Made by a program: the position numbers and the translations under genes
Assembly (NCBI GenBank): GCA_944392965.1
Contig: CALXYM010000002.1
Location: 124,001-188,000 of the forward strand
Direction: 5' to 3'
DNA length: 64,000 bases
Origin: an uncultured Spirochaetaceae bacterium
GTDB lineage: Bacteria > Spirochaetota > Spirochaetia > Sphaerochaetales > Sphaerochaetaceae
Notes under the pieces: model-generated
Seen by the model: only the letters and a program-made list of their open reading frames with translations
The model's database searches: none
What the model was told of the DNA's origin: nothing
Shown here: positions 1 through 64,000 of the stretch, one piece after another
Layout: each line of letters opens with the position of its first letter
Position numbering within the stretch: position 1 is the stretch's first letter

Positions 1-975
1 CATAACAGTTTGCAGATTGCTTCGATGATGAGAAATACGATAGACATCGTAAAAGAATACGGAATCTCCACACTACCGTCCCTGACAAGCGATCCTGTTG
101 ATCTTGATTATCATCTCCTGGACAGCAGCGGAACCTATGCTGTTCTGGTGGCAATGAATAGCCCGACGAATTCGGTAAGATTCAATTACATTCCAAACAC
201 CGGCACAGTCTCCCAGATAGAGGCCTGCAACGGGGTGAGAACATCATTTAACGGGAATACCGCGAAATACACATCAGCCGTTGGTCATGTCGATTTTGAT
301 GAGGTGATGAATAACTTCGTATTCATCGGCTTAGATACGGATGGAAAGAATAATTTCCTCCTTGAGCGTTACGTCCCATCGGTAAACGCCACCGAGGATT
401 TCGCATTCAGAGGATGGGAAGTCTCCTCTCAGGTCGAGACTAACACGAAGATGAACATGCAGAACATAACTACACTCGCAGTCTCTCCTGACAGCATGTA
501 CTACCTCGTGGGTAATGAGAAAGGGAATATAGCAAAACTCGGACATAGAACGTTCTCAAACGGTGCGGCAATGAAGAGCGACTACTCCCTCCCATCCCTC
601 GATAACGCAAAATATGAGGGACTGAGGAAGATTGAATTCTCTGAGAGTGGAATCGCATACATCCTGGGATCTGATTATATTGCCGCTTATGATGGAGGAA
701 AGGACTCGGAAGTATTCTTTAAAAAGATAAGTGGAGCCTCATTCACGGATCTGGCTGTCAACGATATCACAGGAAACATCTATCTTGTCAGTGCTGAGAC
801 CATGCAGCTCTACTCTTACAGTCTCGATGAAAGCGGAAACATCGGAGAGGCGACGATAATAGACACACTGAACTCAAACAGGAATCTCGAGCTAAGTGAG
901 GATGGATCCTACCTAATCCTCTACACGAAGGACAACGCTACGAACGTCGAGGTGATGAGAGTAAGAACCATTTAA
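1..975 (+). CDS. Hypothetical protein, beta-propeller-like, 5' end outside window
   Basis: The reading frame is open from base 1 with no convincing start (the first in-frame candidates are TTG at 10 and ATG at 25, without a ribosome site), so the N-terminus probably lies outside the window. The visible 320 or so residues show repeated strand-rich blocks with phrases such as AVSPDSMYYLVGN, IAYILGSDYIAAYDGG and LSEDGSYLILYTKD, which resemble WD40/YVTN-type propeller blades. I do not recognise a specific family and see no catalytic motif. Its stop codon and that of the convergent gene share the palindrome TTAA at 972-975. Confidence 0.6.
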   Translation, partial: HNSLQIASMMRNTIDIVKEYGISTLPSLTSDPVDLDYHLLDSSGTYAVLVAMNSPTNSVRFNYIPNTGTVSQIEACNGVRTSFNGNTAKYTSAVGHVDFDEVMNNFVFIGLDTDGKNNFLLERYVPSVNATEDFAFRGWEVSSQVETNTKMNMQNITTLAVSPDSMYYLVGNEKGNIAKLGHRTFSNGAAMKSDYSLPSLDNAKYEGLRKIEFSESGIAYILGSDYIAAYDGGKDSEVFFKKISGASFTDLAVNDITGNIYLVSAETMQLYSYSLDESGNIGEATIIDTLNSNRNLELSEDGSYLILYTKDNATNVEVMRVRTI

Positions 976-1958
976 CCGTCTATGACCTTACCATCTGAGA
1001 TGAGCGTCTCACTCATTTCAATAACTTCTTCCGGTATACTTAGACCAAGTCTGGAGGCGACATCTAAATTCAGATAGAGCTCAAGACTGTTCTGGTCCAG
1101 GTATACCGTTCCAATCTCTTCCAGCCTCTCTCCATTAAGATAGCGTTCAATTATCTCTCCCGTAAGAAGTCCTGATGCGTAGTAATCGAAACCACCCGCA
1201 AGAAGGACATCCGTATCATAGCTGCTTGTCACATCGGCACTGAAAAGAGGTACAGAATGCGAGATGCACACCTCAGAGAGGGCCGTAATCGCGCTTATCA
1301 CGGTGTTGTCGGTTGCGACATATACGGCATCCACCCTGTCGATTATTGATTCTGCTGCCATTCTTACTTCACTTGAATTGGTGACGGATGCACTTATAAG
1401 TGTAATCCCCTCCTCTGCCGCCGCATCGCTCATCGCCTCAAGAAGGACGATGCCGTTCGCTTCTCCAGAGGTGTAAATCATACCCAGGTTCTTAATGTCT
1501 GGCAGTATCATTTGAATAAGATCCAGATGTGCCTTAACAGGAACCATGTCTGAAACTCCTGCTATGTTGCTTATCCCCTCTCCTACAAGTCCTGCAACGA
1601 CAGGATCTGTTACGGAAGAGAATATCAAAGGCGTATCCATATCGATGTTGGCTAGAGCCTGAGCAGTTACAGTTGCAATCCCTATGTTTATATCCGTCCC
1701 CTCATTCTTGAATACCTGTGCAATCTGTGATGCCGCTGTAACCTCTCCATTGGCATTCTGAACGTCATAAGTGAAGGAATATGGAGTTGAGGCAAGATAA
1801 TCCTTTATTCCCTGTTCTATTGCATCCAAGGCAGGATGGGCAAGAAGTTTAGATATTCCGATGAGATAAGTCTGAGAACCATCGCTCTCCCTTACACCCT
1901 CTGCAAAAACGGAAACCAGGGACAGGATCAAAGCAACGAGAATTATGATTCTTCTCAT
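972..1958 (-). CDS. ABC transporter substrate-binding protein, TrpX/ABC_sub_bind type
   Basis: The 328-residue product has a hydrophobic signal peptide (residues 1-19, likely cleavage after SVFA) and no lipobox cysteine, so it should be exported to the periplasm. The body matches the ABC_sub_bind family (TrpX-like): ISKLLAHPALD near the N-terminus, an NIGIATVTAQ segment, and TPLIFSSVTDPVVAGLV around residues 110-130. Family members bind small solutes; some are linked to tryptophan uptake, but the ligand cannot be read from sequence. No permease or ATPase gene lies beside it, so it is an orphan here. A promoter and a perfect inverted repeat cover its start. Confidence 0.85.
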   Translation of the reverse strand: MRRIIILVALILSLVSVFAEGVRESDGSQTYLIGISKLLAHPALDAIEQGIKDYLASTPYSFTYDVQNANGEVTAASQIAQVFKNEGTDINIGIATVTAQALANIDMDTPLIFSSVTDPVVAGLVGEGISNIAGVSDMVPVKAHLDLIQMILPDIKNLGMIYTSGEANGIVLLEAMSDAAAEEGITLISASVTNSSEVRMAAESIIDRVDAVYVATDNTVISAITALSEVCISHSVPLFSADVTSSYDTDVLLAGGFDYYASGLLTGEIIERYLNGERLEEIGTVYLDQNSLELYLNLDVASRLGLSIPEEVIEMSETLISDGKVIDG

Positions 1959-2007
1959 AGTAACACCTCTTTTGTGTTACTATACACAGATACAACCATC
2001 TTGTAAA
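1957..2007 (-). promoter_or_regulatory. Promoter with 10-bp inverted repeat over -10 box and start codon
   Basis: On the minus strand TTTACA (2002-2007), a 17-nt spacer and TATAGT (1979-1984) form a good sigma70-type promoter. A perfect inverted repeat with 10-bp arms (1957-1966 and 1974-1983, 7-nt loop) runs from the -10 box to the first bases of the start codon. With a start site near 1972 only the downstream arm would be in the mRNA, so a DNA operator is more likely than an RNA hairpin. Confidence 0.6.
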
Positions 2008-2034
2008 GATACTTCTATCGGAAATATTAGAATT

Positions 2035-2550
2035 TCATTGACTTTCCTTTAAAGCTTCTGCCTCGATAGCTTTCACAAATGAATCCTTCCCCTCGCAGTA
2101 TCCATCTATGTCATAAGGAAAGAGTAATGCTAAGCGTTTTTTCAAGGCAGCATACTCCCTCATCTCCTTCTCATGACTGATCAGATAATCCCTGAATGCA
2201 AGATGTCGGTTTATATTAACGCTATCCCCCTCTTTGAAGATATGAATCTGGTATGTCCTCTCATCCCCGCCTTTTCTGAGATATCGACGTCCTGGAATCC
2301 CGAACTCCCCCATGTATTCATAGCCAATCTCCTCAAACAGGTAGGAAAGGGAATCGACAAGGGAAAGGCTTCGCACTATAGGCATCATGTCTATAACCGG
2401 TTTCGCGGCAAGACCTGGGACGGCAGTACTTCCTATGTGATAGATTTCTATAAGATTATCTTTCAGTATTCCCCTCACATTCTCCGCCTCACTGAGAAAC
2501 TTATCAGGCCAGGAGGGATCATAATCGACAACTGTTATGTGCTGCGGCAT
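2035..2550 (-). CDS. GrpB/UPF0157 family protein
   Basis: About 171 residues. The N-terminal block VVDYDPSWPDKF followed by IYHIGSTAVPGLAAKPVIDM is the signature of the GrpB (UPF0157) family, which has a nucleotidyltransferase-like fold; the GSTA(V/I)PGL...KPVIDM segment corresponds to the nucleotidyltransferase core. The biochemical role of most members is unknown. I place the start at ATG 2550 because homology begins there; a longer frame to 2652 would run through the upstream terminator. Its only ribosome-site-like sequence (AAGGAGGG) lies 13 nt upstream and is the 3' arm of the hydrogenase operon terminator. Confidence 0.8.
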   Translation of the reverse strand: MPQHITVVDYDPSWPDKFLSEAENVRGILKDNLIEIYHIGSTAVPGLAAKPVIDMMPIVRSLSLVDSLSYLFEEIGYEYMGEFGIPGRRYLRKGGDERTYQIHIFKEGDSVNINRHLAFRDYLISHEKEMREYAALKKRLALLFPYDIDGYCEGKDSFVKAIEAEALKESQ

Positions 2551-2555
2551 ATTAC

Positions 2556-2585
2556 AAAAAACTCCCTCCTTTGCGAAAAGGAGGG
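2556..2585 (-). terminator. Intrinsic terminator of the hnd operon
   Basis: A perfect 9-bp stem (2564-2572 with 2577-2585), a 4-nt loop and a following run of six T on the minus strand (2561-2556) lie 15 nt after the hydrogenase stop codon. The 3' arm doubles as the only Shine-Dalgarno-like sequence of the GrpB gene. Confidence 0.85.
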
Positions 2586-2599
2586 AAACATATACTTTT

Positions 2600-4342
2600 T
2601 TACTCGTCCTTGTATACTTTCTGAGCCTTATAGCTCGTATGCAAGGTTTCATGCGCCTTATGGCTCAAAGGCTTCTCAAGATACTCATCGTAAATCTTGA
2701 TTATCGAAGGATTCTCATGACTGCGTCTGAGCGTACATTTCTCATCATCAGCATAAAGTCCCTTCGTCCTCTTAGCCCTGACCTCATCATCAGTTCCGAT
2801 AGGCTGACCACCACCAGCGATACAACCACCACGGCAGGCCATGATCTCAATGAACTCGTAAGGGGCCCTCTCACCTCTCAGCTTCGCATCCCTCACCTCA
2901 TCAAGGATCTCTTTCGCATTTGCCATTCCATGTATGACAGCCACACGTACTGGAGTTCCCTTGAAATCGACCGTTCCCTTCTTCACCTCATCCATACCAC
3001 GGACGGCATTAACTTCGACGTTGTCAAGTTCACTTCCTGTGACGAACTTATAAGCGGAACGGACAGCAGCCTCCATAACCCCTCCGGTCACACCAAAGAT
3101 CGTTGCTGCTCCCGTATACTCTCCGATAGGACTGTCAACCTCGCTCTCTTCAAGATTCTTGAAGTCGATACCATACTGGCTGATAATCCTTCCAAGCTCC
3201 CTTGTAGTCAGAACGACATCGACATCCTTATAATCGGATGCGTTCATAGGACGTCTGATCTCATCCTTCTTAGCAGTACATGGCATGATTGCAACCGAGT
3301 AGATCTTAGCCGGATCGATACCGAGTTTCTCTGCCCAGTATGTCTTTGTCACCGCGCCCTGCATCATCATCGGGCTCTTTGCAGAGGAGAGGTTATCCAG
3401 CAGTTCAGGATAGTACTCCTCAACATAGTTGACCCAGCCGGGGCAGCATGATGTGAACTGAGGAAGGACTCCACCGTCCTTAATCCTCTCAACAAGCTCA
3501 CTTGCCTCCTCCATGATCGTGAGATCCGCACCGAAATTGGTATCGAATACATAGTCAACGCCGAGTCTCCTAAGTGCCGTATAAAGCTTACCGGTCGTAA
3601 TCTCTCCCGGTTCAAGACCAAACTCCTCGCCTATGGCAACACGCACAGAAGGAGCCATCTGGACCGCGACGATCTTATTAGGATCGTTTATGGCCTTCAT
3701 CATCAGAGACACATCATCCTGTTCATAGATCGCTCCGACAGGACAGTGAGTTATACACTGGCCGCACTTGATACAAGGGCTCTCATTAAGAGGGAGGTTT
3801 GCAGCAGGGCTCATCGAAGTGGAATCTCCCCTTCCAATGAACTCAAGAGCATATACCCCCTGAAGTTCCTGACAGACCTGGACACAGCGTCCACACTTGA
3901 TACATTTATATGGATCAAGTGTGATGATATGCGTCGAATCATCGACAACCCTCTCCCTAAGTCTCGGTTTGAACGGCTGCTCACGAATACCGTATTCAAT
4001 TGCGAGCTTCTGGAGTTCACATTTATTGTTTCTCACACAGGTAAGACATGATGTCGGATGAGTACTCATCGTAAGCTCGATGATGGTCTTACGAACCTCA
4101 TAGAGCTCCGCATCATGGGTTATGATCTTCATTCCCTCAGCACAAGGAGTTGCACAAGCTCTCAATATCTTGGCAGATCCCTCCTGCTTACAGACACAAA
4201 GACCACATGAGCCGAAAGGCTTCAAATCAGGATGATAGCAGAGAGTGGGAATTCTTATTCCCGCCTGACGTGCCGCTTCAAGTACGCTCGTTCCCGCCTC
4301 AACCTCTACAGGAATACCGTTTATGGTTAAATGAATCTTCAT
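2600..4342 (-). CDS. hndD: NAD(P)H-linked [FeFe] hydrogenase catalytic subunit
   Basis: Catalyses H2 formation from electrons delivered by the NuoF-like subunit. Domain order in 580 residues: plant-type 2Fe-2S ferredoxin (1-80, CxxxxCGLCxC), His/Cys 4Fe-4S site (HPTSCLTC..C near 95-110), two 4Fe-4S motifs (CIKCGRCVQVC near 150 and CIKCGQCITHCP near 195), then the H-cluster domain with TSCCPGW, MPCTAKKDE and MACRGGCIAGGGQP, so all H-cluster ligands are present. Length and order match HndD / group A3-A6 enzymes. ATG at 4342 is preferred over ATG 4357 because GGGGGAG lies just upstream of it; the 4357 start would overlap the hndC stop as TAATG. No maturation genes are in this window. Confidence 0.95.
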   Translation of the reverse strand: MKIHLTINGIPVEVEAGTSVLEAARQAGIRIPTLCYHPDLKPFGSCGLCVCKQEGSAKILRACATPCAEGMKIITHDAELYEVRKTIIELTMSTHPTSCLTCVRNNKCELQKLAIEYGIREQPFKPRLRERVVDDSTHIITLDPYKCIKCGRCVQVCQELQGVYALEFIGRGDSTSMSPAANLPLNESPCIKCGQCITHCPVGAIYEQDDVSLMMKAINDPNKIVAVQMAPSVRVAIGEEFGLEPGEITTGKLYTALRRLGVDYVFDTNFGADLTIMEEASELVERIKDGGVLPQFTSCCPGWVNYVEEYYPELLDNLSSAKSPMMMQGAVTKTYWAEKLGIDPAKIYSVAIMPCTAKKDEIRRPMNASDYKDVDVVLTTRELGRIISQYGIDFKNLEESEVDSPIGEYTGAATIFGVTGGVMEAAVRSAYKFVTGSELDNVEVNAVRGMDEVKKGTVDFKGTPVRVAVIHGMANAKEILDEVRDAKLRGERAPYEFIEIMACRGGCIAGGGQPIGTDDEVRAKRTKGLYADDEKCTLRRSHENPSIIKIYDEYLEKPLSHKAHETLHTSYKAQKVYKDE

Positions 4343-4356
4343 CTTCTTCTCCCCCA

Positions 4357-6144
4357 TTACTTCACGCTGATAGCGGAAAACTTACAAGTCTCCTTACAGA
4401 CACCGCACTTGATACACACCTGCGTGTTGATGCTGTGCGGTTTCTTAAGCTCACCAGAGATGGCCCCGACAGGACATTTCCTGGCACAGGCCGTACAACC
4501 GATACATTTCGTCGGATCAATGGAATAGGAGATAAGTCTCTTACATTTTCCAGATGGACATTTCTTATCGCGGATATGAGCCTCATACTCCTCAGGGAAG
4601 TATTTGAGCGTAGAAAGAACCGGGTTCGGTGCCGTCTGTCCGAGAGCACAGAGACTGCCTTTCTGCATTGCAAGTGCGATCTGACGCATCTGTGCGACAT
4701 CTTCATCACTAGCCTTTCCTTCCGTGATCTTACCCAGAAGTGCATTAAGCGTCTTTCCTCCGATCCTACATGGAGCACACTTTCCACAGGACTCATCGAC
4801 GGTGAAATCAAGATAGAACTTGGCGACATCGACGATACAATCATCCTCATCCATTACGATCATACCACCGGATCCCATCATCGAGCCGATCTTCATAAGA
4901 GAACCGAAATCGATTGGCGTATCAAGGTTCTCCTCGGTAATGACTCCACCAGAAGGCCCTCCGGTCTGTACTGCCTTGAACTTCTTTCCGTTAGCGATTC
5001 CACCTCCGATATCGAATACAATTTCACGGAGAGTCGTTCCCATAGGAACTTCTACAAGTCCTGAGTTACAGATCTTTCCTGTAAGGGCGAATACCTTCGT
5101 TCCATGACTGTCCTCTGTACCGATGGAAGCAAACCATGCACCACCGTTTACGATGATAGCTGGAATATTTGCCCATGTCTCAACGTTGTTTATGACAGTC
5201 GGCTTACCCCATAGACCCTTTACTGCAGGGAATGGCGGTCGTGGCTGTGGCATGCCCCTGTGACCTTCAATGGACTGTAAAAGGGCAGTCTCCTCACCAC
5301 AGACGAACGCTCCTGCTCCAAGCCTTATCTCAATATCGTAATCAAAACCGCTTCCAAGAATATCCTTTCCAAGCAGACCGTACTCTCTTGCCTGCTTCAT
5401 CGCCACCTCAAGACGGTGAATCGCAAGAGGATACTCGGCCCTGATGTAGATGAATCCCTGATGGGCACCAATTGCCTTACCGCAGATTGTCATAGCTTCA
5501 AGAACTGAATGCGGATCACCCTCGAGCGTTGAACGGTCCATGTAAGCACCCGGATCACCTTCGTCGGCATTACATACAACGTATTTAACATCACCTTCTG
5601 CCTGCTTTGTGAAATTCCACTTCATCCAGGTGGGGAAGCCGGCACCGCCACGGCCACGGAGACCTGCAATCTTGAGCTCATTGATGATATCATCCTCACT
5701 CATCTCAAAAAGGGCCTTCTCTAAAGCCTTATACCCATCACAGGCGATGTATTCGTCGATATTCTCAGGATCTATCTTACCGCAGTTACGAAGAACGACC
5801 CTCTTCTGCTTCTTATAGAACTGGATATCCTCAACCTCCTCGTATGCCTTTCTAACATGATGGCCATACTGGAGCCTTGTGATCTCCCTTCCTTTTATAA
5901 CATGCTCACTGATTATCTCTTTTGCATCCTCAGGTTTGACCTGAACATAGAAGCTGTCCTCGGGGAGAACCTTTACGATAGGTCCCTGTTCACAGAATCC
6001 GAAGCATCCGGTTTTCACAACCTGAACCTGGTCGGCAACGCCCTGATTCTTAGCCTCCTCTATGAGGTTCTTATATATCTGGTCGGATTTCGATGACTCA
6101 CACGCCGTTCCACCGCAGACCAGGATATAGTTCTTAAATGCCAT
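4357..6144 (-). CDS. hndC: Hydrogenase NADH-oxidising flavoprotein subunit, NuoF/HydB-like
   Basis: At 595 residues it has the HydB/HndC layout: thioredoxin-like 2Fe-2S domain (CGGTAC near 10-15, TGCFGFCEQGP near 46), the NuoF FMN/NADH domain (GLRGRGGAGFPTWMKW and CNADEGDPGAYMDRS), the 4Fe-4S motif ESCGKCAPCRIGG near 460, and two C-terminal 4Fe-4S motifs (CIGCTACARKCPVGA and CIKCGVCKETCKF). It oxidises NAD(P)H and passes electrons to the catalytic subunit. In related HydABC enzymes this subunit takes part in flavin-based bifurcation with ferredoxin; whether that occurs here is inference. It is the fourth gene of the operon and abuts hndD. Confidence 0.95.
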   Translation of the reverse strand: MAFKNYILVCGGTACESSKSDQIYKNLIEEAKNQGVADQVQVVKTGCFGFCEQGPIVKVLPEDSFYVQVKPEDAKEIISEHVIKGREITRLQYGHHVRKAYEEVEDIQFYKKQKRVVLRNCGKIDPENIDEYIACDGYKALEKALFEMSEDDIINELKIAGLRGRGGAGFPTWMKWNFTKQAEGDVKYVVCNADEGDPGAYMDRSTLEGDPHSVLEAMTICGKAIGAHQGFIYIRAEYPLAIHRLEVAMKQAREYGLLGKDILGSGFDYDIEIRLGAGAFVCGEETALLQSIEGHRGMPQPRPPFPAVKGLWGKPTVINNVETWANIPAIIVNGGAWFASIGTEDSHGTKVFALTGKICNSGLVEVPMGTTLREIVFDIGGGIANGKKFKAVQTGGPSGGVITEENLDTPIDFGSLMKIGSMMGSGGMIVMDEDDCIVDVAKFYLDFTVDESCGKCAPCRIGGKTLNALLGKITEGKASDEDVAQMRQIALAMQKGSLCALGQTAPNPVLSTLKYFPEEYEAHIRDKKCPSGKCKRLISYSIDPTKCIGCTACARKCPVGAISGELKKPHSINTQVCIKCGVCKETCKFSAISVK

Positions 6145-6160
6145 ATCTTCCTCCCTTTCC

Positions 6161-6526
6161 TCAAGCCTCGACCTGAAGGTCCTTTATGACCTTACCGCCG
6201 ACAACGGTCTCATCCAGAATCTTCTCAACATCGCTTTTTTTGACAGCGGCGTAAGTGACCAGGCCTAAATCGGGAGTATGAATCTGAATCGCAGGCTCCT
6301 TTACCCCCTCGATAGCCCCTGACTGCGTGATAATGACATCATCAAGCCCTTTCTTCTCCGCAAGGGATGCAAATTCATCAAGAATGACCTTTGCTCCACT
6401 CTCAATGCCACTTGTTCCCATGGCAACAACGATGTGCCTCTTTTTTCCTTCAATGTTACGCTTTTTCATCTTGACCTCTTCACGAGCTCTAATGCTATGA
6501 AGATCTTCAACTGTAAGCTTCGCCAT
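6161..6526 (-). CDS. hndB: HndB-like thioredoxin-fold protein with no cysteines
   Basis: The 121-residue product has the fold pattern and operon place of HndB, a small thioredoxin-like ferredoxin subunit of NADP/NAD-linked [FeFe] hydrogenases. Conserved features remain: IVVAMGTSGIESGAK near residue 32 and VIITQSGAIEGVKEPAIQI near 64. The positions that carry 2Fe-2S cysteines in relatives (GTCG and GCxGxC) are Ser39, Ala71 and Val75, and the whole protein contains no cysteine. It therefore cannot bind the expected cluster and may be a structural or assembly subunit. It sits 1 nt after the ATPase gene and 16 nt before hndC. Confidence 0.85.
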   Translation of the reverse strand: MAKLTVEDLHSIRAREEVKMKKRNIEGKKRHIVVAMGTSGIESGAKVILDEFASLAEKKGLDDVIITQSGAIEGVKEPAIQIHTPDLGLVTYAAVKKSDVEKILDETVVGGKVIKDLQVEA

Positions 6527-6527
6527 T

Positions 6528-6989
6528 TTATAAACTCCTCTGTTCCTTCTCTCTGATAATCTTTTTCAGTCGTGCAACATCTCCAGCCTTTCTAGGATCG
6601 ATATCCATCTTATCCAGAATATCAACATCCAGATAATAAGCCTCTCTGCCATCCCGCATGCAATGATAGGTTACAAGAGAAGTGAGATTGAAACAGAAAG
6701 GTATTATCTTTTCTGCCTCAAGCTTTCTTTCGAAGAAAGCCTTCAACACCGTCCTATCGTTGATACGTTCAATGCCACACCTACCCTTGGTAGCCTCACT
6801 CAAAAGAAAAAGTCCTCTACCCCTTTTCTCTCCTTTGGAGGAAGCTCCGTTCTTGAAAGATGGAATGGTCTCAAGAGAACCATCATCCACGATAGCGAAT
6901 CCATTTTCCCAGATGTATACGTCTATCGAGGACGCTCCCGCTTCAAGACTATTCTTCACTCCTTCCAGAATGAGGTCCTCTCTCTCCAT
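6528..6989 (-). CDS. GHKL-type ATPase-like protein of the hydrogenase operon
   Basis: The 153-residue protein shows a shortened histidine-kinase/MutL-type ATPase pattern: an N-box ILEGVKNSLEAGA (Glu9, Asn13), a G1-like IVDDGS (Asp35/Asp36, Gly37) and a G2-like GRGLFLL (57-63). A ThrRS/MutL-like C-terminal part follows, with no HisKA or receiver domain. Small ATPases of this kind occur between the NuoE- and HndB-like genes of many clostridial-type hydrogenase operons; their role is not established, with regulation or assembly being suggestions. Its start codon overlaps the last base of hndA, which indicates translational coupling. Confidence 0.75.
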   Translation of the reverse strand: MEREDLILEGVKNSLEAGASSIDVYIWENGFAIVDDGSLETIPSFKNGASSKGEKRGRGLFLLSEATKGRCGIERINDRTVLKAFFERKLEAEKIIPFCFNLTSLVTYHCMRDGREAYYLDVDILDKMDIDPRKAGDVARLKKIIREKEQRSL

Positions 6990-7453
6990 CAGGCAAACTT
7001 ATCCAGAACTCCCGCCACCTGATCTTTGGTGACCTTTCCGAAAACCTCACCTGCAATAGTCATTACAGGAGCCAGACCACAGCATCCGACGCAGCGTACA
7101 GCCTCCAGGGAGAACTTTCCATCCTCCGTAAGGCCTCCGACGGTAAGCCCCTTCTGCTTTTCGAGCTCCTCAATTATGATATCCCCACCTTTGAGGTAGC
7201 ACGCAGTACCAAGACAGACCTGGATATTATATTTACCCGGCTTGTTAAGTTTGAAGAAATGATAGAACGTTACGACTCCCCAGATTTTTGCAAGAGGAAT
7301 TCCGAGGCGTTTGGATACCTCATCCGCAGCCTCACGAGAGATATAACCGATCTCCTGCTGTACACGGTGCAGAACCATGATGAGATTACCCGGTTTATCT
7401 TTCCATTCGTCAACGAAAGCATTCAATTCTTCAGAAAATAAATTCTGAGACAT
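6989..7453 (-). CDS. hndA: Hydrogenase 2Fe-2S subunit, NuoE/HydC-like
   Basis: About 154 residues of the NuoE family. Helical N-terminus with KPGNLIMVLHRVQQEIGYI, then a thioredoxin-like domain with the four 2Fe-2S cysteines in VCLGTACYLKGG and RCVGCCGLAPVM. It carries electrons next to the NADH-oxidising subunit. ATG 7453 is chosen because GAAAGGAGA precedes it at good distance, and because the likely transcription start near 7473 lies downstream of the alternative ATG at 7477. First gene of the operon hndA - ATPase - hndB - hndC - hndD. Confidence 0.93.
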   Translation of the reverse strand: MSQNLFSEELNAFVDEWKDKPGNLIMVLHRVQQEIGYISREAADEVSKRLGIPLAKIWGVVTFYHFFKLNKPGKYNIQVCLGTACYLKGGDIIIEELEKQKGLTVGGLTEDGKFSLEAVRCVGCCGLAPVMTIAGEVFGKVTKDQVAGVLDKFA

Positions 7454-7479
7454 ATATCTTCTCCTTTCAATTCTCATAT

Positions 7480-7532
7480 ATAATAGCTAAAAAATTACTG
7501 ATTAGCAATTGAAAGTAACATATTTTATATGT
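7480..7532 (-). promoter_or_regulatory. hnd operon promoter with upstream 15-bp palindrome
   Basis: Minus-strand TTGCTA (7503-7508), 17-nt spacer, TATTAT (7480-7485). Just upstream lies a perfect palindrome with arms ACATAT/ATATGT around TTT (7518-7532). No exact Rex consensus is seen, so the palindrome is only a candidate binding site. Confidence 0.55.
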
Positions 7533-7564
7533 AGAGAACATGTATTCACTTAAACACTGTTTTA

Positions 7565-7602
7565 TTGACACATAAATAAAAATAATATAATGTGATTCAC
7601 AT
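7565..7602 (+). promoter_or_regulatory. rex promoter with palindrome over -10 and start site
   Basis: TTGACA (7565-7570), a short 15-nt spacer and TATAAT (7586-7591). The palindrome ATGTGA-T-TCACAT (7590-7602) begins in the -10 box and covers the predicted start site. Its half-sites TGTGA/TCACA equal those of known Rex operators but lack the usual central spacer, so autoregulation is plausible rather than shown. Confidence 0.55.
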
Positions 7603-7619
7603 ATTTTGGAGATCCCGAC

Positions 7620-8261
7620 ATGAATAGTGATATGCTTACAAGAATTACAAGATACTATCGTGCACTTAATAGACTGAGAGCCATCGGTTTAGAGAAGGTT
7701 TTCGCACATAATCTTGCAGACGCGGCAGGAGTGAACGCGGTAATAGTAAGAAAGGATTTCTCCCTTTTAGGAATACATGGGCAAAAAAGAGGAGGATATG
7801 ACATTCTCCCTCTCGTGACGAAACTTGGAGATCTGCTAGGTAAGGGGGAGCCTCAGAATGTGATAATAGTAGGCTGTGGAAGAATTGGAAAGGCACTCAT
7901 GCACTACTCAGGTTTCGAACCTGACGGGATAAGAATCGTCGCAGGATTTGATACCGATCCCCTCGTATATTCTGACGCGTCCCACCCCATTCCGCTCTAT
8001 CCGATGGGACGGCTTGAGGAGGTAATCGAAGCACTGGATGTGAAGATTGCAATAATCACGGTACCAGAGAATGCAGCGGCGGACTGTTTTCAAAAACTGA
8101 TTGACGCTAATATCAAAGGAGTGTTAAACTTCTCTCCGGTTACACTTAAGAGCCAGAATATTGATGGCGAATTACGTCCAATAGTACACAACATCAATAT
8201 TGCACTGGAGCTTGAGCAGATCTTCTATGAGATCCAGTATCCTAAGAAGATTAAAGACTAA
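7620..8261 (+). CDS. rex: Redox-sensing transcriptional repressor Rex
   Basis: The 213-residue protein has an N-terminal winged helix (RITRYYRALNRL, then DAAGVNAVIVRKDFSLLG, typical of Rex) and a Rossmann NADH-binding domain with VGCGRIGKALMHY near residue 84. Rex senses the NADH/NAD+ ratio and represses fermentative and hydrogenase genes when NAD+ is high. Length is the family norm. GGAG (7608-7611) supports the ATG at 7620. It diverges from the hnd operon with 166 bp between the starts, making that operon the evident target. A tRNA-Ala gene begins 2 nt after its stop codon. Confidence 0.95.
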   Translation: MNSDMLTRITRYYRALNRLRAIGLEKVFAHNLADAAGVNAVIVRKDFSLLGIHGQKRGGYDILPLVTKLGDLLGKGEPQNVIIVGCGRIGKALMHYSGFEPDGIRIVAGFDTDPLVYSDASHPIPLYPMGRLEEVIEALDVKIAIITVPENAAADCFQKLIDANIKGVLNFSPVTLKSQNIDGELRPIVHNINIALELEQIFYEIQYPKKIKD

Positions 8262-8262
8262 T

Positions 8263-8335
8263 GGGGAAATAGCTCATCTGGTAGAGCATCAGGTTCGCAA
8301 TCTGAGGGTAGAGGGTTCGAGTCCCTTTTTCTCCA
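8263..8335 (+). tRNA. tRNA-Ala (anticodon CGC)
   Basis: A 73-nt cloverleaf: acceptor GGGGAAA pairs with TTTCTCC, including the G3:T70 pair that marks alanine tRNAs; D arm GCTC/GAGC; anticodon arm TCAGG-TTCGCAA-TCTGA with anticodon CGC; T arm GAGGG-TTCGAGT-CCCTT. Discriminator is A and CCA is not encoded. It follows rex by one base and probably shares its transcript. Confidence 0.93.
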
Positions 8336-8337
8336 GT

Positions 8338-8365
8338 GCCCCGAGAACGTCGGGGCTTATTTTTT
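8338..8365 (+). terminator. Terminator after rex / tRNA-Ala
   Basis: A perfect 7-bp stem GCCCCGA/TCGGGGC (8338-8344, 8350-8356), a 5-nt loop and the tract TTATTTTTT follow the tRNA directly. The next gene starts only 5 nt beyond. Confidence 0.88.
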
Positions 8366-8370
8366 GAGCC

Positions 8371-9045
8371 ATGAAAGACATTATACTCGCACTCGATTTT
8401 GACGGAACACTGTATCCTATTATCCAATATGATTCAGAGCAAATGCTCGCCCTCTCCAGTATCGAAAATGGAAACGATGAGAAGGAGATCAGGACTTTCA
8501 TCGACATGGATAAAAGAGGATGCCTTCTTCCTCATGAGTTCAACAGCCAGCTTGAGAGCCATGTGAAAGGACAGGAGAGTGCTATCGTAGAAAAGGTCGT
8601 CGACAGAATCCTCACCTATTTCGATCCCTCAGAGCTCGATCCGCTGAGAGACATTTTGGAAAATGAGAACGTCCACATGGCACTCCTTTCTTGCGGTACG
8701 GACATACTGATTGAATCATTTCTAAGACGGACGGGACTTTTGAAACACAGGGAGCACATGCTTGCGAAAGAGATGACGGTAAAAGACGGCAGGCTCGACC
8801 ATTTCATATACCATGTGACTCACATACGGGATAAGGCCGAAAAGATAAAGGAACTGAGAACGCTGTATGACGATCCGATAGTGGTCGCAGTCGGAGATGG
8901 CCCTACTGATGAACCGATGCTTGAAGAGGCAGACTATCCTTTTATTATAGACTGGAGAGGAAAGATAAAAGACCCGAAATTTCCCCGTCTTTTTAACTTC
9001 TTTGAGCTTAAAATTTTCCTGAAGAACTCTTTTTTAATTAAATAA
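8371..9045 (+). CDS. HAD-superfamily hydrolase
   Basis: The 224-residue protein has the four HAD motifs: LDFDGTLYP (nucleophile and acid/base Asp near residue 8), LLSCGTD (motif II), Lys in RDKAEKIKEL (motif III) and VGDGPTDEPMLEEADYPF (motif IV). This makes it a Mg-dependent phosphohydrolase, probably HAD-IB-like; the substrate is unknown. No Shine-Dalgarno site precedes ATG 8371, and TATTTT from the preceding terminator tract lies 7 nt upstream, so the start could be leaderless or fed by read-through from rex. Confidence 0.8.
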   Translation: MKDIILALDFDGTLYPIIQYDSEQMLALSSIENGNDEKEIRTFIDMDKRGCLLPHEFNSQLESHVKGQESAIVEKVVDRILTYFDPSELDPLRDILENENVHMALLSCGTDILIESFLRRTGLLKHREHMLAKEMTVKDGRLDHFIYHVTHIRDKAEKIKELRTLYDDPIVVAVGDGPTDEPMLEEADYPFIIDWRGKIKDPKFPRLFNFFELKIFLKNSFLIK

Positions 9046-9129
9046 ACCAACGTAATTCTAGGCAATACAATAAAATTTGTAGGTTTACGAATCGTTTTTC
9101 TCGGGTTATTCTTAAAAAAAGGAAAAACT

Positions 9130-9741
9130 ATGAAAAAGGAAGAAAAGACCAGAATAAGCAGGGAGAGGATACTACAGGCTGCGATCCGCGAATTCGGGGA
9201 GAACAGCTACGAAACAGGTTCCATGAACTCGATCTGTGAAAACAACGGCCTCTCCAAAGGATTGATATACCATAACTTCAAGAACAAGGATGATCTCTAT
9301 CTCTGCGCGCTCAAGCGCTGCATAGATGAGATGAACGAGCACATCAGCAAAGGGGAATATGATGAGAGCGGAATTGAGAAGAAGGTTATCGGGATATTAA
9401 GCAGAAGAGAGAATTTCTTCAAAGCGAATCCTTATTACAAAAAACTCTTCTTCTATTCCATCTATGAGCCACCGAAGAATCTCGAGAAAGAGATGAGAGC
9501 GTTAAGGAGGGAGTACTTCAGACTGATAACCGAGCTCCTGTCTCCATTTCATTTCAGAAACGGAATGGATGCGGATTTCGTCCAGGAATACCTCACACTC
9601 TCAACAGGGATGGTCATCTGCTACACGGAGGAGAACATCACAAAGGACATGGATATTCTCGCCATCGCAGAGGAACATGAGAAGAACCTTAGACTCTTCA
9701 TGGACAGTCTCCTCTTTGGAATAGCGGAAAGGGAGGAATAA
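9130..9741 (+). CDS. TetR/AcrR family transcriptional regulator
   Basis: 203 residues. The N-terminal TetR helix-turn-helix is clear: RERILQAAIREFGENSYETG, then SICENNGLSKGLIYHNFKNKDDLY (residues 9-57). The C-terminal helical domain is variable and gives no ligand clue. AAAGGA lies just ahead of the ATG. Its target is not evident: the flanking genes are a HAD hydrolase upstream and the convergent DNA glycosylase downstream. Confidence 0.9.
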   Translation: MKKEEKTRISRERILQAAIREFGENSYETGSMNSICENNGLSKGLIYHNFKNKDDLYLCALKRCIDEMNEHISKGEYDESGIEKKVIGILSRRENFFKANPYYKKLFFYSIYEPPKNLEKEMRALRREYFRLITELLSPFHFRNGMDADFVQEYLTLSTGMVICYTEENITKDMDILAIAEEHEKNLRLFMDSLLFGIAEREE

Positions 9742-9749
9742 CAGAAAGG

Positions 9750-10490
9750 TCAGGATATCTCCCTGATCCATGAAAAAAGATACTGCTGACTGAGCGCCTC
9801 ATAGGGGGAGAAATAGGACTTGTCCTTGCCCGGGTAGTACGTGTTCATGACTTTCTTCATCCATACATCCATGGGAAACCCCTCCCTCTTCTGATAGGAG
9901 AATATCAGGATACAGGAGGCAACTTTCGGCCCAATACCCTTTATAGACATGAGAGCTGCCATAGCACTGTCGAAATCCATTTTCTCCACATCATCAAGCA
10001 TATCAGCCTTGGCAACGGCATCAACGAGGAACGGAGCACGAAATCCACACCCCAAAGCCCTATAATCTTCAATTGAAACATCTTTCAATTCATCTTTCGT
10101 AGGAAAGGAAAAATATCCAGGCTCCACCTCATGCCCATACTTCCGGCTCAGTCTGTCATAAAGCCCCTTTATTCTTTTGATATTGTTGTTCTGACTCAGA
10201 ATGAAGGAGATGGTCGCTATGAAATGATCCTGCTTAAGGATTCTCAAAAGGCCTATCTTCTCAACAGCAGACCTTAGAACTTCATCCTTTGCAGCTATTT
10301 CACGCATAGCCTTCTCATAGTCGTAATCGAGATCGAAATAGCTTCTAAGATACTCATCATTCTCTGCGTCTTTCAGATCTCTTATCCTGTACACCTTCTC
10401 ATTCAATGTAGCAGAGAATACCCCGTCAGCCTCCTCCGTCCATGAAAAGGTCTGACCGCCCATCAGGATCTCTCGTAAATTCTCTTTCAT
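9750..10490 (-). CDS. ogg: 8-oxoguanine DNA glycosylase, Ogg family
   Basis: Bifunctional base-excision repair glycosylase/lyase acting on oxidised guanine. About 246 residues: an N-terminal OGG_N-like part (GGQTFSW), then the HhH-GPD domain with ISFILSQNNNIKRI, the hairpin SIKGIGPKVASC carrying the catalytic Lys, and FPMDVWMKKVM carrying the catalytic Asp. Clostridial-type Ogg proteins share this pattern. ATG 10490 is preferred; the longer frame starts with TTG at 10508 inside the upstream gene. It follows the nuclease-like lipoprotein gene without a gap and is likely cotranscribed. Confidence 0.88.
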   Translation of the reverse strand: MKENLREILMGGQTFSWTEEADGVFSATLNEKVYRIRDLKDAENDEYLRSYFDLDYDYEKAMREIAAKDEVLRSAVEKIGLLRILKQDHFIATISFILSQNNNIKRIKGLYDRLSRKYGHEVEPGYFSFPTKDELKDVSIEDYRALGCGFRAPFLVDAVAKADMLDDVEKMDFDSAMAALMSIKGIGPKVASCILIFSYQKREGFPMDVWMKKVMNTYYPGKDKSYFSPYEALSQQYLFSWIREIS

Positions 10491-10494
10491 ACAT

Positions 10495-11439
10495 CTAATA
10501 ATACTCAAGTATGGTCTTAACAGCTAGATGATCGGAATATCCCTTGCCCGTACTGATGTCATAGGGAACAGGTATCCCCATCTCATCGACACCGTCCTTA
10601 GGATAAACGACACGGCTGGTCACATATTCAAGAGCTAGACCGTCAAAGGCTGCACTGTTTAAAAGTATGTTGTCATATGCATACCACCTGCCCTCATAAT
10701 AATACGTCTCCATACTGGAAAGCGAGGTATCCAGAACAGGAGCGTAGAACACGTCCCCTTTCAGATGAGAGGCCTTCCCCGTGACCTTCAAAGGATTATC
10801 ATGGCAGGCCTCGACATCCAAGAAGGATTCTCCATAACGGGGGTCCTCGTTAAAATCACCGGCAGCGATGACCAGGGATGGAGACCTTTGTCTCATAAGA
10901 AGGCTTAAATGTTCAAATGTACTCGCCCTTTCTTTCTCTCCTCCATCCAGTCTGCTCTTCGCATGAAGGGCGAACAATGTAACGGAACCACCGTTAAAAA
11001 AGAACGTCACCTCTATTATGTCTCGGGGCCCTTTATTGGAATGAACCTTGACATCTACTATTGGAATATTGCTTATAAATCCTACCGAAATAGGATTATT
11101 ATCATCGATAATCCCATAATATTTATACCCTTTTTTGCTCATTTGACCGCTCATGAGATCAAGCAGTACTTTTTCAGACTCCACTTCTGAAAGGACATAG
11201 ACATTCGCTACCCCTTCATCAGAGAGGAAGAATTCCCTGTAAAGATCAATTCTCCGCTCATATTCTGATGCACCATATCCCCCGCTTTTGACGAAGGGAT
11301 AATACTCATCCCCATCCTCTTCATCATCAAAGAGGAGATACATGTTATATGCCATTATTGATAGACTCTGCCGTTTCTCCTGCTGGCAGGAGAATAAGAG
11401 AAAAATAAAAGGGATAAGAAGCATGATCATTTTCTTCAT
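10495..11439 (-). CDS. Endonuclease/exonuclease/phosphatase-family lipoprotein
   Basis: 314 residues. A signal peptide ends in the lipobox LLFSC (Cys18), so the mature protein should be membrane-anchored outside the cytoplasm. The DNase-I-like (EEP) fold has its metal and catalytic motifs: AYNMYLLFDD, LSEVESE, FALHAKSRLDGG, AAGDFNEDP and the terminal YSDHLAV. Such proteins cleave phosphodiesters in nucleic acids or lipids; an exported form could be a surface nuclease or sphingomyelinase-like enzyme, which is inference. The Ogg gene follows directly. Confidence 0.85.
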   Translation of the reverse strand: MKKMIMLLIPFIFLLFSCQQEKRQSLSIMAYNMYLLFDDEEDGDEYYPFVKSGGYGASEYERRIDLYREFFLSDEGVANVYVLSEVESEKVLLDLMSGQMSKKGYKYYGIIDDNNPISVGFISNIPIVDVKVHSNKGPRDIIEVTFFFNGGSVTLFALHAKSRLDGGEKERASTFEHLSLLMRQRSPSLVIAAGDFNEDPRYGESFLDVEACHDNPLKVTGKASHLKGDVFYAPVLDTSLSSMETYYYEGRWYAYDNILLNSAAFDGLALEYVTSRVVYPKDGVDEMGIPVPYDISTGKGYSDHLAVKTILEYY

Positions 11440-11469
11440 ATCCCTTAATAGTCAAAAACTTAGGAAATG

Positions 11470-12036
11470 TTAAATTTCACTCTTTTTAGTTATGATCCTC
11501 GAGAGGATACCGTAATCAAGAGCCTCCTTAGATGTAAGCCAGCAGTCACGCTCAGTATCCTTACTGACCTCATCCACGCTCTTCCCGGTTGCATCCGCGA
11601 TAAGCTGGTCAAGAGCTTTCCTGAGAGCCTCCATCTTCTCTGCCTGTATCGCCATGTCAGAAGCAACTCCCTTCATCTGAGATAGCGGCTGATGGATCAG
11701 ATACGTTGAATGCGGAAAACCAAGTCTCCTGTCCTTGTTTGCAGCAAGGAATATAAGAGCCGCCGCAGAAGCAACTAGGCCCTCTCCGATGACATACACA
11801 GGAGATGTGACATAACGTATCATGTCATGGATTGCAAACCCGGAATACACATCACCTCCGGGACTGTTTATATATACGTAGATCGGCTCATTGCTCTCAC
11901 TGTCCAGAATGAGCATCTGCTTCGTAAAACTGTCTGCCTGATCTTTATTTATCTCGCCAGAGATCAGAATGCTCCTCGTCTTTAATAGACGGTCCGCATA
12001 TCCCTGGTCCTTATTCTCTTTTTTCTCTTCGTCCAT
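11470..12036 (-). CDS. clpP: ATP-dependent Clp protease proteolytic subunit
   Basis: 188 residues of the ClpP family, the serine peptidase that partners with ClpX/ClpA-type unfoldases. The triad is visible: Ser in GLVASAAALIF (usually GQAASMG), His in YLIHQPLSQ, and Asp in KDTERDCWLTSKEALDYG. Also typical are the ring contact YVYINSPGGDVYSG and residues around it. The altered oxyanion segment (SAAA) marks a divergent paralogue. No unfoldase gene adjoins it. It diverges from era, and its start has a -10 box 7 nt upstream with no ribosome site. Confidence 0.88.
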   Translation of the reverse strand: MDEEKKENKDQGYADRLLKTRSILISGEINKDQADSFTKQMLILDSESNEPIYVYINSPGGDVYSGFAIHDMIRYVTSPVYVIGEGLVASAAALIFLAANKDRRLGFPHSTYLIHQPLSQMKGVASDMAIQAEKMEALRKALDQLIADATGKSVDEVSKDTERDCWLTSKEALDYGILSRIITKKSEI

Positions 12037-12072
12037 GTCTTATAAATTAACACATCTACGCAGAGATGGAAA
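12037..12072 (-). promoter_or_regulatory. clpP promoter, probable leaderless start
   Basis: Minus-strand TTTCCA (12067-12072), 17-nt spacer, TAATTT (12044-12049) with a TG one base upstream (extended -10). Only 7 nt separate the -10 box from ATG 12036 and there is no Shine-Dalgarno sequence. Confidence 0.5.
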
Positions 12073-12097
12073 GCTGTTAAACTTTTCGGATTTCCTT

Positions 12098-12110
12098 TAT
12101 CATCTATCAT
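12098..12110 (+). promoter_or_regulatory. era -10 box 7 nt before ATG
   Basis: TATCAT (12098-12103) is followed by 7 nt and then ATG 12111. No Shine-Dalgarno sequence is present and the -35 is poor (TGTTAA, 12075-12080). The layout implies transcription starting at or next to the start codon. Confidence 0.45.
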
Positions 12111-13004
12111 ATGAAAAGTGCGACAGTTTCAGTGATAGGAAGGCCAAGTGCAGGAAAGAGTACGATGGTGAACACGATATGTGAAATGAAGGTCAGTATC
12201 ACAAGCCCCATTCCACAGACGACGAGAAACAAGATAAGAGGAATCTATACGGACCAGAGAGGACAACTGGTATTTGTCGATACCCCGGGCTACCACATAT
12301 CAGAAAAAACTATAAACAGGAAAATGCAGGACGTGACTGTATCTGCACTCGGAGAGTCGGATATCATCCTGTACGTGCTGGATGGCAAGAGAGCGCCAAA
12401 GAAGGAGGAAGAAGTTCTAGCAGATCTGATTGCAAAGGCAGGTGTTCCCGTGGTATGCGCGATAAACAAGAAGGACATCCTTACGAAAGCGGAAGAAGAG
12501 GATATGGAGTTCTTTTTAAGAAACCGATTCCCATCAGCTCCAATACTGCTTACATCATCCAAGGATGATGACGGGATAGATGAGCTTCTGATAGAACTAT
12601 TCAAGCTCGCCCCCGAGGGAGAGCTGATGTACTCAGAGAGCGAGTATACTGATCAGAATCTTGAGTTCAGGATATCAGAGATAATAAGAGAAAAAACTAT
12701 AAACACCCTCTCTGACGAACTGCCGCATACGATCTTTGTTGAAGTGTCGGACCTTGAATACGATGAGGAGGAGAAGAAGGTCTGGGTGAGGGCTTTCATA
12801 AACACGGAAAGGGAAGGACAGAAAGGAATCATAGTCGGCAAAGGTGGAGAGAACATAAAGAAAATAAGGAAGGAATCCTTCAAGGATATAAAGAAGATAT
12901 TCCCAGGAAGTCGGCTTGAACTTGATCTGAGGGTAAAGGCCATAGCTAAGTGGAGAAATAATCAAGCTGTCTTGGACAAGATATTCAGAGAGATGAATAA
13001 ATAA
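12111..13004 (+). CDS. era: GTPase Era
   Basis: The 297-residue essential GTPase binds 16S rRNA and assists 30S maturation. G1 is GRPSAGKST (residues 9-17), switch I contains PQTTRNKIRGIYT, G3 is DTPGYH, G4 is NKKD, and the C-terminal KH domain contains IIVGKGGENIKKI. Length and order are normal for Era. It diverges from clpP and probably begins as a leaderless mRNA. A bidirectional terminator region separates it from the convergent lysS. Confidence 0.96.
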   Translation: MKSATVSVIGRPSAGKSTMVNTICEMKVSITSPIPQTTRNKIRGIYTDQRGQLVFVDTPGYHISEKTINRKMQDVTVSALGESDIILYVLDGKRAPKKEEEVLADLIAKAGVPVVCAINKKDILTKAEEEDMEFFLRNRFPSAPILLTSSKDDDGIDELLIELFKLAPEGELMYSESEYTDQNLEFRISEIIREKTINTLSDELPHTIFVEVSDLEYDEEEKKVWVRAFINTEREGQKGIIVGKGGENIKKIRKESFKDIKKIFPGSRLELDLRVKAIAKWRNNQAVLDKIFREMNK

Positions 13005-13051
13005 TTATAACGTAATTAAATAAATAAAAATTATGAATACTAACTAAATAT

Positions 13052-13080
13052 AAGGGAGCTGTTTTATGCAACTCCCTTTT
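13052..13080 (+). terminator. Probable era terminator
   Basis: AAGGGAG (13052-13058) pairs with CTCCCTT (13072-13078) and a short T run follows. The interior pairing is weak. Confidence 0.6.
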
Positions 13081-13105
13081 CTCGTATATAATTAGTACGG
13101 ATTAC

Positions 13106-13130
13106 AAAAAAAGAGATGCCCTGAGGCATC
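13106..13130 (-). terminator. lysS terminator
   Basis: Reading leftwards, GATGCC-TCAG-GGCATC (13115-13130) is followed by TC and seven T, directly after the lysS stop codon. Confidence 0.85.
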
Positions 13131-13138
13131 CCTATATA

Positions 13139-14731
13139 TCAGTATTTCGACAGTATTTCCAAGATCTTTTCCTTTCCTACCGTCTTTACGAACCCTGCAA
13201 GCTTCGGCCCCTTCTCCTTACCGATAAGCACTTTGTAAGTAAGGGTGAAGAAGTCCGCATTCTCCATCGCATTATCTGCGGCAGCTTTGTATATGTACTG
13301 GCTGAACTCCTTCTCACTCAGGATATCCAGATAATCACTAACATAGGAGGCAAAATCCTTGAGCGCCTTACGCTCTCCATCGCTGACGGAGATTGGATCC
13401 TCGTTCACTCTCAACGCCCATTTGAACTCCTCTGGCGCATACTTCTGCAGCCAGTTCCATGCACACTTAAGCCTTGCTCTGAGTCTTTCCTTCTGCCCTT
13501 CTGTGACATCGCCTAGGCTTGCCATGACCTTCTCGATATCACCCTCATGAATCTGAAGCATATTGCACAGGTGACGGAATGGAACCTGGTACCCAGGCTC
13601 GGTAGGAATGTTCTTATCATCAACCTGGGAAAGCTCGTAGATACGCTTCTCCTTCTCCCTCCTCTGCTCCTTGACATCCATAAGACCGAAGTAGATTCTC
13701 TCGCAGTTATCATAATCCTCATAGATCTTGAGCACATCGAGATCAAATGAGATTGCGAATTCTGAATTAGGTCTTGTTCCAACAAACATATACCGGACGA
13801 TCTCAGGTGTGTAGATTTCGAGAACATCATAAAGATCTGCAACCTCACCGCCTGAGCTGCTTATCTTTCCACCCATACCTTTGAGTTTGATGAAGTCATA
13901 ACGCATTGACACAGGTGCCGTACCGCCAAAGAGCTCAACGACCTTCTTCGAGGTATCATAGCTTCCACCTTCTGTAAGATGATCCTTTCCACCGGGCTCA
14001 AAGTCCACGCCCTCCTTAGCCCATCTCATAGGCCAGTCAACACGCCATGGAAGCTTCGTATTCGGAGTGGTCCTTATATCTATCGTCTCACTCTTATCAA
14101 GCTCATTATCATGATATGTTATCTTATATTCCCCGTCCCATCCTGTGACGGTCGTTGTATCCTTATCAGTGAATGACGAGAATACGGAGACTGGATACCA
14201 GTCGTCCCCCAGAGGTTCCGTCCTCCATTCATTGAGGATGGCCTTAATCTCCTCCTTCTTCTCAAGAGCACGCTTTATCCCCTCCGCATAATAACTCTTT
14301 CTGTATCGGTCAGCCTGATAGATATATTCAGGATAGATACCGACAGCAGGAAGTATGTTCTCTACACGGACCTCATTGGCCCTTGCATAATTCTCCGCAG
14401 TCCCCGAAGTATCAGGAACGAGAGTGATCGGCTTACGCAGATACGTCGCCAGAAGCTCAGGATCTTTCATATTCTTAGGCACTTTCCTGAACACGTCATA
14501 ATCATCCCAGGAATAGATGAACCTTACGTTCTTTCCCCTTTCCCTGAGAGCGCGTACCACGAGTTCTACAGTTATGATCTCTCTGAAATTACCAATATGA
14601 ACCGTTCCGGAAGGGGTGATACCACTTGCACAGGTATATAAATCCTTGTCCCCTTTTTCCCTGATGATCCTCTCCGCCATCTGATCTGCCCAATGGGCGC
14701 TGTTACTCTTATTTTCACTCATAGATTCCAT
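13139..14731 (-). CDS. lysS: Lysyl-tRNA synthetase, class I
   Basis: Charges tRNA-Lys. The 530-residue enzyme is the class I (archaeal/spirochaetal) form, with a Rossmann catalytic core: HIGN motif in GTVHIGNFREI near residue 45 and the KMSKS equivalent GKISSSGG near residue 285. A helical anticodon-binding region makes up the C-terminal third. Class I LysRS is unusual in bacteria but characteristic of spirochaetes, one of the best lineage clues here. Starts at 14731 or 14722 (both ATG) are possible; the frame can be extended to a TTG at 14758, which I judge unlikely. Confidence 0.95.
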   Translation of the reverse strand: MESMSENKSNSAHWADQMAERIIREKGDKDLYTCASGITPSGTVHIGNFREIITVELVVRALRERGKNVRFIYSWDDYDVFRKVPKNMKDPELLATYLRKPITLVPDTSGTAENYARANEVRVENILPAVGIYPEYIYQADRYRKSYYAEGIKRALEKKEEIKAILNEWRTEPLGDDWYPVSVFSSFTDKDTTTVTGWDGEYKITYHDNELDKSETIDIRTTPNTKLPWRVDWPMRWAKEGVDFEPGGKDHLTEGGSYDTSKKVVELFGGTAPVSMRYDFIKLKGMGGKISSSGGEVADLYDVLEIYTPEIVRYMFVGTRPNSEFAISFDLDVLKIYEDYDNCERIYFGLMDVKEQRREKEKRIYELSQVDDKNIPTEPGYQVPFRHLCNMLQIHEGDIEKVMASLGDVTEGQKERLRARLKCAWNWLQKYAPEEFKWALRVNEDPISVSDGERKALKDFASYVSDYLDILSEKEFSQYIYKAAADNAMENADFFTLTYKVLIGKEKGPKLAGFVKTVGKEKILEILSKY

Positions 14732-14767
14732 TATCTCAAAGTAGTTGTTTTCTTGCAAGCTAGTGCC

Positions 14768-14802
14768 TGTACAAGTAAAAAAGCTTGCGATAGAATACAG
14801 GC
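14768..14802 (+). promoter_or_regulatory. Promoter with -10 box 6 nt before ATG 14803
   Basis: TGTACA (14768-14773), 17-nt spacer, TAGAAT (14791-14796), then 6 nt to ATG 14803. No Shine-Dalgarno sequence; probable leaderless start. Confidence 0.5.
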
Positions 14803-15399
14803 ATGAGAAGACTGTTTGCTTTCACTTCAGCATTCCTGATCGTAAATACGATGTTATTTTCCGTCGGTGTGGGATTTTATGTCCCTGACAGACTTGATTA
14901 CATGACAGCAGAGGGAACGGCATACAGCAGAGAAGAGAACAATGCCGCATCCATCACATATCCTGTGGGAACCATACTCGATATAACGGGAGCAGATGGG
15001 AAAAGCGCCACGGTATACGTGAATGACAGGATGGAGATGCCACCAGACAGGGAAATCCTGTTGAATCTCAAGGCTGCTGAAAGTCTTGGAATGATCAACT
15101 CCGGATACGAAGATCTTAAAGTAGAGGTAATTCTGAGTGCAGATGATGAGAGCTCAGAAGAGAATCAGGGCTGGTATAAATACATGATCACCTCCCCGAA
15201 GACGAACGAGGAGGCACTGGTTCTATATAATACCCTCGCAGAGAATGGATTAAGACCATTTGCAGTATTGAATGAAGGTGTGATCGACATGTATGTAAGA
15301 TACATTCCACAGTATCAGACATCACAGGTAGAGACTCTTCTGGACAGCCTGGGCTATCCAGAGGCCGTCCGAATGGACGAAGAGAATCCGTATCTTTGA
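14803..15399 (+). CDS. RlpA-like double-psi beta-barrel protein with SPOR-like tail
   Basis: 198 residues with a signal peptide (1-20, ending LFSVG). The middle region (about 45-110) follows the RlpA double-psi barrel: TYPVGTILDIT, ATVYVNDRMEMPPDREILLNLKAAESLGMI and LKVEVI match the family order. The usual AHRTLPFGT block is degenerate (AASITYPVGT), so lytic transglycosylase activity is doubtful. Residues 125-190 look like a SPOR domain (YKYMITSPKTNEEALVLYNTLAENGL), which binds denuded septal peptidoglycan. A role at the envelope or septum is inferred. Its TGA overlaps the TTG start of the next gene. Confidence 0.7.
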   Translation: MRRLFAFTSAFLIVNTMLFSVGVGFYVPDRLDYMTAEGTAYSREENNAASITYPVGTILDITGADGKSATVYVNDRMEMPPDREILLNLKAAESLGMINSGYEDLKVEVILSADDESSEENQGWYKYMITSPKTNEEALVLYNTLAENGLRPFAVLNEGVIDMYVRYIPQYQTSQVETLLDSLGYPEAVRMDEENPYL

Positions 15400-15887
15400 A
15401 ACAGCTTTTAGACATTTTCATCCCATTAACGGGACTACCACTTGCCATATTAGTAATAGCCTCCATGTTCCTCTCCTCGTTCATAGTGAACGCGATAGAC
15501 TATAAAACTCTGAGAAGGCTTTATCCCTTTTACAGGACTCGGAAATGGGAAAAGAATGGACAGATATACCAGCATCTCTTCAAGGTCAGGCAATGGAAAG
15601 ATTACGTGCCTTCCGTGAGTACTTTTGATAAGAAGAACCTCTCACGGGACATAAGCCCTGAATACATAACGCAATACCTACTTGAGAGTATCCGGGCTGA
15701 GTTATGCCATGATCTCATCATTTTGTTCTCCCTGATATTCCTTGCCATCACCCCAAGCAGCATGAATTCAAGAATCATCCTATGGACGATTGTTGCAAAC
15801 GTTCCTTGCATCATCATCCAGAGATACAACAGGCCAAGGTTTGAAGCCCTGGCCCGTAGAGAAGCTAGAAATCAAGAAAGAAAGTGA
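15396..15887 (+). CDS. CrtO-like membrane acyltransferase family protein
   Basis: The 163-residue protein has N-terminal hydrophobic helices (about 8-32) and C-terminal ones (about 107-142). Between them are the CrtO-family landmarks: YPFYRTRKWEKNGQIYQ, VRQWKDYVPS, a RAELCHD segment and YNRPRFEAL near the end. Family members named glycosyl-4,4'-diaponeurosporenoate acyltransferase finish staphyloxanthin, but no carotenoid genes are near, so the acceptor is unknown. Translation probably starts at TTG 15396, overlapping the upstream stop (TTGA), indicating coupling to the RlpA-like gene. Its end overlaps the convergent barrel gene by 23 nt. Confidence 0.65.
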   Translation: MKQLLDIFIPLTGLPLAILVIASMFLSSFIVNAIDYKTLRRLYPFYRTRKWEKNGQIYQHLFKVRQWKDYVPSVSTFDKKNLSRDISPEYITQYLLESIRAELCHDLIILFSLIFLAITPSSMNSRIILWTIVANVPCIIIQRYNRPRFEALARREARNQERK

Positions 15888-16989
15888 ACGTGGTAACAAG
15901 TCGATGCCCGGGATCGGTCATCTTATCGCCTGTGAAGATATAGGCAACCTCGTAGCCGAGATCTATGAAATCAAAGAAGGAAACCGTGATCTGAGCACCT
16001 GTACTGCAAAGGAAATTCACTCCATTTTCAGGTTTGATGTCAGTATTGAAATAGTTTCCCGCACCCAGTCCCATATCGAAGAAAAGATTGATCCTCGGCC
16101 TGATTGAATCATGGAAGATACCGGGTCCTGCGAAACGGATATCAAAATTATTTACAGCTGAGAACTGAGTATTATAGCTGTATGTATTATATCCTCTCAT
16201 CTTTCTTCCAAGAGAGACAGGCCCTTGTGCATTCACAGGAACAGAACCATCCGTCCAGTTAACGTTAACTCTGTCGATAAGGACGATACTGAACCAATCA
16301 GTATTCTCCGTACTGTAATTATAAAGCGTCTTTGCAAAGACCGCATTTGCAGTAAGGGAATAATAATTTGCAGTTCCATCAAGCCATGAATTCAGAAAAT
16401 ATGGAGCTAACTTAGCCTCAACATAAGCTAGTATGCCATCATTTGTAAAAAGAGTGTCTTCCATATCATCATATGTGAGACGAAGAGTAAGAGCCGAACC
16501 TAAGAACTGGGCATTACCATTAAGATCAGGATAACGCACAGGATCGAAATCAGGTCCTAACTGGTCTCTCAATGGATCATTCTTACTTGATACGAAACTA
16601 TCCCTATTCATCTCATACTGTGTTTCAAGTCCGACTCGGAAGATGAGAAGATCATCTAAGAATCCTTGATCATAGCGGAGGAATAAATCCCCCTGAATAG
16701 CATCATATGTGATGTACTTTCCTGGCTCATAAGGATTGCCTGTATTAGGATCCTGGAATACCCTCCTCTGGTTATATCCTCCCCCTAAAAGTATCTGCAG
16801 CTCGGAAGTATTGTTCTCAACCAGATGGAAATCCATTCCTACTCCCAATAACAAATATGTAGGGCAGAAGCCTATAAGAATTTCAGAATGCTGATCCATA
16901 TCCGCAAAAATGAAACGGTATGACGTCTCTGCATATATTCCAGACAACGCCACTATAAAGATTAAAAGAATTGTAAGTAGTTTTTTCAT
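15865..16989 (-). CDS. Outer-membrane beta-barrel protein, Omp85/BamA C-terminal type
   Basis: 374 residues with a signal peptide (1-20, ALSGIYAET) and strand-rich alternating sequence through to a terminal FFLDF, with the terminal Phe typical of barrels. LGRKMRGYNTYSYNTQ near residue 260 matches the RG(F/Y) motif of the Omp85 family, followed by NNFDIRF. No POTRA domains are present, so this is a short barrel, perhaps a surface-antigen (D15-like) or lipase-linked form. ATG 16989 is used; the frame extends to a TTG at 17010. The partner substrate is unknown. Confidence 0.7.
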   Translation of the reverse strand: MKKLLTILLIFIVALSGIYAETSYRFIFADMDQHSEILIGFCPTYLLLGVGMDFHLVENNTSELQILLGGGYNQRRVFQDPNTGNPYEPGKYITYDAIQGDLFLRYDQGFLDDLLIFRVGLETQYEMNRDSFVSSKNDPLRDQLGPDFDPVRYPDLNGNAQFLGSALTLRLTYDDMEDTLFTNDGILAYVEAKLAPYFLNSWLDGTANYYSLTANAVFAKTLYNYSTENTDWFSIVLIDRVNVNWTDGSVPVNAQGPVSLGRKMRGYNTYSYNTQFSAVNNFDIRFAGPGIFHDSIRPRINLFFDMGLGAGNYFNTDIKPENGVNFLCSTGAQITVSFFDFIDLGYEVAYIFTGDKMTDPGHRLVTTFTFFLDF

Positions 16990-17106
16990 ATAATTGCCTG
17001 TTATCTCCAAGTGGAAATAATTGTATCAGTAAAAAAACGCTATGAGAAGGAAAAGACATTATTGTTAACCAAAGATTAACATGCAAAATTTTTTTGAAAA
17101 AAACCA

Positions 17107-17135
17107 TTGCCCCTATTTTTGAAATTTGATAAAGT
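17107..17135 (+). promoter_or_regulatory. Probable promoter of the CAT-anticodon tRNA
   Basis: TTGCCC (17107-17112), 17-nt spacer and TAAAGT (17130-17135), placing the start about 20 nt before the tRNA. Confidence 0.45.
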
Positions 17136-17163
17136 AATCTAGCATGTCGATTAAGACAGCAAA

Positions 17164-17236
17164 GGGCCTATAGCTCAGCGGTTAGAGCAAAGGACTCATA
17201 ATCCTTGGGTCTTCAGTTCAAATCTGAATGGGCCCA
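17164..17236 (+). tRNA. tRNA with CAT anticodon (Ile2 or elongator Met)
   Basis: A 73-nt cloverleaf: GGGCCTA pairs with TGGGCCC, D arm GCTC/GAGC, anticodon arm AAGGA-CTCATAA-TCCTT, T arm TTCAG-TTCAAAT-CTGAA, discriminator A, no encoded CCA. The short D loop and overall sequence resemble tRNA-Ile2 (lysidine-modified CAT) more than elongator Met, but this is not certain. The 3' half is duplicated at 18395, so the gene served as an integration target. Confidence 0.9.
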
Positions 17237-17315
17237 TAATGAAACTGAAAGGTAATACAAAGCCTTTCCTTATGAAGCAAGGAGCGGTATTCCAAGGAGC
17301 CGCTCCTTATTTTAT
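17198..17315 (+). repeat. Direct repeat copy 1: tRNA 3' half plus terminator (attachment-site candidate)
   Basis: Runs from the anticodon stem of the tRNA through its 3' end and terminator. It matches 18395-18514 at roughly 85% by eye over about 118 nt, including identical GAGCGGTATTCCAAGGAGCC. A 29-nt part recurs at 20384. Duplicated tRNA 3' ends are the footprint of integration by a tyrosine recombinase or similar element. Confidence 0.8.
17279..17313 (+). terminator. tRNA terminator
   Basis: AAGGAGCGG (17279-17287) pairs with CCGCTCCTT (17300-17308), then ATTTTATT. The same hairpin with one changed base recurs in the second repeat copy (18477-18508). Confidence 0.75.
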
Positions 17316-17455
17316 TACTTAAGAATCAATCATCAGCACATAGAGTATGTATGGTGTCGTGCCAAATAGTTTAATTCTATAGAATCTGTATCTTGGAAAG
17401 GCAACAGAAATTCCTTCTCCTCACCTTCTATAGACCTTTTATAGAGGTAAAAAGA

Positions 17456-17484
17456 TTGTCTAATCTGGCATTCTATGTTATATT
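17456..17484 (+). promoter_or_regulatory. Promoter of the DUF3800 leader RNA
   Basis: TTGTCT (17456-17461), exactly 17 nt, TATATT (17479-17484). A start near 17491 coincides with the first base of the GC-rich structured segment. Confidence 0.65.
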
Positions 17485-17490
17485 ACAAGT

Positions 17491-17575
17491 AGGTCGGACA
17501 CCAAGCCGAACAGGGGCGAGCCCCCGCCATAGAGCCGGAGGAAGCCTTCGGCATTTTTATTGAAGGGGCTTTGGT
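17491..17575 (+). ncRNA. Structured leader or small RNA upstream of DUF3800
   Basis: GC-rich sequence in an AT-rich setting with three hairpins: TCGG/CCGA (17494-17497, 17506-17509), GGGG-CGAG-CCCC (17513-17524) and GCCGGAGG-AAG-CCTTCGGC (17534-17552), the last followed by ATTTTT, i.e. an intrinsic terminator. The first loop, ACCAAGCC (17500-17507), can also pair with GGCTTTGGT (17567-17575) just before the start codon, masking the ribosome site AAGGGG. Conserved RNA motifs upstream of DUF3800 genes have been reported in comparative RNA surveys; whether this is one of those classes needs a covariance search. Confidence 0.6.
17534..17558 (+). terminator. Intrinsic terminator inside the DUF3800 leader
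   Basis: An 8-bp stem with one G-T pair, a 3-nt loop and five T, ending 17 nt before the DUF3800 start codon. It would yield a short RNA of about 68 nt, with DUF3800 expressed by read-through. Confidence 0.65.
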
Positions 17576-18256
17576 TTGTCTGTACTATCAATTCACATAG
17601 ATGAAAGCGGTAATCTGAATCTTACAAATAAGCAGAATCCTGAATACTGCATTACTATGATTTTCCATAATCAGAATGATGATATCTCTTCAGAGATTGC
17701 ATTTCTTGATAAGAAATTATCTGAGATAGGATGGCCTATTCCATTTGTACATACTATGCCTCTGATAAGGCAGGATGAACCGTTTGAAACTATGATGGGA
17801 TATGAAAGAAAGAGAATTTTCAATACATTCGCTTCATTCGTAAGTAAACTACCTATCTCTTACACCGTATTCTTTGCAGATAAGTCGTTTTATCAGGAAA
17901 CCAGCAAAATACAGATAGCCTATGAACATCAGATAAGAAACTTCCTAGAAAGTCATCTTGAGTTCTTTCAAAGCTTTGACAAAATCATTTGTTATTATGA
18001 CTCAGGGCAAGCAATCGTAAACCGTATATTGCAGAATACATTAGGAGATATCTTTGAAGATAGGGTTGAGTTCAGAAAGGCTTATCAGAAGGATTATAAG
18101 TTATTACAGGTTGCAGACTATATCTGCACCTTAGAACAAACAAAGACAAGGTGGGATGAAAATAGAACTACCAAATCAGAACAGAGGTTCTTTACTTCAC
18201 GTCATCTATTCATGAAGAATTATTATAGGCATATAGGCAAAAAGAAAATCAGATGA
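17576..18256 (+). CDS. DUF3800 domain protein
   Basis: 226 residues. DUF3800 is predicted to have an RNase-H-like fold. Landmarks are SIHIDESGNLN at the N-terminus (conserved DESG), KIICYYDSGQ near residue 143 and LLQVADYICTLEQ near residue 186, giving a plausible acidic metal site (Asp in DESG, YYDSG and VADY). Function is unknown; members occur in mobile regions and phage contexts. The start is TTG 17576, right after AAGGGGCTTTGG. The gene lies alone between two copies of the tRNA 3'-end repeat and is preceded by a promoter, structured RNA and terminator. Confidence 0.85.
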   Translation: MSVLSIHIDESGNLNLTNKQNPEYCITMIFHNQNDDISSEIAFLDKKLSEIGWPIPFVHTMPLIRQDEPFETMMGYERKRIFNTFASFVSKLPISYTVFFADKSFYQETSKIQIAYEHQIRNFLESHLEFFQSFDKIICYYDSGQAIVNRILQNTLGDIFEDRVEFRKAYQKDYKLLQVADYICTLEQTKTRWDENRTTKSEQRFFTSRHLFMKNYYRHIGKKKIR

Positions 18257-18394
18257 CTGAGCAATCCGTGTTACTTAAATTGTCACCAAAATTCGTATAG
18301 ATTCCTACTAATAGAGATTACAATCCATCAAATAGATTTTTACTGCAGAAAATTAAAGTATTAGTAGCTATCATTGGTTGATACTTATACGGAT

Positions 18395-18514
18395 ATAATC
18401 CTTCAGCATTTAGTTCAAATCTGAATGAGCCCATCATGAAACATGAAAGGTGATACAAAACCTTTACTTTTGAAACGAGGAGCGGTATTCCAAGGAGCCA
18501 CTCCTTATTTTATC
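18395..18514 (+). repeat. Direct repeat copy 2: partial tRNA 3' half plus terminator
   Basis: Keeps AGTTCAAATCTGAAT of the T arm, a mutated acceptor end (GAGCCCA), the post-tRNA sequence and the terminator hairpin. The anticodon arm and 5' half are missing, so it cannot be a functional tRNA. Same orientation as copy 1, 1.2 kb away. Confidence 0.8.
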
Positions 18515-18594
18515 GCTAATATTTGATTAAATATTAGTTTTAGTAAAGGAGATGATAATTTTCAGTATGTATAGACATAATAAAATTTATGTGC

Positions 18595-18629
18595 AATGCA
18601 TTTGCAATATAAGTAAATAATGTTATATT
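18595..18629 (+). promoter_or_regulatory. Toxin-antitoxin promoter and palindrome
   Basis: TTGCAA (18602-18607), 16 nt, TATATT (18624-18629). The palindrome AATGCATT (18595-18602), flanked by TGC and TGCA, overlaps the -35 and is a candidate autoregulatory site for the RelB/DinJ-type antitoxin. Confidence 0.5.
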
Positions 18630-18648
18630 TTAAACAGGAGAGAATAAT

Positions 18649-18921
18649 ATGCAGACGAAGAAAAGCAACCTTACGATTCGCATAGAACCAGAACTCAAAG
18701 ATGAGGCCTCTGCCCTCTTCAAATCATTGGGACTAGATTTAAGTACGGCAACCGGTATTTTTTATAGGCAGGCAATCAGGTGTCATGGCCTTCCGTTTGA
18801 GGTCAAGGTAAATGAGCCAAATGAGATTACATACAAAGCAATGGCGGATGCGGAAAACAACAGAGATATGCATGGCCCATACAACAGCGTGAAGGAGTTG
18901 ATGGAGGCTCTTAATGCTTAA
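18649..18921 (+). CDS. RelB/DinJ family antitoxin
   Basis: The 90-residue protein has a ribbon-helix-helix N-terminus typical of DinJ: NLTIRIEPELKDEASALFKSLGLDLSTATGIFYRQAI (about 7-43), followed by a toxin-binding tail. DinJ-type proteins neutralise YafQ toxins and repress their own promoter. AGGAG precedes the ATG. The toxin gene overlaps its end by 8 nt, a standard coupled arrangement. Confidence 0.92.
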   Translation: MQTKKSNLTIRIEPELKDEASALFKSLGLDLSTATGIFYRQAIRCHGLPFEVKVNEPNEITYKAMADAENNRDMHGPYNSVKELMEALNA

Positions 18922-19192
18922 GCTTGAATTTACCGGGCTGTTCAAGAAGGATTATAAACTTGCCTTGAAGAGGGGCTGTAAACCAGAAAAGCTGGAAGAG
19001 GTAATCACTCTTCTATGTGAAAATAGACCTCTTCCTGAAAAATTTCGAGATCATCAATTACAGAATTCACGTAATTACAAAGGCATGAGGGAGTGTCATA
19101 TAGAACCTGCCTGGCTTCTTATATACAGAATTGTAGATGAAAGACTTATTCTAGAACTTATTAGAACTGGAACACATAGTGATTTATTCTAA
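18914..19192 (+). CDS. YafQ-family toxin with Ala at a catalytic position
   Basis: The 92-residue member of the RelE/YafQ superfamily would be a ribosome-dependent mRNA endonuclease. It keeps the family core NYKGMRECHIEPAWLLIYRI and the terminal RTGTHSDLF. Compared with E. coli YafQ, the residues matching His50, His63, His87 and Phe91 are present (His47, His62, His88, Phe92), but the position of Asp67 in the usual EPDW motif is Ala66. The toxin may thus be weakened or inactive. It follows the antitoxin with an 8-nt overlap. Confidence 0.9.
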   Translation: MLKLEFTGLFKKDYKLALKRGCKPEKLEEVITLLCENRPLPEKFRDHQLQNSRNYKGMRECHIEPAWLLIYRIVDERLILELIRTGTHSDLF

Positions 19193-19437
19193 AACATCTC
19201 ATGCCACAAATACAATAAATTTAAACCCAATGAAGATGAACGAAGAATCGTTCACGCTTGAATGAAAAATTGGTTAGTTCAAATATTTTCAATTTTCTAG
19301 CCATATTATCAGAACTTTATCTCAATTAGAGTACGTTCAAGCGTATAATAAAACATAAAAAAATACAGAACGAAAAACGATAACCAAAGAAGATTCTCCT
19401 TGTTTTTCATAAATATTGAATGACCATTCGCAATTGA

Positions 19438-20289
19438 TTATGAAGCAAGATACGTTCCCACAGCCATAACAATAAGTGCAATATAGAAAGACGGATTTGG
19501 TACCTCTGACAGAATCACGAGAGAAAGGATTACTCCTAGAAATGGTGAAAGCGCATAATATGCACTCGTTCTTGCCGCTCCTAACGTTCTTTGTGCATAG
19601 ACATAGAAAAATATGCTGAGACCATAGGAAGCAAATCCCAGTAAAAGGGCTTGCCATATGATATCCGTAGGAGGAAGACTTTCTCCTATAATCATTGCTG
19701 TTATTAAGGCCCCTACCCCAGATCCGAAGCCTTTGATAACGACAATCTCAAGAGGATCTGAACCAGAAATGGCTCTAGTACAGTTATTCTCGAGTCCCCA
19801 TAATACTGCAGCAAGAAGAACCAACATTGACCCCTTCGAAAAGGAGAAGCTTTCTATTCCTTCATATGAAAGGATAATGCTTGATAACGTTATAAGTACG
19901 ATTGCACACCACAGTTTTTTCGATATTATCTCTTTGAATATGACATACGCGATAAGCGATGTTGCCACAATCTCGAAGTTATTCAGTAGGGAAACCGAGG
20001 CTGCAGATGAAATCTCAAGCCCCTTCATAAGACAGATAGGTGCAGCGATATCAAGGATCACCATTGCTATGGTATATGGAATATCCCTTGCGCTGAGTTT
20101 CTTCTCTTTGTCATTTCTGCCGATTATCTTTCTTATCAATCCAATGATAAGCATGCCGATTCCCGCCCCAAGATAGAGGAATGCCGCCATCATAGTGGAA
20201 GAGACAGAAGTCAGCAATATCTTAGAAAGCGGTGTACTAAGAGCATAAAGTAATGCAGCAAGTATGGCAGAGGCTACAGACAAATTCAT
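19438..20289 (-). CDS. EamA/DMT-superfamily transporter
   Basis: The 283-residue inner-membrane protein has about ten hydrophobic helices in two EamA halves (residues 1-130 and 140-283), each beginning with a small helix and containing a conserved Pro/Glu region such as YALSTPLSKI and WGLENNCTRAISG. Family members export metabolites such as amino acids, purines or sugars; the substrate is unknown. ATG 20289 is chosen over a TTG at 20307. No ribosome site is obvious. The gene lies between the second and third copies of the tRNA-end repeat. Confidence 0.88.
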   Translation of the reverse strand: MNLSVASAILAALLYALSTPLSKILLTSVSSTMMAAFLYLGAGIGMLIIGLIRKIIGRNDKEKKLSARDIPYTIAMVILDIAAPICLMKGLEISSAASVSLLNNFEIVATSLIAYVIFKEIISKKLWCAIVLITLSSIILSYEGIESFSFSKGSMLVLLAAVLWGLENNCTRAISGSDPLEIVVIKGFGSGVGALITAMIIGESLPPTDIIWQALLLGFASYGLSIFFYVYAQRTLGAARTSAYYALSPFLGVILSLVILSEVPNPSFYIALIVMAVGTYLAS

Positions 20290-20383
20290 ATAGATACTAT
20301 AAATCAATTGGACATTTCTAAAAAGAATCCGGTACTTTGTTAATTTTTAACATTCCATGTGTATCATCAAGTACCTTTGTACA

Positions 20384-20412
20384 CATCATGAAACATGCAA
20401 GGTGATATAAAG
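20384..20412 (+). repeat. Direct repeat copy 3 (29-nt remnant)
   Basis: Matches 26 of 29 bases of the segment just after the tRNA remnant in copy 2 (CATCATGAAACATG then AAGGTGATA). It suggests that the toxin-antitoxin/EamA block was also bounded by such a junction. Confidence 0.6.
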
Positions 20413-20423
20413 TTTTTCCTAAA

Positions 20424-21267
20424 TCAAAGATTAAGAAAAGTTATGATTTTCTCTGCGACCTTGTATCCTTTATTATAGAAGGCTATTATATCATCTTGTT
20501 TATGCTTCAGTGTTGTGACTCCACACGTATCGTCTGGAGCGATAACAAGAAGTCTTCCTTCATCCTCGTACTGTTTCATCCCATTAAGCTGCCTATTGTA
20601 GGTTTCTGCACGTAGTCCATGGCTCTACCGGACTTGGGATACTTCTTCGATAGGAGATTTGCAATCAACTTATCGGGTCCTTGAACTCTATGGAAATTCC
20701 GAGGTTTGGTAAGAATGACTACGACCTTATCAGCTCCCATCTCAAAGGCTTTCATATATGGAATCGGATCTACTATTCCTCCATCATAATAGAGTTTTCC
20801 ATCAATCTCTATCGGCTTACATGCAACAGGAAGAGCTGAGGACGCTTCAAGGATACGTAAATCTCTATCCTTTAATGTTGTTTTCGGGAAATATACGGAT
20901 GTCTCTGTTTCTGCAGATGTTGTGACGAACACCATGTCTTCTTTTGAAACATGGAACACGGCGGTATCGAAAGGATCCGCTCCCTGGATTAGAAAGCTCC
21001 TCATAGATATACTTGAGATCAAGGAATGTACCATGTCGCAATAATGGCCATAATCCCATGTACTCCTTTCTATTAAGGTAGATTTTTGTAAAATCTAAGG
21101 ACCCATCCCCTCTGCCTTGCGATATATGTCGCAAGGTCTACAGCCCCGGCAGATACCCCTATCCCGAATGAGAAAGGATATAGATTATTATCCAGCAGAA
21201 AATCATATATGCCGGCTCCATATACAGCCTTCATTCCGCCACCGACATCTATAAGCGCCGTTTTCAT
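20424..21267 (-). pseudogene. Patatin-like phospholipase (YjjU type), broken by frameshifts
   Basis: Pieces of one patatin protein lie in different frames: the N-terminus with DVGGGMKAVYGAGIYDFLLD and the nucleophile elbow GVSAGAVD (21267 to about 21100); a middle piece LNRKEYMGLWPLLRHGTFLDLKYIYEEL (about 21130-21035); the catalytic Asp piece LYYDGGIVDPIPYMKAFEMG (about 21034-20580); and a C-terminal piece ending IIAFYNKGYKVAEKIITFLN before a TGA at 20424. At least three frame changes are needed to join them. Both catalytic residues survive as sequence, but no continuous protein can be made. A GGGGG tract precedes the ATG at 21267. Sequencing error is possible. Confidence 0.75.
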
Positions 21268-21407
21268 ATTCCCCCATTCTACTATTTGGAATACCTTTCA
21301 GAACCCAGATGGCACATTTTTAAGACAAAAGCCAATGGAGTGTAAAAACTTGTATTACGGAAGAATCTTCTGATGTACTCGATATTTATACGATATACAA
21401 TGATTTC

Positions 21408-21749
21408 ATGACTAACGGTGTAATAGTCGATATGAAATATAACAGACAGATTATAACAGTGCGTTTCCCTATTTCAGCAATGGCTGCCAATCCTGAATAT
21501 GGAAACAGAAATTCATGGAACAGCTCACATCCTTATAAATATCAAATAGACGGTCCATTGGAAATGGATTCGAAGAAACTGTTTTTCTGGAGTTTCTATT
21601 GCTATCCAGATAATTCTGAGGCTAGTAAACTTATAACTTTAAAAGCAGGTGATTACATTACCACTCAAGGACTCTGTTCTGTCAAGGGAAAAGCAGCTAT
21701 TCTTAGGAGCAAAAATAATATAAATCAATCATACGGGACATGGAAATAA
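21408..21749 (+). CDS. Hypothetical protein
   Basis: A 113-residue frame starting at ATG 21408, without a clear ribosome site. The sequence (IVDMKYNRQIITVRFPISAMA at the start, KLITLKAGDYITTQGLCSVKGKAAIL later) looks strand-rich, perhaps a small OB-like fold, but I do not recognise a family. It has no opposite-strand competitor apart from a 25-nt overlap with the convergent Fic gene. It may be a real orphan gene of the accessory region or a remnant. Confidence 0.45.
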   Translation: MTNGVIVDMKYNRQIITVRFPISAMAANPEYGNRNSWNSSHPYKYQIDGPLEMDSKKLFFWSFYCYPDNSEASKLITLKAGDYITTQGLCSVKGKAAILRSKNNINQSYGTWK

Positions 21750-22618
21750 GACAACAATGCTTTCATATTATCCTGGGCGGTCAAGCAGGTATCTAATAGA
21801 TATCCCTTTGTGGTATCCCACTGTTCTAATCCTCGATAATAAAAGAACTTCAACTCATCGGTAATAATAAATGGCACAATTCCATTCCTTAGACATTCTT
21901 TGAAAAGGATAAGTCGTCCAATACGCCCATTCCCATCCTGAAAAGGATGGATACGTTCAAAACGTACATGGAAGTCTAGTAGATCATCAAGCGTCTTAGT
22001 TTTGATACCAACATATTCTTTAAGTAATCTAGAGAGATTCTCTTCCACCTCAGAAGATGCTACGGTTTCGCGTCCTCCAACCTCATTAGGAACTCTCTTA
22101 TAATCTCCAATGGCAAACCAAGATCTGCGACTATCGCTTGTTCCTGATTTCAGCATGAAATGTAATTGCTTGATCATGGTCTCTGTAAGAGGTTTTAAAG
22201 CCTCCTTGATTACCATATCAACACATCTGAAATGATTAACTGTTTCTATTATATCATCGATATCCACTACTTCATTTTCAACTCCAATGGTATTTGTCTC
22301 GAAAATATATCTTGTCTGTTCAGAAGACAGACGGCTGCCTTCTATATGATTTGAATTATATGTAAGGTCTATCTGTATTCGATGATAGATTCCACCATGA
22401 AGAGCTGCTTCTTGCTCCTCTTGTAATCGTTCAAGAAGAGGTAAGGACTTTTTATCACACCGGGTTTTACGCATTGGCTTTTCGGCATTGAAAGGAATAT
22501 GCCATGTCTTTCCGATGAGTATTGCCCCAGGTATACGACCATTATCACAATAATCTCTTACAGAACGTGCAGATAAACCCCATAAGGCAGCAACCTCTTT
22601 AACAGATAAGTATTCCAT
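21725..22618 (-). CDS. Fic-domain protein with N-terminal DNA-binding segment and inhibitory motif
   Basis: 297 residues. Residues 1-45 form a MerR/excisionase-like helix-turn-helix (LSVKEVAALWGLSARSVRDYCDNGRIPGA). The Fic core has HPFQDGNGRIGRL near residue 220, a full active-site loop for transfer of AMP or a related group to a protein hydroxyl. SNHIEGS near residue 95 fits the autoinhibitory (S/T)xxxE(G/N) helix of class II Fic proteins, so activity is probably self-restrained and no separate antitoxin is required. The target is unknown. GAGGAATT precedes the ATG. Two inverted repeats lie upstream. Confidence 0.92.
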   Translation of the reverse strand: MEYLSVKEVAALWGLSARSVRDYCDNGRIPGAILIGKTWHIPFNAEKPMRKTRCDKKSLPLLERLQEEQEAALHGGIYHRIQIDLTYNSNHIEGSRLSSEQTRYIFETNTIGVENEVVDIDDIIETVNHFRCVDMVIKEALKPLTETMIKQLHFMLKSGTSDSRRSWFAIGDYKRVPNEVGGRETVASSEVEENLSRLLKEYVGIKTKTLDDLLDFHVRFERIHPFQDGNGRIGRLILFKECLRNGIVPFIITDELKFFYYRGLEQWDTTKGYLLDTCLTAQDNMKALLSYFHVPYD

Positions 22619-22648
22619 AAATTCCTCGATAGGAATAATTTTAGCATA

Positions 22649-22707
22649 TTATCGGCAAAATATCGAAGAAATAGTAATCACATACCAAAGTGATATATTG
22701 CCGATAA
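22649..22707 (-). promoter_or_regulatory. Paired inverted 10-mers upstream of fic
   Basis: TTATCGGCAA (22649-22658) and its exact reverse complement (22698-22707) lie 39 nt apart in the 224-nt gap before the Fic gene, with TATAT-like flanks also partly conserved. They look like paired operator half-sites, perhaps for the Fic protein's own N-terminal HTH. Confidence 0.5.
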
Positions 22708-22842
22708 ATATATTGCAAAATTGCCTTTATCAATCGGTTTGATGATAAATTAACTATTTGCACATATAGAACATTTTTCTACATTCAAGCAATTAAAGAT
22801 ATCCTAGATATTATTCCTTATAACAGGCAAAGAGACATAAAA

Positions 22843-23400
22843 TTAAACGAGACTAAAGACCTTTTTTATTCTCTCCTCCACCCAATCTGCTCGGGCATTT
22901 GATGAAAGAAATGGTACTTTGATTATTTCATATCCTAAAGATGTATATACTTTTTCCATAATCTTTGAGGTTTTCTCCGCTTTTTCCCTATCCTGTTTTT
23001 GCTCCTCATCATTCATATAGATCTCATCCCAGAAAGGAAAGAGAAAGACATAGGGACTATAACGGTACTCTCTACAGGATTTAAGAAGGGATTCTGGTAT
23101 AATTAAGTTTTCAAGAAGAGAATAGCCTAATGTATCGGGGATACCCCGGTCAAAAATAAAGATTCCGTCATCTTCTTTATGAGAAAGGTACGAGATTACA
23201 GAATCCTTCTCCATCATAGAAGCATACTTTTGCCTATCAAGCCAAGGGACAGCATTTTCATTCGAAAGAACCTGCTGTTTTATGATCTTTCGTCCTGATT
23301 CCTCAACTGTACTAAACCCTCTTATCCGAAGGTGCTCGACAACAGTCGTCTTTCCCGCGCCAGGCCCTCCTGTGAATATGAAATAGTTCCTTTTTTCCAC
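22843..23400 (-). CDS. P-loop ATPase/kinase-like protein (AAA_28 type)
   Basis: 185 residues. The Walker A motif FTGGPGAGKTTVVEHL (residues 9-24) and a Walker-B-like FIFDRGIPDT (about 80-89) identify a small P-loop NTPase of the AAA_28 family, related to nucleotide and metabolite kinases such as the NadR kinase domain. VPWLDRQKYASMM and RGIPDTLGYSLLE are family features. No fused domain is present and the substrate is unknown. The gene lies 2 nt after the AraC-type regulator gene and is probably cotranscribed with it. Confidence 0.82.
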   Translation of the reverse strand: MEKRNYFIFTGGPGAGKTTVVEHLRIRGFSTVEESGRKIIKQQVLSNENAVPWLDRQKYASMMEKDSVISYLSHKEDDGIFIFDRGIPDTLGYSLLENLIIPESLLKSCREYRYSPYVFLFPFWDEIYMNDEEQKQDREKAEKTSKIMEKVYTSLGYEIIKVPFLSSNARADWVEERIKKVFSLV

Positions 23401-23402
23401 AA

Positions 23403-24314
23403 TTACTTCTCCATGATGTTATCCCTGTGTATTCTCCTGTATTCTTTGGGCGTCACGCCCTCAAGAATCTTAAACGTCTTTGTAAAATAGCTGATATCTT
23501 GAAACCCAGATTGTAATGCGATATCTGATATGAACGCCGAGCTAGAGAGCATCATTCTTTTCGCATACTCGACTCTATACTCTTTGAGATACTGAACCGG
23601 AGAAACTGATAAAAGACGTCTGAAACATCTTAGACATTCGCTCTCACTTATATCTGCACTTTTTGCGATATCCTCAAGCCTTATATTCTGATCAAACGTA
23701 TTATGGATGAAGTCTAGCATCTTCTTCATGCGTAATCCATCCCTTTCGCTTCTTGAATCCCGACTATAATCATCGGGTAAAGACAGATGTTCTTTTAAAA
23801 GAACCATCATTTCAGAAAGAAGATTCCTGACTTTTATTTCATAATGCATTTTCTCCTCTCTACACTTTTGCCAAATACTCTCAATACTAGATAACATTTC
23901 ATTCTGCCAAGGGAGAGCGGAAGAAAGCACAAAACAACCATTTCCTCCACATTTTACAAGCGGATTCACATACTCCTGATAGAAAACACTCTCATCACTT
24001 CCACCGACAAGACGGGGATGAAAGACCATCGAATGAAGACGACACTCCCCATCACAAGAACTTTTTACCCCATGGAGTATCCCAGAGTTTACGAAGAATC
24101 CATCACCTTCTTTTAATTGATATGTCTCATTCCCAATGGTAAGAGAAATTTCTCCCATTTCTATGACAGCTGCTTCCAACTCCTCATGCCAATGCAGGGG
24201 GACATCAAACAGATTCAGATCGTCATAATAACAGGCAATGGGAAAACCGGTTGTTCCATGTTTTCCCCTCTCTTTTCCATCTGGAGCAATCTCAGCATCA
24301 CAAGGATAAATCAT
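23403..24314 (-). CDS. AraC family regulator with cupin domain
   Basis: The 303-residue transcription factor has an N-terminal cupin (HWHEELEAAVIEMGEISLTIGN, then GDGFFVNSGILHGV) that should sense a small ligand. Two HTH motifs occupy the C-terminal 100 residues (IRLEDIAKSADISESECLRCFRR and ISDIALQSGFQDISYFTKTFK). It diverges from an MFS transporter gene whose promoter has a good -10 but a poor -35 box, the usual arrangement for activation by AraC-type proteins. The ligand is not deducible. Confidence 0.93.
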   Translation of the reverse strand: MIYPCDAEIAPDGKERGKHGTTGFPIACYYDDLNLFDVPLHWHEELEAAVIEMGEISLTIGNETYQLKEGDGFFVNSGILHGVKSSCDGECRLHSMVFHPRLVGGSDESVFYQEYVNPLVKCGGNGCFVLSSALPWQNEMLSSIESIWQKCREEKMHYEIKVRNLLSEMMVLLKEHLSLPDDYSRDSRSERDGLRMKKMLDFIHNTFDQNIRLEDIAKSADISESECLRCFRRLLSVSPVQYLKEYRVEYAKRMMLSSSAFISDIALQSGFQDISYFTKTFKILEGVTPKEYRRIHRDNIMEK

Positions 24315-24385
24315 AAAGTACCTCGTTTGACTGTTTTGTCATATTTTCAGGCATATATTATCATATTTAAAGCCTTTTTTAAGCG

Positions 24386-24406
24386 ATATAATCATAGCAA
24401 AGGAGT
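24386..24406 (+). promoter_or_regulatory. MFS gene -10 box and ribosome site
   Basis: TATAAT near 24388 lacks a recognisable -35 at 17 nt, consistent with activator dependence. AAAGGAG (24400-24406) precedes the GTG start. Confidence 0.45.
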
Positions 24407-24411
24407 ATCAA

Positions 24412-25563
24412 GTGGTAAATTTTCTTCTTGCAATAATCTATCTCGCATTCATCAGTCTGGGACTTCCGGATGCACTTTTAGGATCAGCATGGCCAATGAT
24501 GTATCAGGAGTTCTCTGTCCCAATCTCATACGCAGGGATAATCTCCGCGATAATCTCCATTGGTACTGTGATATCAAGTCTGAACAGCGACAGGCTCACC
24601 AGACATCTCGGAGCGGGAAAAGTAACCGCCATAAGCGTTCTCATAACGGCAGTCTCCATTTTCGGATTCTCCTTCTCCCATTCATTCCTTCCCCTTGTAT
24701 TCTGGGCAATTCCATATGGACTCGGAGCTGGAAGCGTTGATGCAGCCCTGAACAATTATGTCGCACTGCATTATAAGAGCAGACATATGAGCTGGCTTCA
24801 TGCAATGTGGGGAATAGGGGCTGCTTCCGGTCCATATATAATGGGTTATGCCCTCTCCTCAGGAGGAGGGTGGACATCAGGTTATCGTTACATTGCAATT
24901 TTGCAGACTGTACTGACAGCAATCCTTTTCATAAGCATGCCAGCATGGAAGGGAAAGAGGAATGAAACGAAAGAAGAAAAAGGAAAAGCACTGAGCCTAA
25001 AAGAGATTGTAAAGATAAAAGGAGCTAAAGAGATCATGATCTCCTTCTTCTGTTATTGTGCCATAGAACAGACCTCAGGCTTATGGGCAAGCAGCTACCT
25101 CGTGCTTTATACAGGATTCAATGCAGAGAGTGCTGCAGCATTTGCAAGCATGTTCTTCATAGGGATAACAGCAGGAAGGATCATAAGTGGATTTCTAACA
25201 ATCAAATTGAACGATGATTCCATGATAAGACTCGGTTCGGCCCTTATCGGAACGGGAATAATCCTGCTATTTCTGCCAGGGATGAAAGAGATAGCCCTTC
25301 TTGCCTTCATTCTCATAGGGCTCGGCTGTGCTCCTATATATCCCTCGATAATCCATTCCACCCCTGTCCACTTTGGCCCGGAAAGGTCTCAGGCAATCAT
25401 CGGAGTGGAAATGGCAAGTGCATATATCGGAAACTGTCTGATGCCTCCATTCTTCGGAATTCTCGCAAACCATATTTCAATAGCACTACTTCCCGTCTAC
25501 CTTCTGATCATACTTGCACTGATGGTGATAATGCATGAGCGCCTTGTGAGAAAAGCTGGATAA
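24412..25563 (+). CDS. Major facilitator superfamily transporter
   Basis: The 383-residue protein has about twelve hydrophobic helices in two halves with a charged central loop (KGKRNETKEEKGK, about residues 180-193). LAFISLGLPDALLGSAWPMM at the N-terminus and the DRLTRHLGAGK loop between helices 2 and 3 are typical of MFS proteins, some of which carry sugars or drugs. The start is GTG 24412, supported by AAAGGAG. It is divergent from the AraC regulator that probably controls it. Confidence 0.9.
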   Translation: MVNFLLAIIYLAFISLGLPDALLGSAWPMMYQEFSVPISYAGIISAIISIGTVISSLNSDRLTRHLGAGKVTAISVLITAVSIFGFSFSHSFLPLVFWAIPYGLGAGSVDAALNNYVALHYKSRHMSWLHAMWGIGAASGPYIMGYALSSGGGWTSGYRYIAILQTVLTAILFISMPAWKGKRNETKEEKGKALSLKEIVKIKGAKEIMISFFCYCAIEQTSGLWASSYLVLYTGFNAESAAAFASMFFIGITAGRIISGFLTIKLNDDSMIRLGSALIGTGIILLFLPGMKEIALLAFILIGLGCAPIYPSIIHSTPVHFGPERSQAIIGVEMASAYIGNCLMPPFFGILANHISIALLPVYLLIILALMVIMHERLVRKAG

Positions 25564-25574
25564 GTAGGACCATC

Positions 25575-25970
25575 TTACACTTTCTCTTTTCTGAACATAT
25601 GGAGAGCTAACGAGAAAAGGCCTATTCCAAGCATGGAGAATGCGGACCTAGTATCTAAAGCATCCATTATGGAAAGTACTGTAACGGCAACACCCATGGC
25701 AAGGGCTATGCTTCTAAGAATAAGGCCTACGACATCATCTATTTTCCCGCTTTCAACTTTCTTCTCCACGTTTGACTGCATCAACTCATCAATGGATACT
25801 CCCAAGATTTCGGCAAGACGTGGAAAAGAACTTATATCAGGATACGAAAGGTCCCTCTCCCATTTTGATACCGCCTTATCCGTAACGCCCATTCTCTGAG
25901 CAAGATCCAGCTGTGTCATCCCCTTTCCTTTTCTCAGCTCTGCTATCTTCTTTCCCAATGTGGTGTTCAT
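25575..25970 (-). CDS. XRE-type regulator with membrane-spanning tail
   Basis: 131 residues. Residues 1-60 are a Cro/C1-type HTH (LGKKIAELRKGKGMTQLDLAQRMGVTDKAVSKWERDLSYPD). After a linker containing LMQSNVEKKVESGKIDD come two hydrophobic segments (about 84-104 and 109-124), which would place the protein at the membrane. ATG 25970 is preferred, as GGGAGG lies 8 nt upstream; a GTG at 25979 is less likely. A large palindrome lies 57 nt upstream, and a 62-nt piece of a paralogue is left at 26058-26119. Confidence 0.85.
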   Translation of the reverse strand: MNTTLGKKIAELRKGKGMTQLDLAQRMGVTDKAVSKWERDLSYPDISSFPRLAEILGVSIDELMQSNVEKKVESGKIDDVVGLILRSIALAMGVAVTVLSIMDALDTRSAFSMLGIGLFSLALHMFRKEKV

Positions 25971-26026
25971 CCTAACCACCTCCCGTTTTCATGATAGTAC
26001 AGATTTGACAAAATAAACTCTACCGA

Positions 26027-26054
26027 CCAATGGTTTAGTTAACTGAACCATTGG
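26027..26054. promoter_or_regulatory. 28-bp near-perfect palindrome
   Basis: Arms CCAATGGTT and AACCATTGG flank a centre AGTTAACT, with only one mismatched pair in 28 bp. Its position upstream of the XRE gene makes it a strong operator candidate. Confidence 0.6.
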
Positions 26055-26057
26055 TTT

Positions 26058-26119
26058 ACATCATCTATTTTCCCATTTTCTGCTTTCTTTTCCACGTTTG
26101 ACTGCATCAACTCATCAAT
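26058..26119 (-). pseudogene. 62-nt relic of a second XRE gene
   Basis: Matches 25732-25793 of the intact XRE gene without gaps at about 57 of 62 positions, in the same orientation. It covers the linker after the HTH. The rest of the second copy is gone. The remaining bases up to 26326 hold no recognisable gene. Confidence 0.65.
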
Positions 26120-26323
26120 ATGCAAGATGGCAATGATAAGTATTCATAATTTATTGACATGAATTTTCTAGGTACTAAGATTATAAGGAAAATACAGGAT
26201 TTTTCAGGAAATCTTGGTCAATTTCTTTCTTTGTAAGAGTAGTAACTCATTGTAATAGAGTAAAACATGTGAACTTTCTGAAAAATTCAGTATAGTATCC
26301 TTTCTGCTGACATACAAAAAATC

Positions 26324-26339
26324 TGTTATAATCAGGCAT
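26324..26339 (+). promoter_or_regulatory. thpR extended -10 box, probable leaderless start
   Basis: TGTTATAAT (TATAAT at 26327-26332, extended -10) is followed by 7 nt and ATG 26340. No Shine-Dalgarno sequence and no convincing -35. Confidence 0.55.
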
Positions 26340-26879
26340 ATGAGATTATTTACGGCAATAGACCTCTCTGCAGAATGTAAAGAGTATATATCTGATGTAA
26401 TGAAGGATATGAAAGTGTACTTAAATAATAAAGGCGTGTTCGTACCCCTTAATAACTTCCATATCACACTTGAATTCCTCGGAGAAAAAGAAGAGAGGGA
26501 CGTGGAAAGAATAAGAAAAGCCATGGATGGGATAAACATCCATCCCTTCTCTTTCCTCATAACAGGAGAGATCGGTTATTTCACAAGAGAGAGGAATAAA
26601 AGAACATATTTCCTTAACATGGCACATTCTGAGAACCTGAACAGGTTGCAATGGGAACTGCATAATAACCTGGAAATGGAAGGTTTTCCTCTGGAGAAGA
26701 GAAAATATCATCCTCATATAACATTGGTAAGGAACGCCTATACGAAAGACATCATTCCATCTTTCGATACTTTCAAGGAGAATGTAACATCCATACACTT
26801 GATGAGATCCGACCGAATAAATGGAAGGATGGTCTATACCTCTATTTATGAGAAACTACTCCTCAATGATCCAGTCTGA
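26340..26879 (+). CDS. thpR: RNA 2',3'-cyclic phosphodiesterase, 2H family
   Basis: The 179-residue LigT/ThpR-type enzyme opens 2',3'-cyclic phosphates on RNA ends. Both catalytic HxTx motifs are present: FHITLEFLG (near residue 42) and YHPHITLVRNA (near residue 125). Length is normal. The start has a TATAAT box 7 nt upstream and no ribosome site. The gene stands alone on its strand and overlaps the next, convergent gene by 24 nt. Confidence 0.92.
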   Translation: MRLFTAIDLSAECKEYISDVMKDMKVYLNNKGVFVPLNNFHITLEFLGEKEERDVERIRKAMDGINIHPFSFLITGEIGYFTRERNKRTYFLNMAHSENLNRLQWELHNNLEMEGFPLEKRKYHPHITLVRNAYTKDIIPSFDTFKENVTSIHLMRSDRINGRMVYTSIYEKLLLNDPV

Positions 26880-27335
26880 ATAGTCCTCATCCTCCCCCAC
26901 TTCAACGAAGGAATCTTCAAAGAGCCCTCTGAGAAAATCAAAAACAGAATCGTCATCTTTTGCACCGAGGTATACTCCGAGATCCTCTTTCTCCCCGTTT
27001 CCATAAAGGATGATCCTGCTCGGAGTGAGGTAACCTTTTATCCCATACTCGTTTTGTAGGCTCTTCACACTCTCCCCAAGTGCAGAGGAGAGAGCTCTGA
27101 GATCCAGGGATTCCAGGGAAGCGGAGAATATCATATTCCCATCCCGAAGGGCTGCGACAGAATGAGAGATGGAGACCATGGAATCATCACCGAGGGAGGC
27201 AGGATTTTTCATGAAAATGAGATCAAGCCCGCTCTCCTCATCCACATCCTTCATAACGACACCGGTCCTTATATCCGCCAATGTTGGCCAATCACGCACG
27301 GTAAGAACCGTAGCATTATCCTTATCTACTATCAT
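26856..27335 (-). CDS. Hypothetical protein coupled to YihY
   Basis: 159 residues, acidic, with no signal peptide or membrane helix. It contains LTVRDWPTLADIRTGVVMKDV near the start, a serine-rich MVSISHSVAAL stretch, and an acidic C-terminus (VGEDEDYSDWIIEE). I do not recognise a family. Its start codon overlaps the end of the yihY gene by 4 nt, so the two are translationally coupled and may act together. The reading frame is continuous and uses codons like its neighbours, so I consider it real. Confidence 0.65.
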   Translation of the reverse strand: MIVDKDNATVLTVRDWPTLADIRTGVVMKDVDEESGLDLIFMKNPASLGDDSMVSISHSVAALRDGNMIFSASLESLDLRALSSALGESVKSLQNEYGIKGYLTPSRIILYGNGEKEDLGVYLGAKDDDSVFDFLRGLFEDSFVEVGEDEDYSDWIIEE

Positions 27336-28606
27336 AAACGCTCCATGAGATTCTCTATCGAGATATCCTCTAATCCTTTTATTCCCTTGTCCTCAAGCTC
27401 CTGGGCAACCGCCTCCCCCATCGTCATGATATCTTCTTTCTCTTTTCTTTCACTACCGTAGAGGACATGAAGGACCTCCTTCAGATATATCTTATCCAGA
27501 GGAAGAGCTGGAACGAATGCACTGCGTTGCGTGTTCACAGCCATTATGATCTTCCCATCTTCAAGACAGTTGATATACCCATAGAGTTTGCTTGATGGGA
27601 CTGCGAGCTTTCTTACAAGCTCCTTCTCCGTCGTGGCACCTTTACCGGAACGGTACTTGTCTGCTACAAGCAATACAAGATTGACCCCTTCACTTATCTG
27701 AGAAAGCGGACTTTCCGGACGACCCTTGATAAGCCCCTTATCAGGACGGAACTGATGGACATATGTAATCTCGGCAGAGACCATTATTATGTACCAGAAA
27801 ATATAAAAATAGATGAGCATGAAGAGAAGAGATGCAAGGGAACCATAGATTACGGAATAATTAACAGAGGTGGTAATCATGTGCTTGAATATCTCCGTTG
27901 CTATCAGAATGGCGACAAGCCCGGTAAGAGACCCTACAAGGGCACTTGATATCCTTATCTTCGCATTCGGAAAGAAGAAGATCACAGAGAAGATCACGAT
28001 CCACAGCATTCCAATGAGGACCGTACGTTCCCAGAAACTGGAAGATGCGAGGACGAATGTATCCTCTCTTATTATATTTGAAAGCGTCCTCTCTATCCTC
28101 CCCTGAAGGGCTATGATCACGACAATCAAAAGAGCTGCGACTATTAAAAGGGTCATGAAAGTCGTTAGTCTCCTCAGCGTTCCCGACGTCGGCTGGGTAC
28201 GGAAGATCCTGTTCATGACGGTATACACCCTGTTTATAAGGAGTATGCTCGTAATCAAAAAGGATATGACACCAAAGACACCGAGGCTCAGGGCATTTCC
28301 GGTATACATCTCAAGCATACTGGCAATCTCATGCCCGGTCTGAGAGCCAAGGGTCTCAACCAGGAAAGTGGTCAACGTATCTATCACGATCTGAAGGACA
28401 CCGAAAACGGAGAAGAAAGCAAAGAGGAACGCAACACATGGAATGATTGAAATCAGCGTGGAATAGACCATCCCTGAAGCGAGAATGCTCACATTATCCC
28501 GAGATATCCTGGTATAAGAAAGGAGAAGTACCTTACCATAGTCCTTCCACCAGTCAATGAAATTCTGATAGCTTCGTCCTAATTTTGAAAGAACTTCCCC
28601 TTTCAT
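27332..28606 (-). CDS. YihY/BrkB family inner-membrane protein
   Basis: The 424-residue protein has six hydrophobic segments in residues 35-285 and the family landmarks DNVSILASGMVYSTLISIIPCVAFLFAFFS (written here as the region near residues 38-67) and SVNYSVIYGSLASLL near 247. A soluble C-terminal extension (about 290-424) resembles a winged helix (SEGVNLVLLVADKY...RKLAVPSSKLYG), as found in many YihY proteins. Often misnamed ribonuclease BN; the real function is unknown. It precedes the unknown 159-residue gene and follows the lipase gene by 11 nt, suggesting a three-gene operon. Confidence 0.88.
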   Translation of the reverse strand: MKGEVLSKLGRSYQNFIDWWKDYGKVLLLSYTRISRDNVSILASGMVYSTLISIIPCVAFLFAFFSVFGVLQIVIDTLTTFLVETLGSQTGHEIASMLEMYTGNALSLGVFGVISFLITSILLINRVYTVMNRIFRTQPTSGTLRRLTTFMTLLIVAALLIVVIIALQGRIERTLSNIIREDTFVLASSSFWERTVLIGMLWIVIFSVIFFFPNAKIRISSALVGSLTGLVAILIATEIFKHMITTSVNYSVIYGSLASLLFMLIYFYIFWYIIMVSAEITYVHQFRPDKGLIKGRPESPLSQISEGVNLVLLVADKYRSGKGATTEKELVRKLAVPSSKLYGYINCLEDGKIIMAVNTQRSAFVPALPLDKIYLKEVLHVLYGSERKEKEDIMTMGEAVAQELEDKGIKGLEDISIENLMERL

Positions 28607-28617
28607 TTCTATCCTTC

Positions 28618-29526
28618 TTACATCTGGCTGTCATAAAATGCCACGACATCCTGATAGACCTCTTCTTTATTGATCTCGTTAAGAATTTCGTGTCTCCCGC
28701 CATCATATAGCTTCATCTTGACATTATCAAGGCCAGCCTTCTTATATAGAGAATATACCTTTCTCACCCCTTTGGAATACCCTCCTACAGGATCTTCTGA
28801 ACCACTTATTATAAAAAGAGGAAGGCTTTTCCTTATCTTCTCCACCTGCTTCTTATCATTGGCCTGATTAGATAGCTCAATCAGATCATCATAGAACTTG
28901 GATGAACATACAAACCCACAGAGGGGATCCTTCTCATATTTTTCAACTTCTCTCTTGTCCCGTGAGAGCCAGGAGTATTTCCCCTCTCCCCTGAAGTGTT
29001 TCACATAGGATGAGAATGCAAGGTTATCCAGATCAGGGTCTCTCATCTTAGACCCCCATTTCTTCACATGGCTGCGTGCAACAAGCTGTCCTGCCTTTCC
29101 AATAAGCCCCTGATGTGCACCGGTACCACAGATTACAACAGCATCGTAATCCTCACTGTAACGCTCGATGCATACCCTTGTTATGAAAGACCCCATCGAA
29201 TGTCCAAAAAGGAAATGTGGAAGCTCCGGAAAGTCCTCCATTATCTTCCTATCGAGGGCATACGCATCATCGACGACGATGGACCATCCATCACGGGTAG
29301 AGAACCATCCCTTCTCATCCTCTTCCGCGGTATACCCATGTCCACGGTGATCCTGGGCATAAACGACATATCCATGACGGTTTAAAAAGCGTGCGAACTC
29401 ATCATAACGGTAGCTGTGTTCCGCCATACCATGATTGATATGCACACTCGCTTTCGGACTCTCAGTCTCCCAAACACGATAAAATAACCTATGCCCATCT
29501 CTCATTATAAGCCGTTCTTCATGCAT
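28618..29526 (-). CDS. Alpha/beta hydrolase, monoacylglycerol-lipase-like
   Basis: About 302 residues of the Hydrolase_4 family. The nucleophile elbow is LFGHSMGSF, the acid is in SGSEDPVGG and the His in DGGRHEILNE, giving a complete triad, and HGMAEHSYRYD forms the oxyanion segment. This predicts a lysophospholipase or monoglyceride lipase in the cytoplasm; no signal peptide is seen. ATG 29526 is preferred to the longer frame to 29565, since homology begins at MHEERLIMRDG. First gene of the probable operon with yihY. Confidence 0.87.
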   Translation of the reverse strand: MHEERLIMRDGHRLFYRVWETESPKASVHINHGMAEHSYRYDEFARFLNRHGYVVYAQDHRGHGYTAEEDEKGWFSTRDGWSIVVDDAYALDRKIMEDFPELPHFLFGHSMGSFITRVCIERYSEDYDAVVICGTGAHQGLIGKAGQLVARSHVKKWGSKMRDPDLDNLAFSSYVKHFRGEGKYSWLSRDKREVEKYEKDPLCGFVCSSKFYDDLIELSNQANDKKQVEKIRKSLPLFIISGSEDPVGGYSKGVRKVYSLYKKAGLDNVKMKLYDGGRHEILNEINKEEVYQDVVAFYDSQM

Positions 29527-29705
29527 ATGTGGTAACCTGCCTGTAAATAGAAGATAACATAGCAAAATGTAAAAGTCATTTAGAAATCATATAATTTTTA
29601 TTACTTTCCCATATAACAGAGAACTTATGACATAAGAGGAATGGATATTCCTCCTTTAAGCAAATATTCTTGTAAGAAGAGGGGAAACAACAAGTTCATG
29701 CATAT

Positions 29706-29742
29706 TTGCCATGTTCCCGTCATCCACATTATAATTTCTCAT
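29706..29742 (+). promoter_or_regulatory. Phosphodiesterase promoter, probable leaderless start
   Basis: TTGCCA (29706-29711), 18-nt spacer, TATAAT (29730-29735), then 7 nt to ATG 29743. No Shine-Dalgarno sequence. Confidence 0.6.
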
Positions 29743-30234
29743 ATGAAATACCTTATCTGCTCGGATTTACATGGAGATGAGAAAACATTCGAGAGGCTCA
29801 TCAAGATAAAAGATGTACTAAAATGCGATGGGATCATATCTGCAGGGGATTTCTGTCCTACGATGAGCATGGAGGTCTCTGCATATAATATCGAGTTCAA
29901 AACCGTAATGGGTAACTGTGACCGATATCACACATATTCCCTTCTCCCCACTCCAAAGGATTTCATAATCTTTGATTATCTTTCGCATAAGGTCGTCGTA
30001 ACACATGGAGACTGCTATATTCCATCCTATTTCAACCTAAAGCAAGGAGACATATTCATCTCTGGACACACGCATATAGGACACCTGGGAAAAGAGGATG
30101 GGATAATCCTATTCAACCCTGGCTCTCCCTCCAGGCCAAGAGATGGAAGGCGGAGCTTCGGCATTCTTTCCGAGGAGGGTATCAGGCTCTTAACCCTTCC
30201 TTTTCTCAAAACGGTTGAGGTACTTTCCTTCTAA
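29743..30234 (+). CDS. YfcE/MJ0936-type metallophosphoesterase
   Basis: 163 residues of the calcineurin-like family. Metal-binding motifs are in order: CSDLHGD (7-13), SAGDF, MGNCD (GNxD), VTHGD and SGHTHIG. Members hydrolyse phosphodiesters such as bis(p-nitrophenyl) phosphate in vitro; the cellular substrate is unknown. The frame extends upstream to 29641, but homology and the promoter place the start at ATG 29743. The end overlaps the convergent AOR-like gene by 45 nt. Confidence 0.85.
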   Translation: MKYLICSDLHGDEKTFERLIKIKDVLKCDGIISAGDFCPTMSMEVSAYNIEFKTVMGNCDRYHTYSLLPTPKDFIIFDYLSHKVVVTHGDCYIPSYFNLKQGDIFISGHTHIGHLGKEDGIILFNPGSPSRPRDGRRSFGILSEEGIRLLTLPFLKTVEVLSF

Positions 30235-31722
30235 ACGCCTCTTCTCCCTCTTATAAAATTCCAGAAGACGGGCCGGTCTTACGGTACTGACCTCGGTTTT
30301 CGAAGATGATGTATAAATGAAATGTTCAGGAACAGGATTCTCCTCCTCTCCGATCATGTTCAAGATTTCAAGGCCTTCTTTTATTAGCTCCTTTCCATCA
30401 ATCTTGAAAAAAAACATATGCTCAAGCCTTAATCTTAAAAGAAGAGGTATCTTATAAAACACCCTTGGTATGGTGGAGATATATGCGGCGTAAGTCCCCA
30501 TCACGGGCAGACTGCGGGAAGAGAGGGCATACCGGTAAATCCGTTCAAAAATGGCAAGAATAGCAGCTATCCTGTCTGAGGTAACCCGTACAGGAGCGTA
30601 AAGGGAATAGGCAGGAATCTCATCATCTCCAAGAATCATGAAGATGGCAGCCTCTCCCGAGCCTCTCAGATCAAAAAGCGTCGACTGCCCACCCATCTTA
30701 TATGAGGCATATGCCGTCCCATCATAGGCCTTCAAAGCCTTAAGCTTATCCTCAAAAGAGAGATCCATTGAGGCAAGCATCGCCCCTGCCTCCACCGTCT
30801 CAAGCCCGGCATCCTCCACCGCGCTCTTTAGAAGGAGGACCTTATCTGCGGAGAATATGTTCTGCATCGATCCGAGAGCCATCATCTGGATGATATTAGG
30901 AGACTCCGATCCATCCTGCAGAATACGTTTGCACGAAACGGGGCAGTCAGCACATGATACACTGTATGCCCCATACTTCTCCTTCAGATATGAACCATCG
31001 AGGAAGATCGCCCTGGCATCATGCCGTCTTGTGAAATTCTCAATTGGAAGGAATGCGGACCTCTCCGCGTTTTTAATCCAGCCCGTGGTACTGTCCCTCT
31101 TCAAGAGTTTCGCAAAACGTGACCGGTCAAGGGCTCTCAAGTATTTTCTTCCCTCCTCATCCTCAGCCCTCTTCGGCATGTGAGACTGGACGCATATTCC
31201 CTTGAGATTCAAGGACGAGAAAGCATAACCGAAACCACCTCTGGAAAGCTCTTCCCCATTCTCATAGAGCGCGGCACATCTGATAAGGCAATCAGCTGCT
31301 CTTCCCGTGGAGAGTACGATATCAGAACTCTTCTCCCTTACAAAAGAGGAGAACTCAGAATATGAGGATTTTCTTAATTCCTCGCACTCTCTTATCTCAA
31401 TCGCATTTCCCCGTATTGAAATATAACTGAGCTTCCTTGCCCTGCCTGTGATGACAAGGGCCGTATATCCGAGATAAGAAAGAACGAGGCCTGAAGATAA
31501 ATTCGAATATCCGTAATGTACCCTGTTCTGCATGGGGGAGAAGAAGGCATAAGGAGATGAGGAAGCACCCCTTATTCTCAGAGCCTCCTCACACACGGGG
31601 ATGAATACGATCCTGTCCATTCTCCCCTCCATAAGACACTTAGCAAGGAAATATCCCTTCTCCTCTCGGTCTCTTGTACTCCTAATCTCTTCTCTATCCA
31701 AATCTATATACAGAATACTCAT
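30190..31722 (-). CDS. Degenerate aldehyde:ferredoxin oxidoreductase-like protein
   Basis: 510 residues, about 100 shorter than typical AOR enzymes, which use a tungsten or molybdenum pterin and a 4Fe-4S cluster. The AOR signature is recognisable (SRGGFGYAFSSLNLKGI near residue 160) and the first three cluster cysteines are in CADCPVSC (Cys257, Cys260, Cys264). No cysteine occurs after residue 264, so the fourth ligand of the C-terminal DxxGLC motif is absent, along with much of that domain. The last 40 residues are very basic. It may be a non-redox relative or an evolving pseudoenzyme. It stands alone, with no ferredoxin or cofactor gene beside it. Confidence 0.75.
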   Translation of the reverse strand: MSILYIDLDREEIRSTRDREEKGYFLAKCLMEGRMDRIVFIPVCEEALRIRGASSSPYAFFSPMQNRVHYGYSNLSSGLVLSYLGYTALVITGRARKLSYISIRGNAIEIRECEELRKSSYSEFSSFVREKSSDIVLSTGRAADCLIRCAALYENGEELSRGGFGYAFSSLNLKGICVQSHMPKRAEDEEGRKYLRALDRSRFAKLLKRDSTTGWIKNAERSAFLPIENFTRRHDARAIFLDGSYLKEKYGAYSVSCADCPVSCKRILQDGSESPNIIQMMALGSMQNIFSADKVLLLKSAVEDAGLETVEAGAMLASMDLSFEDKLKALKAYDGTAYASYKMGGQSTLFDLRGSGEAAIFMILGDDEIPAYSLYAPVRVTSDRIAAILAIFERIYRYALSSRSLPVMGTYAAYISTIPRVFYKIPLLLRLRLEHMFFFKIDGKELIKEGLEILNMIGEEENPVPEHFIYTSSSKTEVSTVRPARLLEFYKREKRRLEGKYLNRFEKRKG

Positions 31723-31789
31723 CGCTTCTCAGATTATACTAAACAGATCCGTTTTATACCATCTTCTAACAAAATGCACCATTCTAAAT

Positions 31790-31825
31790 TCGACATCCAC
31801 TTTTTTTGCTGTTATCCTTATAGTC
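31790..31825 (+). promoter_or_regulatory. Uridine-kinase-fusion promoter, probable leaderless start
   Basis: TCGACA (31790-31795), 17-nt spacer, TATCCT (31813-31818) with an upstream TG (extended -10), then 7 nt to ATG 31826. No ribosome site. Confidence 0.6.
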
Positions 31826-33478
31826 ATGGAAGAGATAAAAGTATATATAGACGGGAAAGAAAAGAGTGTAGGTTTTCTAAGCGAGCACAGGACGATTTTA
31901 GATTACGGGGGCAAGCATTATGAGGATAATCCGACTGTCGGAGTACTTGTAAACGGTAAGCTCTCCTCTCTTTCGGAAAGAATTGACGGGAAAGCGGAAC
32001 TTGAGAGCGTTCCTCTATTCTCCCCTCTGGGAAAGAGGATATATAGGAGGACACTGACTCTCTTACTCTCCTATGCCTCCAGCCTAATCTATCCCATGCG
32101 TCCACTTGTGATAGGACACAGCCTCGGTGATGGCTATTTCTTCCGCTATGATGACCACGGTGACTTCTCAATATCTGCGCTCGAAAAGGAAATGAGAAAA
32201 ATCGTAGAAGAAAAAACTGAGATAGAAAAGGTACGGCTCAGTCACGATGATGCCCTAAGCTACGCGGAAAAGACAGGAGAGAAGGAGACGAGAACCCTCC
32301 TGGAGTCAATAAATGCCAGCGGCTACGATTTCATAAAATGTGGTTCTTATTACCAGCTTTATACAGAACCCGTACTGCCGGACTTCTCCATAGTCACACT
32401 CTGGGAACTCAGGAGATACGGTGATGGACTTCTTTTAAGATACCCTCAATCACGTTCGATAGAGAGGATAATGCCGTTTTCTGACAATCCCCTGTTATTC
32501 GCAATATTCGAAGAGAGCCGAAGAAATGAGGATGTACTGGATATACACTCGATAGGAGAGCTGAATGAGAGCATTGCCAAAAACACAATTGCAAGGGACA
32601 TACGTCTCATGGAAGCTCAACAGAGAAGAAAGATAATCAAAATCGCCGATATGATACTAAACAAAAGCAGTGCAAGGATTATATTCATTGCAGGTCCTTC
32701 ATCATCTGGAAAGACAACATTCAGCCTGAAGCTCTGCGATGAACTCAGCATAATGGGGAAAAAGGCGATAAAAATAAGCCTTGATGACTATTACAAACCC
32801 AGATGTGAAGTACCAAGGGATGAGAGCGGAGACTATGATTATGAGGTATTGGAGGCTCTGAGGCTGGATCTCTTCAGAGAACAGATAACATCACTGCTCA
32901 ATGGAGAAGATGTGCATCTTCCCTCCTTCTCATTCATAAAACAGGAGACCGTTTTCTCAAAAGAAAACTATAGGATGGATAAGGACACGTATCTGGTCAT
33001 AGAGGGGATTCATGGCCTTAATCCGAATCTGTTACCTGATCTGGATGAGAGTCTCAGTTTCAAGATATACATATCAGCACTCACGCTTTTGAACCTCGAT
33101 TCAAATACCAGAATCAGTACCACAGACAACAGGATAATAAGAAGAATGGTCCGCGATAACCGGACAAGAGGATTCGATGCGGTCGAAACGCTCTCGCGAT
33201 GGCCTAGCGTGGAAAGAGGGGAAAAGAACCATATCTTCCCCTATCAGAATAATGCCGATGTCATGATAAACAGTGCCCTGGATTATGAGCTTGCAGTTCT
33301 TGCACCAAAGGCGATCCCGTTATTGAGAATGGTGAGAAAATCTGATAAGGAGGCATACCCGTCAGCACGGAGGCTCCTCTCGTTCCTCTCATTCCTCTCC
33401 CCTGTGGATTCCACCCTCGTCCCAAGTGACTCTATTCTAAGGGAGTTCATTGGAGGAAGTATCTATAAAGCTACCTGA
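31826..33478 (+). CDS. ThrRS-N-like / uridine kinase fusion protein
   Basis: 550 residues. The N-terminal 70 or so resemble a TGS domain (MEEIKVYIDGKEKSV...GVLVNGKLSSL), and a segment like the ThrRS second additional domain follows (VIGHSLGDGYFFRYD, then DALSYAEKTGEKETRTLLE). The C-terminal half is a uridine kinase/phosphoribulokinase P-loop domain: IAGPSSSGKTTF near residue 290, SLDDYYK and IEGIHGLNP. This fusion is known in spirochaetes, Thermotogales and clostridia, usually annotated as nucleoside kinase. Its natural substrate is unsettled. The start is ATG 31826; the frame is open further upstream, but homology and the promoter exclude that. Confidence 0.9.
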   Translation: MEEIKVYIDGKEKSVGFLSEHRTILDYGGKHYEDNPTVGVLVNGKLSSLSERIDGKAELESVPLFSPLGKRIYRRTLTLLLSYASSLIYPMRPLVIGHSLGDGYFFRYDDHGDFSISALEKEMRKIVEEKTEIEKVRLSHDDALSYAEKTGEKETRTLLESINASGYDFIKCGSYYQLYTEPVLPDFSIVTLWELRRYGDGLLLRYPQSRSIERIMPFSDNPLLFAIFEESRRNEDVLDIHSIGELNESIAKNTIARDIRLMEAQQRRKIIKIADMILNKSSARIIFIAGPSSSGKTTFSLKLCDELSIMGKKAIKISLDDYYKPRCEVPRDESGDYDYEVLEALRLDLFREQITSLLNGEDVHLPSFSFIKQETVFSKENYRMDKDTYLVIEGIHGLNPNLLPDLDESLSFKIYISALTLLNLDSNTRISTTDNRIIRRMVRDNRTRGFDAVETLSRWPSVERGEKNHIFPYQNNADVMINSALDYELAVLAPKAIPLLRMVRKSDKEAYPSARRLLSFLSFLSPVDSTLVPSDSILREFIGGSIYKAT

Positions 33479-33788
33479 AACTCTCCTTTATAAGGCCCAT
33501 ATCAATAAGGAAATCAGGATTGCTCCTCATCATGTTCATGAGCCTGAGAGAAGGGCCTGAGGGGGTATTCGTTCCCGCTTCCCAGGCCTCAAGTGTCTTG
33601 CTGCTAACACCAACAAGGGAAGAAAATACGGCAATTGAGAGCCTCAGACTTTTTCTCAAAGTCTTTATCTCCTCCGCACTCATCTTCTTTATAGGAGTAA
33701 CGCTTAGTGAGGTGTTCCTCTTAGAAACAACCCCGTTCTTCTTCGGATAGAGCGCATCCCTTACAGCTTCCTTGTATATCGAAACCAT
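33471..33788 (-). CDS. XRE-type HTH protein at the end of the NifS/NifU operon
   Basis: 105 residues. The C-terminal two thirds are an HTH of the kind found in HigA/MqsA-type antitoxins: SAEEIKTLRKSLRLSIAVFSSLVGVSSKTLEAWEAG, then PSGPSLRLMNMM. No toxin gene adjoins it. Its ATG overlaps the nifU stop as TAATG, so it is translationally coupled to the Fe-S operon and could regulate it, although no Fe-S-binding cysteines are visible. Its end overlaps the convergent uridine-kinase fusion by 8 nt. Confidence 0.8.
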   Translation of the reverse strand: MVSIYKEAVRDALYPKKNGVVSKRNTSLSVTPIKKMSAEEIKTLRKSLRLSIAVFSSLVGVSSKTLEAWEAGTNTPSGPSLRLMNMMRSNPDFLIDMGLIKESFR

Positions 33789-34399
33789 TACTTGTTATAG
33801 ATGTGCAGAAGCTCTGAAAGTTCTGCAGCAATCCTCTCCTTGCATTTTCCACAGCCAGTGGTAGCACCTGTGAGTCTGATAAGATCATCAAGCGTCTTAA
33901 CCTTGTCGTTCTTCACAAGCTCCTCGATAGCCTGATCCGTGACCCCCTTGCATTCACAGAGAATCTTCGCAGTCGTCGCCTTATATGGGTTATCAAGATT
34001 GTTCTTCTCCAGATAATCATCAATTGCGGCTCTAAGCGCCTTATCTCCGAGCACAGAGCAATGGAACTTATGCTCTGGAAGCCCGCCAAGGGACTCCATG
34101 ATCTCCTTCGGAGAGAGATGATAAGCATCCTCAAGACTCATACCGATCGCCATCTCACTCATCATCGAAGTGCTTGCGATAGCCGATGCACAGCCATATG
34201 TGAGCCATCTAAGATCCTCGATCTTGCCATCCTTCACCTTTATGCCGACTCTCATCTGATCTCCACAGGCGAGAGAACCGACTTCCCCAACTCCATCGGG
34301 AGTGAAGGAATCATCCTCCTTCCATATATTCCTTGGATTCATGAAATGATCCTTTACTGTATCGGTATAAACCCAATCAGAGAAAAAACTGCTAGCCAT
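33788..34399 (-). CDS. nifU: NifU-like Fe-S scaffold: IscU domain plus BFD-like domain
   Basis: 203 residues. The IscU domain (about 1-125) has the three cluster cysteines: SLACGDQ near residue 45, TYGCASAIAS near 70 and HKFHCSVLGDKAL near 112. A C-terminal BFD-like 2Fe-2S domain carries CECKGVTD and TGCGKCKE (about 148-190). The Nfu domain of full-length NifU is missing. It assembles Fe-S clusters from sulfur supplied by the cysteine desulfurase encoded 3 nt upstream, and is a likely source of clusters for the hydrogenase. Confidence 0.93.
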   Translation of the reverse strand: MASSFFSDWVYTDTVKDHFMNPRNIWKEDDSFTPDGVGEVGSLACGDQMRVGIKVKDGKIEDLRWLTYGCASAIASTSMMSEMAIGMSLEDAYHLSPKEIMESLGGLPEHKFHCSVLGDKALRAAIDDYLEKNNLDNPYKATTAKILCECKGVTDQAIEELVKNDKVKTLDDLIRLTGATTGCGKCKERIAAELSELLHIYNK

Positions 34400-34402
34400 A
34401 TG

Positions 34403-35575
34403 TCAAACCTTCCTTGTGCTCATCTCTCTAATTCTTTTAATAATTGGAGGAAGCTTTTCGAGCACTATGTCAACTTCCTCCATCGTATTGTACCGTCCAA
34501 AAGAGAATCTGATGGACCCGTGTGCGAGCTCGATATCCAGACCAGTGGCAAGAAGAACATAGCTTGGTTCCAGCGAGCCGGATGCGCAAGCGCTTCCTGT
34601 GGAGACCTCGATTCCCTCAAGATCTAGATAAAGAAGGATACTCTCTCCTTCTGCAGATGCGAAAGAGACGTCGAGGGTACCGGGCAAAGCCGTCTCATAG
34701 TCGTCAGAACCGTTAAATGTGACACCCTCAATACGCTCTTCTATGCCTTTTTTGAGCGCAGAACGGAGCTCCCATAGCTTCGTCCGCTCTTCATTCACCC
34801 CTTTTCTTGCAAGTTCTGCGGCCTTTCCAAGCCCTATTATTCCCTGCGTGTTATATGTACCAGCTCGCTCGCCACCTTCCTGATGTCCACCATGAAGAAG
34901 AGGTGTTCTTGGAACCCCCCTCCTCATATAAAGGGCTCCAACCCCTTTAGGACCATAGAATTTATGAGCCGAAAGCGTAAGATAATCCACATCGAGATCG
35001 TTTACATTCACAGGAATCTTACCGATGGCCTGTGTCGCATCCGTATGGACGAATGCACCCCATTTTCGGGCTATGGCACTGACTGCTTTTACTGGCTGGA
35101 TCACCCCTGACTCATTATTGCCAAGCATTACGGAAACAAGTGCGACATCATCCGCCATAAGAGACTCAAGGGCATTAAGGTCCACCATGCCGATCTTATC
35201 AACGGGGATGTAATCTATCTTATATCCCCTTTTTTTCAGATATTTCGCAGTTTCTATGCTTGCAGGATGTTCAACAGTGGATAAAAGAATCCTGTCCTTC
35301 TTGCTTCCATCGTCTATCAGATCGCGGAAGGTATTGAACACCGTGTTATTTCCTTCGGTGGAACCGGAGGTGAAATAGATCTCATTATCATAATCCGCTC
35401 CTAAGAGCGCCTTAACCTCTCCACGTGCCCATGTGATGGCCGCTTCCGCATTCCGTCCCATCGTATGCATGCTTGAAGCATTCGCATAGAGGTCCTCGTT
35501 CTCCCTCATCATCTCTTTGACTTCGGGAGCCATCTGGGTAGTAGCATTGTTGTCTAGGTATATATATCTATCCAT
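34403..35575 (-). CDS. nifS: Cysteine desulfurase, NifS/IscS type
   Basis: The 390-residue PLP enzyme converts cysteine to alanine plus protein-bound persulfide. Motifs are the N-terminal YLDNNATTQMAPEV, substrate/PLP site HTDATQAIGKI, the lysine segment SAHKFYGPKGVGAL and the mobile loop STGSACASGSLEPS with the active Cys. Its pairing with nifU makes an Fe-S cluster operon role clear. The operon has its own promoter (35600-35628) with nested inverted repeats. No IscR gene is visible in the window. Confidence 0.95.
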   Translation of the reverse strand: MDRYIYLDNNATTQMAPEVKEMMRENEDLYANASSMHTMGRNAEAAITWARGEVKALLGADYDNEIYFTSGSTEGNNTVFNTFRDLIDDGSKKDRILLSTVEHPASIETAKYLKKRGYKIDYIPVDKIGMVDLNALESLMADDVALVSVMLGNNESGVIQPVKAVSAIARKWGAFVHTDATQAIGKIPVNVNDLDVDYLTLSAHKFYGPKGVGALYMRRGVPRTPLLHGGHQEGGERAGTYNTQGIIGLGKAAELARKGVNEERTKLWELRSALKKGIEERIEGVTFNGSDDYETALPGTLDVSFASAEGESILLYLDLEGIEVSTGSACASGSLEPSYVLLATGLDIELAHGSIRFSFGRYNTMEEVDIVLEKLPPIIKRIREMSTRKV

Positions 35576-35593
35576 TTGAATATCGTCCTTAAC

Positions 35594-35647
35594 GCTAATA
35601 AGTTAGCCTTAAACAATAAGGTAGTCAAGTTAGAGCTTTAGCTCTAA
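35594..35647 (-). promoter_or_regulatory. nifS promoter with three inverted repeats
   Basis: Minus-strand TTGACT (35623-35628), 17 nt, TAACTT (35600-35605). GCTAA/TTAGC (35594-35607) spans the -10 box, CCTTA/TAAGG (35607-35621) fills the spacer, and TTAGAGC/GCTCTAA (35630-35647) lies just upstream at the end of the previous gene. Confidence 0.55.
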
Positions 35648-35937
35648 GCCTCAGAGGATAGAACGACCTCCTTATCCCTAGGGAACCGGATATGATGTCT
35701 CTTTGCCCAAAGCACGTATGCGCAGGAAGATGGAAGATAGGAGGCAAATGCGGCACGCAATGGCGTTACCTTCAGACATCGATCACATTTGTCGAATCTC
35801 TCGTCATAAACAGAACATCGTTTATTCTTCTCATCATAGAAATCACATACGCTCTCAAAGATGATCAGAAAATCCTTGGAGACAGCTTTCTCATGACAAC
35901 AGAGGCCACAGTTGGAACAGATATCCTCCCACTTCAT
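35644..35937 (-). CDS. YkgJ/UPF0260-type CxxCxxCC protein
   Basis: The small 97-residue cysteine-rich protein has ICSNCGLCC at the N-terminus and further cysteines in VCDFYDEKNKRCSVYDERFDKC, matching the zinc/iron-chelating domain family. Its exact role is unknown. Its ATG overlaps the surE stop (TGATG), so it is the last gene of the galK-like / surE / ykgJ operon. Confidence 0.85.
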   Translation of the reverse strand: MKWEDICSNCGLCCHEKAVSKDFLIIFESVCDFYDEKNKRCSVYDERFDKCDRCLKVTPLRAAFASYLPSSCAYVLWAKRHHIRFPRDKEVVLSSEA

Positions 35938-36677
35938 CAGAGGTAGATCCCCTTAAGGCGCTCGAATCCCGCAGAATTCCCGTGATTGATAACAGAAACG
36001 GAAGAGACGGAGGCATAGCCCATGGCACAGGCTTCCATATCATTCAGATACCCTTTTACTTGAAGATCGGTTCTTATCACATCCGTAATCTCCACGAAAA
36101 GAGATTTTCCCTTCTTTTCAACAAGACGTACCTTATCCGCATATCTTACCTCTCCAGGGATGGTAAGCCGCATCTCTCCGTTGAAAGAGGGAGGAAAGTT
36201 TATGTTTACGAAACTCTCAAGATCAAGAGAGGAATAAAGAGAGGAAAGATTATCGGCAATGATTTCAGCGCATCTGGTGAAATCACACTCTTCAGCAGAT
36301 ACCGCGATGGCCTTCCATGAACAGAACACGGCCTCCCGGGCTGCTCCGCAAGTTCCTGAGTACGTGATGTCAGTCGCAAGATTATAGCCGTTGTTTATTC
36401 CTGATATGACTAAATCCGGCTCAGAAGGGAAGAGCCCCTCCTCATAGCGCTTCGCATAAAGCACGCAGTCGGCAGGAGTACCATCCACGGAATAACGATT
36501 CTCTCCCTCCTTACGTATTTCAAGCGTACGACCTATGGTCATCGCATGACTCATACCGCTCATCTGCCTCATCGGGGCACTGATCCATACTTCATGTCCT
36601 CTACGGGAGAGAACCTTATCTAAAGCCTCTATTCCAGGGGCTCCAAAACCATCATCATTAACTAACAGAATCGTCAT
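35937..36677 (-). CDS. surE: 5'/3'-nucleotidase SurE
   Basis: The 246-residue metal-dependent nucleotidase acts on nucleoside monophosphates. Diagnostic parts are MTILLVNDDGFGAPGI with the paired Asp at the metal site, APMRQMSGMSHAMT, GTPADCVLYA and DLVISGINNGYNLATDITYSGT. Length is normal. It overlaps the upstream GHMP-like gene by 20 nt and the downstream YkgJ-like gene by 1 nt, indicating one operon. Confidence 0.94.
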   Translation of the reverse strand: MTILLVNDDGFGAPGIEALDKVLSRRGHEVWISAPMRQMSGMSHAMTIGRTLEIRKEGENRYSVDGTPADCVLYAKRYEEGLFPSEPDLVISGINNGYNLATDITYSGTCGAAREAVFCSWKAIAVSAEECDFTRCAEIIADNLSSLYSSLDLESFVNINFPPSFNGEMRLTIPGEVRYADKVRLVEKKGKSLFVEITDVIRTDLQVKGYLNDMEACAMGYASVSSVSVINHGNSAGFERLKGIYL

Positions 36678-37827
36678 CTCTGAGTATCCTCACCCCGCCT
36701 GTCGGAGAAAAGGCCCTGAGGGTCGCATGAAAATCGAAGATGCGTTCATACTCATTGAGCTTATCTTCAAACTGCTCTATAAGTCCTCGCTCTCCGACGA
36801 TCAGGATGTGCCCGCTTAAGCCCATGCTTATGAGGGAAGAGGCATAGACATGAGGGTTCTCATTTGCCCTCTTTATAAGCCATTCAACCTCCGGGGATGT
36901 AACCTCAAGATCCTCATATATTCCATCCTGCTGCTCTAAAAGGATTTTGGAAAACTGATTCCTGTCATTGTGTTTCAGAGCTTCCCACGCCTTTAGAACA
37001 CGAGCAGATTCAGTCAGGGTGAAGTTAGCATATCGCAGGGCGTTCTCAGTGGCAAGTCCTCTCTTGTACTTAAGTTCTCTCGGGCTATAATCACGAACTT
37101 TTGTACCCTTTTCTATCGTTTTCTTCAAAAGCTCCATCGTCTCCTTCGTCTGTTCCTGAACCTTCCTCTCCTCCTCATAAAGGATGTTTTTTGGAATACC
37201 ACAGTCGAGGATGTACGTGGTTATCTCATCCGTATCAAAAGGATTCTCCATCGTCTCATAGCTGTACGTCTCCAGATCAAAGAGGACGAGTTCTTTCTTC
37301 TTTATTATGAAAAGGGTAAGAAGATCGCGCAGGCGGGAAGAGCCGTTTGAATACGAATTCGCCGCATGGGCTATCCTGAGCATGTCATTCAGGCTGAGAG
37401 AAAGATCCAGAAGATCATTGAAAGCGATCAGGAACCCGGCGGCAACTGCCGCTGAAAGAGTATCATAATCGGAGTGCGCGGTACGCCCTGTAATACTTAT
37501 ATCCATTCCCGGCAGTGTGATACCATCATGCTGAAGTGCTATGAATACCGCCTTTACCGTGCTGATCCACTTATCATCACTTTTACATTTAAGACCTGAA
37601 AGCTGAAACTTCTTCCTGTCCTGTATCGTATGATTGTACACCTTTACGGTGTTATCTGTTCTCCGAGATATAGCAAGACGAAGCCCCTGTGTATTAGTAC
37701 ACATCAGAGCATATCCATCACAGTAATCAGAATAGGATCCCAGTATAGTCATGACACCGGGGACATCTACGACGACCTCCGGTTCCTCCCCATACTCGTT
37801 CCTATGATGCACAAGAACCCTGTACAT
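36658..37827 (-). CDS. Galactokinase-like GHMP protein, probably inactive
   Basis: 389 residues with galactokinase-like order. The sugar-binding signature is eroded (VPGVMTILGSYSDYCDGYAL near residue 22, where true GalK has GRVNLIGEHTDY), and the ATP-binding glycine/serine loop GLSSSA is replaced by RTAHSDYDTLSAAVAA. The third GHMP motif (GAGFGG) reads SMGLSGHILI. With both nucleotide motifs altered it is probably a pseudoenzyme or has changed substrate. ATG 37827 is supported by GGGAG 7 nt upstream; a TTG at 37833 is less likely. It overlaps surE by 20 nt. Confidence 0.75.
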   Translation of the reverse strand: MYRVLVHHRNEYGEEPEVVVDVPGVMTILGSYSDYCDGYALMCTNTQGLRLAISRRTDNTVKVYNHTIQDRKKFQLSGLKCKSDDKWISTVKAVFIALQHDGITLPGMDISITGRTAHSDYDTLSAAVAAGFLIAFNDLLDLSLSLNDMLRIAHAANSYSNGSSRLRDLLTLFIIKKKELVLFDLETYSYETMENPFDTDEITTYILDCGIPKNILYEEERKVQEQTKETMELLKKTIEKGTKVRDYSPRELKYKRGLATENALRYANFTLTESARVLKAWEALKHNDRNQFSKILLEQQDGIYEDLEVTSPEVEWLIKRANENPHVYASSLISMGLSGHILIVGERGLIEQFEDKLNEYERIFDFHATLRAFSPTGGVRILRDDDSVS

Positions 37828-37950
37828 AACCAAACTCCCTACATTAAATGATTACATCCATTTATTCCAGACGCAAGAAATTTTAATGGATTTGAGAAAT
37901 AAAATCTTTACCATGTAGAAAGAATTCTTTGAAAACTGCTCCATCAGAGC

Positions 37951-37974
37951 AAAAAAGGGAGCAAAAGCCCCCTT
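37951..37974 (-). terminator. Terminator of the DUF362 gene
   Basis: On the minus strand AAGGGGGC-TTTT-GCTCCCTT (8 bp, one G-T pair) ends in a run of T, shortly after the stop codon. Confidence 0.82.
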
Positions 37975-37979
37975 AAAAC

Positions 37980-38873
37980 TCAGTCCATAGAGATCAACTC
38001 ATATTTCCTCTGTCCGAGACCATGCTCTGCAGCAGCCTCCACAGTACGGATGGCATGACGGGAATCCATTCTCTCGATAAGTGCGGCCTTCCCCGGATCA
38101 GGACTGTTCTTAACGGCGTCATAGCAGGCCTGATCGATCGCCACAGGATCCAAAGATGCGAAAATCCCGATATCCCCCATCTCCGGTTCTGCCGGATGGC
38201 TGTCACAGTCGCAGTCCACGCTCAGGCGGTTTGCAACGTTGATGTACACCATGTTCTCCTTTCCCTTGTAGGAGATCACAGCCTTACACGCATCGGCCAT
38301 CGATTCAAGAAAGTCATCCTGTGCAGGAAGTTCTACAGCTCCTTCAAAAAGGCCCTGATTACACGTGCTCTTTCCCGCTGTGTGGATATATCCCTTACCA
38401 TGGGAGGAGGCGATACCGATGCTGATGTTCTTCAATGCCCCACCGAAGCCTCCCATCGCATGTCCCTTGAAGTGAGACAGAATGAGAATTTTATCATAGA
38501 GATCGAAATTCTCCCCTATTATGTCCTTATCAAGATGGAAACCGTTCTCAACGGGAATCTCCTTCTCTCCATTCTCATCCATTATGTCGCACGGAAAGAC
38601 CTTGAAACCATGATCCTCGATCGCCTTCCAATGAAGAGCGGGATCCTGTCGACCACCACCGTATGCGGTACAGCATTCGATAATCGTTCCATTTAGCTTA
38701 TTCACCAGTTTTCCGATGAGCTCGGGATGGAGATAGTTGTTTCCTCCCGGCTCTCCGGTGGAAATCTTGACTCCGACCTTATGAGAAGAAAAATCAACAC
38801 CGAGAACAGAGAACATCCTCTCAAGGCTCTCTGGAGTAATCTCTTTAGTAAAATATACTTTAGACTTTTCCAT
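37980..38873 (-). CDS. DUF362 domain protein
   Basis: 297 residues of the DUF362 family. Conserved segments are VGVKISTGEPGGNNYLHPE, the ECCTAYGGGRQDPALHW region, LSHFKGHAMGGFGGALKNI and ASLDPVAIDQACYDAV. Many members carry a C-terminal ferredoxin; this one does not. Function is not established and members are often annotated as uncharacterised Fe-S proteins. It stands alone with its own terminator. Confidence 0.88.
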   Translation of the reverse strand: MEKSKVYFTKEITPESLERMFSVLGVDFSSHKVGVKISTGEPGGNNYLHPELIGKLVNKLNGTIIECCTAYGGGRQDPALHWKAIEDHGFKVFPCDIMDENGEKEIPVENGFHLDKDIIGENFDLYDKILILSHFKGHAMGGFGGALKNISIGIASSHGKGYIHTAGKSTCNQGLFEGAVELPAQDDFLESMADACKAVISYKGKENMVYINVANRLSVDCDCDSHPAEPEMGDIGIFASLDPVAIDQACYDAVKNSPDPGKAALIERMDSRHAIRTVEAAAEHGLGQRKYELISMD

Positions 38874-38940
38874 TTATCCATTTCTCCTTAAGAGAGAAGA
38901 TAACACCTAAAGTCAACTTCAGGGCAAGTATGGAAAAAGA

Positions 38941-38963
38941 AAAACGGGCTCCGAAGAACCCGT
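38941..38963 (-). terminator. rpmE terminator with TTCG tetraloop
   Basis: Minus-strand ACGGGTTC-TTCG-GAGCCCGT followed by TTTT, 13 nt after the L31 stop codon. Confidence 0.85.
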
Positions 38964-38975
38964 CTGACTGATTTG

Positions 38976-39185
38976 TTATTTATCAGTGTTTCTGTTGTAT
39001 CTCTTGTTGAAGCGTTCAACCCTTCCTGTGGTGTCAACCAGCTTCTGCGTTCCTGTAAAGAACGGGTGGCAAGCTGAACAGATTTCAACTGTCAGGTTGT
39101 TGCTTGTCGTCTTCGTCTTGATTACGTTGCCACAGGAGCAGCGTATTTCCTGCAATTCGTATTTTGGATGAATATCCTTCTTCAT
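38976..39185 (-). CDS. rpmE: 50S ribosomal protein L31
   Basis: The 69-residue L31 is the zinc-binding (C+) form: [10 protein letters not shown] and [12 protein letters not shown] supply four cysteines. [10 protein letters not shown] at the start and [13 protein letters not shown] are diagnostic. GGAGG lies just upstream. It follows rho, as in many bacteria. No C- paralogue is seen here. Confidence 0.96.
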
Positions 39186-39242
39186 TTTAATCCTCCGAGT
39201 TCTATGTAATTCTCTCTGCTTTCACAGAAAGGGTACGTCATG

Positions 39243-41090
39243 TCAAACGCTCCTCATCGCAGAATTGACGCTTGCCGAATTCATGCTCTCAAGGAACTCC
39301 TTATTGTTGTTATTTTTCTTCATTTTGTCAATAAGGGATACGGACATGTCCATATCATCAAGATTGCCGAACGCTGTCCTGAGAAGGAATACCCTGGTAA
39401 GGACATCCTCACTGAGGAGCAGGTCATCTCGCCTTGTGCCACTCTTCTTTATGTTTATAGCAGGGAACTTGCGGTTATCCGCCATCTTCCTGTCAAGGAT
39501 GATCTCATTGTTACCGGTTCCCTTGAACTCCTCGAAAATGACTTCGTCCATTCTCGAACCGGTATCGATCAGTGCAGTAGAGATGATGGTAAGGCTTCCA
39601 CCCTGCTCAATGTTTCTTGCAGCTCCAAAGAACCTCTTAGGTTTATGAAGGGCATTGGAGTCAACACCTCCAGAGAGAATCTTTCCCGACGCAGGAACGG
39701 TCTGGTTATAGGCACGTGCAAGACGGGTAATCGAATCAAGGAGGATAACGACATCCTTCTTATACTCTACAAGCCTCTTGGCTTTCTCAATCACCATCTC
39801 AGCAACCTGCACATGGTGCGTGGCCTGTTCATCGAACGTAGAAGCGACAACTTCGGCCTTTACGTTCCTTCTCATATCGGTAACCTCTTCAGGGCGTTCA
39901 TCGACAAGAAGCACGATAAGCGTAACCTCTGGATGGTTAGCAGAAATCGCATTGGCTATCTTCTGCATTAAAACGGTCTTACCGGTACGTGGAGGAGCGA
40001 CTATGAGGGATCTCTGTCCCTTTCCTATAGGGCAGAAAAGATCTACGACACGGGTCGAGAGATCACTGGGCTTGCCTTCCTCTACGACTTCAAGATGGAG
40101 TCTCTCATCCGGGAAGAGCGGAGTAAGGCTATCGAAAGGAGCACGGAGCTTCGCCATCTTCGGCTCCTCCCCGTTCACCTTGAATACGCGGATCATCGCC
40201 GCAGCCTTCTCCCCATCCCGAGGGGCTCTTATCTGACCGAAAACGGTGTCTCCAGTCTTAAGTCCAGTGGCTTTTATCACAGGAGCAGAGACATAGACAT
40301 CCTCACCTCCGGGAAGGTAGTTATTCACAGGATATCTCAAATATCCATAAGCACCTTCCTGTATTATATCGAGAACACCCTCCACAAGCAGAGCTCCTCC
40401 CTGCTGGGAATGCAGACGGCACATCTTGTAGATAAGCTCCGTCTTTCTCGAATCGAGAATGACTTCCTCGCTTATTCCCATGCCTCTAGCCTGTTCTCTT
40501 AACTGATCTATATGTTTCGTGGTTAATACGGAGAGATAGAGTTTTGGAGCATCTGGATTTTCCTCGAGGTTGACCTCCATGGGATAATCCTCCCTCTTCT
40601 TTCCGTTCTTCTTATTCTTGAAACGATCGTACTTGTCGTACTTCTTCTTACCCTCAGAGTTCTCATCTCTTGCATCCTGAGTATCTTCGGCACTCTCACT
40701 CTGAGGATTTTCCTCTTCTATGACCTCTGCTTCCTGCTGAGGCTCCGCACTCTCCTCTGCAGAGAGAGGAAGCTCCATCTGCGCCTCTTCCTGGACAACC
40801 TCATTCTGAGGCTCTTCCGCAGAAGGCACTTCCTCACTTGGTATCTCAGTTCTCTCCTCTTCTACAGGAGATACAACCTCTTCCTTCTTCCTTACTTTTA
40901 TCTTGGGAGTACGGGATATCTTGAACACCCTCTTCTCCCCGTCTTTCACATTAGACTCTTCCTGTGCTCCTTCCGTTTTTGCACCAGTACTCTGATTTTC
41001 TTCAACTACTTTCTGCTTTCTTGGTCTACCCCGCCTTTTCTTGACTTCCGTCCCAGGCTGAGCTTCCTGCTTTACCGTCTCATCAGACAT
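39243..41090 (-). CDS. rho: Transcription termination factor Rho
   Basis: The 615-residue RNA-dependent ATPase ends transcripts. The core (about 220-615) is standard: Rho RNA-binding domain ([15 protein letters not shown]), Walker [15 protein letters not shown], Walker [16 protein letters not shown], and Q-loop/R-loop segments. The first 180 residues are an acidic low-complexity extension starting with an AT-hook-like [11 protein letters not shown], common in some phyla and thought to bind nucleic acid. ATG 41090 is preferred because TGGAG lies 9 nt upstream; ATG 41105 is possible. Confidence 0.95.
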
Positions 41091-41246
41091 CGAGTAAAAC
41101 TCCATTAAATTAGAATGAATTTTCTTTAAACGAAAATAATGATTTTTTTGATAAATAAAAGGGATTTAGTTCCTTAACGCCTAAAACTATATTACCCATT
41201 TTAAGACTTGTCAACGCATAAAGACATTTAAACGGAGCTAAAATCT

Positions 41247-41720
41247 CTATTCAATAATCTTCCCAACCTCCACCCAGTCGGATGCATTTGCCAGAAAATA
41301 CAGCTCGTCCGGGCTTAAAGGAATGGCACTGTTCGATGTACCGGCAGCAGGATAAACAACAGGAAAACGCTTTAGGGAGACGTCGAGATAGACCTCGAGA
41401 TCCTCGTTGAGTGCGAAAGGACAGACACCTCCGACCTTATGCCCGGTATGGCGCTCAGTCTCCTCTGCGCTGAGCATCGTAGGCTTAAAACCAAAACGCC
41501 GCTTAAATGCCCCATTATTTATCTTGGTGTCTCCGGCTGTGACTATTACGATGGCTCCATCATCACCTTTTTTGAAAGCAAGAGTCTTTGCAATAAGCTT
41601 CGGCTCACACCCAAGGGCGGCTGCAGCAAGCTCCACCGTGGCACTGGAGACATCGAATAATATCACACGCTCAGCAAATCCCTTCTCCTTTAAATATGCC
41701 ATTACTTTTTCCAAACTCAT
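41247..41720 (-). CDS. ybaK: YbaK/EbsC family aminoacyl-tRNA deacylase
   Basis: About 157 residues of the YbaK family, which removes mischarged amino acids from tRNA (Cys-tRNA-Pro and related). The core is visible: KTLAFKKGDDGAIVIVTAGDTKIN with the catalytic Lys, GHKVGGVCPFALNED and VVYPAAGTSNSAIPLSP. Start ATG 41720 overlaps the cinA stop as ATGA, so it is coupled to cinA. Confidence 0.9.
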   Translation of the reverse strand: MSLEKVMAYLKEKGFAERVILFDVSSATVELAAAALGCEPKLIAKTLAFKKGDDGAIVIVTAGDTKINNGAFKRRFGFKPTMLSAEETERHTGHKVGGVCPFALNEDLEVYLDVSLKRFPVVYPAAGTSNSAIPLSPDELYFLANASDWVEVGKIIE

Positions 41721-42958
41721 ATGTTCGACCACTCCTCAGCCATCTTCTGAACATCCTCTCCCTTTATGTAACATGCTAGGAAGAGCATTGCGCTTACCGA
41801 CGCCTTTCTTCTTATAGAATCCCTTCCCCACGAGGAGAAATGAAGGGTAACAGCAAGACTCTCCCGACAGGATGAACTGAAGCCGAAACATACAGTTCCA
41901 ACCTTCTTTCCCTCACTCTCATCAGGGCCTGCGACCCCTGTTATGGAAACGGCATAATCGGATGAACATACACGCCTTGCCCCATCGGCCATCTCGAGGG
42001 CACACTCCTGAGAGACGACGCCGAATCTTGCTACGGTCTCCTCACTTACCCCGAGTACATTAACCTTCACACGAGGATCGTAAGAGACTACGGAACCAAG
42101 AAAATACTCACTTGCCCCCGGTTTTGACGTAAGGAGAGATGAAAGGAGACCACCTGTACAGCTTTCAGCAGCCGCGATATGGCATCCCTTTTCCTTTACC
42201 GTAGTTATGAGGAGATCAAGGGCGGATGTATTTCCCTCAACAAGGCGGCAGGGACCAAGCTCTTTCTGCAATGCAGAGATCGCATTTCTCACCTTTTGCT
42301 CATCATCAGAGGATGCGTAAAGGCTTATCTGATAATCCTGAAACCTCGTTCCCCAGTCGATATCCCCATAACGCTCACTAAGCTCTTCAAGACGGGCCTC
42401 TGCAGTTATAAACGACGTATACTCATACCTCGTCCCATCCTTTACATCCAGAAGACTCTTCACCTTAGGAAGGACAAAGGAGTAGAACATCGGTTCCATC
42501 TCCCTCGGAGGTCCAGGAAGAGCGAATACATATGTAGAACCGTCAGAACCATAAAAGCCGGGAGCCGTACCGTTCGGATTATCCATCACCTCAAATCCCT
42601 TCGGGATGTAGGCCTGCTTCTCATTAGCACCGAGCGCCTTCTCCGCTCCAACTCTTCTCTTGAGATTCTCAAAACACTTCTCATCCCTGACAAGGGTGGT
42701 ATTGAAAACCTCTGCAATGCAGGAGCGGGTCATGTCATCCTGCGTGGGGCCAAGCCCTCCCGTGACGATTATTATCTCGTTATTCTTCTTGAGAGCTTTC
42801 AAGACTGATATGATAGATCCGTCATCAGGGATGGCTACAATCTCCGCCATATGTACCCCGATGTGCGTCATTTCCTTCGAAACGAGCTGACCATGACGGT
42901 CTGCGATTATACCGCGTGTAAGCTCGGTTCCTATTACGATCAGAGAACACCTAGTCAT
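41717..42958 (-). CDS. cinA: CinA family protein, NMN deamidase
   Basis: 413 residues with the two CinA parts: an N-terminal MoCF/molybdopterin-binding-like domain (SLIVIGTELTRGIIAD, VTGGLGPTQDD, ALPGPPREMEPMF) and a C-terminal nicotinamide-nucleotide amidohydrolase (CHIAAAESCTGGLLSSLLTSKPGASEY as separate conserved segments near residue 265, then SITGVAGPDESEGKKVGTV). It recycles NMN in pyridine nucleotide salvage and detoxification. It overlaps lnt by 8 nt and ybaK by 4 nt. Confidence 0.93.
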   Translation of the reverse strand: MTRCSLIVIGTELTRGIIADRHGQLVSKEMTHIGVHMAEIVAIPDDGSIISVLKALKKNNEIIIVTGGLGPTQDDMTRSCIAEVFNTTLVRDEKCFENLKRRVGAEKALGANEKQAYIPKGFEVMDNPNGTAPGFYGSDGSTYVFALPGPPREMEPMFYSFVLPKVKSLLDVKDGTRYEYTSFITAEARLEELSERYGDIDWGTRFQDYQISLYASSDDEQKVRNAISALQKELGPCRLVEGNTSALDLLITTVKEKGCHIAAAESCTGGLLSSLLTSKPGASEYFLGSVVSYDPRVKVNVLGVSEETVARFGVVSQECALEMADGARRVCSSDYAVSITGVAGPDESEGKKVGTVCFGFSSSCRESLAVTLHFSSWGRDSIRRKASVSAMLFLACYIKGEDVQKMAEEWSNI

Positions 42959-44606
42959 CTTTCTTCCTGCTCTTTATATAGGAGTTCAGCTTCAACACCC
43001 CTCCGATTATGAGGGTTGCTGCCGACAGATAGATTGCGACATGTGCAAAAAGATCCGTATGATCAACGAAGAATGTATTATCTTCATCCTCATAGACTGG
43101 TACGTCATACACATGATATCCCATCCAGAATGGCCTCATCGGATCATGCAATGTTCCATCAGGGGTTATCATACAAGTCAGCCCGCTGTTGGTTCCACGG
43201 ACAAGGGATTTCCTCGTTTCTATTGCACGGAAGATCGCTATATACGCATGCTGCTTCTCCGCGGCTACCGAACCGGACCAGTTATCATTCGTCATGTTCA
43301 CGATGACATCCGCTCCCTCCCTGACAAAGTCCGCAGAGATATAACCGAATACATCCTCAAAACAGATCGGAGTGGAGAACTTGATACCATCGGATTCGAA
43401 TACGACGCTCTCATCCCCCGCTTCCCACCACTGATAGTCATTTGCGAGCAGGAGATTATAAAGCCAGGGCATCTGCTTCTCATACGGGAAATGTTCTGTG
43501 AATGGAACGAGATGCTGCTTACGATACTTACCATCTATCTGTCCATTCTGAAAGAGGACGACACTGTTATAGTCTTTCCTGTTCTGAGATCCATCCTCCA
43601 AGAGAGGGCCTGCATTCTCATCGATAGGTTCTCCATCCGCGTTTCCAGTAAGAAGTGGAACGGGAAGTGTCTCTGCAAAATCCAGGAATTCCTCAACAAG
43701 TACCCTCATCTCATGGTTTCCCTCATAGTCATACCTCATGTTCCAGTCTATGGAAGGAACGAAAGCAGTCTCAGACCATACGACGATGTCTGGATCCTGA
43801 CTTATGGCTTCAAGGGTATAGCGTCTCAAGTTGTTGAAATTCCTCCTGTATGTGGCAAGGCCACCTTCCCAGGAGTCATGGTTATGCTGTACTGTCGCAA
43901 CACGCCATGTCCTATCTGGAGTTTTATCCTGCCATTCAGAGATCTTTACAAAACCGTATATAAGAGACACTATCACAAGAACGGCATAGATTATGATTAC
44001 AACAAGATTGCTCTTGAAATATGAACGGAAAGTCTCATCCGTTCCATGGATCTTATCAATCAGATAGTTCCCAAGGAATGCCTGGGGAAGGACCTGCAAG
44101 AAGATTATCCCCCAGATACCCGTTACATCCGCGATCTGAATCATCGGCAGATACCTATAGAGCGCATAGCAGATGGTACCATATGGATAACCGGCAAACC
44201 ATGACTCTGCAAGGTATGCGAAGGCAACCCATATCACAGCCTGCAGAATATAGCCCCTCTTCTTGAAGAATGTATCAGCAGCCTTCAATGCAGGAAAGAG
44301 GAAAAACATCTCCCCGCCCTGGATTATGGGGACAATCAAAATGGCCAGAGGATGGAAGGAAGAAAGCCAGTAATTGAAAAAGATATAATACATGAAGCCG
44401 AAAAAGAATCCGTATGGTGCGACAAGTGCCCAGCTGGTATTCCTTATGACGGCAAACACTGGAATGAGAACAAAAAGCGAGATGAACCCCAGGCCTTCCG
44501 GGAAAATGAAGCCTGGGAATGCCATTGAAAATACAAATGCCGTTACTAATAATATAAAAACCTCAGAACATACAGTCCTGAGGCTTCTTCTCTTCAAAGT
44601 TTTCAA
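42951..44606 (-). CDS. lnt: Apolipoprotein N-acyltransferase
   Basis: The 551-residue inner-membrane enzyme adds the third acyl chain to lipoproteins, as expected in a diderm. About six hydrophobic helices occupy residues 15-215, followed by the nitrilase domain. The catalytic triad is present: Glu in VVWSETAFVPS, Lys in KYRKQHLVPFTEHFPY and Cys in TPICFEDVFGY. A last helix lies near 530. Translation starts at TTG 44606, backed by AGGAG 8 nt upstream. It leads the lnt-cinA-ybaK operon. Confidence 0.94.
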   Translation of the reverse strand: MKTLKRRSLRTVCSEVFILLVTAFVFSMAFPGFIFPEGLGFISLFVLIPVFAVIRNTSWALVAPYGFFFGFMYYIFFNYWLSSFHPLAILIVPIIQGGEMFFLFPALKAADTFFKKRGYILQAVIWVAFAYLAESWFAGYPYGTICYALYRYLPMIQIADVTGIWGIIFLQVLPQAFLGNYLIDKIHGTDETFRSYFKSNLVVIIIYAVLVIVSLIYGFVKISEWQDKTPDRTWRVATVQHNHDSWEGGLATYRRNFNNLRRYTLEAISQDPDIVVWSETAFVPSIDWNMRYDYEGNHEMRVLVEEFLDFAETLPVPLLTGNADGEPIDENAGPLLEDGSQNRKDYNSVVLFQNGQIDGKYRKQHLVPFTEHFPYEKQMPWLYNLLLANDYQWWEAGDESVVFESDGIKFSTPICFEDVFGYISADFVREGADVIVNMTNDNWSGSVAAEKQHAYIAIFRAIETRKSLVRGTNSGLTCMITPDGTLHDPMRPFWMGYHVYDVPVYEDEDNTFFVDHTDLFAHVAIYLSAATLIIGGVLKLNSYIKSRKKDD

Positions 44607-44624
44607 GCCTTAATCTCCTGATAA

Positions 44625-44939
44625 TTAATCAAGTTCTTTAGCTGTGCGGATATTCCAGACGAATTCCTTGAGTTCTTTTCCTGGGCGGAATATCGCAACT
44701 CCATGCTTATCAACAGCCACGACCTCTCCCGTCTTCGGATTTCTAGCCCTCTCTCTGCCCTTTCTGGTACGAACCTCGAAAGTTCCAAAGCCACGGAGCT
44801 CAATAACCCTGTCATCTTTGAGCCCATCCTTAATTTCCTCAAAGAGCTCATCAATAACCATATGGATTTCCGTCCTATTCAAGCCTAGCTTGTTATGTAA
44901 ATTCTCTATAATTGCTGCCTTGGTAAGTTTCTCGTCCAT
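44625..44939 (-). CDS. HU/IHF family DNA-binding protein
   Basis: The 104-residue nucleoid protein bends DNA as a dimer. It has LTKAAIIENLHNKLGLNRTEIHMVIDELFEEI, then the conserved beta region IELRGFGTFEVRTRKGRERARNPKTGE with the intercalating-arm NPKTGE, each a recognised HU/IHF block. It is encoded between rpsT and lnt, 15 nt after the S20 gene. Confidence 0.95.
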   Translation of the reverse strand: MDEKLTKAAIIENLHNKLGLNRTEIHMVIDELFEEIKDGLKDDRVIELRGFGTFEVRTRKGRERARNPKTGEVVAVDKHGVAIFRPGKELKEFVWNIRTAKELD

Positions 44940-44954
44940 ATCTCCACCATCTCA

Positions 44955-45215
44955 TTATGCAAGCTTGTTAAAAGCGTGAGCCATTCTACTCTTCTTTCTA
45001 TCGACTGTATTGCGGTGCATTATACCCTTGTTTACAGCACTATCAAGAAGTTTGAAGCTCTCATGCATCAATGTGCTGGCTGATTCCTTATCGTTGGATC
45101 TAAGAGCTGCCTCGAACTTCTTTACGGAAGTCCTTACCTTGCTCTTTGCTGCACGGTTAAGCATTCTGCGAGCCTGATTTCTGCGTTCACTTCTCTGAGC
45201 GGATTTCTTTGCCAC
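44955..45215 (-). CDS. rpsT: 30S ribosomal protein S20
   Basis: 86 residues, rich in Lys/Arg/Ala and helical, as S20 is: AKKSAQRSERRNQARRMLNR and then KGIMHRNTVDRKKSRMAHAFN. It binds 16S rRNA early in 30S assembly. The start is GTG 45215 with GGAGGAAATAAA just ahead. Confidence 0.95.
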   Translation of the reverse strand: MAKKSAQRSERRNQARRMLNRAAKSKVRTSVKKFEAALRSNDKESASTLMHESFKLLDSAVNKGIMHRNTVDRKKSRMAHAFNKLA

Positions 45216-45299
45216 TTTATTTCCTCCAAGAATAATTATTAATCATATTCGCTGTAGGATTAATCTGCTTATCTCCCGACAGCGTTAGTCACGTTATCA

Positions 45300-45326
45300 C
45301 AATAGTGTAATTTTGGTCAATAGTGT
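45300..45326 (-). promoter_or_regulatory. rpsT promoter region with direct repeat
   Basis: TTGACC (45315-45320, minus strand) has a weak -10 (GATAAC or ATAACG) 16-17 nt downstream. CAATAGTGT occurs twice on the plus strand (45300-45308 and 45318-45326), 18 bp apart, overlapping this promoter. The rest of the 245-nt gap shows no gene. Confidence 0.4.
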
Positions 45327-45460
45327 TTCTTAACTTTCTATGAGTAAAAGGATTAACAAATTAGTTAACATTCTTTCTCCCAATCACGATAGTATTCACA
45401 ACAGAACCATTACATATTGAAAAACAGGAATAAGGGGAGATTCACATGCCAATTGCGACC

Positions 45461-46423
45461 TTATTCAAGAAAATCCTCCTGAAACTCCTCACTGACATCC
45501 CAGTACCCGGTCTCATCATTGTATGAAACCTCAGTAAACGGAATGAACATCGTCTGTCCCTCTGAAGCCTGTACCGTGAGCTTATGGGAGAGGATATTGA
45601 CCTCCGTCACCTTCCATAGATCACGTCCAAGTCTCAATCGTGTTCCCTCAGGCGGGCATGAGGCCTTCTCCTCAAGATAGTAGTCATACTCATAAGCAAG
45701 ACAGCAGAGAAGCCTTCCACAAGGACCGGATATCTTCATACTGTTCAGTGAAAGGTTCTGCTCCTTCGCCATCTTGATAGTGACCGGCTCAAGCTGGCTT
45801 GTGATCGAATGGCAGCAGTAATCACGTCCACATACGCTGAGCCCTCCGATGAGACGGGACTCATCACGAACTCCGATCTGCCTGAGCTCTATTCTCATAC
45901 GGAAAACGGAAACAAGGTCTTTCACAAGATCACGGAAATCCACGCGCTCCTCTGCCGTGAAGAAGAAGATGACCTTAGGTTCTCCAAGAAGGAAATGGGC
46001 TGTGACAAGTTTCATGTTCAACTTATGCTTCAACACCTTTTCCCTGCAGACTCTAAGCGCCGCCTCCTCCTTGCCACTGTTGACCTCGTATTTCTCCATC
46101 TCTTCAGGGGTGGCAAGATGATCTATGTAATCGACATCATCTGGAACATCCATCAGAACAGGTTCCATGTTCATTCCCCCACAGCTCTCACAACCGGCAC
46201 CACAGACCGAGGTAGAACCGCATTCATACGTCTTATCCGGATCGGGAGCGGGAGATGTTACTATACCAAGATCGAGCCCGAAACGCGTATCATACACGAC
46301 CGGAGTGCCGGGATAGAGTATGCTGTCATACGCACAGAGACATATGTCGTTGTAACTCGGGTTTTTTATTATATAGATATAGGCCTTTTCATCTGTCGTG
46401 GCCCTTGCTTTTTTATCTTTCAT
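45461..46423 (-). CDS. ricT: PSP1-domain protein RicT (YaaT)
   Basis: 320 residues of the PSP1 family. RLIGGLSVCGRDYCCHS and GPCGRLLCCLAYEYDYY (about 195-255) contain the cysteine pairs that in the Bacillus RicA-F-T complex help bind Fe-S clusters and direct RNase Y maturation of mRNAs. An extra cysteine cluster (CGSTSVCGAGCESCGG) lies near residue 68. RNase Y and YmdB are also encoded in this window, supporting a link to RNA decay. The promoter has an ideal -35/-10 spacing and lies 6 nt from the ATG. Confidence 0.92.
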   Translation of the reverse strand: MKDKKARATTDEKAYIYIIKNPSYNDICLCAYDSILYPGTPVVYDTRFGLDLGIVTSPAPDPDKTYECGSTSVCGAGCESCGGMNMEPVLMDVPDDVDYIDHLATPEEMEKYEVNSGKEEAALRVCREKVLKHKLNMKLVTAHFLLGEPKVIFFFTAEERVDFRDLVKDLVSVFRMRIELRQIGVRDESRLIGGLSVCGRDYCCHSITSQLEPVTIKMAKEQNLSLNSMKISGPCGRLLCCLAYEYDYYLEEKASCPPEGTRLRLGRDLWKVTEVNILSHKLTVQASEGQTMFIPFTEVSYNDETGYWDVSEEFQEDFLE

Positions 46424-46458
46424 GCTAAAAAAGTACCATGAGATAATTAATTAGGCAA
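46424..46458 (-). promoter_or_regulatory. ricT promoter, probable leaderless start
   Basis: Minus-strand TTGCCT (46453-46458), exactly 17 nt, TACTTT (46430-46435) with extended TG, then 6 nt to ATG 46423. No Shine-Dalgarno sequence. One of the cleanest examples of this layout in the window. Confidence 0.65.
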
Positions 46459-46469
46459 TAAGCGCTTTG

Positions 46470-46506
46470 TGGACAAAGAGACTGTTTTAATGGTATTTTT
46501 CCACAC
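46470..46506 (+). promoter_or_regulatory. dus promoter, probable leaderless start
   Basis: TGGACA (46470-46475), 18 nt, TATTTT (46494-46499) with extended TG, then 7 nt to ATG 46507. No ribosome site. Confidence 0.55.
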
Positions 46507-47451
46507 ATGACTCTGATATTAGCCCCCCTTGCAGGGTATACGGACAAGGCATTCAGAAAGATTGCTACGGATTATGGTGCAGAGGAGACAGTGACTGAGA
46601 TGGTCTCTGCAGAGGGTCTTGCACGAGAGAGTGCAAAGACGGAAGCACTAATGGAACGCTTCGATGAATCCGAGAACCTCACACTACAGCTTTTCGGTCC
46701 CGATGCAGATACTTTCCATCGTGCAATAAGGATGCTGAAAGGTTATGACTTCAAGAAGATAGATATCAATGCAGGATGTCCTGTTCCAAAGGTCGTAAAG
46801 ACTGGAGCGGGGTCAGCGCTGATGAAGAATCCTAAGACAGCGGGGGAGATCATACATGTACTGAAAGAGGAGACGGGTTCAAAGGTCTCGATAAAATTCC
46901 GCCTCGGCTGGGATGAGGAGAACCTCAATTATCTGGATTTCGCAGAAGAGGCTGTAAGAAACGGAGCCGATGAGTTGACGCTGCATGCGCGCACAAGAAG
47001 TCAGGGCTACTCAGGACAGGCCAGAAAAGAGCATTTCACACATCTTCGCTCACGTTTCCCAAAAGATGAGAGTACATCTCCCCTTCTGTACGCTTCAGGA
47101 GACGTTTTTACCCCGGAGGATGCCTTCTCCTATCTGAAAGATTACAACATGGATGGCGTGATGTTCGCCCGTGGGGCAATAGGAAATCCATTCATCTTCA
47201 AAGAGACAGGAGAGTTGCTGGAAAAAGGGTCTTATGAAGAGCCATCCATCAGAGAGAGAGTTGACGTTCTTCTAAGGCACCTCACACTTGCCATAGACTA
47301 CTACGGAGAGAATATCGCCTCAAGGGAGATGAGGAAGGTCGCCATGGCATACATAAAGGGGGTAAAGGGTTCAAGCAGGGTGAAGCTGCTACTTTCCACG
47401 GCCTCAAGCTATACCGAATATGAAGAGGCATTGAAACTCCTCTTTGATTAA
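46507..47451 (+). CDS. dus: tRNA-dihydrouridine synthase
   Basis: The 314-residue flavoenzyme reduces uridines in the tRNA D loop. The TIM-barrel start LILAPLAGYTDKAFR, the catalytic Cys in DINAGCPVPKV, phosphate-binding Arg/Lys in KIRFRLGW-like KFRLGWDEEN, and HARTRSQGYSGQA are all present, and ASGDVFTPEDA plus FARGAIGNPFIF mark the FMN site. DusB-like. It diverges from ricT and starts 7 nt after its -10 box. Confidence 0.93.
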   Translation: MTLILAPLAGYTDKAFRKIATDYGAEETVTEMVSAEGLARESAKTEALMERFDESENLTLQLFGPDADTFHRAIRMLKGYDFKKIDINAGCPVPKVVKTGAGSALMKNPKTAGEIIHVLKEETGSKVSIKFRLGWDEENLNYLDFAEEAVRNGADELTLHARTRSQGYSGQARKEHFTHLRSRFPKDESTSPLLYASGDVFTPEDAFSYLKDYNMDGVMFARGAIGNPFIFKETGELLEKGSYEEPSIRERVDVLLRHLTLAIDYYGENIASREMRKVAMAYIKGVKGSSRVKLLLSTASSYTEYEEALKLLFD

Positions 47452-47525
47452 GTTGCATCTAAAGAAAAAAAATTGTTCTTGAATTGTGAATTTCCATATG
47501 CTAGCGTTTTAATAAAGGAGTTTAT

Positions 47526-48791
47526 ATGCGCGTTCTGGTTCTAGGTTCAGGAGCTAAAGATCACGCGATGACATGGTGGCTTAGCAAAAGCTGTTTTATC
47601 TCAGGACTCTTTGTCGCAAGAGGCAATTACTGCACACCCGACATCGCGGAAAAGTTGGAAGAGGTCGATCCTTCTGATGGGGAGAGTGTCTACTCAGCAT
47701 GTCTGAGCCATGCGATCGATCTGGTATTCGTAGGTACGGAGGCTCCCCTTCTCTCTGGAGTCATAGAATATCTGAATGAGAGAGGTATCAAGACATTCGG
47801 AGCACCAAGCAAATCAATAAAACTTGAAGATGATAAGGCTTTCAGCCGGACATTCACAGACCGCCACAACATTCCTACCCCGAGGCGAAGCCTTTTCGCA
47901 GATATCGAACAGATGGAAAAGTATCTGATAAGGCATAAGGGAAACGAATTCATCGTAAAGAGTAATAACATCTCACCAAGCAGGGAGACGCTCAGTTCCT
48001 CCGACACGGGAAAACTTCTTGAATATGCGAGAAAACTGATGCAGAAAGGTCCCGTTCTCCTTGAGGAGTTCATACCGGGCCTTCCCATTACCGCAACAAT
48101 ACTCCTTGATAAAAAGAACTACATAGTACTGCCGATCGTAAGTGAATATACGAAGAGATATGAAGAAGATGACGTGCCGACTGGAGGAATGGGCGCCATC
48201 TGTCCTGTCCCGATTAAAGAAGATATCGCAGAGGCTATAAAAGAGAGGATAATAAGCCCCACATTATATGGAATGAAAGTCGAACAGCTCTCTTACAGGG
48301 GTGTACTTACGTTCTCAATCATAATAAAAGATAACAGGGAGCCGATACTTGTCGATTACCATGTACGTTTCAACGATCCTGCAGCACAGGCCTTCGTTCC
48401 CCTGATAAACAACGATTTTCTGGATATTCTGATGGCGATGAACAGAGATGAGCTTTCAAAGATAAAGCTTGAGACATCAGATGATTTCACCGTCGCAGTC
48501 GTACTAGCCAGCGAAGGCTATCCAATGGAGACTAAGACGGGAAGGACCGTAGAGGGACTCACACATATAAAAAGAGCGGGGATGACGACAAGGCCACTGG
48601 TATTCTGTGGCGCGGTTGATGCTGATAAGAACGGCCTTCCCGTTTCGACGGGAGGCAGGGCCATAACCGTCGTAGGGAAAGCAAAGAGCATCGAAGAGGC
48701 AAATAAGGAGGCCTACCGCACGCTGGAGGGCATACATATGGAAGGAGGCTGGTTTAGAACCGATATCGGAAACCGATTCTTCCAGAATTAA
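47526..48791 (+). CDS. purD: Divergent PurD-like ATP-grasp protein
   Basis: The 421-residue protein is built like phosphoribosylamine-glycine ligase: N-terminal VLVLGSGAKDHAMTWWL (usually GGREHAL), an ATP-grasp domain with GPVLLEEFIPGLPITAT, the PTGGMGAICPVP segment and DYHVRFNDPAAQAF, then a C-terminal domain. The metal-ligand block usually reads EFNxRFGDPE; here Glu and Asn are replaced by Asp and His. No other purine genes are close. It may be a true but diverged GARS or have a changed substrate. AAAGGAG precedes the ATG. Confidence 0.8.
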   Translation: MRVLVLGSGAKDHAMTWWLSKSCFISGLFVARGNYCTPDIAEKLEEVDPSDGESVYSACLSHAIDLVFVGTEAPLLSGVIEYLNERGIKTFGAPSKSIKLEDDKAFSRTFTDRHNIPTPRRSLFADIEQMEKYLIRHKGNEFIVKSNNISPSRETLSSSDTGKLLEYARKLMQKGPVLLEEFIPGLPITATILLDKKNYIVLPIVSEYTKRYEEDDVPTGGMGAICPVPIKEDIAEAIKERIISPTLYGMKVEQLSYRGVLTFSIIIKDNREPILVDYHVRFNDPAAQAFVPLINNDFLDILMAMNRDELSKIKLETSDDFTVAVVLASEGYPMETKTGRTVEGLTHIKRAGMTTRPLVFCGAVDADKNGLPVSTGGRAITVVGKAKSIEEANKEAYRTLEGIHMEGGWFRTDIGNRFFQN

Positions 48792-49534
48792 TCATGATTC
48801 TTTCTATACTGATATAACAGGATTCCCGCAGCGACTGACACGTTGAGGGAATCTATATGCCCCCTCATCGGTATGGATACGACATAGTCAGAATTCTTTC
48901 TCAAGAGGGAGGATATTCCACTTCCCTCGCTTCCCATTACAAGAACGCTTCTTGAACTGAACTTCTCCTCATAGCTTGAAGTACCGTTCATGTCGGCCGC
49001 ATATACCCAGAATCCATTATTCTTGAGTCTCTCGAGTTCTCTGGATAGATTGGTAACGACGGCAAGAGGTACATACTGGGCTGCCCCGCTGGATACCTTC
49101 ACGACAGTCTCATTAGCCTGCACACTCCTTCTTTCGGGAATGATGACAAGATCAACTCCGAACTGATCAGCACTTCTGAGAATCGCTCCAAGATTATGAG
49201 GATCGGTTATGCCGTCGAGCATGAGAACAATGTAATCCTTATCATCTTTTAAAGAGGATATGAAGTCATCGACCGTGATCTCCTTCAAGCGGCTTGCACC
49301 TTTTCTCGGTCCTCCAAGATCAAGAATGGCACCCCTGTGGTCAATTCCAGGAGCCATCCTGTCAAGCTCATCACGACTTACTTTCTTCACAGCGACCTTT
49401 CCCGTGCACTGTGCCTTGAACTCAAGCTTGTTGATCCTCTCTCCCCCTGCCCTTACAAGGTAGAGTGTGGAACCTGCTGCTGCCTTCTTCAAACCTTCTT
49501 CTATAGCATGATAACCGTATATTCTTTCACCCAT
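48788..49534 (-). CDS. rlmB: 23S rRNA 2'-O-ribose methyltransferase, RlmB/TrmH type
   Basis: The 248-residue SPOUT enzyme expected to methylate G2251 in the 23S P loop. It has an N-terminal substrate-binding domain (ERIYGYHAIEEGL), then LDGITDPHNLGAILRSADQFG, VMGSEGSGISSLLRK and IPMRGHIDSLNVSVAAGI, the three knot motifs. The stop codons of this gene and purD share TTAA. Confidence 0.92.
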   Translation of the reverse strand: MGERIYGYHAIEEGLKKAAAGSTLYLVRAGGERINKLEFKAQCTGKVAVKKVSRDELDRMAPGIDHRGAILDLGGPRKGASRLKEITVDDFISSLKDDKDYIVLMLDGITDPHNLGAILRSADQFGVDLVIIPERRSVQANETVVKVSSGAAQYVPLAVVTNLSRELERLKNNGFWVYAADMNGTSSYEEKFSSRSVLVMGSEGSGISSLLRKNSDYVVSIPMRGHIDSLNVSVAAGILLYQYRKNHD

Positions 49535-49588
49535 GGTAAATCATGATATTGTATTTCCCGTTTCCTCGGCAAGCGGGGAGGAGAAAAC

Positions 49589-49613
49589 AAAAAAACGGGC
49601 TTCAAAGCCCGTT
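49589..49613 (-). terminator. dnaJ terminator
   Basis: Minus-strand AACGGGC/GCCCGTT stem (49594-49613) followed by seven T, immediately after the DnaJ stop codon. Confidence 0.87.
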
Positions 49614-49616
49614 ATG

Positions 49617-50726
49617 TCAGTCCTCGTATTCCATTGGAGTTGGACGTTCAGATTCTCCAAGTTCATCGGCAAGCTCTTTTATGAGTTTCCTCCCCTTGAG
49701 GGAGACGTGCCGGGGAACCTCTACCACGATTTTTAGATACATGTTCCCCCTCTGTGATGAATTGATATAGGGGAAACCCTTTCCTTTGAGACGCAGGATT
49801 TTTCCTGACTGAGTACCCGCAGGAATCGCGACCTTGAGTTCTGTTCCATCAATAGTTGGAACATATATGTCCGTACCTAATACAGCCTGTGAGAAGGAGA
49901 TTGGAATCTGCAGATAGACATCCTGCTCCTCACGGACGAAGTACTTATCATCCCGTACAGTTATGAAGATATAGAGATCCCCATCTGGGCCTCCATTCTC
50001 TCCCGCGTCCCCCTTTCCTCGGAGCGTAAGACGGCTTCCAGTCTCAACACCGGCAGGAATCGTAACCATGAGCTTTTCACTCTTTCTCGTAGTTCCAGAA
50101 CCATGACATGAAGAACATGGGTTATCGACAATAGAACCCGTACCTTGGCAGGTAGGACATGTTGTCGCGACCTGGAAGAATCCACTACCACGAGCAACCT
50201 GCCCAGAACCATGGCACGTAGGACAGGTCCGTCTTCCAGAACCTCCCGTTCCGTTACAGGTCTCGCACTTCACCTTATGGGCAAAGGATATCTCCTTTTT
50301 ACATCCCGTCACCGCCTCATTGAAATCTATCGTAAGCTCATAGCGTAAAGAAGAACCGGCCCTGCCTCCACTACGGGCAGAAGCACCTCTTCTTCCACCA
50401 CCGAAGAAGGATTCAAATATGTCTGAGAATCCACCGGCTCCTCCAAAGATATCGGAGAAATCCCTGTATACATTGCTGTAGTTACCTGCACCGGCGGCTC
50501 CTTCAACTCCTGCAAAGCCAAACTGATCATAATTCCGCCTCTTCTTCTCATCGGAGAGAATCTCATAGGCTTCACTTGCCTCCTTGAACCTCTCCTCTGC
50601 CTCCTTGTCATTAGGATGAGTATCAGGATGGTTTGCAAGGGCAATCTTCCTGTATGCCTTTTTTATCTCATCCTGAGTAGCGGTCTTAGAGACGCCGAGA
50701 ACCTCATAATAATCACGCTTTGCCAT
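49617..50726 (-). CDS. dnaJ: Chaperone DnaJ
   Basis: 369 residues, full length. J domain (1-70) with the HPD motif in [10 protein letters not shown], a Gly/Phe-rich segment with [16 protein letters not shown], a zinc domain of four CxxCxGxG repeats (about 140-210: [32 protein letters not shown]), and the C-terminal substrate-binding domain. Works with DnaK and GrpE, encoded just upstream in the same operon. Confidence 0.97.
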
Positions 50727-50749
50727 TTTTTCCCCTTAAACACAGGAAA

Positions 50750-50770
50750 ACAGCATGTATGCCATGCTGT
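50750..50770 (-). promoter_or_regulatory. Stem-loop between dnaK and dnaJ
   Basis: ACAGCATG (50750-50757) pairs perfectly with CATGCTGT (50763-50770) around a 5-nt loop, followed on the minus strand by only TTTTCC. It is more likely a processing or partial attenuation element than a full terminator. Confidence 0.55.
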
Positions 50771-50803
50771 CTCCCCCTTTATATAATCAATTGCGAAGAA
50801 ATC

Positions 50804-52723
50804 TTATTTGACCTCTTCAAAATCAGCATCTACAGAACCATCATCGTTCTTAGTTCCAGCACTGTGCTGCTGTGTGTTAGCATCCTGTGCAGCTCCCTGC
50901 TGCTGGTTCTGCTGTGCCGCCTGCTCATAAATCTTCTGACCAAGCTGCATCGACGCCTGCTGAACGGCATCAGTCTTACTCTTAAGCTCCTCTGCAGTTG
51001 CATTCTGGTTCTGAAGGGTATTCTTAAGATCATTTACAGCACTCTCTATGGAGCTTCTCTCAGCATCGCTTACCTTGTCGCCATAATCCTTAAGAGCTTT
51101 CTCTGTCTGATATACGACGCTCTCTGCGGTATTTCTTGCCTCGATCGTCTCCCTAGCCTTCTTATCATCGGCAGCATGAGCCTCGGCCTCTTTGACCATC
51201 TTCTCAATCTCCGCCTCAGAAAGTCCTGAAGAGGATTCGATAACGATCTTCTGCTCCTTACCAGTTCCAAGATCCTTAGCACTTACGTGTACGATACCAT
51301 TGGCATCGATATCGAATGTAACCTCAATCTGAGGTACTCCACGAGGTGCAGGTGCGATTCCTACGAGATCGAAGTTTCCAAGCGTCCTGTTCTGGCTTGC
51401 AAGCTCCCTCTCTCCCTGCAGTACGTGAATGGATACGGCAGTCTGGTTATCGCTGGCAGTACTGAATATCTGGCTCTTCTTCGTAGGAATTGTCGTGTTC
51501 CTCTCGATAAGTCTGGTCGTTACCCCTCCAAGAGTCTCAATACCGAGTGAAAGCGGCGTTACATCGAGAAGAAGAACATCTTTGACGTTTCCGCTCAAGA
51601 TACCACCCTGAATAGCAGCACCTACGGCAACTACCTCATCCGGGTTAACTCCCTTATGCGGCTCCTTTCCAAAGAGTTCCTTTACAAGGGTCTGTACGCA
51701 AGGAATTCTTGAAGAACCTCCGACAAGGATTACCTCATCAATCTGGCTTGCGGAAAGTCCAGCATCCCTCAGTGCGTTGAGACATGGAGTCTTTGTCCTC
51801 TCTACAAGAGGGGCGATCATCTGTTCAAACTTAGCTCTTGTAAGCTCAACCTGCAGATGCAGAGGACCATTTGCATTAGCCGTAATAAACGGAAGGTTGA
51901 TCGTCGTGGTCGTTGCAGAGGAAAGAGTGATCTTAGCCTGTTCCGCAGCCTCCTTCAGACGCTGAAGAGCCATCTTGTCCGTTGAAAGATCGACACCGTT
52001 CTTTGCCTTAAAGTCAGATACAAGCCAATCGATGATGACCTGATCGAAGTTATCTCCACCAAGGTGAGTATCACCGTTTGTACTCTTTACCTCGAATACG
52101 CCATCACCAAGTTCAAGAATTGAGATATCGAACGTACCTCCACCGAGGTCATATACAGCGATGGTCTCATCCTTGCTCTTATCCTTTCCAAAACCGTAGG
52201 CAAGCGCAGCTGCTGTCGGCTCGTTTACAATCCTCTTGACATCAAGACCTGCGATACGTCCAGCATCCTTTGTAGCCTGACGCTGAGCATCGTTAAAGTA
52301 TGCAGGAACTGTGATAACCGCTTCTGTGACGGTCTCACCAAGATAATCCTCTGCAGTCTTCTTCATTTTCTGAAGGATAACGGCACTGATGGCCTGAGGT
52401 GACAGCTGCTCACCGTTGACGCAGATCTTGATCTCATCCCCGTTTCCTGCCATTACCTTATAAGGAACCATCTTGATCTCTTCTCCAACCTCATGGAACT
52501 TCCTTCCCATGAATCTCTTGATGGAGTAAACCGTGTTTTCCGGGTTTGTCACCATCTGGTTCTTAGCAGGTTTTCCCACCAGACGGTCATTCCCCTTATA
52601 TCCAACTACGCTAGGAGTGGTTCTATCTCCTTCGCTGTTTGCTATAACAATTGGCTCGTTACCTTCCATGACAGCAACACAGCTGTTCGTCGTACCGAGG
52701 TCAATACCAATAATCTTGCTCAT
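50804..52723 (-). CDS. dnaK: Chaperone DnaK (Hsp70)
   Basis: 639 residues. ATPase domain with [32 protein letters not shown] and [10 protein letters not shown]-type motif ([16 protein letters not shown]), linker [16 protein letters not shown], substrate-binding domain and a Gln-rich C-terminal tail ending DADFEEVK, close to the usual EEVD-like end. Second gene of grpE-dnaK-dnaJ. Confidence 0.98.
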
Positions 52724-52809
52724 TTCTATGTTCTCCCGTTAATTATCTTTAAGTTTCATATCGGATTATCCAATCCACGCAATCAAAATAATAAAGGTGG
52801 GTGCAATCG

Positions 52810-53376
52810 TCAAGATTTCTTAGGCTTGCCGACCATAACTTTAGCACTTCTTATAACCTTTCCATGCAGCTTATATCCTGTCTGGAACACGCTGAGGACG
52901 GTCTCCTCCTCAAGGCCTTCCTTCTCCTGAACGGCATAGGCTTCCATGACCTCAGGGTCAAAAGGTTTATCTTTTGCATCGATAGCCTCAAGGCCCCAGT
53001 TGTTCTTCAAGATGGAAAGCAGCTGGCTCTCCACCATCTCTATCCCGTCTTTAAGGGCCTTATAATCCTCTGATTTATTCGCGGCCTCAAGAGCACGGGA
53101 AAAATTATCAATCGGATCGAGAAGATCCTTTACAAGGGATTCATTCGCAAACTTCACGGCATTCTCTTTATCCTTTAAAAGCCTCTTGCGATAGTTCTCC
53201 GTCTCCGCACGGTATCTAAGGTCGTTTTCCTTGAGCTCTTCAATCTCTGCCTCGAGCTCTTTTACCCTGTTGGAAAGCTCCTCTTCCTTACCAGCCTCTT
53301 CGACTTCCTCTTCAGTTTCCTTCTCGATTTCCTCTTCAAGAATATCTTCTTTATCTTTGAGTTTATCCTTTTTCAT
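52810..53376 (-). CDS. grpE: Nucleotide exchange factor GrpE
   Basis: About 188 residues. The first 60 are a highly charged Glu/Lys coiled coil; the GrpE core follows with RYRAETENYRKRLLKDKENAVKFA, LLDPIDNFSRALEA, a LSILKNNWGLEAID region and the C-terminal VIRSAKVMVGKPKK. It releases ADP from DnaK. ATG 53376 with AAAAGG 8 nt upstream is preferred to the TTG at 53391. No hrcA gene precedes it. Confidence 0.93.
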   Translation of the reverse strand: MKKDKLKDKEDILEEEIEKETEEEVEEAGKEEELSNRVKELEAEIEELKENDLRYRAETENYRKRLLKDKENAVKFANESLVKDLLDPIDNFSRALEAANKSEDYKALKDGIEMVESQLLSILKNNWGLEAIDAKDKPFDPEVMEAYAVQEKEGLEEETVLSVFQTGYKLHGKVIRSAKVMVGKPKKS

Positions 53377-53406
53377 ATTGCACCTTTTCAATAGCTGTCA
53401 AATGGG

Positions 53407-53435
53407 AAAATAATAAGAGCGATGAAAACAGTCAA
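53407..53435 (-). promoter_or_regulatory. grpE-dnaK-dnaJ promoter
   Basis: Minus-strand TTGACT (53430-53435), 17 nt, TATTTT (53407-53412). No CIRCE element is present. CCCATTT just downstream resembles a sigma32 -10 but has no matching -35 at the right distance. Confidence 0.6.
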
Positions 53436-53438
53436 GGG

Positions 53439-55085
53439 TTAATCGTCATCATCGCTGAGATCGATTTCCTCCTCATCCCCGATGAAGATGTCATCCGGAA
53501 ACTGCTCTATGATGGTCTCAGCCCGACTCTTCTTCTCCTTCTCCTCTTCTTTCTCTTTATTCCTTTCCTGCTCAAGGCGGAGTTTCACGACCTGCGCCTC
53601 CTCCTTCATTCTCCTCTCTTTTGCCTCGCTTAATTCGCTCTGTGCCTTCTCAAGATCTTTTTGGACATCATTTATCTGACCTACGAGCTTACCGTGATCC
53701 TTCTGGCTCTTATACAGTTCCTCCTTTGCTTCGGTAACCTGCTCCTGGATCGCAGTGAGGTTAGCCTCGCTGAGGGCAATCTTATCACTGAGCTCCTTGA
53801 GCCTTGCCACAGTCTCCGAGAGCTTTTCCGCTTCTCCGGAAGAGAGCATGGCAACAGTCTCCCTTGTATCCTTTGCCCGCTCTGCAAGACTGTCTATCTG
53901 CTCCATGACAGATGCCTTTATCTTATCGAAACTGTTAGATATTTCCTCAAGTTCAGAGGCAAGAGCCGCACGATAACCAATCCGAGCCTTCTCTGAGTAA
54001 GCGTCCTTCTCCTTGGAAAGGGATAGGATCCTGTCATCAACCTCCTTGACCATTGAGGAGATACTCTCTTTCAAATCACCTTCTCTGGAGCTCATTCTCT
54101 TATCGAGATCCTTGTATTTTTCCTCTACGAGCTCATCAAATGAGGACTTTTTGCTATTGAAATTCTGCAAGATGGCATCAAACGACGCATTGAGACGATC
54201 CGAACATTCCTTGACCTTGTCATCAAGACCCCTCTTCTCATCATCAACGCTCCTCTTCATGCTCTCAAGACTCTCGCTGAGCTCACTTCTGAGATTCTCG
54301 AGGCTGCTGCGTTCCTCTTCGATGAACGCTCTCATGCTGTCTTTCAGTGCCTGATTTGAAGAACTTGCACCTTTTATGGCTTCCTCTACCTCGCTTCTGT
54401 AATCACGTACCTTTTCTGTAATACTTTCTGCGACTCTCGTCTGCTCCTCACATTCTCTCGTAAAGCCTTGCTTCTCAACATTTATGAACTCCACAAGCTG
54501 TGCCTTCTGTCTCTCAACGGCACTGGAGAACTGGCTTAGCATATCAGAATTCTCGCTCTTCTGAAGTGCTGCCTGCTGTTTCAGCGACTCCTGGGTAGAT
54601 GTCACAAGACGCACATACTCAGCCTTGAGATCCTGCATCTGGTTGACAAGGAGCTCTGATTCCTCATGGAAGGATTTCACAAACTCGGATACGCTTTCTG
54701 CTTTCCTCACCTCCTGCTGGACCACTGCTATGCGGTTCTCAGCCTGCTCGGTCTGCAGGCGGAGCTTATCGAGGGCACGACGGTAATCGACGCAGATGCC
54801 TTCAAGCTGTGTCAGGTCCTTCTGATGCTGAGCAAGCCTGTCAAGGCAGGTGTTCACGATATCCACGGTGTTTCTGGCCTTATCAACATGAGTCTGCACG
54901 TTATCCGTACAATCCTGAGCGGTAGTAAGAAGACGCTGCGTGGTAGCGGAGACCTCGCTTCTAAAGCTCTTGATCTGGGCATTGACGTTAGCAAGGCTGC
55001 GGGACTTCTTATCAGAAGACCTCACTGAGAAGAAGATTAGAAGCGATAGAATGAATAAGGCGACCGAAATCACTATATTGAGCAT
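53439..55085 (-). CDS. SpiroCoCo-type membrane-anchored coiled-coil protein
   Basis: 548 residues: one N-terminal membrane helix (about 4-22, IVISVALFILSLLIFFS), then about 500 residues of nearly unbroken heptad-rich coiled coil, and an acidic tail (EEIDLSDDDD). This is the layout of the SpiroCoCo family, found in spirochaetes and probably linked to cell shape or cytoskeletal organisation, though its function is not established. It lies between the HAD gene and grpE, separated from grpE by a promoter. Confidence 0.82.
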   Translation of the reverse strand: MLNIVISVALFILSLLIFFSVRSSDKKSRSLANVNAQIKSFRSEVSATTQRLLTTAQDCTDNVQTHVDKARNTVDIVNTCLDRLAQHQKDLTQLEGICVDYRRALDKLRLQTEQAENRIAVVQQEVRKAESVSEFVKSFHEESELLVNQMQDLKAEYVRLVTSTQESLKQQAALQKSENSDMLSQFSSAVERQKAQLVEFINVEKQGFTRECEEQTRVAESITEKVRDYRSEVEEAIKGASSSNQALKDSMRAFIEEERSSLENLRSELSESLESMKRSVDDEKRGLDDKVKECSDRLNASFDAILQNFNSKKSSFDELVEEKYKDLDKRMSSREGDLKESISSMVKEVDDRILSLSKEKDAYSEKARIGYRAALASELEEISNSFDKIKASVMEQIDSLAERAKDTRETVAMLSSGEAEKLSETVARLKELSDKIALSEANLTAIQEQVTEAKEELYKSQKDHGKLVGQINDVQKDLEKAQSELSEAKERRMKEEAQVVKLRLEQERNKEKEEEKEKKSRAETIIEQFPDDIFIGDEEEIDLSDDDD

Positions 55086-55095
55086 GTTTTTCCCC

Positions 55096-55788
55096 CTAGA
55101 GTAACATCTTCCTCATCTCATCATATGAGGAGACGACTATATCTGCTTTGCTCGTAAGAGCTCTCTTTTTATTCCTCGTAATGAGCAGGCTCTTCATCCC
55201 TGCATTCCTTGCTCCGAGTACGTCCTTTCTCTCACTGTCTCCAACATAAAGGACCTGCCCGGGGCTCAGATTAAAGTGTTCATAAAGAAGGCGGAACGGT
55301 AGCTTAGAAGGCTTGAGCCTTCCTATATCCTCACTGCTTACGACATAATCGGCAATTCCCTCAATTTTAAGAGCCTTGAGCTTACATCCAATCGGGAAAT
55401 CCGAAAGGAGGGCGATAGGAACGACCTGACTCAAATCAGAAAGGAAATCCGACATGCCGTCAAACATCCTTACCGACATGAAATCCTTCTCCCATTTTGA
55501 ATGGAAAACGCGTCTCTCCTTCTCTTTGAACCATTCAAAATCCCTGTATCCATTAGGATACATTATCTTATACTCCCTCTTTTTGAATTCTTCTGCAGAT
55601 GATAAAGGAAAATCCGAATATCCGTCCTCAGTCCGCATCCGACTCCGCATTTTGAGATATTTCAATGCAAACGGGAGATGGAAAAGGGAGGTCTTGAAAA
55701 GAATCCAGTTCGTCTGGCTCTTCGGATAGAGAGTCCCATCGATGTCAAAACATACGGCTTTTATACCATTATCCGAGATATAGCTCAC
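55096..55788 (-). CDS. HAD-superfamily hydrolase
   Basis: The 230-residue haloacid-dehalogenase-like phosphatase has CFDIDGTLYPKSQTN (motif I), ALLSDFPIG (motif II), Lys in GRLKPSKLPF (motif III) and VLYVGDSERKDVLGARNAG (motif IV). The spacing fits a subfamily I enzyme with an alpha-helical cap, YjjG-like; the substrate is unknown. The start is GTG 55788, overlapping the der stop (GTGA), so it is coupled to der. Confidence 0.87.
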   Translation of the reverse strand: MSYISDNGIKAVCFDIDGTLYPKSQTNWILFKTSLFHLPFALKYLKMRSRMRTEDGYSDFPLSSAEEFKKREYKIMYPNGYRDFEWFKEKERRVFHSKWEKDFMSVRMFDGMSDFLSDLSQVVPIALLSDFPIGCKLKALKIEGIADYVVSSEDIGRLKPSKLPFRLLYEHFNLSPGQVLYVGDSERKDVLGARNAGMKSLLITRNKKRALTSKADIVVSSYDEMRKMLL

Positions 55789-57326
55789 TTTCCCTTCCTC
55801 TGCTTCCTGTTGCGTACGATCTTCTCCGCCCTCTCCCTCTCTTTTCCAAGACGGGCCTTTCCACCAGGTTTATTCGTGATACCCTTGCTTCTTGAAGAAC
55901 TTGTGGACCTCTTTACGATCCTCTTTGCATCAAGCTCATCCTGACTAGGTCCTTTATCCCTCAGACTAGGGTTGCGGCGTCTCTCCCTTAAATTAATCTC
56001 AATTGGAATATTCGCAAAACCCATCTCCTTTCTCAGCTGATTCTTTATATATTGAAGATAAGTCTCAGGAAAATCCTTTATCCTGTTGACGAAGAGGAGG
56101 AAACGAACAGGTGTCGTAGAAACCTGAGTCCCATAGAGAATCTTGAAATAACCGTCACTTGCACGGGGAATCTCATAAGTGGAGGTCCACTCCTTGAGAG
56201 CCTCATTCAGTTCGGCGGTATCAATCCTTTTATTAAGCTGTTTCCATACAGCCCAGACGGTATCAAGCATCTTTGCCACCCCGTCAGATTCAAGTGCGGA
56301 GATGGTAACCATGGGGGCAAAGGAAAGAATCGGGAATAAAAAACGTACCCTGTCCTTTATCGCTTCAACCTGATTAGGAACATTCGCAAGAAGATCGACC
56401 TTGTTCAAAACGAGCACGATACCCTTACCCCTACGTACTATGAGACTTGCAATCTTCTTATCCTGCTCTGCAAGACCTTCCTTTATATCGACCATCAGTA
56501 GTACGACATCTGCCTCGTCTATCGTTTTTATCGCACGATTCACGGAATAGTATTCCACATCCTCTTCAACCTTACTCTTTCTTCTGATACCGGCAGTATC
56601 GAGAACCGTATAATCAGTACCCTTGTATTCAAAGGTTCCACGCATGACGTCCCTTGTAGTTCCTGCGATCTCACTGACAATCGATATATCCCTTCCTGTA
56701 AGCAGGTTCGTAAGGGTACTCTTTCCGGTATTCGGCTTTCCAAGGATTGCGAGCTTTATCCTCTCAGGCTCCTCGGGTTCCTCCAGACGTTCAAGATTCA
56801 GCATTCCAAGCATCGTGTCCTCAAGCTCCTCAAACCCGAGTCCATGTGCTGCGGATATTCCGACCACTCTCTGGTAGCCATAGCTGAAATAATTCCATAC
56901 AAGGTCGTTACGGGACACATCATCAACCTTGTTCACGACGAGGATGACCTTCTCACTATAAGGTCTCAGCTCATCGATGAGCATCATGTCCTCTCCTGTG
57001 AGATCAGTACACTCGAGGACGAAAAGTATCAAATCGGATATCTCGATGAGGGAAAGGGATTTCTCACTGACGGCAAAGTCCAGCCCTTCCTTATCAAGTT
57101 TCACTCCCCCTGAATCCACGAGTGTCACGGGATGGTTTCCAAGAAGGTAACGTGCAGGAATAGGATCCCTCGTAACCCCCGGGGTTGGATCGGTAATCGC
57201 ACGACGCTCCCCGATAAGCCTGTTAAAAAGTGTCGACTTACCGACGTTTGGTCGTCCTATTATACTTATAAGAGGCAGACTTCTGTCGATGTCGGCCTTA
57301 TTTCTGATTTCGAGTTTCTCGCTCAT
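55785..57326 (-). CDS. der: GTPase Der (EngA)
   Basis: The 513-residue double GTPase is needed for 50S assembly. First G domain: GRPNVGKSTLFNRL, DSGG and NKVD; second G domain: GKPNTGKSTLTNLL, DTAG and NKVD; then the KH-like C-terminal domain. The basic C-terminal tail (about 450-513) is longer than in E. coli. AAGGA lies about 9 nt before ATG 57326. The 3' end of ptsI overlaps its start by 29 nt. Confidence 0.96.
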   Translation of the reverse strand: MSEKLEIRNKADIDRSLPLISIIGRPNVGKSTLFNRLIGERRAITDPTPGVTRDPIPARYLLGNHPVTLVDSGGVKLDKEGLDFAVSEKSLSLIEISDLILFVLECTDLTGEDMMLIDELRPYSEKVILVVNKVDDVSRNDLVWNYFSYGYQRVVGISAAHGLGFEELEDTMLGMLNLERLEEPEEPERIKLAILGKPNTGKSTLTNLLTGRDISIVSEIAGTTRDVMRGTFEYKGTDYTVLDTAGIRRKSKVEEDVEYYSVNRAIKTIDEADVVLLMVDIKEGLAEQDKKIASLIVRRGKGIVLVLNKVDLLANVPNQVEAIKDRVRFLFPILSFAPMVTISALESDGVAKMLDTVWAVWKQLNKRIDTAELNEALKEWTSTYEIPRASDGYFKILYGTQVSTTPVRFLLFVNRIKDFPETYLQYIKNQLRKEMGFANIPIEINLRERRRNPSLRDKGPSQDELDAKRIVKRSTSSSRSKGITNKPGGKARLGKERERAEKIVRNRKQRKGK

Positions 57327-59028
57327 TTGAAAATTCCTTAACTTTCTTTTCTATCTCAATGTGGCTAGATTCTGAGAGTACTTCATTTGCAAGTCTTGAG
57401 CAATCACCATAATTCAAAGAAGTAAGATAACTTCTTATCACGGGAAGGCTTGCAGGACTCATGCTCAGCTCATCAAGACCAAGCCCCACAAGAAGAGGAA
57501 GATATAGAGGCTCCGATGCCATCTGGCCACAGAGGCCAACTTCGATCCCCTCCTTATGGGCGTTATCCACAACGAGTTTTATTAGACGCAGCACTCCAGG
57601 ATGCAGAGGATTATACAGATAGTTCGTCTTATCATTACCCCTGTCCACGGCAATCGTGTACTGTATGAGATCATTCGTTCCAATAGAGAAGAAGTCGACT
57701 TTTTTTGCAAGAACATCCGAGATGAGGGCGGCAGAAGGAACCTCTATCATCGTACCGATTTTCATATTCTCATCAAATTCGATACCATCCCTTCTCAGTT
57801 CTGCTTTGACCTCTTTCAGGAGAGAAAGCACCTCATCAAGCTCCTCAACCCCGCTTATCATGGGAAACATCATGCTCACGTTCCTATATTTGGATGCCAT
57901 GAGGATTGCACGCATCTGAGCTTTGAAATCCTTCCTATGGGAGAGCATGTACCGAACGGCACGCCAACCGAGGATAGGATTGTCTTCCGCGAGCATGCCC
58001 TCAGTCTTCTTATCCCCACCTATGTCAAGGGTCCTGAATACAATGCTGCCACGGCCAGCCATCCTGTGCGCAGCCTCCATGTATATCTCATCCTTCTTAT
58101 CCCGGCTATTCAAAATATCATCCTTTATCGCGATGAATTCAGTTCTGAAAAGCCCTATGTTCTCCGCTCCAGAGGAAATGGCATCATCAACACCTTCGAG
58201 CCACTCGATGTTCGCATCAAGGATGACGCGCTTGCCATCTGATGTCCGGCCTTTTATCTCGATACTGCCATCAAGCCCTTTCAGGAGAGCTTCACGCTCC
58301 CTCCTCTTCCTCTCATACTGGGCTATAACCCTCTTTGCAGGATTCCTTATAACCTTGCCCTCTTCTCCATCGACGATTACGGTCTCCCCCTCCTCAAGAG
58401 TTGAAGAGAAATCCACAGCACCTACTACAGCGGGGATCTTCTTACTTTTTGCAAGGATGGATACATGGCTGGTCTTTCCTCCCGTATCAAGGACTATTCC
58501 CTCGATATTCTCAAGTCCTTCAAGGCCAAGGAGTTCACTTGTAAGAATGTAGTCTGCAACGAGTATCCGCTTTTCTCTGACCTCGATATGCTCCCTTCTT
58601 TTTCCAGTAAGGGTTTCAAGAACGACATACTCTATATCACGGATATCGATGATCCTCTCTTTGAGGTATTCATCCTCCACACCGCTTATGACCTTAATGA
58701 TCTCCTCTGTCGCCTCTTCCACAGCCCAGGGAGCACTATAATGTTTCTCCCTGATGAGCTTTTTTATCGACTTCCTGTACTCAACATCCTCAAGCATCAG
58801 AAGTTCCACAGTATAAAGGGCTTTCTCACTGTCACCGATCGCATCATCAAGATACTTCTGGAATTCCTTTATGATGGATGAAAAGCAGGATTCAAGATAC
58901 TCGATTTCCTTATCGACTGAATTAACATCAATATGCTCATGAGCAATGACAAGTTTGTCATGCCGGTAGATGAACGCCTTTCCAAATGCGTAGCCGGGAG
59001 ATGATGATATTCCATTAATTTCAGTCAT
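57298..59028 (-). CDS. ptsI: Phosphoenolpyruvate-protein phosphotransferase (PTS enzyme I)
   Basis: 576 residues. The phosphorylated His is in TGGKTSHVSILAKSKKIPAV near residue 190. The PEP-binding TIM barrel contains LFRTEFI, GGDKKTEGMLAEDNPILGWR-type residues near 310-330, and GLCGQMASEP near 510. It starts the PTS cascade or a nitrogen-PTS-like regulatory chain; HPr and EII genes are not in this window. A TATAAT box lies 6 nt before the ATG. Confidence 0.95.
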   Translation of the reverse strand: MTEINGISSSPGYAFGKAFIYRHDKLVIAHEHIDVNSVDKEIEYLESCFSSIIKEFQKYLDDAIGDSEKALYTVELLMLEDVEYRKSIKKLIREKHYSAPWAVEEATEEIIKVISGVEDEYLKERIIDIRDIEYVVLETLTGKRREHIEVREKRILVADYILTSELLGLEGLENIEGIVLDTGGKTSHVSILAKSKKIPAVVGAVDFSSTLEEGETVIVDGEEGKVIRNPAKRVIAQYERKRREREALLKGLDGSIEIKGRTSDGKRVILDANIEWLEGVDDAISSGAENIGLFRTEFIAIKDDILNSRDKKDEIYMEAAHRMAGRGSIVFRTLDIGGDKKTEGMLAEDNPILGWRAVRYMLSHRKDFKAQMRAILMASKYRNVSMMFPMISGVEELDEVLSLLKEVKAELRRDGIEFDENMKIGTMIEVPSAALISDVLAKKVDFFSIGTNDLIQYTIAVDRGNDKTNYLYNPLHPGVLRLIKLVVDNAHKEGIEVGLCGQMASEPLYLPLLVGLGLDELSMSPASLPVIRSYLTSLNYGDCSRLANEVLSESSHIEIEKKVKEFSNERETRNQK

Positions 59029-59040
59029 ACTCTAATTATA
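59029..59040 (-). promoter_or_regulatory. ptsI -10 box 6 nt before ATG
   Basis: Minus-strand TATAAT (59035-59040), then TAGAGT and ATG 59028. No good -35 at 17 nt. A weak TAGAG could act as a ribosome site, so a leaderless start is less certain here. Confidence 0.4.
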
Positions 59041-59231
59041 ATACGGCTTTTGCAATTCTTTCTACAAGGCCGAAAATGCTGACATTTCACCTTAACTGCA
59101 TTCCATTCTCAATATTCGCAGAATCGGTACAGTAAAAAATCATCTGATGGTACAAAAAAGGAAAAAAGAACAGTTTACGAAGAGATAATTCTTTTAACAA
59201 CATGGGATTATGCATATTTTTCTTCCACATA

Positions 59232-59246
59232 TGCTATAATCAATAG
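59232..59246 (+). promoter_or_regulatory. GerMN gene extended -10 box, probable leaderless start
   Basis: TGCTATAAT (TATAAT at 59235-59240, extended -10), then 6 nt to ATG 59247. No -35 match and no ribosome site. Confidence 0.55.
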
Positions 59247-59774
59247 ATGAAAGATGAGGAAAAAAGCATGAAGAAGGGAAAAAACATACGATCCTATATC
59301 CTATGGCTGCTTATCTACCTCATTTTCTTTCTTTCCCTGCTATTCTATTTCGGTCCGGCTATCAGGACAAATTTAAGCGAGCATGACTATGTGGACATAC
59401 TGAATGAATACAGGAGAATACTCCTAGAAGGAGAGAGAACGAGACTTGATGTTGCTCTATACTCGATAGAGGGGATTGTAAACACATCCGCCGAGAGCAA
59501 GGTCGGTTTCACGGATACGGATCATCTCAGGATAGAGGCACTGCTGGCATCTCCGGCAGAGGAAAACCTAAAGGATGGCCTCGTCTCATTCATAGAAGAA
59601 AAAACACGACTGATCGGACTCAGCATAAGGGATGACATCGCATATGTGGAACTGTCAGAGAATTTCCTGTCCTCCCCCGATCTGGATAAAGCGAAGAGAC
59701 AAATAGAGGAAACCCTCAGGATCGGGCATCCGGACCTGAGGGTTGCGATAATAGTCGATAATCAGATCATTTAG
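59247..59774 (+). CDS. GerMN-domain membrane protein
   Basis: 175 residues: a basic N-terminus, one membrane helix (about 16-36, YILWLLIYLIFFLSLLFYF), then a periplasmic GerMN domain with EALLASPAEENLKDGLVSFI, TRLIGLSIRDDIAYVELSENFLSS and RQIEETL. GerMN domains occur in spore-germination lipoproteins and in many non-sporulating bacteria; here a cell-envelope role is inferred. The start may instead be Met8. It overlaps the convergent ymdB by 8 nt. Confidence 0.82.
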   Translation: MKDEEKSMKKGKNIRSYILWLLIYLIFFLSLLFYFGPAIRTNLSEHDYVDILNEYRRILLEGERTRLDVALYSIEGIVNTSAESKVGFTDTDHLRIEALLASPAEENLKDGLVSFIEEKTRLIGLSIRDDIAYVELSENFLSSPDLDKAKRQIEETLRIGHPDLRVAIIVDNQII

Positions 59775-60534
59775 AGAACCTTTTAATGGAAAGGGCTTTT
59801 CCAGTATTCCGGTCAGCCTCCACGATTATTCCCTGTATATGGGCCTTGCCTTCCTTGACCTCACTCTTTATTGGGAGCTGTGTAAGCACCCTCTCAATGG
59901 CCTTATCCTCCCGGCTTCCAATAACCCCGTCCGTAACACCTGTGAGGCCTAGATCGGTTATGTATGCCGTCCCTTTCGGCAGGATCCTCTCATCTGCGGT
60001 CTGTACATGGGTATGAGTCCCCGCAAGGCAGGTTATCTTTCCATCAAGATAGAAGGCAAGCGCCTCCTTCTCCTCAGTATGCTCGGCATGAAAATCAACA
60101 AAGATAAGAGGTGTGGTTTTCCTCAGCTTCTCAACCAGTGCCCCTACGGTCTGAAACGGACAGTCAATCGGAGTCATCGAATAACGGCCCTGCGCGTTTA
60201 TCACAGCAATTCCGTTTTTGATGGTATATCCCTTTCCTATGGTTCCAGATGGGTAATTAAGCGGTCTGAGAAGATTATCCGACTTCTCAAGCACCTGATA
60301 GATCTCCTCCTTCTGCCAGATATGGTTGCCACTGGTAATCACATCAATTCCCATTTTAAGGAAATTATTATAATCATCCAGGCTTATACCGAATCCGTCA
60401 GAGGCGTTCTCCCCATTTGCGATTATAAAATCTATCTTCTCTTCCCTGATTATAGATGAAAGGGAGAGAAAGAGGGCCCCCATTCCAGAGGAGCCCGAAA
60501 CATCTCCAAGTTCAAGAACTCTTACAGTTGACAC
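59767..60534 (-). CDS. ymdB: YmdB-type metallophosphoesterase (cyclic nucleotide phosphodiesterase)
   Basis: 255 residues of the TIGR00282/YmdB family. Binuclear metal motifs are LGDVSGSSGMGAL, FIIANGENASDGFGI, VITSGNHIWQKEE, FVDFHAEHTEEKEA and GTHTHVQTAD. The Bacillus enzyme hydrolyses cyclic nucleotides and is linked to RNase Y, whose gene lies directly upstream. The start is GTG 60534, sharing one base with the rny stop codon. Confidence 0.93.
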   Translation of the reverse strand: MSTVRVLELGDVSGSSGMGALFLSLSSIIREEKIDFIIANGENASDGFGISLDDYNNFLKMGIDVITSGNHIWQKEEIYQVLEKSDNLLRPLNYPSGTIGKGYTIKNGIAVINAQGRYSMTPIDCPFQTVGALVEKLRKTTPLIFVDFHAEHTEEKEALAFYLDGKITCLAGTHTHVQTADERILPKGTAYITDLGLTGVTDGVIGSREDKAIERVLTQLPIKSEVKEGKAHIQGIIVEADRNTGKALSIKRFSK

Positions 60535-62069
60535 TATCTTGCGTACTCCACGACCCTGAGTTCCCTGATTATGGTAACCTTAATCTTTCCAGGATACCTT
60601 AATTCAGCCTCAATCCTCTGCGCTATTCCTGTTGCGATCTCCCTGGATTTCTCATCAGAAACAGTATCAGCATTGACAAGAATCCTGAGTTCTCTTCCAG
60701 CCTGTATTGCATAGGCATTCTCAACACCATCAAAGCCCTTAGCGATTCCCTCAAGGCTCTCAAGCCTCTTTATATAGTTATCGAGGGACTCCCTTCTCGC
60801 ACCTGGACGAGCGGCACTTATGGCATCTGCGATCTGAACGATTATAGACTCTATACAGCTTGGTTCGACATCGTTGTGGTGTGCAAGGACGGCATTGACA
60901 ACTCTTGGCTCCTCACCAAGGCGCTTGACCAGCTCCGCACCGAGCTCAGCGTGGTTAGCCTCACTTTCCGTCTCCGCACCTTTTCCGATATCATGCAGAA
61001 GACCTGCACGCTTCGCGATCTCTGTATCTGCCCCGACCTCGCTTGCAATCATCCCTGCAAGGATGGCAACCTCTTTAGAGTGTTGTAAGACATTCTGTCC
61101 ATAACTTGTCCTGAAATGAAGCCGGCCAAGAGCCCTTATGAGTTCAGGCCCCATATTATGGATTCCAAGATCAAATACGACCTTCTCTCCTTCATCGACA
61201 ATTATTCTGCCAACTTCCTTGCTTACCTTGTTCACGACCTCTTCAATGCGTGCCGGATGGATTCTGCCATCCTGAACAAGACGCTCAAGAGCAACACGTG
61301 CAATTTCCTTTCTTACAGGATCAAAACAGGAGATAACGACAGCCTCTGGAGTATCATCAATGATGATATCAACACCTGTAAGTGTCTCAAGCGTCCTGAT
61401 ATTCCTGCCTTCCCGACCTATAATACGGCCTTTCATCTCATCACTAGGCAACGTGACGGATGATGTGGTGATATCCCCGGAGACCTCTGTGGCAAGACGC
61501 TGTATGCTTGTGACTATTATATCACGGGCAACCTTATCAGCCTGTAGCTGAGTCTCACTCTCAATCTTGTTGATATACACCTGACCATCATGCTGAGCCT
61601 CGGCCTTCATCTCTTCTATGATGAGACTCTTTGCCTCCTCCCTAGACATGGATGCGACCTTCTCAAGCTCCGCAACAAGCGCAGCCTCCCTCTCTTCGAT
61701 AGCTTTTTCCCTCTCTGAGATGGAGCTTTCCCTTTCTCCCAGTTGTTTTTTGACAGCATCAAGCTCATTCTGCTTGTGCTCGAGATTCATTTCCTTCTGC
61801 AGCAGTCTTCTCTCGTTCTTCTGCAGCTCCAGTCTTCTCTCTCTTGCATCTCTTTCGTTCTGCTGTTGCTCTTTCTGCAAAGCATCACGTGTCTCAAGCA
61901 TGAGCTCCTTCGCATCCGCATTGGCCTTGTCTTCGATTTCCTTTGCAACTCTGACGGCCTGCTGCTCTGCAGAAGTAAGCTTGCTCTTTGCATATATCCA
62001 ACGGACTATAAATCCGATGCCGATGCCAAGTACACAACATAGGAGGGCTATAAGTACATGTATCATCAA
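60534..62069 (-). CDS. rny: Ribonuclease Y
   Basis: The 511-residue endoribonuclease initiates mRNA decay. N-terminal membrane helix (about 4-25), a long charged coiled coil (30-190), a KH domain with MKGRIIGREGRNIRTLETLTG as two adjoining blocks near residue 205, and an HD domain with LLHDIGKG near residue 360. Length is normal. GGAGG lies 7 nt ahead of ATG 62069. Together with ymdB and ricT it points to an RNase-Y-based decay system. Confidence 0.96.
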   Translation of the reverse strand: MMIHVLIALLCCVLGIGIGFIVRWIYAKSKLTSAEQQAVRVAKEIEDKANADAKELMLETRDALQKEQQQNERDARERRLELQKNERRLLQKEMNLEHKQNELDAVKKQLGERESSISEREKAIEEREAALVAELEKVASMSREEAKSLIIEEMKAEAQHDGQVYINKIESETQLQADKVARDIIVTSIQRLATEVSGDITTSSVTLPSDEMKGRIIGREGRNIRTLETLTGVDIIIDDTPEAVVISCFDPVRKEIARVALERLVQDGRIHPARIEEVVNKVSKEVGRIIVDEGEKVVFDLGIHNMGPELIRALGRLHFRTSYGQNVLQHSKEVAILAGMIASEVGADTEIAKRAGLLHDIGKGAETESEANHAELGAELVKRLGEEPRVVNAVLAHHNDVEPSCIESIIVQIADAISAARPGARRESLDNYIKRLESLEGIAKGFDGVENAYAIQAGRELRILVNADTVSDEKSREIATGIAQRIEAELRYPGKIKVTIIRELRVVEYAR

Positions 62070-62207
62070 ATAACCTCCCTGATGTATAACTACATATATC
62101 TATTGATAATGGTCTAAAGTCCCTCTGCTGTCAAGAATAAGAGACCAACAAATCAGATATAGAATCCATGATAAATGGTAAATCAACAATAGCAGAGGCT
62201 TCTATTG

Positions 62208-63437
62208 TCACATTTCCTGTGATAACCAATCAATAATATTAATGACCTCTATCCCTTCATAATTTCCTACAGAGAACTTATCCAATGTCAGTATTATTTT
62301 CCTATAATTATCCTTTATACTTTTAAGTGGTTTCATCTCTCGGAAAAAGGTTTCTTCTGCCGTCAAGTCCGCACTTACCTGATAATATGTGACTATTCCC
62401 TGTTTCATTGCAACAAAATCGACTTCGAGTTCTCTAAATTTTCCGACATATACCTTATAGCCCCGTCTAAGCAGTTCGAAATATACGATGTTCTCTAAAG
62501 AAAAACCTAAATCATATTTTTTCCGTGGCAGGATATGATTCCGCAGTGCCAAATCAATAATGTAGAATTTCTGGTTGTTTTTCAGAATCTGTTTGCCTAC
62601 AATATCAAACCGTTCTACAGGATAGAATACAAAAGCCTCGACAAGGGAGTAAACATAATCATCTATGGTATTGTATGAAACTTTTCTACCGGATGAAATC
62701 AGATAATCGGTTATGCCTTTTATGGATATCGTACTTCCTATGACACTTGCCAGATACCTTGCAATAGTCTTCAACAATACGGTATCCAAAACTCTTCTTC
62801 GTCCACCTTCCTGTACCTTTCTATTTTGCCTATCTTCGATATCCTTAATAAGAATCGTGTTATATATACCTTCAATATAGGAATCAACCTTTTCTTCCGT
62901 TCTATCATTCATAGCGGATATGTAAGGAAATCCTCCGTTCTTCATGTAATCGGCAAACGCTTCCTCTCTGCTCTTCCCTTCAAGCAGACTTCTATATTCT
63001 CTAAACGAAAGCGGCACTATTGATATTTCGACATATCTACCGGTCAATAAAGTAGCCAAGTCTCCAGAAAGCGTATATGCATTCGATCCTGTAATGTAAA
63101 TATCTATATTCTTATGCACATAAAGACTGTCCACGACCTTTTCAAAGGATTCAACATTCTGAATCTCATCAAGGAATATATAGGTCATTCGCCCTTCAAC
63201 AATCCTTTCTTTTATATACTGATAAAGGGTTCTATAATTCTGCAGGTATTCATACTCCAGTCTTTCAAAATTAAGTGAAATAATCTGTCCTTCCTCAACC
63301 CCGTTCCTTAACAGGTATTTCTGAAACTGCACCAATAAGGTAGATTTTCCAGATCTGCGTATACCTGTGATGACTTTTATTACATCCTCATCTTTCCAAG
63401 AAAGTAGCCGATTTAAATACTCTTTACGCTCTATCAT
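62208..63437 (-). CDS. AAA_14/DUF4143 ATP-binding protein
   Basis: 409 residues. Walker A VITGIRRSGKSTLL (residues 22-35), Walker B TYIFLDEIQNVESFE (about 92), sensor ITGSNAYTLSGDLATLL and GRYVEISIVPLSFREY, then a C-terminal DUF4143 nuclease-like domain (LENIVYFELLRRGYKVYVGK and ELEVDFVAMKQG). Such proteins are common accessory genes of unknown function, often multi-copy. It stands alone between housekeeping genes and may be acquired. An inverted repeat ACAATAG/CTATTGT follows its stop. Confidence 0.9.
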   Translation of the reverse strand: MIERKEYLNRLLSWKDEDVIKVITGIRRSGKSTLLVQFQKYLLRNGVEEGQIISLNFERLEYEYLQNYRTLYQYIKERIVEGRMTYIFLDEIQNVESFEKVVDSLYVHKNIDIYITGSNAYTLSGDLATLLTGRYVEISIVPLSFREYRSLLEGKSREEAFADYMKNGGFPYISAMNDRTEEKVDSYIEGIYNTILIKDIEDRQNRKVQEGGRRRVLDTVLLKTIARYLASVIGSTISIKGITDYLISSGRKVSYNTIDDYVYSLVEAFVFYPVERFDIVGKQILKNNQKFYIIDLALRNHILPRKKYDLGFSLENIVYFELLRRGYKVYVGKFRELEVDFVAMKQGIVTYYQVSADLTAEETFFREMKPLKSIKDNYRKIILTLDKFSVGNYEGIEVINIIDWLSQEM

Positions 63438-63514
63438 ATTTATATATTAGCATAAACTTTTGGTATTTTTTGTAGAAATTTTCCATATTAGGAAAAATAT
63501 TATCTAATATATAC

Positions 63515-63543
63515 AAAAAAAATACCCTCACATTCCGTGAGGG
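63515..63543 (-). terminator. rplQ terminator
   Basis: Minus-strand CCCTCAC-GGAAT-GTGAGGG, then TA and eight T. A second small palindrome (CAGGTAT/ATACCTG, 63547-63562) lies between it and the L17 stop codon. Confidence 0.88.
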
Positions 63544-63571
63544 CTCAGGTATCAATACCTGTGATAAGGTC

Positions 63572-64000
63572 TTATTTATCTGCCTTATCTGCCTTGGCCT
63601 TTGCCTTGGCTTCTTTCTTGTCAGCCTTGCTATCCTTCTTGCTTTCCTTCTTAGGAGTCTTTTCTACAAGTTCAAGGATAACCATCTCAGCTGCATCCCC
63701 AAGGCGGTAACCTGTCTTTAAGACTCTGGTATAACCACCATTCCTTTCTGCAAAGAGAGGAGCAATCTCCTTGAAGAGCTTATCGAGGACGGCCTCATCC
63801 TTGATGTCGCGTGCGATCATACGGCGGTTATGAACGTTGTCCACCTTAGCACGTGTAATCATCTTCTCGGCCATCTTCCTGACTTCAAGTGCCTTTGCCT
63901 TTGTGGTCTCGATTCTCTCATATCTGAAGAGAGAGGTTACCATGTTTCTCTTGAGGGCTGTGCGCTCGCTTGTTGTGCGGGATAGCGCGTTAAAACCAAT
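63572..64000 (-). CDS. rplQ: 50S ribosomal protein L17, start outside window
   Basis: Translating to the window edge gives [20 protein letters not shown] before the first internal ATG at 63943, which is the standard L17 N-terminus, so the gene enters from beyond base 64000 and lacks only a few residues. The core has [31 protein letters not shown] and [21 protein letters not shown]. The last 30 residues are a Lys/Ala-rich tail. In most bacteria it follows rpoA. Confidence 0.95.

Follow-up and report, generated by a model that had tools for sequence, protein, structure and literature searches.

The window, a 64,000-nucleotide stretch of DNA from an uncultured Spirochaetaceae bacterium, encodes a protein of the HndB/HydD family that has none of the three cysteines found in most of its relatives, and that is a recurrent cysteine-less variant of a known accessory-protein family. 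We consider it probable, with good though not full confidence, that the gene specifies a working, metal-free member of this family, accessory to HydABC, in which the clusters of HydA, HydB and HydC alone carry the electrons. The protein would keep the fold of a thioredoxin-like [2Fe-2S] ferredoxin with no capacity for a cysteine-ligated cluster, so that it could not itself pass on electrons by way of one, and it would most likely serve the bifurcating [FeFe]-hydrogenase in docking, assembly or regulation, electron flow passing solely through the clusters of the three core subunits. In most relatives, a strict set of three cysteines is maintained and, whenever lost, lost as a block.

The hydrogenase operon is complete and has the order hydC, HATPase-like gene, hndB, hydB and hydA, with rex adjoining it in divergent orientation (Table 1). 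The earlier note had already regarded all four subunit genes as kept, which agrees with the completeness of the operon, although one more gene, the HATPase-like one, is present. In alignments with solved HydABC subunits, HydA, HydB and HydC match through their cluster motifs, and the closest PDB chain to the HydB of the window is 7q4v_B, the HydB of Acetobacterium woodii HydABC. These three subunits with their cluster motifs, including the FMN subunit, are those of a HydABC-type [FeFe]-hydrogenase, and the operon is predicted to encode an electron-bifurcating enzyme of this type. The genome also encodes HydG, an H-cluster maturase. The HATPase-like small protein gave no Pfam match above the cut-off, and its gene neighbours hndB in many loci. 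In the intergenic region between rex and hydC (7478-7619), no Rex-operator-like site was found at one mismatch from a consensus.

Table 1. Coordinates of hndB, the other genes of the hydrogenase operon and the adjoining rex in the window.
Feature	Position	Strand	Remarks
HydC/HndA, thioredoxin-like [2Fe-2S] subunit	7477-6989	minus	ligand cysteines present
HATPase-like small protein, 153 aa	6989-6528	minus	weak HATPase_c_3 match, E 0.023, below cut-off
HndB/HydD-like accessory subunit	6161..6526	minus	121 aa, 0 Cys, Ser39 and Ala71 at Cys columns
HydB/HndC, FMN/NAD subunit, 595 aa	6144-4357	minus	N-terminal four-Cys [2Fe-2S] and C-terminal 2x[4Fe-4S] domains kept
HydA/HndD, [FeFe]-hydrogenase catalytic subunit	4357-2600	minus	H-cluster motifs; NF040763, 807.8 bits, cut-off 765
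Rex, redox-sensing repressor	7620-8261	plus	NF003996, 196 bits, cut-off 138; divergent from operon

The hndB open reading frame runs on the minus strand from an ATG at 6526 to 6161. The earlier note gave these coordinates correctly, and its count of no cysteine in 121 residues is also right; read on the plus strand, the span is interrupted by stops. No Pfam or NCBIfam model names the protein above any cut-off, and a comparison with PF01257 (thioredoxin-like [2Fe-2S] ferredoxin) gave no match up to an E value of 10. The protein has neither the four cysteine ligands of a PF01257-type ferredoxin nor any of the three in the GTCGI / TGCxGxC motif of most HndB family members. It does share with the family the MGTxGI..G, G..(..)EP and Tyr positions that are invariant there, along with full-length similarity to stand-alone HndB-like proteins, and its gene has the characteristic place in a HydABC operon, after hydC and before hydB. 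On the sequences compared, the three-cysteine motif is common in the HndB family but not defining, and cysteine-less members recur. The genome holds one copy of HndB, the sole other match being the N-terminus of HydB, so that no cysteine-bearing double exists and a second HndB of that kind elsewhere in the genome was rejected; a plasmid search returned two records of little use.

That a protein of 121 residues is free of cysteine is unremarkable by itself: at the cysteine frequency of the window (1.24%), the probability is about 0.22, or about one protein in five, and 10 of the 64 genes of the window, crudely called, encode no cysteine at all. The signal is positional and is not chance: of the 295 unique relatives, 245 have cysteine at all three sites and the other 50 at none of them, with no protein showing one or two. 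As for the residues placed at ligand sites by the earlier note, Ser39 and Ala71 do fall at cysteine columns, whereas the assignment of Val75 is only approximate. In the clade of the window, the loop from Gly70 to Glu77 is shorter by one residue, and 35 of the 50 cysteine-less proteins consequently show a gap at the third cysteine column.

The relatives derive from 311 stand-alone proteins collected in five samples (Spirochaetota, 78 loci; genome contigs, 80 loci; Bacillota; Thermodesulfobacteriota; and the genus of the window), of which 295 are unique. Matches in long ORFs, corresponding to HydB N-termini, were excluded from the HndB counts, and the rows removed beforehand were a HydB domain (L002), three rows with their best match in an ORF of at least 500 aa (L231, L292 and L311) and duplicates. 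The genome-contig sample is biased, since its search pattern restricted the first site to Cys or Ser and only the best 80 matches were taken; the profile and single-protein searches were free of that restriction. The Bacillota rows comprise the 30 best, every second of 118 further listed places and a few others. Two cysteine-bearing rows (L078 and L079) fall beside the HydB-type domain in the tree, which marks them as four-cysteine ferredoxins, not HndB, and brings the count to 243 against 50 among 293 proteins. On either count, the view of the earlier note that these residues are cysteine in most relatives is upheld, and the homologue alignment it had called for, which could have revealed that most members lack them, placed only the said 50 in that class.

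Cysteine-bearing and cysteine-less unique proteins number 55 and 20 in Spirochaetota, 66 and 7 in the genome-contig sample, 98 and 0 in Bacillota, 26 and 2 in Thermodesulfobacteriota, and 0 and 21 in the genus of the window; members of this genus also occur in the Spirochaetota and genome-contig samples, and the own-genus count leaves out 13 further matches. The replacing residues vary by cysteine-less group (Ser-Ser-Asp, Ser-Gly-Asp, Ser-Glu-Ser or Val-His-Asp), and in the genus of the window the first site is occupied by Ser or Ala and the second mostly by one of the same two residues, with the shortened loop at the third. The HndB with Val-His-Asp (L294, from the Thermodesulfobacteriota sample) represents a lone cysteine-less lineage outside the spirochaetes. 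A conserved histidine, at position 107 of the window protein, is found in 243 of the 245 cysteine-bearing and 36 of the 50 cysteine-less proteins, the remaining 14, window HndB included, having Thr. Its presence in cysteine-less HndB and also in the four-cysteine HydB domain led to its rejection as a fourth ligand, and suggests that its role is probably structural.

The cysteine loss is not unique to this lineage, as the same change recurs in several others. Parsimony required 5 changes of cysteine state on a FastTree phylogeny of all 295 proteins and 6 on an IQ-TREE phylogeny of HndB (100 rows, 93 of them from the HndB samples), the HndB trees being built on about 120 columns and containing many open forks. 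For the adjacent HydB, a phylogeny of 81 rows required 7. These figures support several independent block changes of the triad, and by themselves they do not tell loss from gain. In the HndB tree, the genus of the window forms one clade (99*) within a cysteine-bearing spirochaete clade, and the cysteine-bearing L009, from a sister genus, adjoins it from outside. In the HydB trees, this cysteine-bearing sister genus (L009, L087 and L088) is placed inside the cysteine-less group (96/90 in one of these trees). A constraint keeping the cysteine-less rows together in the HydB tree was not rejected (p-AU 0.12), so that a single loss in the genus is allowed; alternatively, the triad may have been lost twice or regained, or HndB may have been transferred. 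The three sister-genus loci (in L009, positions 1501-1872) each have a cysteine-bearing HndB beside a HydB of the cysteine-less group, a combination that could reflect regain, HndB transfer or parallel losses.

The fold, which the earlier note took to be intact, is indeed predicted to be kept, and its motifs are conserved. The AlphaFold2 model of window HndB (pLDDT 82.1) and that of a cysteine-bearing relative (pLDDT 86.9) show the main elements in the same order, and both match thioredoxin-like [2Fe-2S] ferredoxins as well as HydB, NfnB and StnB chains. In Foldseek comparisons with 1m2a and 1f37, the window model gave E values of about 1e-6 and TM-scores of 0.75-0.81 over the length of the ferredoxin, and it also matched the HydB chain of A. 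woodii HydABC. At the gene level, hndB was found in 43 of 48 genomes of the genus, with no stops within the matched frames, and rough Nei-Gojobori counts over 269 unsaturated pairs from 31 loci across the genus gave a median dN/dS of 0.19 and a maximum of 0.45, values that indicate purifying selection. Sequencing error or a pseudogene was rejected on the basis of the genus-wide open frame, the genus-wide absence of cysteine at the sites and this dN/dS. That HndB function has been lost in the genus and the cysteines have gone along with it, in a decaying gene, is very improbable: the His-to-Thr change at position 107 and the shortened loop would fit such decay, but the open frames, the presence in most genomes of the genus, the selection and the other fold motifs speak against it.

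The earlier note had interpreted the protein as a ferredoxin-like subunit turned cluster-free, with a change in the electron path of the complex. Window HndB indeed most likely holds no cluster, judging from its sequence, although non-cysteine side chains may hold a metal; it is the former cluster that lacks support. According to our reading of the alignments, the three cysteines of the relatives correspond to ligands two to four of the four-cysteine domain; Gly, Ala, Ser or His stands in place of the first. Because there are three cysteines and not four, and the published accounts describe HydD and HndB as cofactor-free, a loss of a cluster is inferred. StnB displays the same three-cysteine motif in the alignment, and its structural report gives it one [2Fe-2S] cluster, B2, and lists none for the N-terminal domain, where side chains were not refined (PMC10482914). 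The plant mFDX-like protein, which has three of the four cysteines, is reported to bind no cluster (PMC10069907). That an electron-carrying HndB cluster was lost here, altering the electron path, thus appears unlikely, in spite of the three cysteines of most relatives and the nesting of the window's clade among cysteine-bearing proteins. HydB retains its N-terminal four-cysteine site (C-x4-C and C-x3-C) in 49 of 49 loci with a cysteine-less HndB, leading us to reject a compensating loss there, and in 216 of 222 cysteine-bearing loci. In A. mobile, this thioredoxin-like domain of HydB holds the [2Fe-2S] cluster B5, and the hydD gene product is reported as absent from the purified holoenzyme (PMC8880783). 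HydABC-type complexes have been solved or purified without HndB, as found in published work and in the PDB, where a profile search (E up to 0.01) matched HydB, HydC and HydA domains and ferredoxins, and no HndB chain. With the HydB and HydABC motifs intact, complexes obtained without HndB and the reports of a cofactor-free protein, nothing supports a changed electron path. As separate observations, HydB-like N-terminal domains without some or all cluster cysteines exist among the cysteine-bearing loci (6 of 222; L064, L068, L072 and L119), and the three HydB-sized ORFs (616-620 aa) that hold a best HndB-type match (L231, L292 and L311), with the three-cysteine motif in L292, resemble NfnB and StnB.

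A more serious contender, though possible rather than probable, is that HndB/HydD is no subunit but a maturation or regulatory factor acting with its HATPase-like neighbour, and perhaps Rex; the triad of most relatives would then serve in metal binding or redox sensing, and some lineages could do without it. Feng et al. assume a role in maturation and/or regulation for HydD, HydP and HisK (PMC8880783), and the absence of HydD from the A. mobile holoenzyme points the same way. Among the 291 loci whose upstream sequence is long enough, a homologue of the HATPase-like gene lies next upstream of hndB in 165 (39 of 50 cysteine-less and 126 of 241 cysteine-bearing). Conversely, HydD of A. woodii is described as an extra hydrogenase subunit predicted to be without cofactor (PMC6288185), and HndB as the fourth subunit of Hnd (PMC10084766), so the published cases disagree on co-purification with the hydrogenase. 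We infer for the window an accessory HndB that would bind the complex. Regarding the ordinary family members, the strictness of the all-or-none pattern is an argument that the three cysteines work together, as a metal or cluster site; the pattern suggests a site functional in most of the family, and fits poorly with the published label of no cofactor. It can tentatively be proposed, as a suggestion we would not favor over its negation, that the triad is an overlooked metal or [2Fe-2S] site, completed by a non-cysteine or partner ligand, that serves in sensing or gating off the main electron wire and was lost as a unit in several lineages.

Among known systems, HydD of A. woodii and HndB of S. 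(Solidesulfovibrio/Desulfovibrio) fructosivorans are, like the window protein, small fourth proteins whose genes accompany those of a bifurcating [FeFe]-hydrogenase; their assignment to the same family is drawn from operon place, size and description, and not from alignment. The A. woodii hyd operon is described as five genes, hydA1 to hydE, with hydC first and a histidine-kinase-like HydE comparable to the HATPase-like protein of the window. All 98 unique Bacillota HndB proteins sampled possess the triad that window HndB lacks. The N-terminal domain of HydB, NfnB and StnB, and the Aquifex aeolicus ferredoxin 1f37, share fold and profile similarity with HndB; cysteine ligands number four in the HydB domain and in the ferredoxins, NfnB and StnB align with the three-cysteine HndB motif, and window HndB has none. 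Another comparable case is the mitochondrial mFDX-like protein of plant complex I, in which, as its authors describe, a ferredoxin fold was kept as a structural part after loss of cysteine ligands, and whose remaining three cysteines are also absent from most algal forms (PMC10069907). It belongs, however, to a different, eukaryotic ferredoxin family, and its authors inferred progressive cysteine loss, in contrast to the absence of partial forms among the 295 HndB relatives. In the literature covered by our search, which left most subscription papers outside, few papers mention HndB, and none on cysteine loss in HndB or HydD was found.

Little is understood of HndB/HydD, a part of the bifurcating hydrogenases that many operons encode and that is said to be without cofactor. 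The all-three-or-none pattern across the 295 relatives suggests a site that is functional in most of them and that can be given up all at once, with the clusters of HydABC unaffected. If the triad is indeed an overlooked site, the cysteine-less lineages, that of the window included, would be natural knock-outs of the HndB metal or cluster site. Since sister genera supply matched natural versions with and without the cysteines, cluster binding by HndB is thus directly testable.

What the first reader, a model, noticed from the sequence alone, without database searches (positions are those of the whole stretch)
17456..18256. DUF3800 gene preceded by its own promoter, short structured RNA and terminator
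Seen directly: a TTGTCT-17-TATATT promoter, a GC-rich leader beginning at the predicted start site, three hairpins, the last an intrinsic terminator at 17534-17558, then AAGGGG and the TTG start of a DUF3800 protein. Loop ACCAAGCC (17500-17507) can pair with 17567-17575 and hide the ribosome site. The order promoter, RNA, terminator, protein is that of type III toxin-antitoxin systems, and conserved RNAs upstream of DUF3800 genes have been described in comparative surveys. DUF3800 has an RNase-H-like fold, so an RNA-guided, RNA-inhibited or RNA-processing nuclease is a reasonable hypothesis. The cassette sits between duplicated tRNA 3' ends, so it moves as a unit.
Basis: partly seen in the sequence, partly recalled or inferred. 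Interest (0 to 1): 0.78.

Follow-up and report, generated by a model that had tools for sequence, protein, structure and literature searches.

The report
New DUF3800-partner RNA in mobile tRNA cassette
A gut spirochaete carries a roughly 1.1-kilobase mobile cassette next to a transfer-RNA gene that holds only a ~70-nucleotide structured RNA and an RNase-H-like protein, both under strong selection; this looks like a toxin/defence protein controlled by its own RNA and is a new class of a known but unexplained RNA-protein pairing.

Summary
A conserved extended -10 promoter drives a ~70-nt RNA that ends in a terminator directly before a DUF3800 gene. The same promoter, RNA, terminator, gene order precedes all 28 homologues I inspected. 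Across intact cassettes the RNA is far more conserved (median p-distance 0.11) than synonymous sites of its gene (0.73, saturated). It shows compensatory changes in all three helices and decays when the gene is lost (p = 0.006). Rfam does not recognise it, but homologues at about 30% identity carry Rfam RF02975 (DUF3800-XI), so this is a new sister class. The protein has a confident RNase-H-like model, nearest to RNase HIII/HII, with invariant D9-E10, D142 and D181. The cassette is flanked by duplicated tRNA-Met 3' halves. Three relatives have the empty site and one a decayed remnant. 18 of 46 further RNA copies lie just downstream of tRNA-Leu, -Met, -Phe or -Gln genes, and some loci stack toxin-antitoxin modules. 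Best reading: an RNA-controlled nuclease that works like a type III or AbiF toxin-antitoxin. It is not a type III member: the toxin fold differs and the RNA is a single unit. Function is inferred, not shown.

The parts
17164..17236 (+). tRNA-Met (CAU), the insertion site
   Evidence: ARAGORN, Rfam tRNA
17198..17315 (+). left direct repeat: tRNA-Met 3' half from the anticodon loop plus its terminator
17456..17484 (+). promoter; -35 TTGTCT, extended -10 TGtTATATT (TG 17476-17477, TATATT 17479-17484)
   Evidence: extended -10 conserved in 45 copies
17491..17560 (+). structured RNA of about 70 nt (class-A DUF3800-associated RNA); P1 17494-17497/17506-17509, P2 17513-17516/17522-17525
17534..17558 (+). 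intrinsic terminator ending the RNA (third helix plus U-run)
17563..17568 (+). ribosome-binding site AAGGGG
   Evidence: sequence; conserved in nearly all linked cassettes
17576..18256 (+). DUF3800 protein, 226 aa, TTG start, RNase-H-like
18257..18394 (+). conserved right end of the cassette (recombination end; possibly the 3' tail of a former integrase gene)
   Evidence: alignment of nine cassette ends; integrase not found
18395..18513 (+). right direct repeat: partial tRNA-Met 3' half plus terminator
18649..18921 (+). RelB-family antitoxin, next module in the array (context)
18914..19192 (+). YafQ-family toxin (context)

Best explanation
This is a mobile toxin/abortive-infection-like module of one RNA and one protein. 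One promoter makes a ~70-nt RNA in excess because most transcription stops at its terminator; occasional read-through makes the DUF3800 protein. The RNA, whose fixed loop and helix sequences are recognised by the protein, binds DUF3800 and keeps its RNase-H-like active site (D9-E10, D142, D181) inactive or directed. Loss or shortage of the short-lived RNA, as when transcription is blocked by a phage, would free the nuclease. The cassette spreads by site-specific recombination at the anticodon loop of tRNA genes and sits among toxin-antitoxin cassettes there. Shown: promoter, RNA, terminator, gene order; joint selection; covariation; predicted fold; mobility; neighbours. Inferred: RNA-protein binding, nuclease activity, inhibition, trigger and phage defence.
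For: Leader of the same layout before all 28 homologues printed, including distant ones with Rfam DUF3800-XI, the second DUF3800 of the same genome and a Collinsella copy beside a BREX operon. RNA p-distance 0.11 against synonymous p-distance 0.73, and dN/dS about 0.13. Compensatory changes in all three helices, 30 cells against 6.8 in shuffles (class A alone 10 against 2.0). RNA core decays when the gene is lost: mean 4.0, 5.2, 6.2 deviations in intact, damaged and orphan copies, Mann-Whitney p 0.006 intact against orphan. Conserved extended -10 promoter. RNase HIII/HII-like fold, pLDDT 92, and invariant acidic residues. Toxin-antitoxin neighbours: relB-yafQ, ParE, MazE with a PIN-like partner, and YokU-type in L043, L118, L117. 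The AbiF/RCd22 system has the same anatomy and its RNA neutralises the toxin by direct binding (PMC12373285).
Against: No toxicity, binding or cleavage data. The RNA is one unit, whereas type III antitoxins are repeats. PADLOC has no model hitting the protein. Foldseek matches to RNase H3/HII have TM about 0.4 only. Many copies are damaged, which also fits a selfish element without host benefit. The AbiF analogy rests on anatomy, with unrelated protein folds.
Confidence: 0.48

Rival explanations
1. The RNA is a required cofactor, not an inhibitor: DUF3800 and the RNA form an active ribonucleoprotein nuclease used in defence, with the RNA positioning a fixed target or activating the enzyme.
For: Near-invariant loops suit a protein-binding scaffold; DUF3800 proteins accompany Cas12a2 and type VI-F/V-A2 CRISPR loci (PMC10910872, PMC12669027); a Collinsella copy adjoins BREX; RNase-H-like fold.
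Against: No variable guide region among cassettes. Terminator-limited read-through gives RNA excess, which fits inhibition at least as well. Neighbours are mostly toxin-antitoxin modules.
Confidence: 0.25
2. The leader is only a cis attenuator or riboswitch-like element that limits DUF3800 expression; the RNA has no trans role.
For: The RNA ends in a terminator right before the ribosome site and the full leader can fold over it.
Against: P1 and P2 are conserved in sequence, not just the terminator. Different RNA classes track protein clades. No conserved antiterminator was seen; the proposed ribosome-site pairing breaks without compensation. Rfam types the related RNA as sRNA.
Confidence: 0.12
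3. RNA and RNase-H-like protein are the mobility machinery of the cassette, an RNA-directed recombinase comparable to IS110 with its bridge RNA.
For: The cassette holds nothing else; RNase-H-like fold; strong tRNA association (18 of 46 copies); empty sites.
Against: Toxin-antitoxin cassettes without DUF3800 share the same tRNA repeats. RNA loops do not change with the target tRNA in any consistent way. More than half of the copies have no complete tRNA just upstream. The cassette right end resembles a tyrosine-integrase gene tail.
Confidence: 0.05
4. The cassette is a selfish remnant with no host function; conservation reflects recent spread by an integrase acting in trans.
For: Many fragments and orphan RNAs; patchy presence, 41 of 139 genomes by protein; some copies are cut off by unrelated, insertion-sequence-like DNA.
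Against: Synonymous sites are saturated between copies while RNA and protein stay conserved, dN/dS about 0.13; this is long-term selection, not recent copying.
Confidence: 0.1

Closest known systems
Rfam RF02975 DUF3800-XI RNA (one of the DUF3800 RNA families)
   Same: Short structured sRNA with promoter and terminator directly upstream of a DUF3800 gene; proteins homologous at about 30% identity.
   Different: Window RNA has a different sequence and helix plan and no Rfam match up to E 10; its group is confined to two related genera at meaningful scores.
AbiF/RCd22 RNA-controlled abortive-infection system of C. difficile (Rfam RF03085, PMC12373285)
   Same: SigA promoter, short RNA, terminator, read-through into the protein gene; the RNA neutralises the toxin by binding.
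   Different: Protein is Abi_2 (AbiD/F family), not RNase-H-like DUF3800; RNA has two repeated motifs.
Type III toxin-antitoxin systems (ToxIN, AbiQ, TenpIN, CptIN); AvcID as a variant with a deaminase toxin
   Same: Order promoter, RNA, terminator, protein; toxin-antitoxin neighbourhood; AvcID shows that other enzyme folds can be RNA-inhibited (PMC10511110 abstract).
   Different: No tandem repeats in the RNA; protein is not of the ToxN family.
DUF3800 accessory proteins of Cas12a2, type V-A2 and VI-F CRISPR loci
   Same: Same Pfam domain, RNase-H fold with catalytic rearrangement reported (PMC10910872, PMC12669027).
   Different: Those are TPR fusions or CRISPR partners; here the protein stands alone with its own RNA.
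Bacterial RNase HIII and archaeal RNase HII
   Same: Best PDB fold matches (4py5_A, 1x1p) and a shared DE(S/A)G strand-1 motif (the motif in RNase HII/HIII is from general knowledge).
   Different: TM about 0.4, no detectable sequence relation, paired with a dedicated RNA.

Membership tests
DUF3800-associated RNA systems (Rfam DUF3800 families) | DUF3800 gene immediately next to the RNA | tested here: met
   PF12686 E 6e-7 starting about 16 nt after the RNA
DUF3800-associated RNA systems (Rfam DUF3800 families) | conserved structured RNA with covariation | tested here: met
DUF3800-XI (RF02975) | match to the covariance model at gathering score | tested here: not met
   no match for the window RNA at gathering or up to E 10; met by distant homologues
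Type III toxin-antitoxin | promoter, RNA, terminator, protein order | tested here: met
Type III toxin-antitoxin | tandem-repeat antitoxin RNA | tested here: not met
   single unit; no repeat in the leader
Type III toxin-antitoxin | toxin of the ToxN/AbiQ/CptN/TenpN family | tested here: not met
   only PF12686 found; RNase-H-like model
Type III toxin-antitoxin | protein toxic, RNA neutralises it | not testable with these tools
   needs expression tests
AbiF system | Abi_2 domain and abiF RNA motif (RF03085) | tested here: not met
IS110-like bridge-RNA elements | RNA loops matching the insertion site | tested here: not met
   P1 loop essentially the same at tRNA-Leu, -Met and -Phe; P2 loop varies by two bases and inconsistently
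IS110-like bridge-RNA elements | protein with DEDD plus transposase domains | tested here: not met
   only PF12686 in a 226-aa protein
RNase H superfamily | RNase-H fold with acidic active site | tested here: met
   AF2 pLDDT 92, top PDB matches RNase H3/HII, invariant D9, E10, D142, D181; catalytic geometry not measured
tRNA-integrated mobile cassette | direct repeats of the tRNA end and an empty site in relatives | tested here: met
tRNA-integrated mobile cassette | identified integrase | tested here: inconclusive
   not found

The most novel reading that the evidence does not exclude
The RNA and the RNase-H-like protein together form the recombination machinery of a minimal, about 1.1-kb RNA-dependent mobile element that targets tRNA anticodon loops, rather than cargo moved by an integrase in trans.
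Probability: 0.05. Interest if true: 0.92.

Novelty: new variant of a known kind. Interest (0 to 1): 0.58.

Why it matters
DUF3800-linked RNAs are catalogued in Rfam, but I found no paper in the held library that tests their function. This group gives a compact, testable case: a ~70-nt RNA and a 226-aa protein, well-delimited cassettes, natural intact and broken copies, and predicted active-site residues. If the RNA controls the nuclease, it would be an RNA-antitoxin system with an RNase-H-fold toxin, and would suggest what DUF3800 does beside CRISPR effectors.

Tried and rejected
Loop ACCAAGCC pairing with the ribosome site: intact in many copies because the sequence is invariant, but broken without compensation in L040, L055 and L059; rejected. 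An alternative RNA fold (GGAC/GUCC, GCC/GGC) chosen by single-sequence folding in several copies: GCC changes in L055 and L115 and an A-C mismatch in the window break it, whereas P1 has compensatory changes; rejected. Closing pair GG/CC around P1 and P2: 95% paired but no compensation; undecided. Variable RNA guide: loops nearly invariant; the CATG/CGAG P2 loop partly follows tRNA-Leu but with exceptions; rejected as a guide. Rfam hit for the window RNA: none. Phage or plasmid carriers: one partial phage record and one Collinsella plasmid only; none in viral contigs. Integrase sharing the cassette right end: not found. Solved relatives by sequence: none convincing. Class-wide RNA search: outside the family only weak scores below about 25 bits, treated as chance. 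Orphan RNAs as independent functional RNAs: they score lower and deviate more than linked ones, so most are probably remnants.

Full report
WHAT IS THERE. The window lies in a spirochaete genome (close relatives are labelled uncultured Spirochaetales/Spirochaetaceae). After tRNA-Met (17164-17236) comes a promoter, a ~70-nt RNA, an intrinsic terminator, a ribosome site and a TTG-started DUF3800 gene (17576-18256; PF12686). The tRNA 3' half and its terminator recur 1197-1198 bp downstream (17198-17315 and 18395-18513, 85-90% identity). The next genes are a RelB/YafQ toxin-antitoxin pair.

IS THE RNA REAL. Folding energy is weak evidence (z -1.6 for the RNA alone; -3.7 for the whole leader). Comparative evidence is strong. 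Homologues were found in 41 of 139 genomes of the family. All 28 leaders printed have the same order: promoter-like -10 (where the sequence reaches that far), hairpins, terminator, ribosome site, DUF3800. Thirty class-A RNAs align at 82% mean column identity. Counted against shuffles, standard pairs are 98.7% against 97.2% and double-sided changes 10 cells against 2.0. An alignment of 56 copies that adds seven divergent class-B relatives gives 30 against 6.8, with changes in all three helices and collapse when the pairing is slid. Cells count sequences, not independent events, so this is support, not proof. Between the 12 intact cassettes compared, synonymous sites are saturated (median p 0.73) while the RNA differs at 11% of sites and dN/dS is about 0.13. 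When DUF3800 is damaged or lost, the RNA core drifts: 4.0, 5.2 and 6.2 mean deviations over 63 positions, p = 0.006 for intact against orphan. So RNA and protein are selected together. The promoter is conserved as an extended -10 (TGCTATATTATAG) with a CTTTCC-like -35.

KNOWN OR NEW. The window RNA has no Rfam match even at E 10. DUF3800 homologues at about 30% identity, including one in a Saccharibacteria genome and others in the same family of spirochaetes, carry Rfam RF02975 DUF3800-XI above its gathering score. The second DUF3800 of this same genome shows a DUF3800-XI-like leader by eye. Other homologues carry further leader types without an Rfam match where tested (class B in L024-L025, L028; Collinsella). 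RNA type follows protein clade. The window RNA is therefore a new class within a known kind of pairing, confined at meaningful scores to two related genera.

THE PROTEIN. Invariant residues across 23 diverse homologues include D9, E10, G12, H59, R65, K103, D142, G144, Q145, Q178, A180 and D181. The AlphaFold2 model is confident (pLDDT 92, pTM 0.89). The best solved matches are RNase H3 with an RNA/DNA hybrid and RNase HII (E 1e-3 to 3e-3, probability 0.99-1.0, TM about 0.4); weaker ones include PIWI and resolvase folds. The DE(S/A)G motif on strand 1 recalls RNase HII/HIII (general knowledge). Catalysis is inferred; active-site geometry was not measured. Published work reports an RNase-H fold with catalytic rearrangement for DUF3800 next to Cas12a2 (PMC10910872) and DUF3800 accessory proteins in V-A2 and VI-F loci (PMC12669027).

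MOBILITY. The gene beside the window's tRNA-Met is conserved in 45 of 48 genomes of the genus. At the corresponding tRNA-Met, three relatives (L163, L164, L165) have the tRNA and a single terminator with no cassette in the stretch read, and a fourth (L167) has a decayed RNA remnant. At a tRNA-Leu site L115 has only an RNA remnant where L038 has an extra DUF3800 cassette. Eighteen of 46 RNA copies in fetched loci lie within 800 nt downstream of a same-strand tRNA: Leu-UAA, Met-CAU, Phe, Leu-CAG, Gln. By my estimate well under 1 in 46 is expected by chance. Several cassette right ends share a ~150-bp sequence; in one frame parts read VTK.VTK, which could be the tail of an integrase gene, but no such integrase was found. 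tRNA-Met arrays also hold toxin-antitoxin modules: relB-yafQ in the window, ParE-type in L043, MazE-type with a PIN-like partner and ParE-like in L118, YokU-type in L117. A serine resolvase gene precedes some copies.

MECHANISM. The anatomy matches systems where a terminator keeps RNA in excess over a protein it restrains. In the C. difficile AbiF system the RNA RCd22 has its own promoter and terminator, read-through makes the toxin, and the RNA neutralises it by binding (PMC12373285). I therefore favour RNA control of a nuclease-type toxin or abortive-infection protein (0.48). The rivals are an RNA-activated nuclease (0.25), cis attenuation only (0.12), a functionless selfish cassette (0.10) and RNA-directed mobility (0.05). 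Type III membership is not claimed: repeats are absent and the toxin fold differs.

WHAT FAILED. The loop-ribosome site pairing breaks without compensation in L040, L055 and L059. A variable guide is not seen. The integrase, RNA expression, toxicity and target remain open. The 2017 survey of structured RNAs (doi 10.1093/nar/gkx699, identifier from memory) is not held, so prior descriptions of DUF3800 RNAs are known here through Rfam and citing papers only.

Noticed in passing
window 18649-19192: RelB/YafQ toxin-antitoxin pair directly after the second tRNA-Met 3' repeat; tRNA-Met arrays in relatives (L043, L117, L118) stack other toxin-antitoxin modules.
   Followed up: partly
L063:2326-2395 and L063:9675-9740 (own genome, contig C28): The same genome has a second DUF3800, matched in two frames, with a DUF3800-XI-like leader, and a separate orphan DUF3800-XI RNA without a gene.
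   Followed up: partly
L038, L043, L075: Several otherwise intact DUF3800 copies carry a single TAG stop, at least two apparently at a position that is Gln or Lys in relatives.
   Followed up: no
P2 loop of RNA copies, e.g. L039:7888-7968: P2 loop is CATG in 8 of 10 cassettes at tRNA-Leu(UAA) but mostly CGAG elsewhere, with exceptions; probably lineage.
   Followed up: partly
L193:2940-3678 (Collinsella aerofaciens plasmid NZ_OY725717.1): A stop-interrupted DUF3800 with its own short RNA and terminator lies just downstream of a BREX operon.
   Followed up: partly
L042:6937-7521, L072: A serine resolvase gene sits immediately upstream of the RNA in some cassettes and may be part of a larger element.
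   Followed up: no
L129 (own genome contig C4), about 21379-21446 of the contig: Decayed class-A RNA remnant directly after a tRNA-Leu(UAA)-like gene in the window's own genome.
   Followed up: partly
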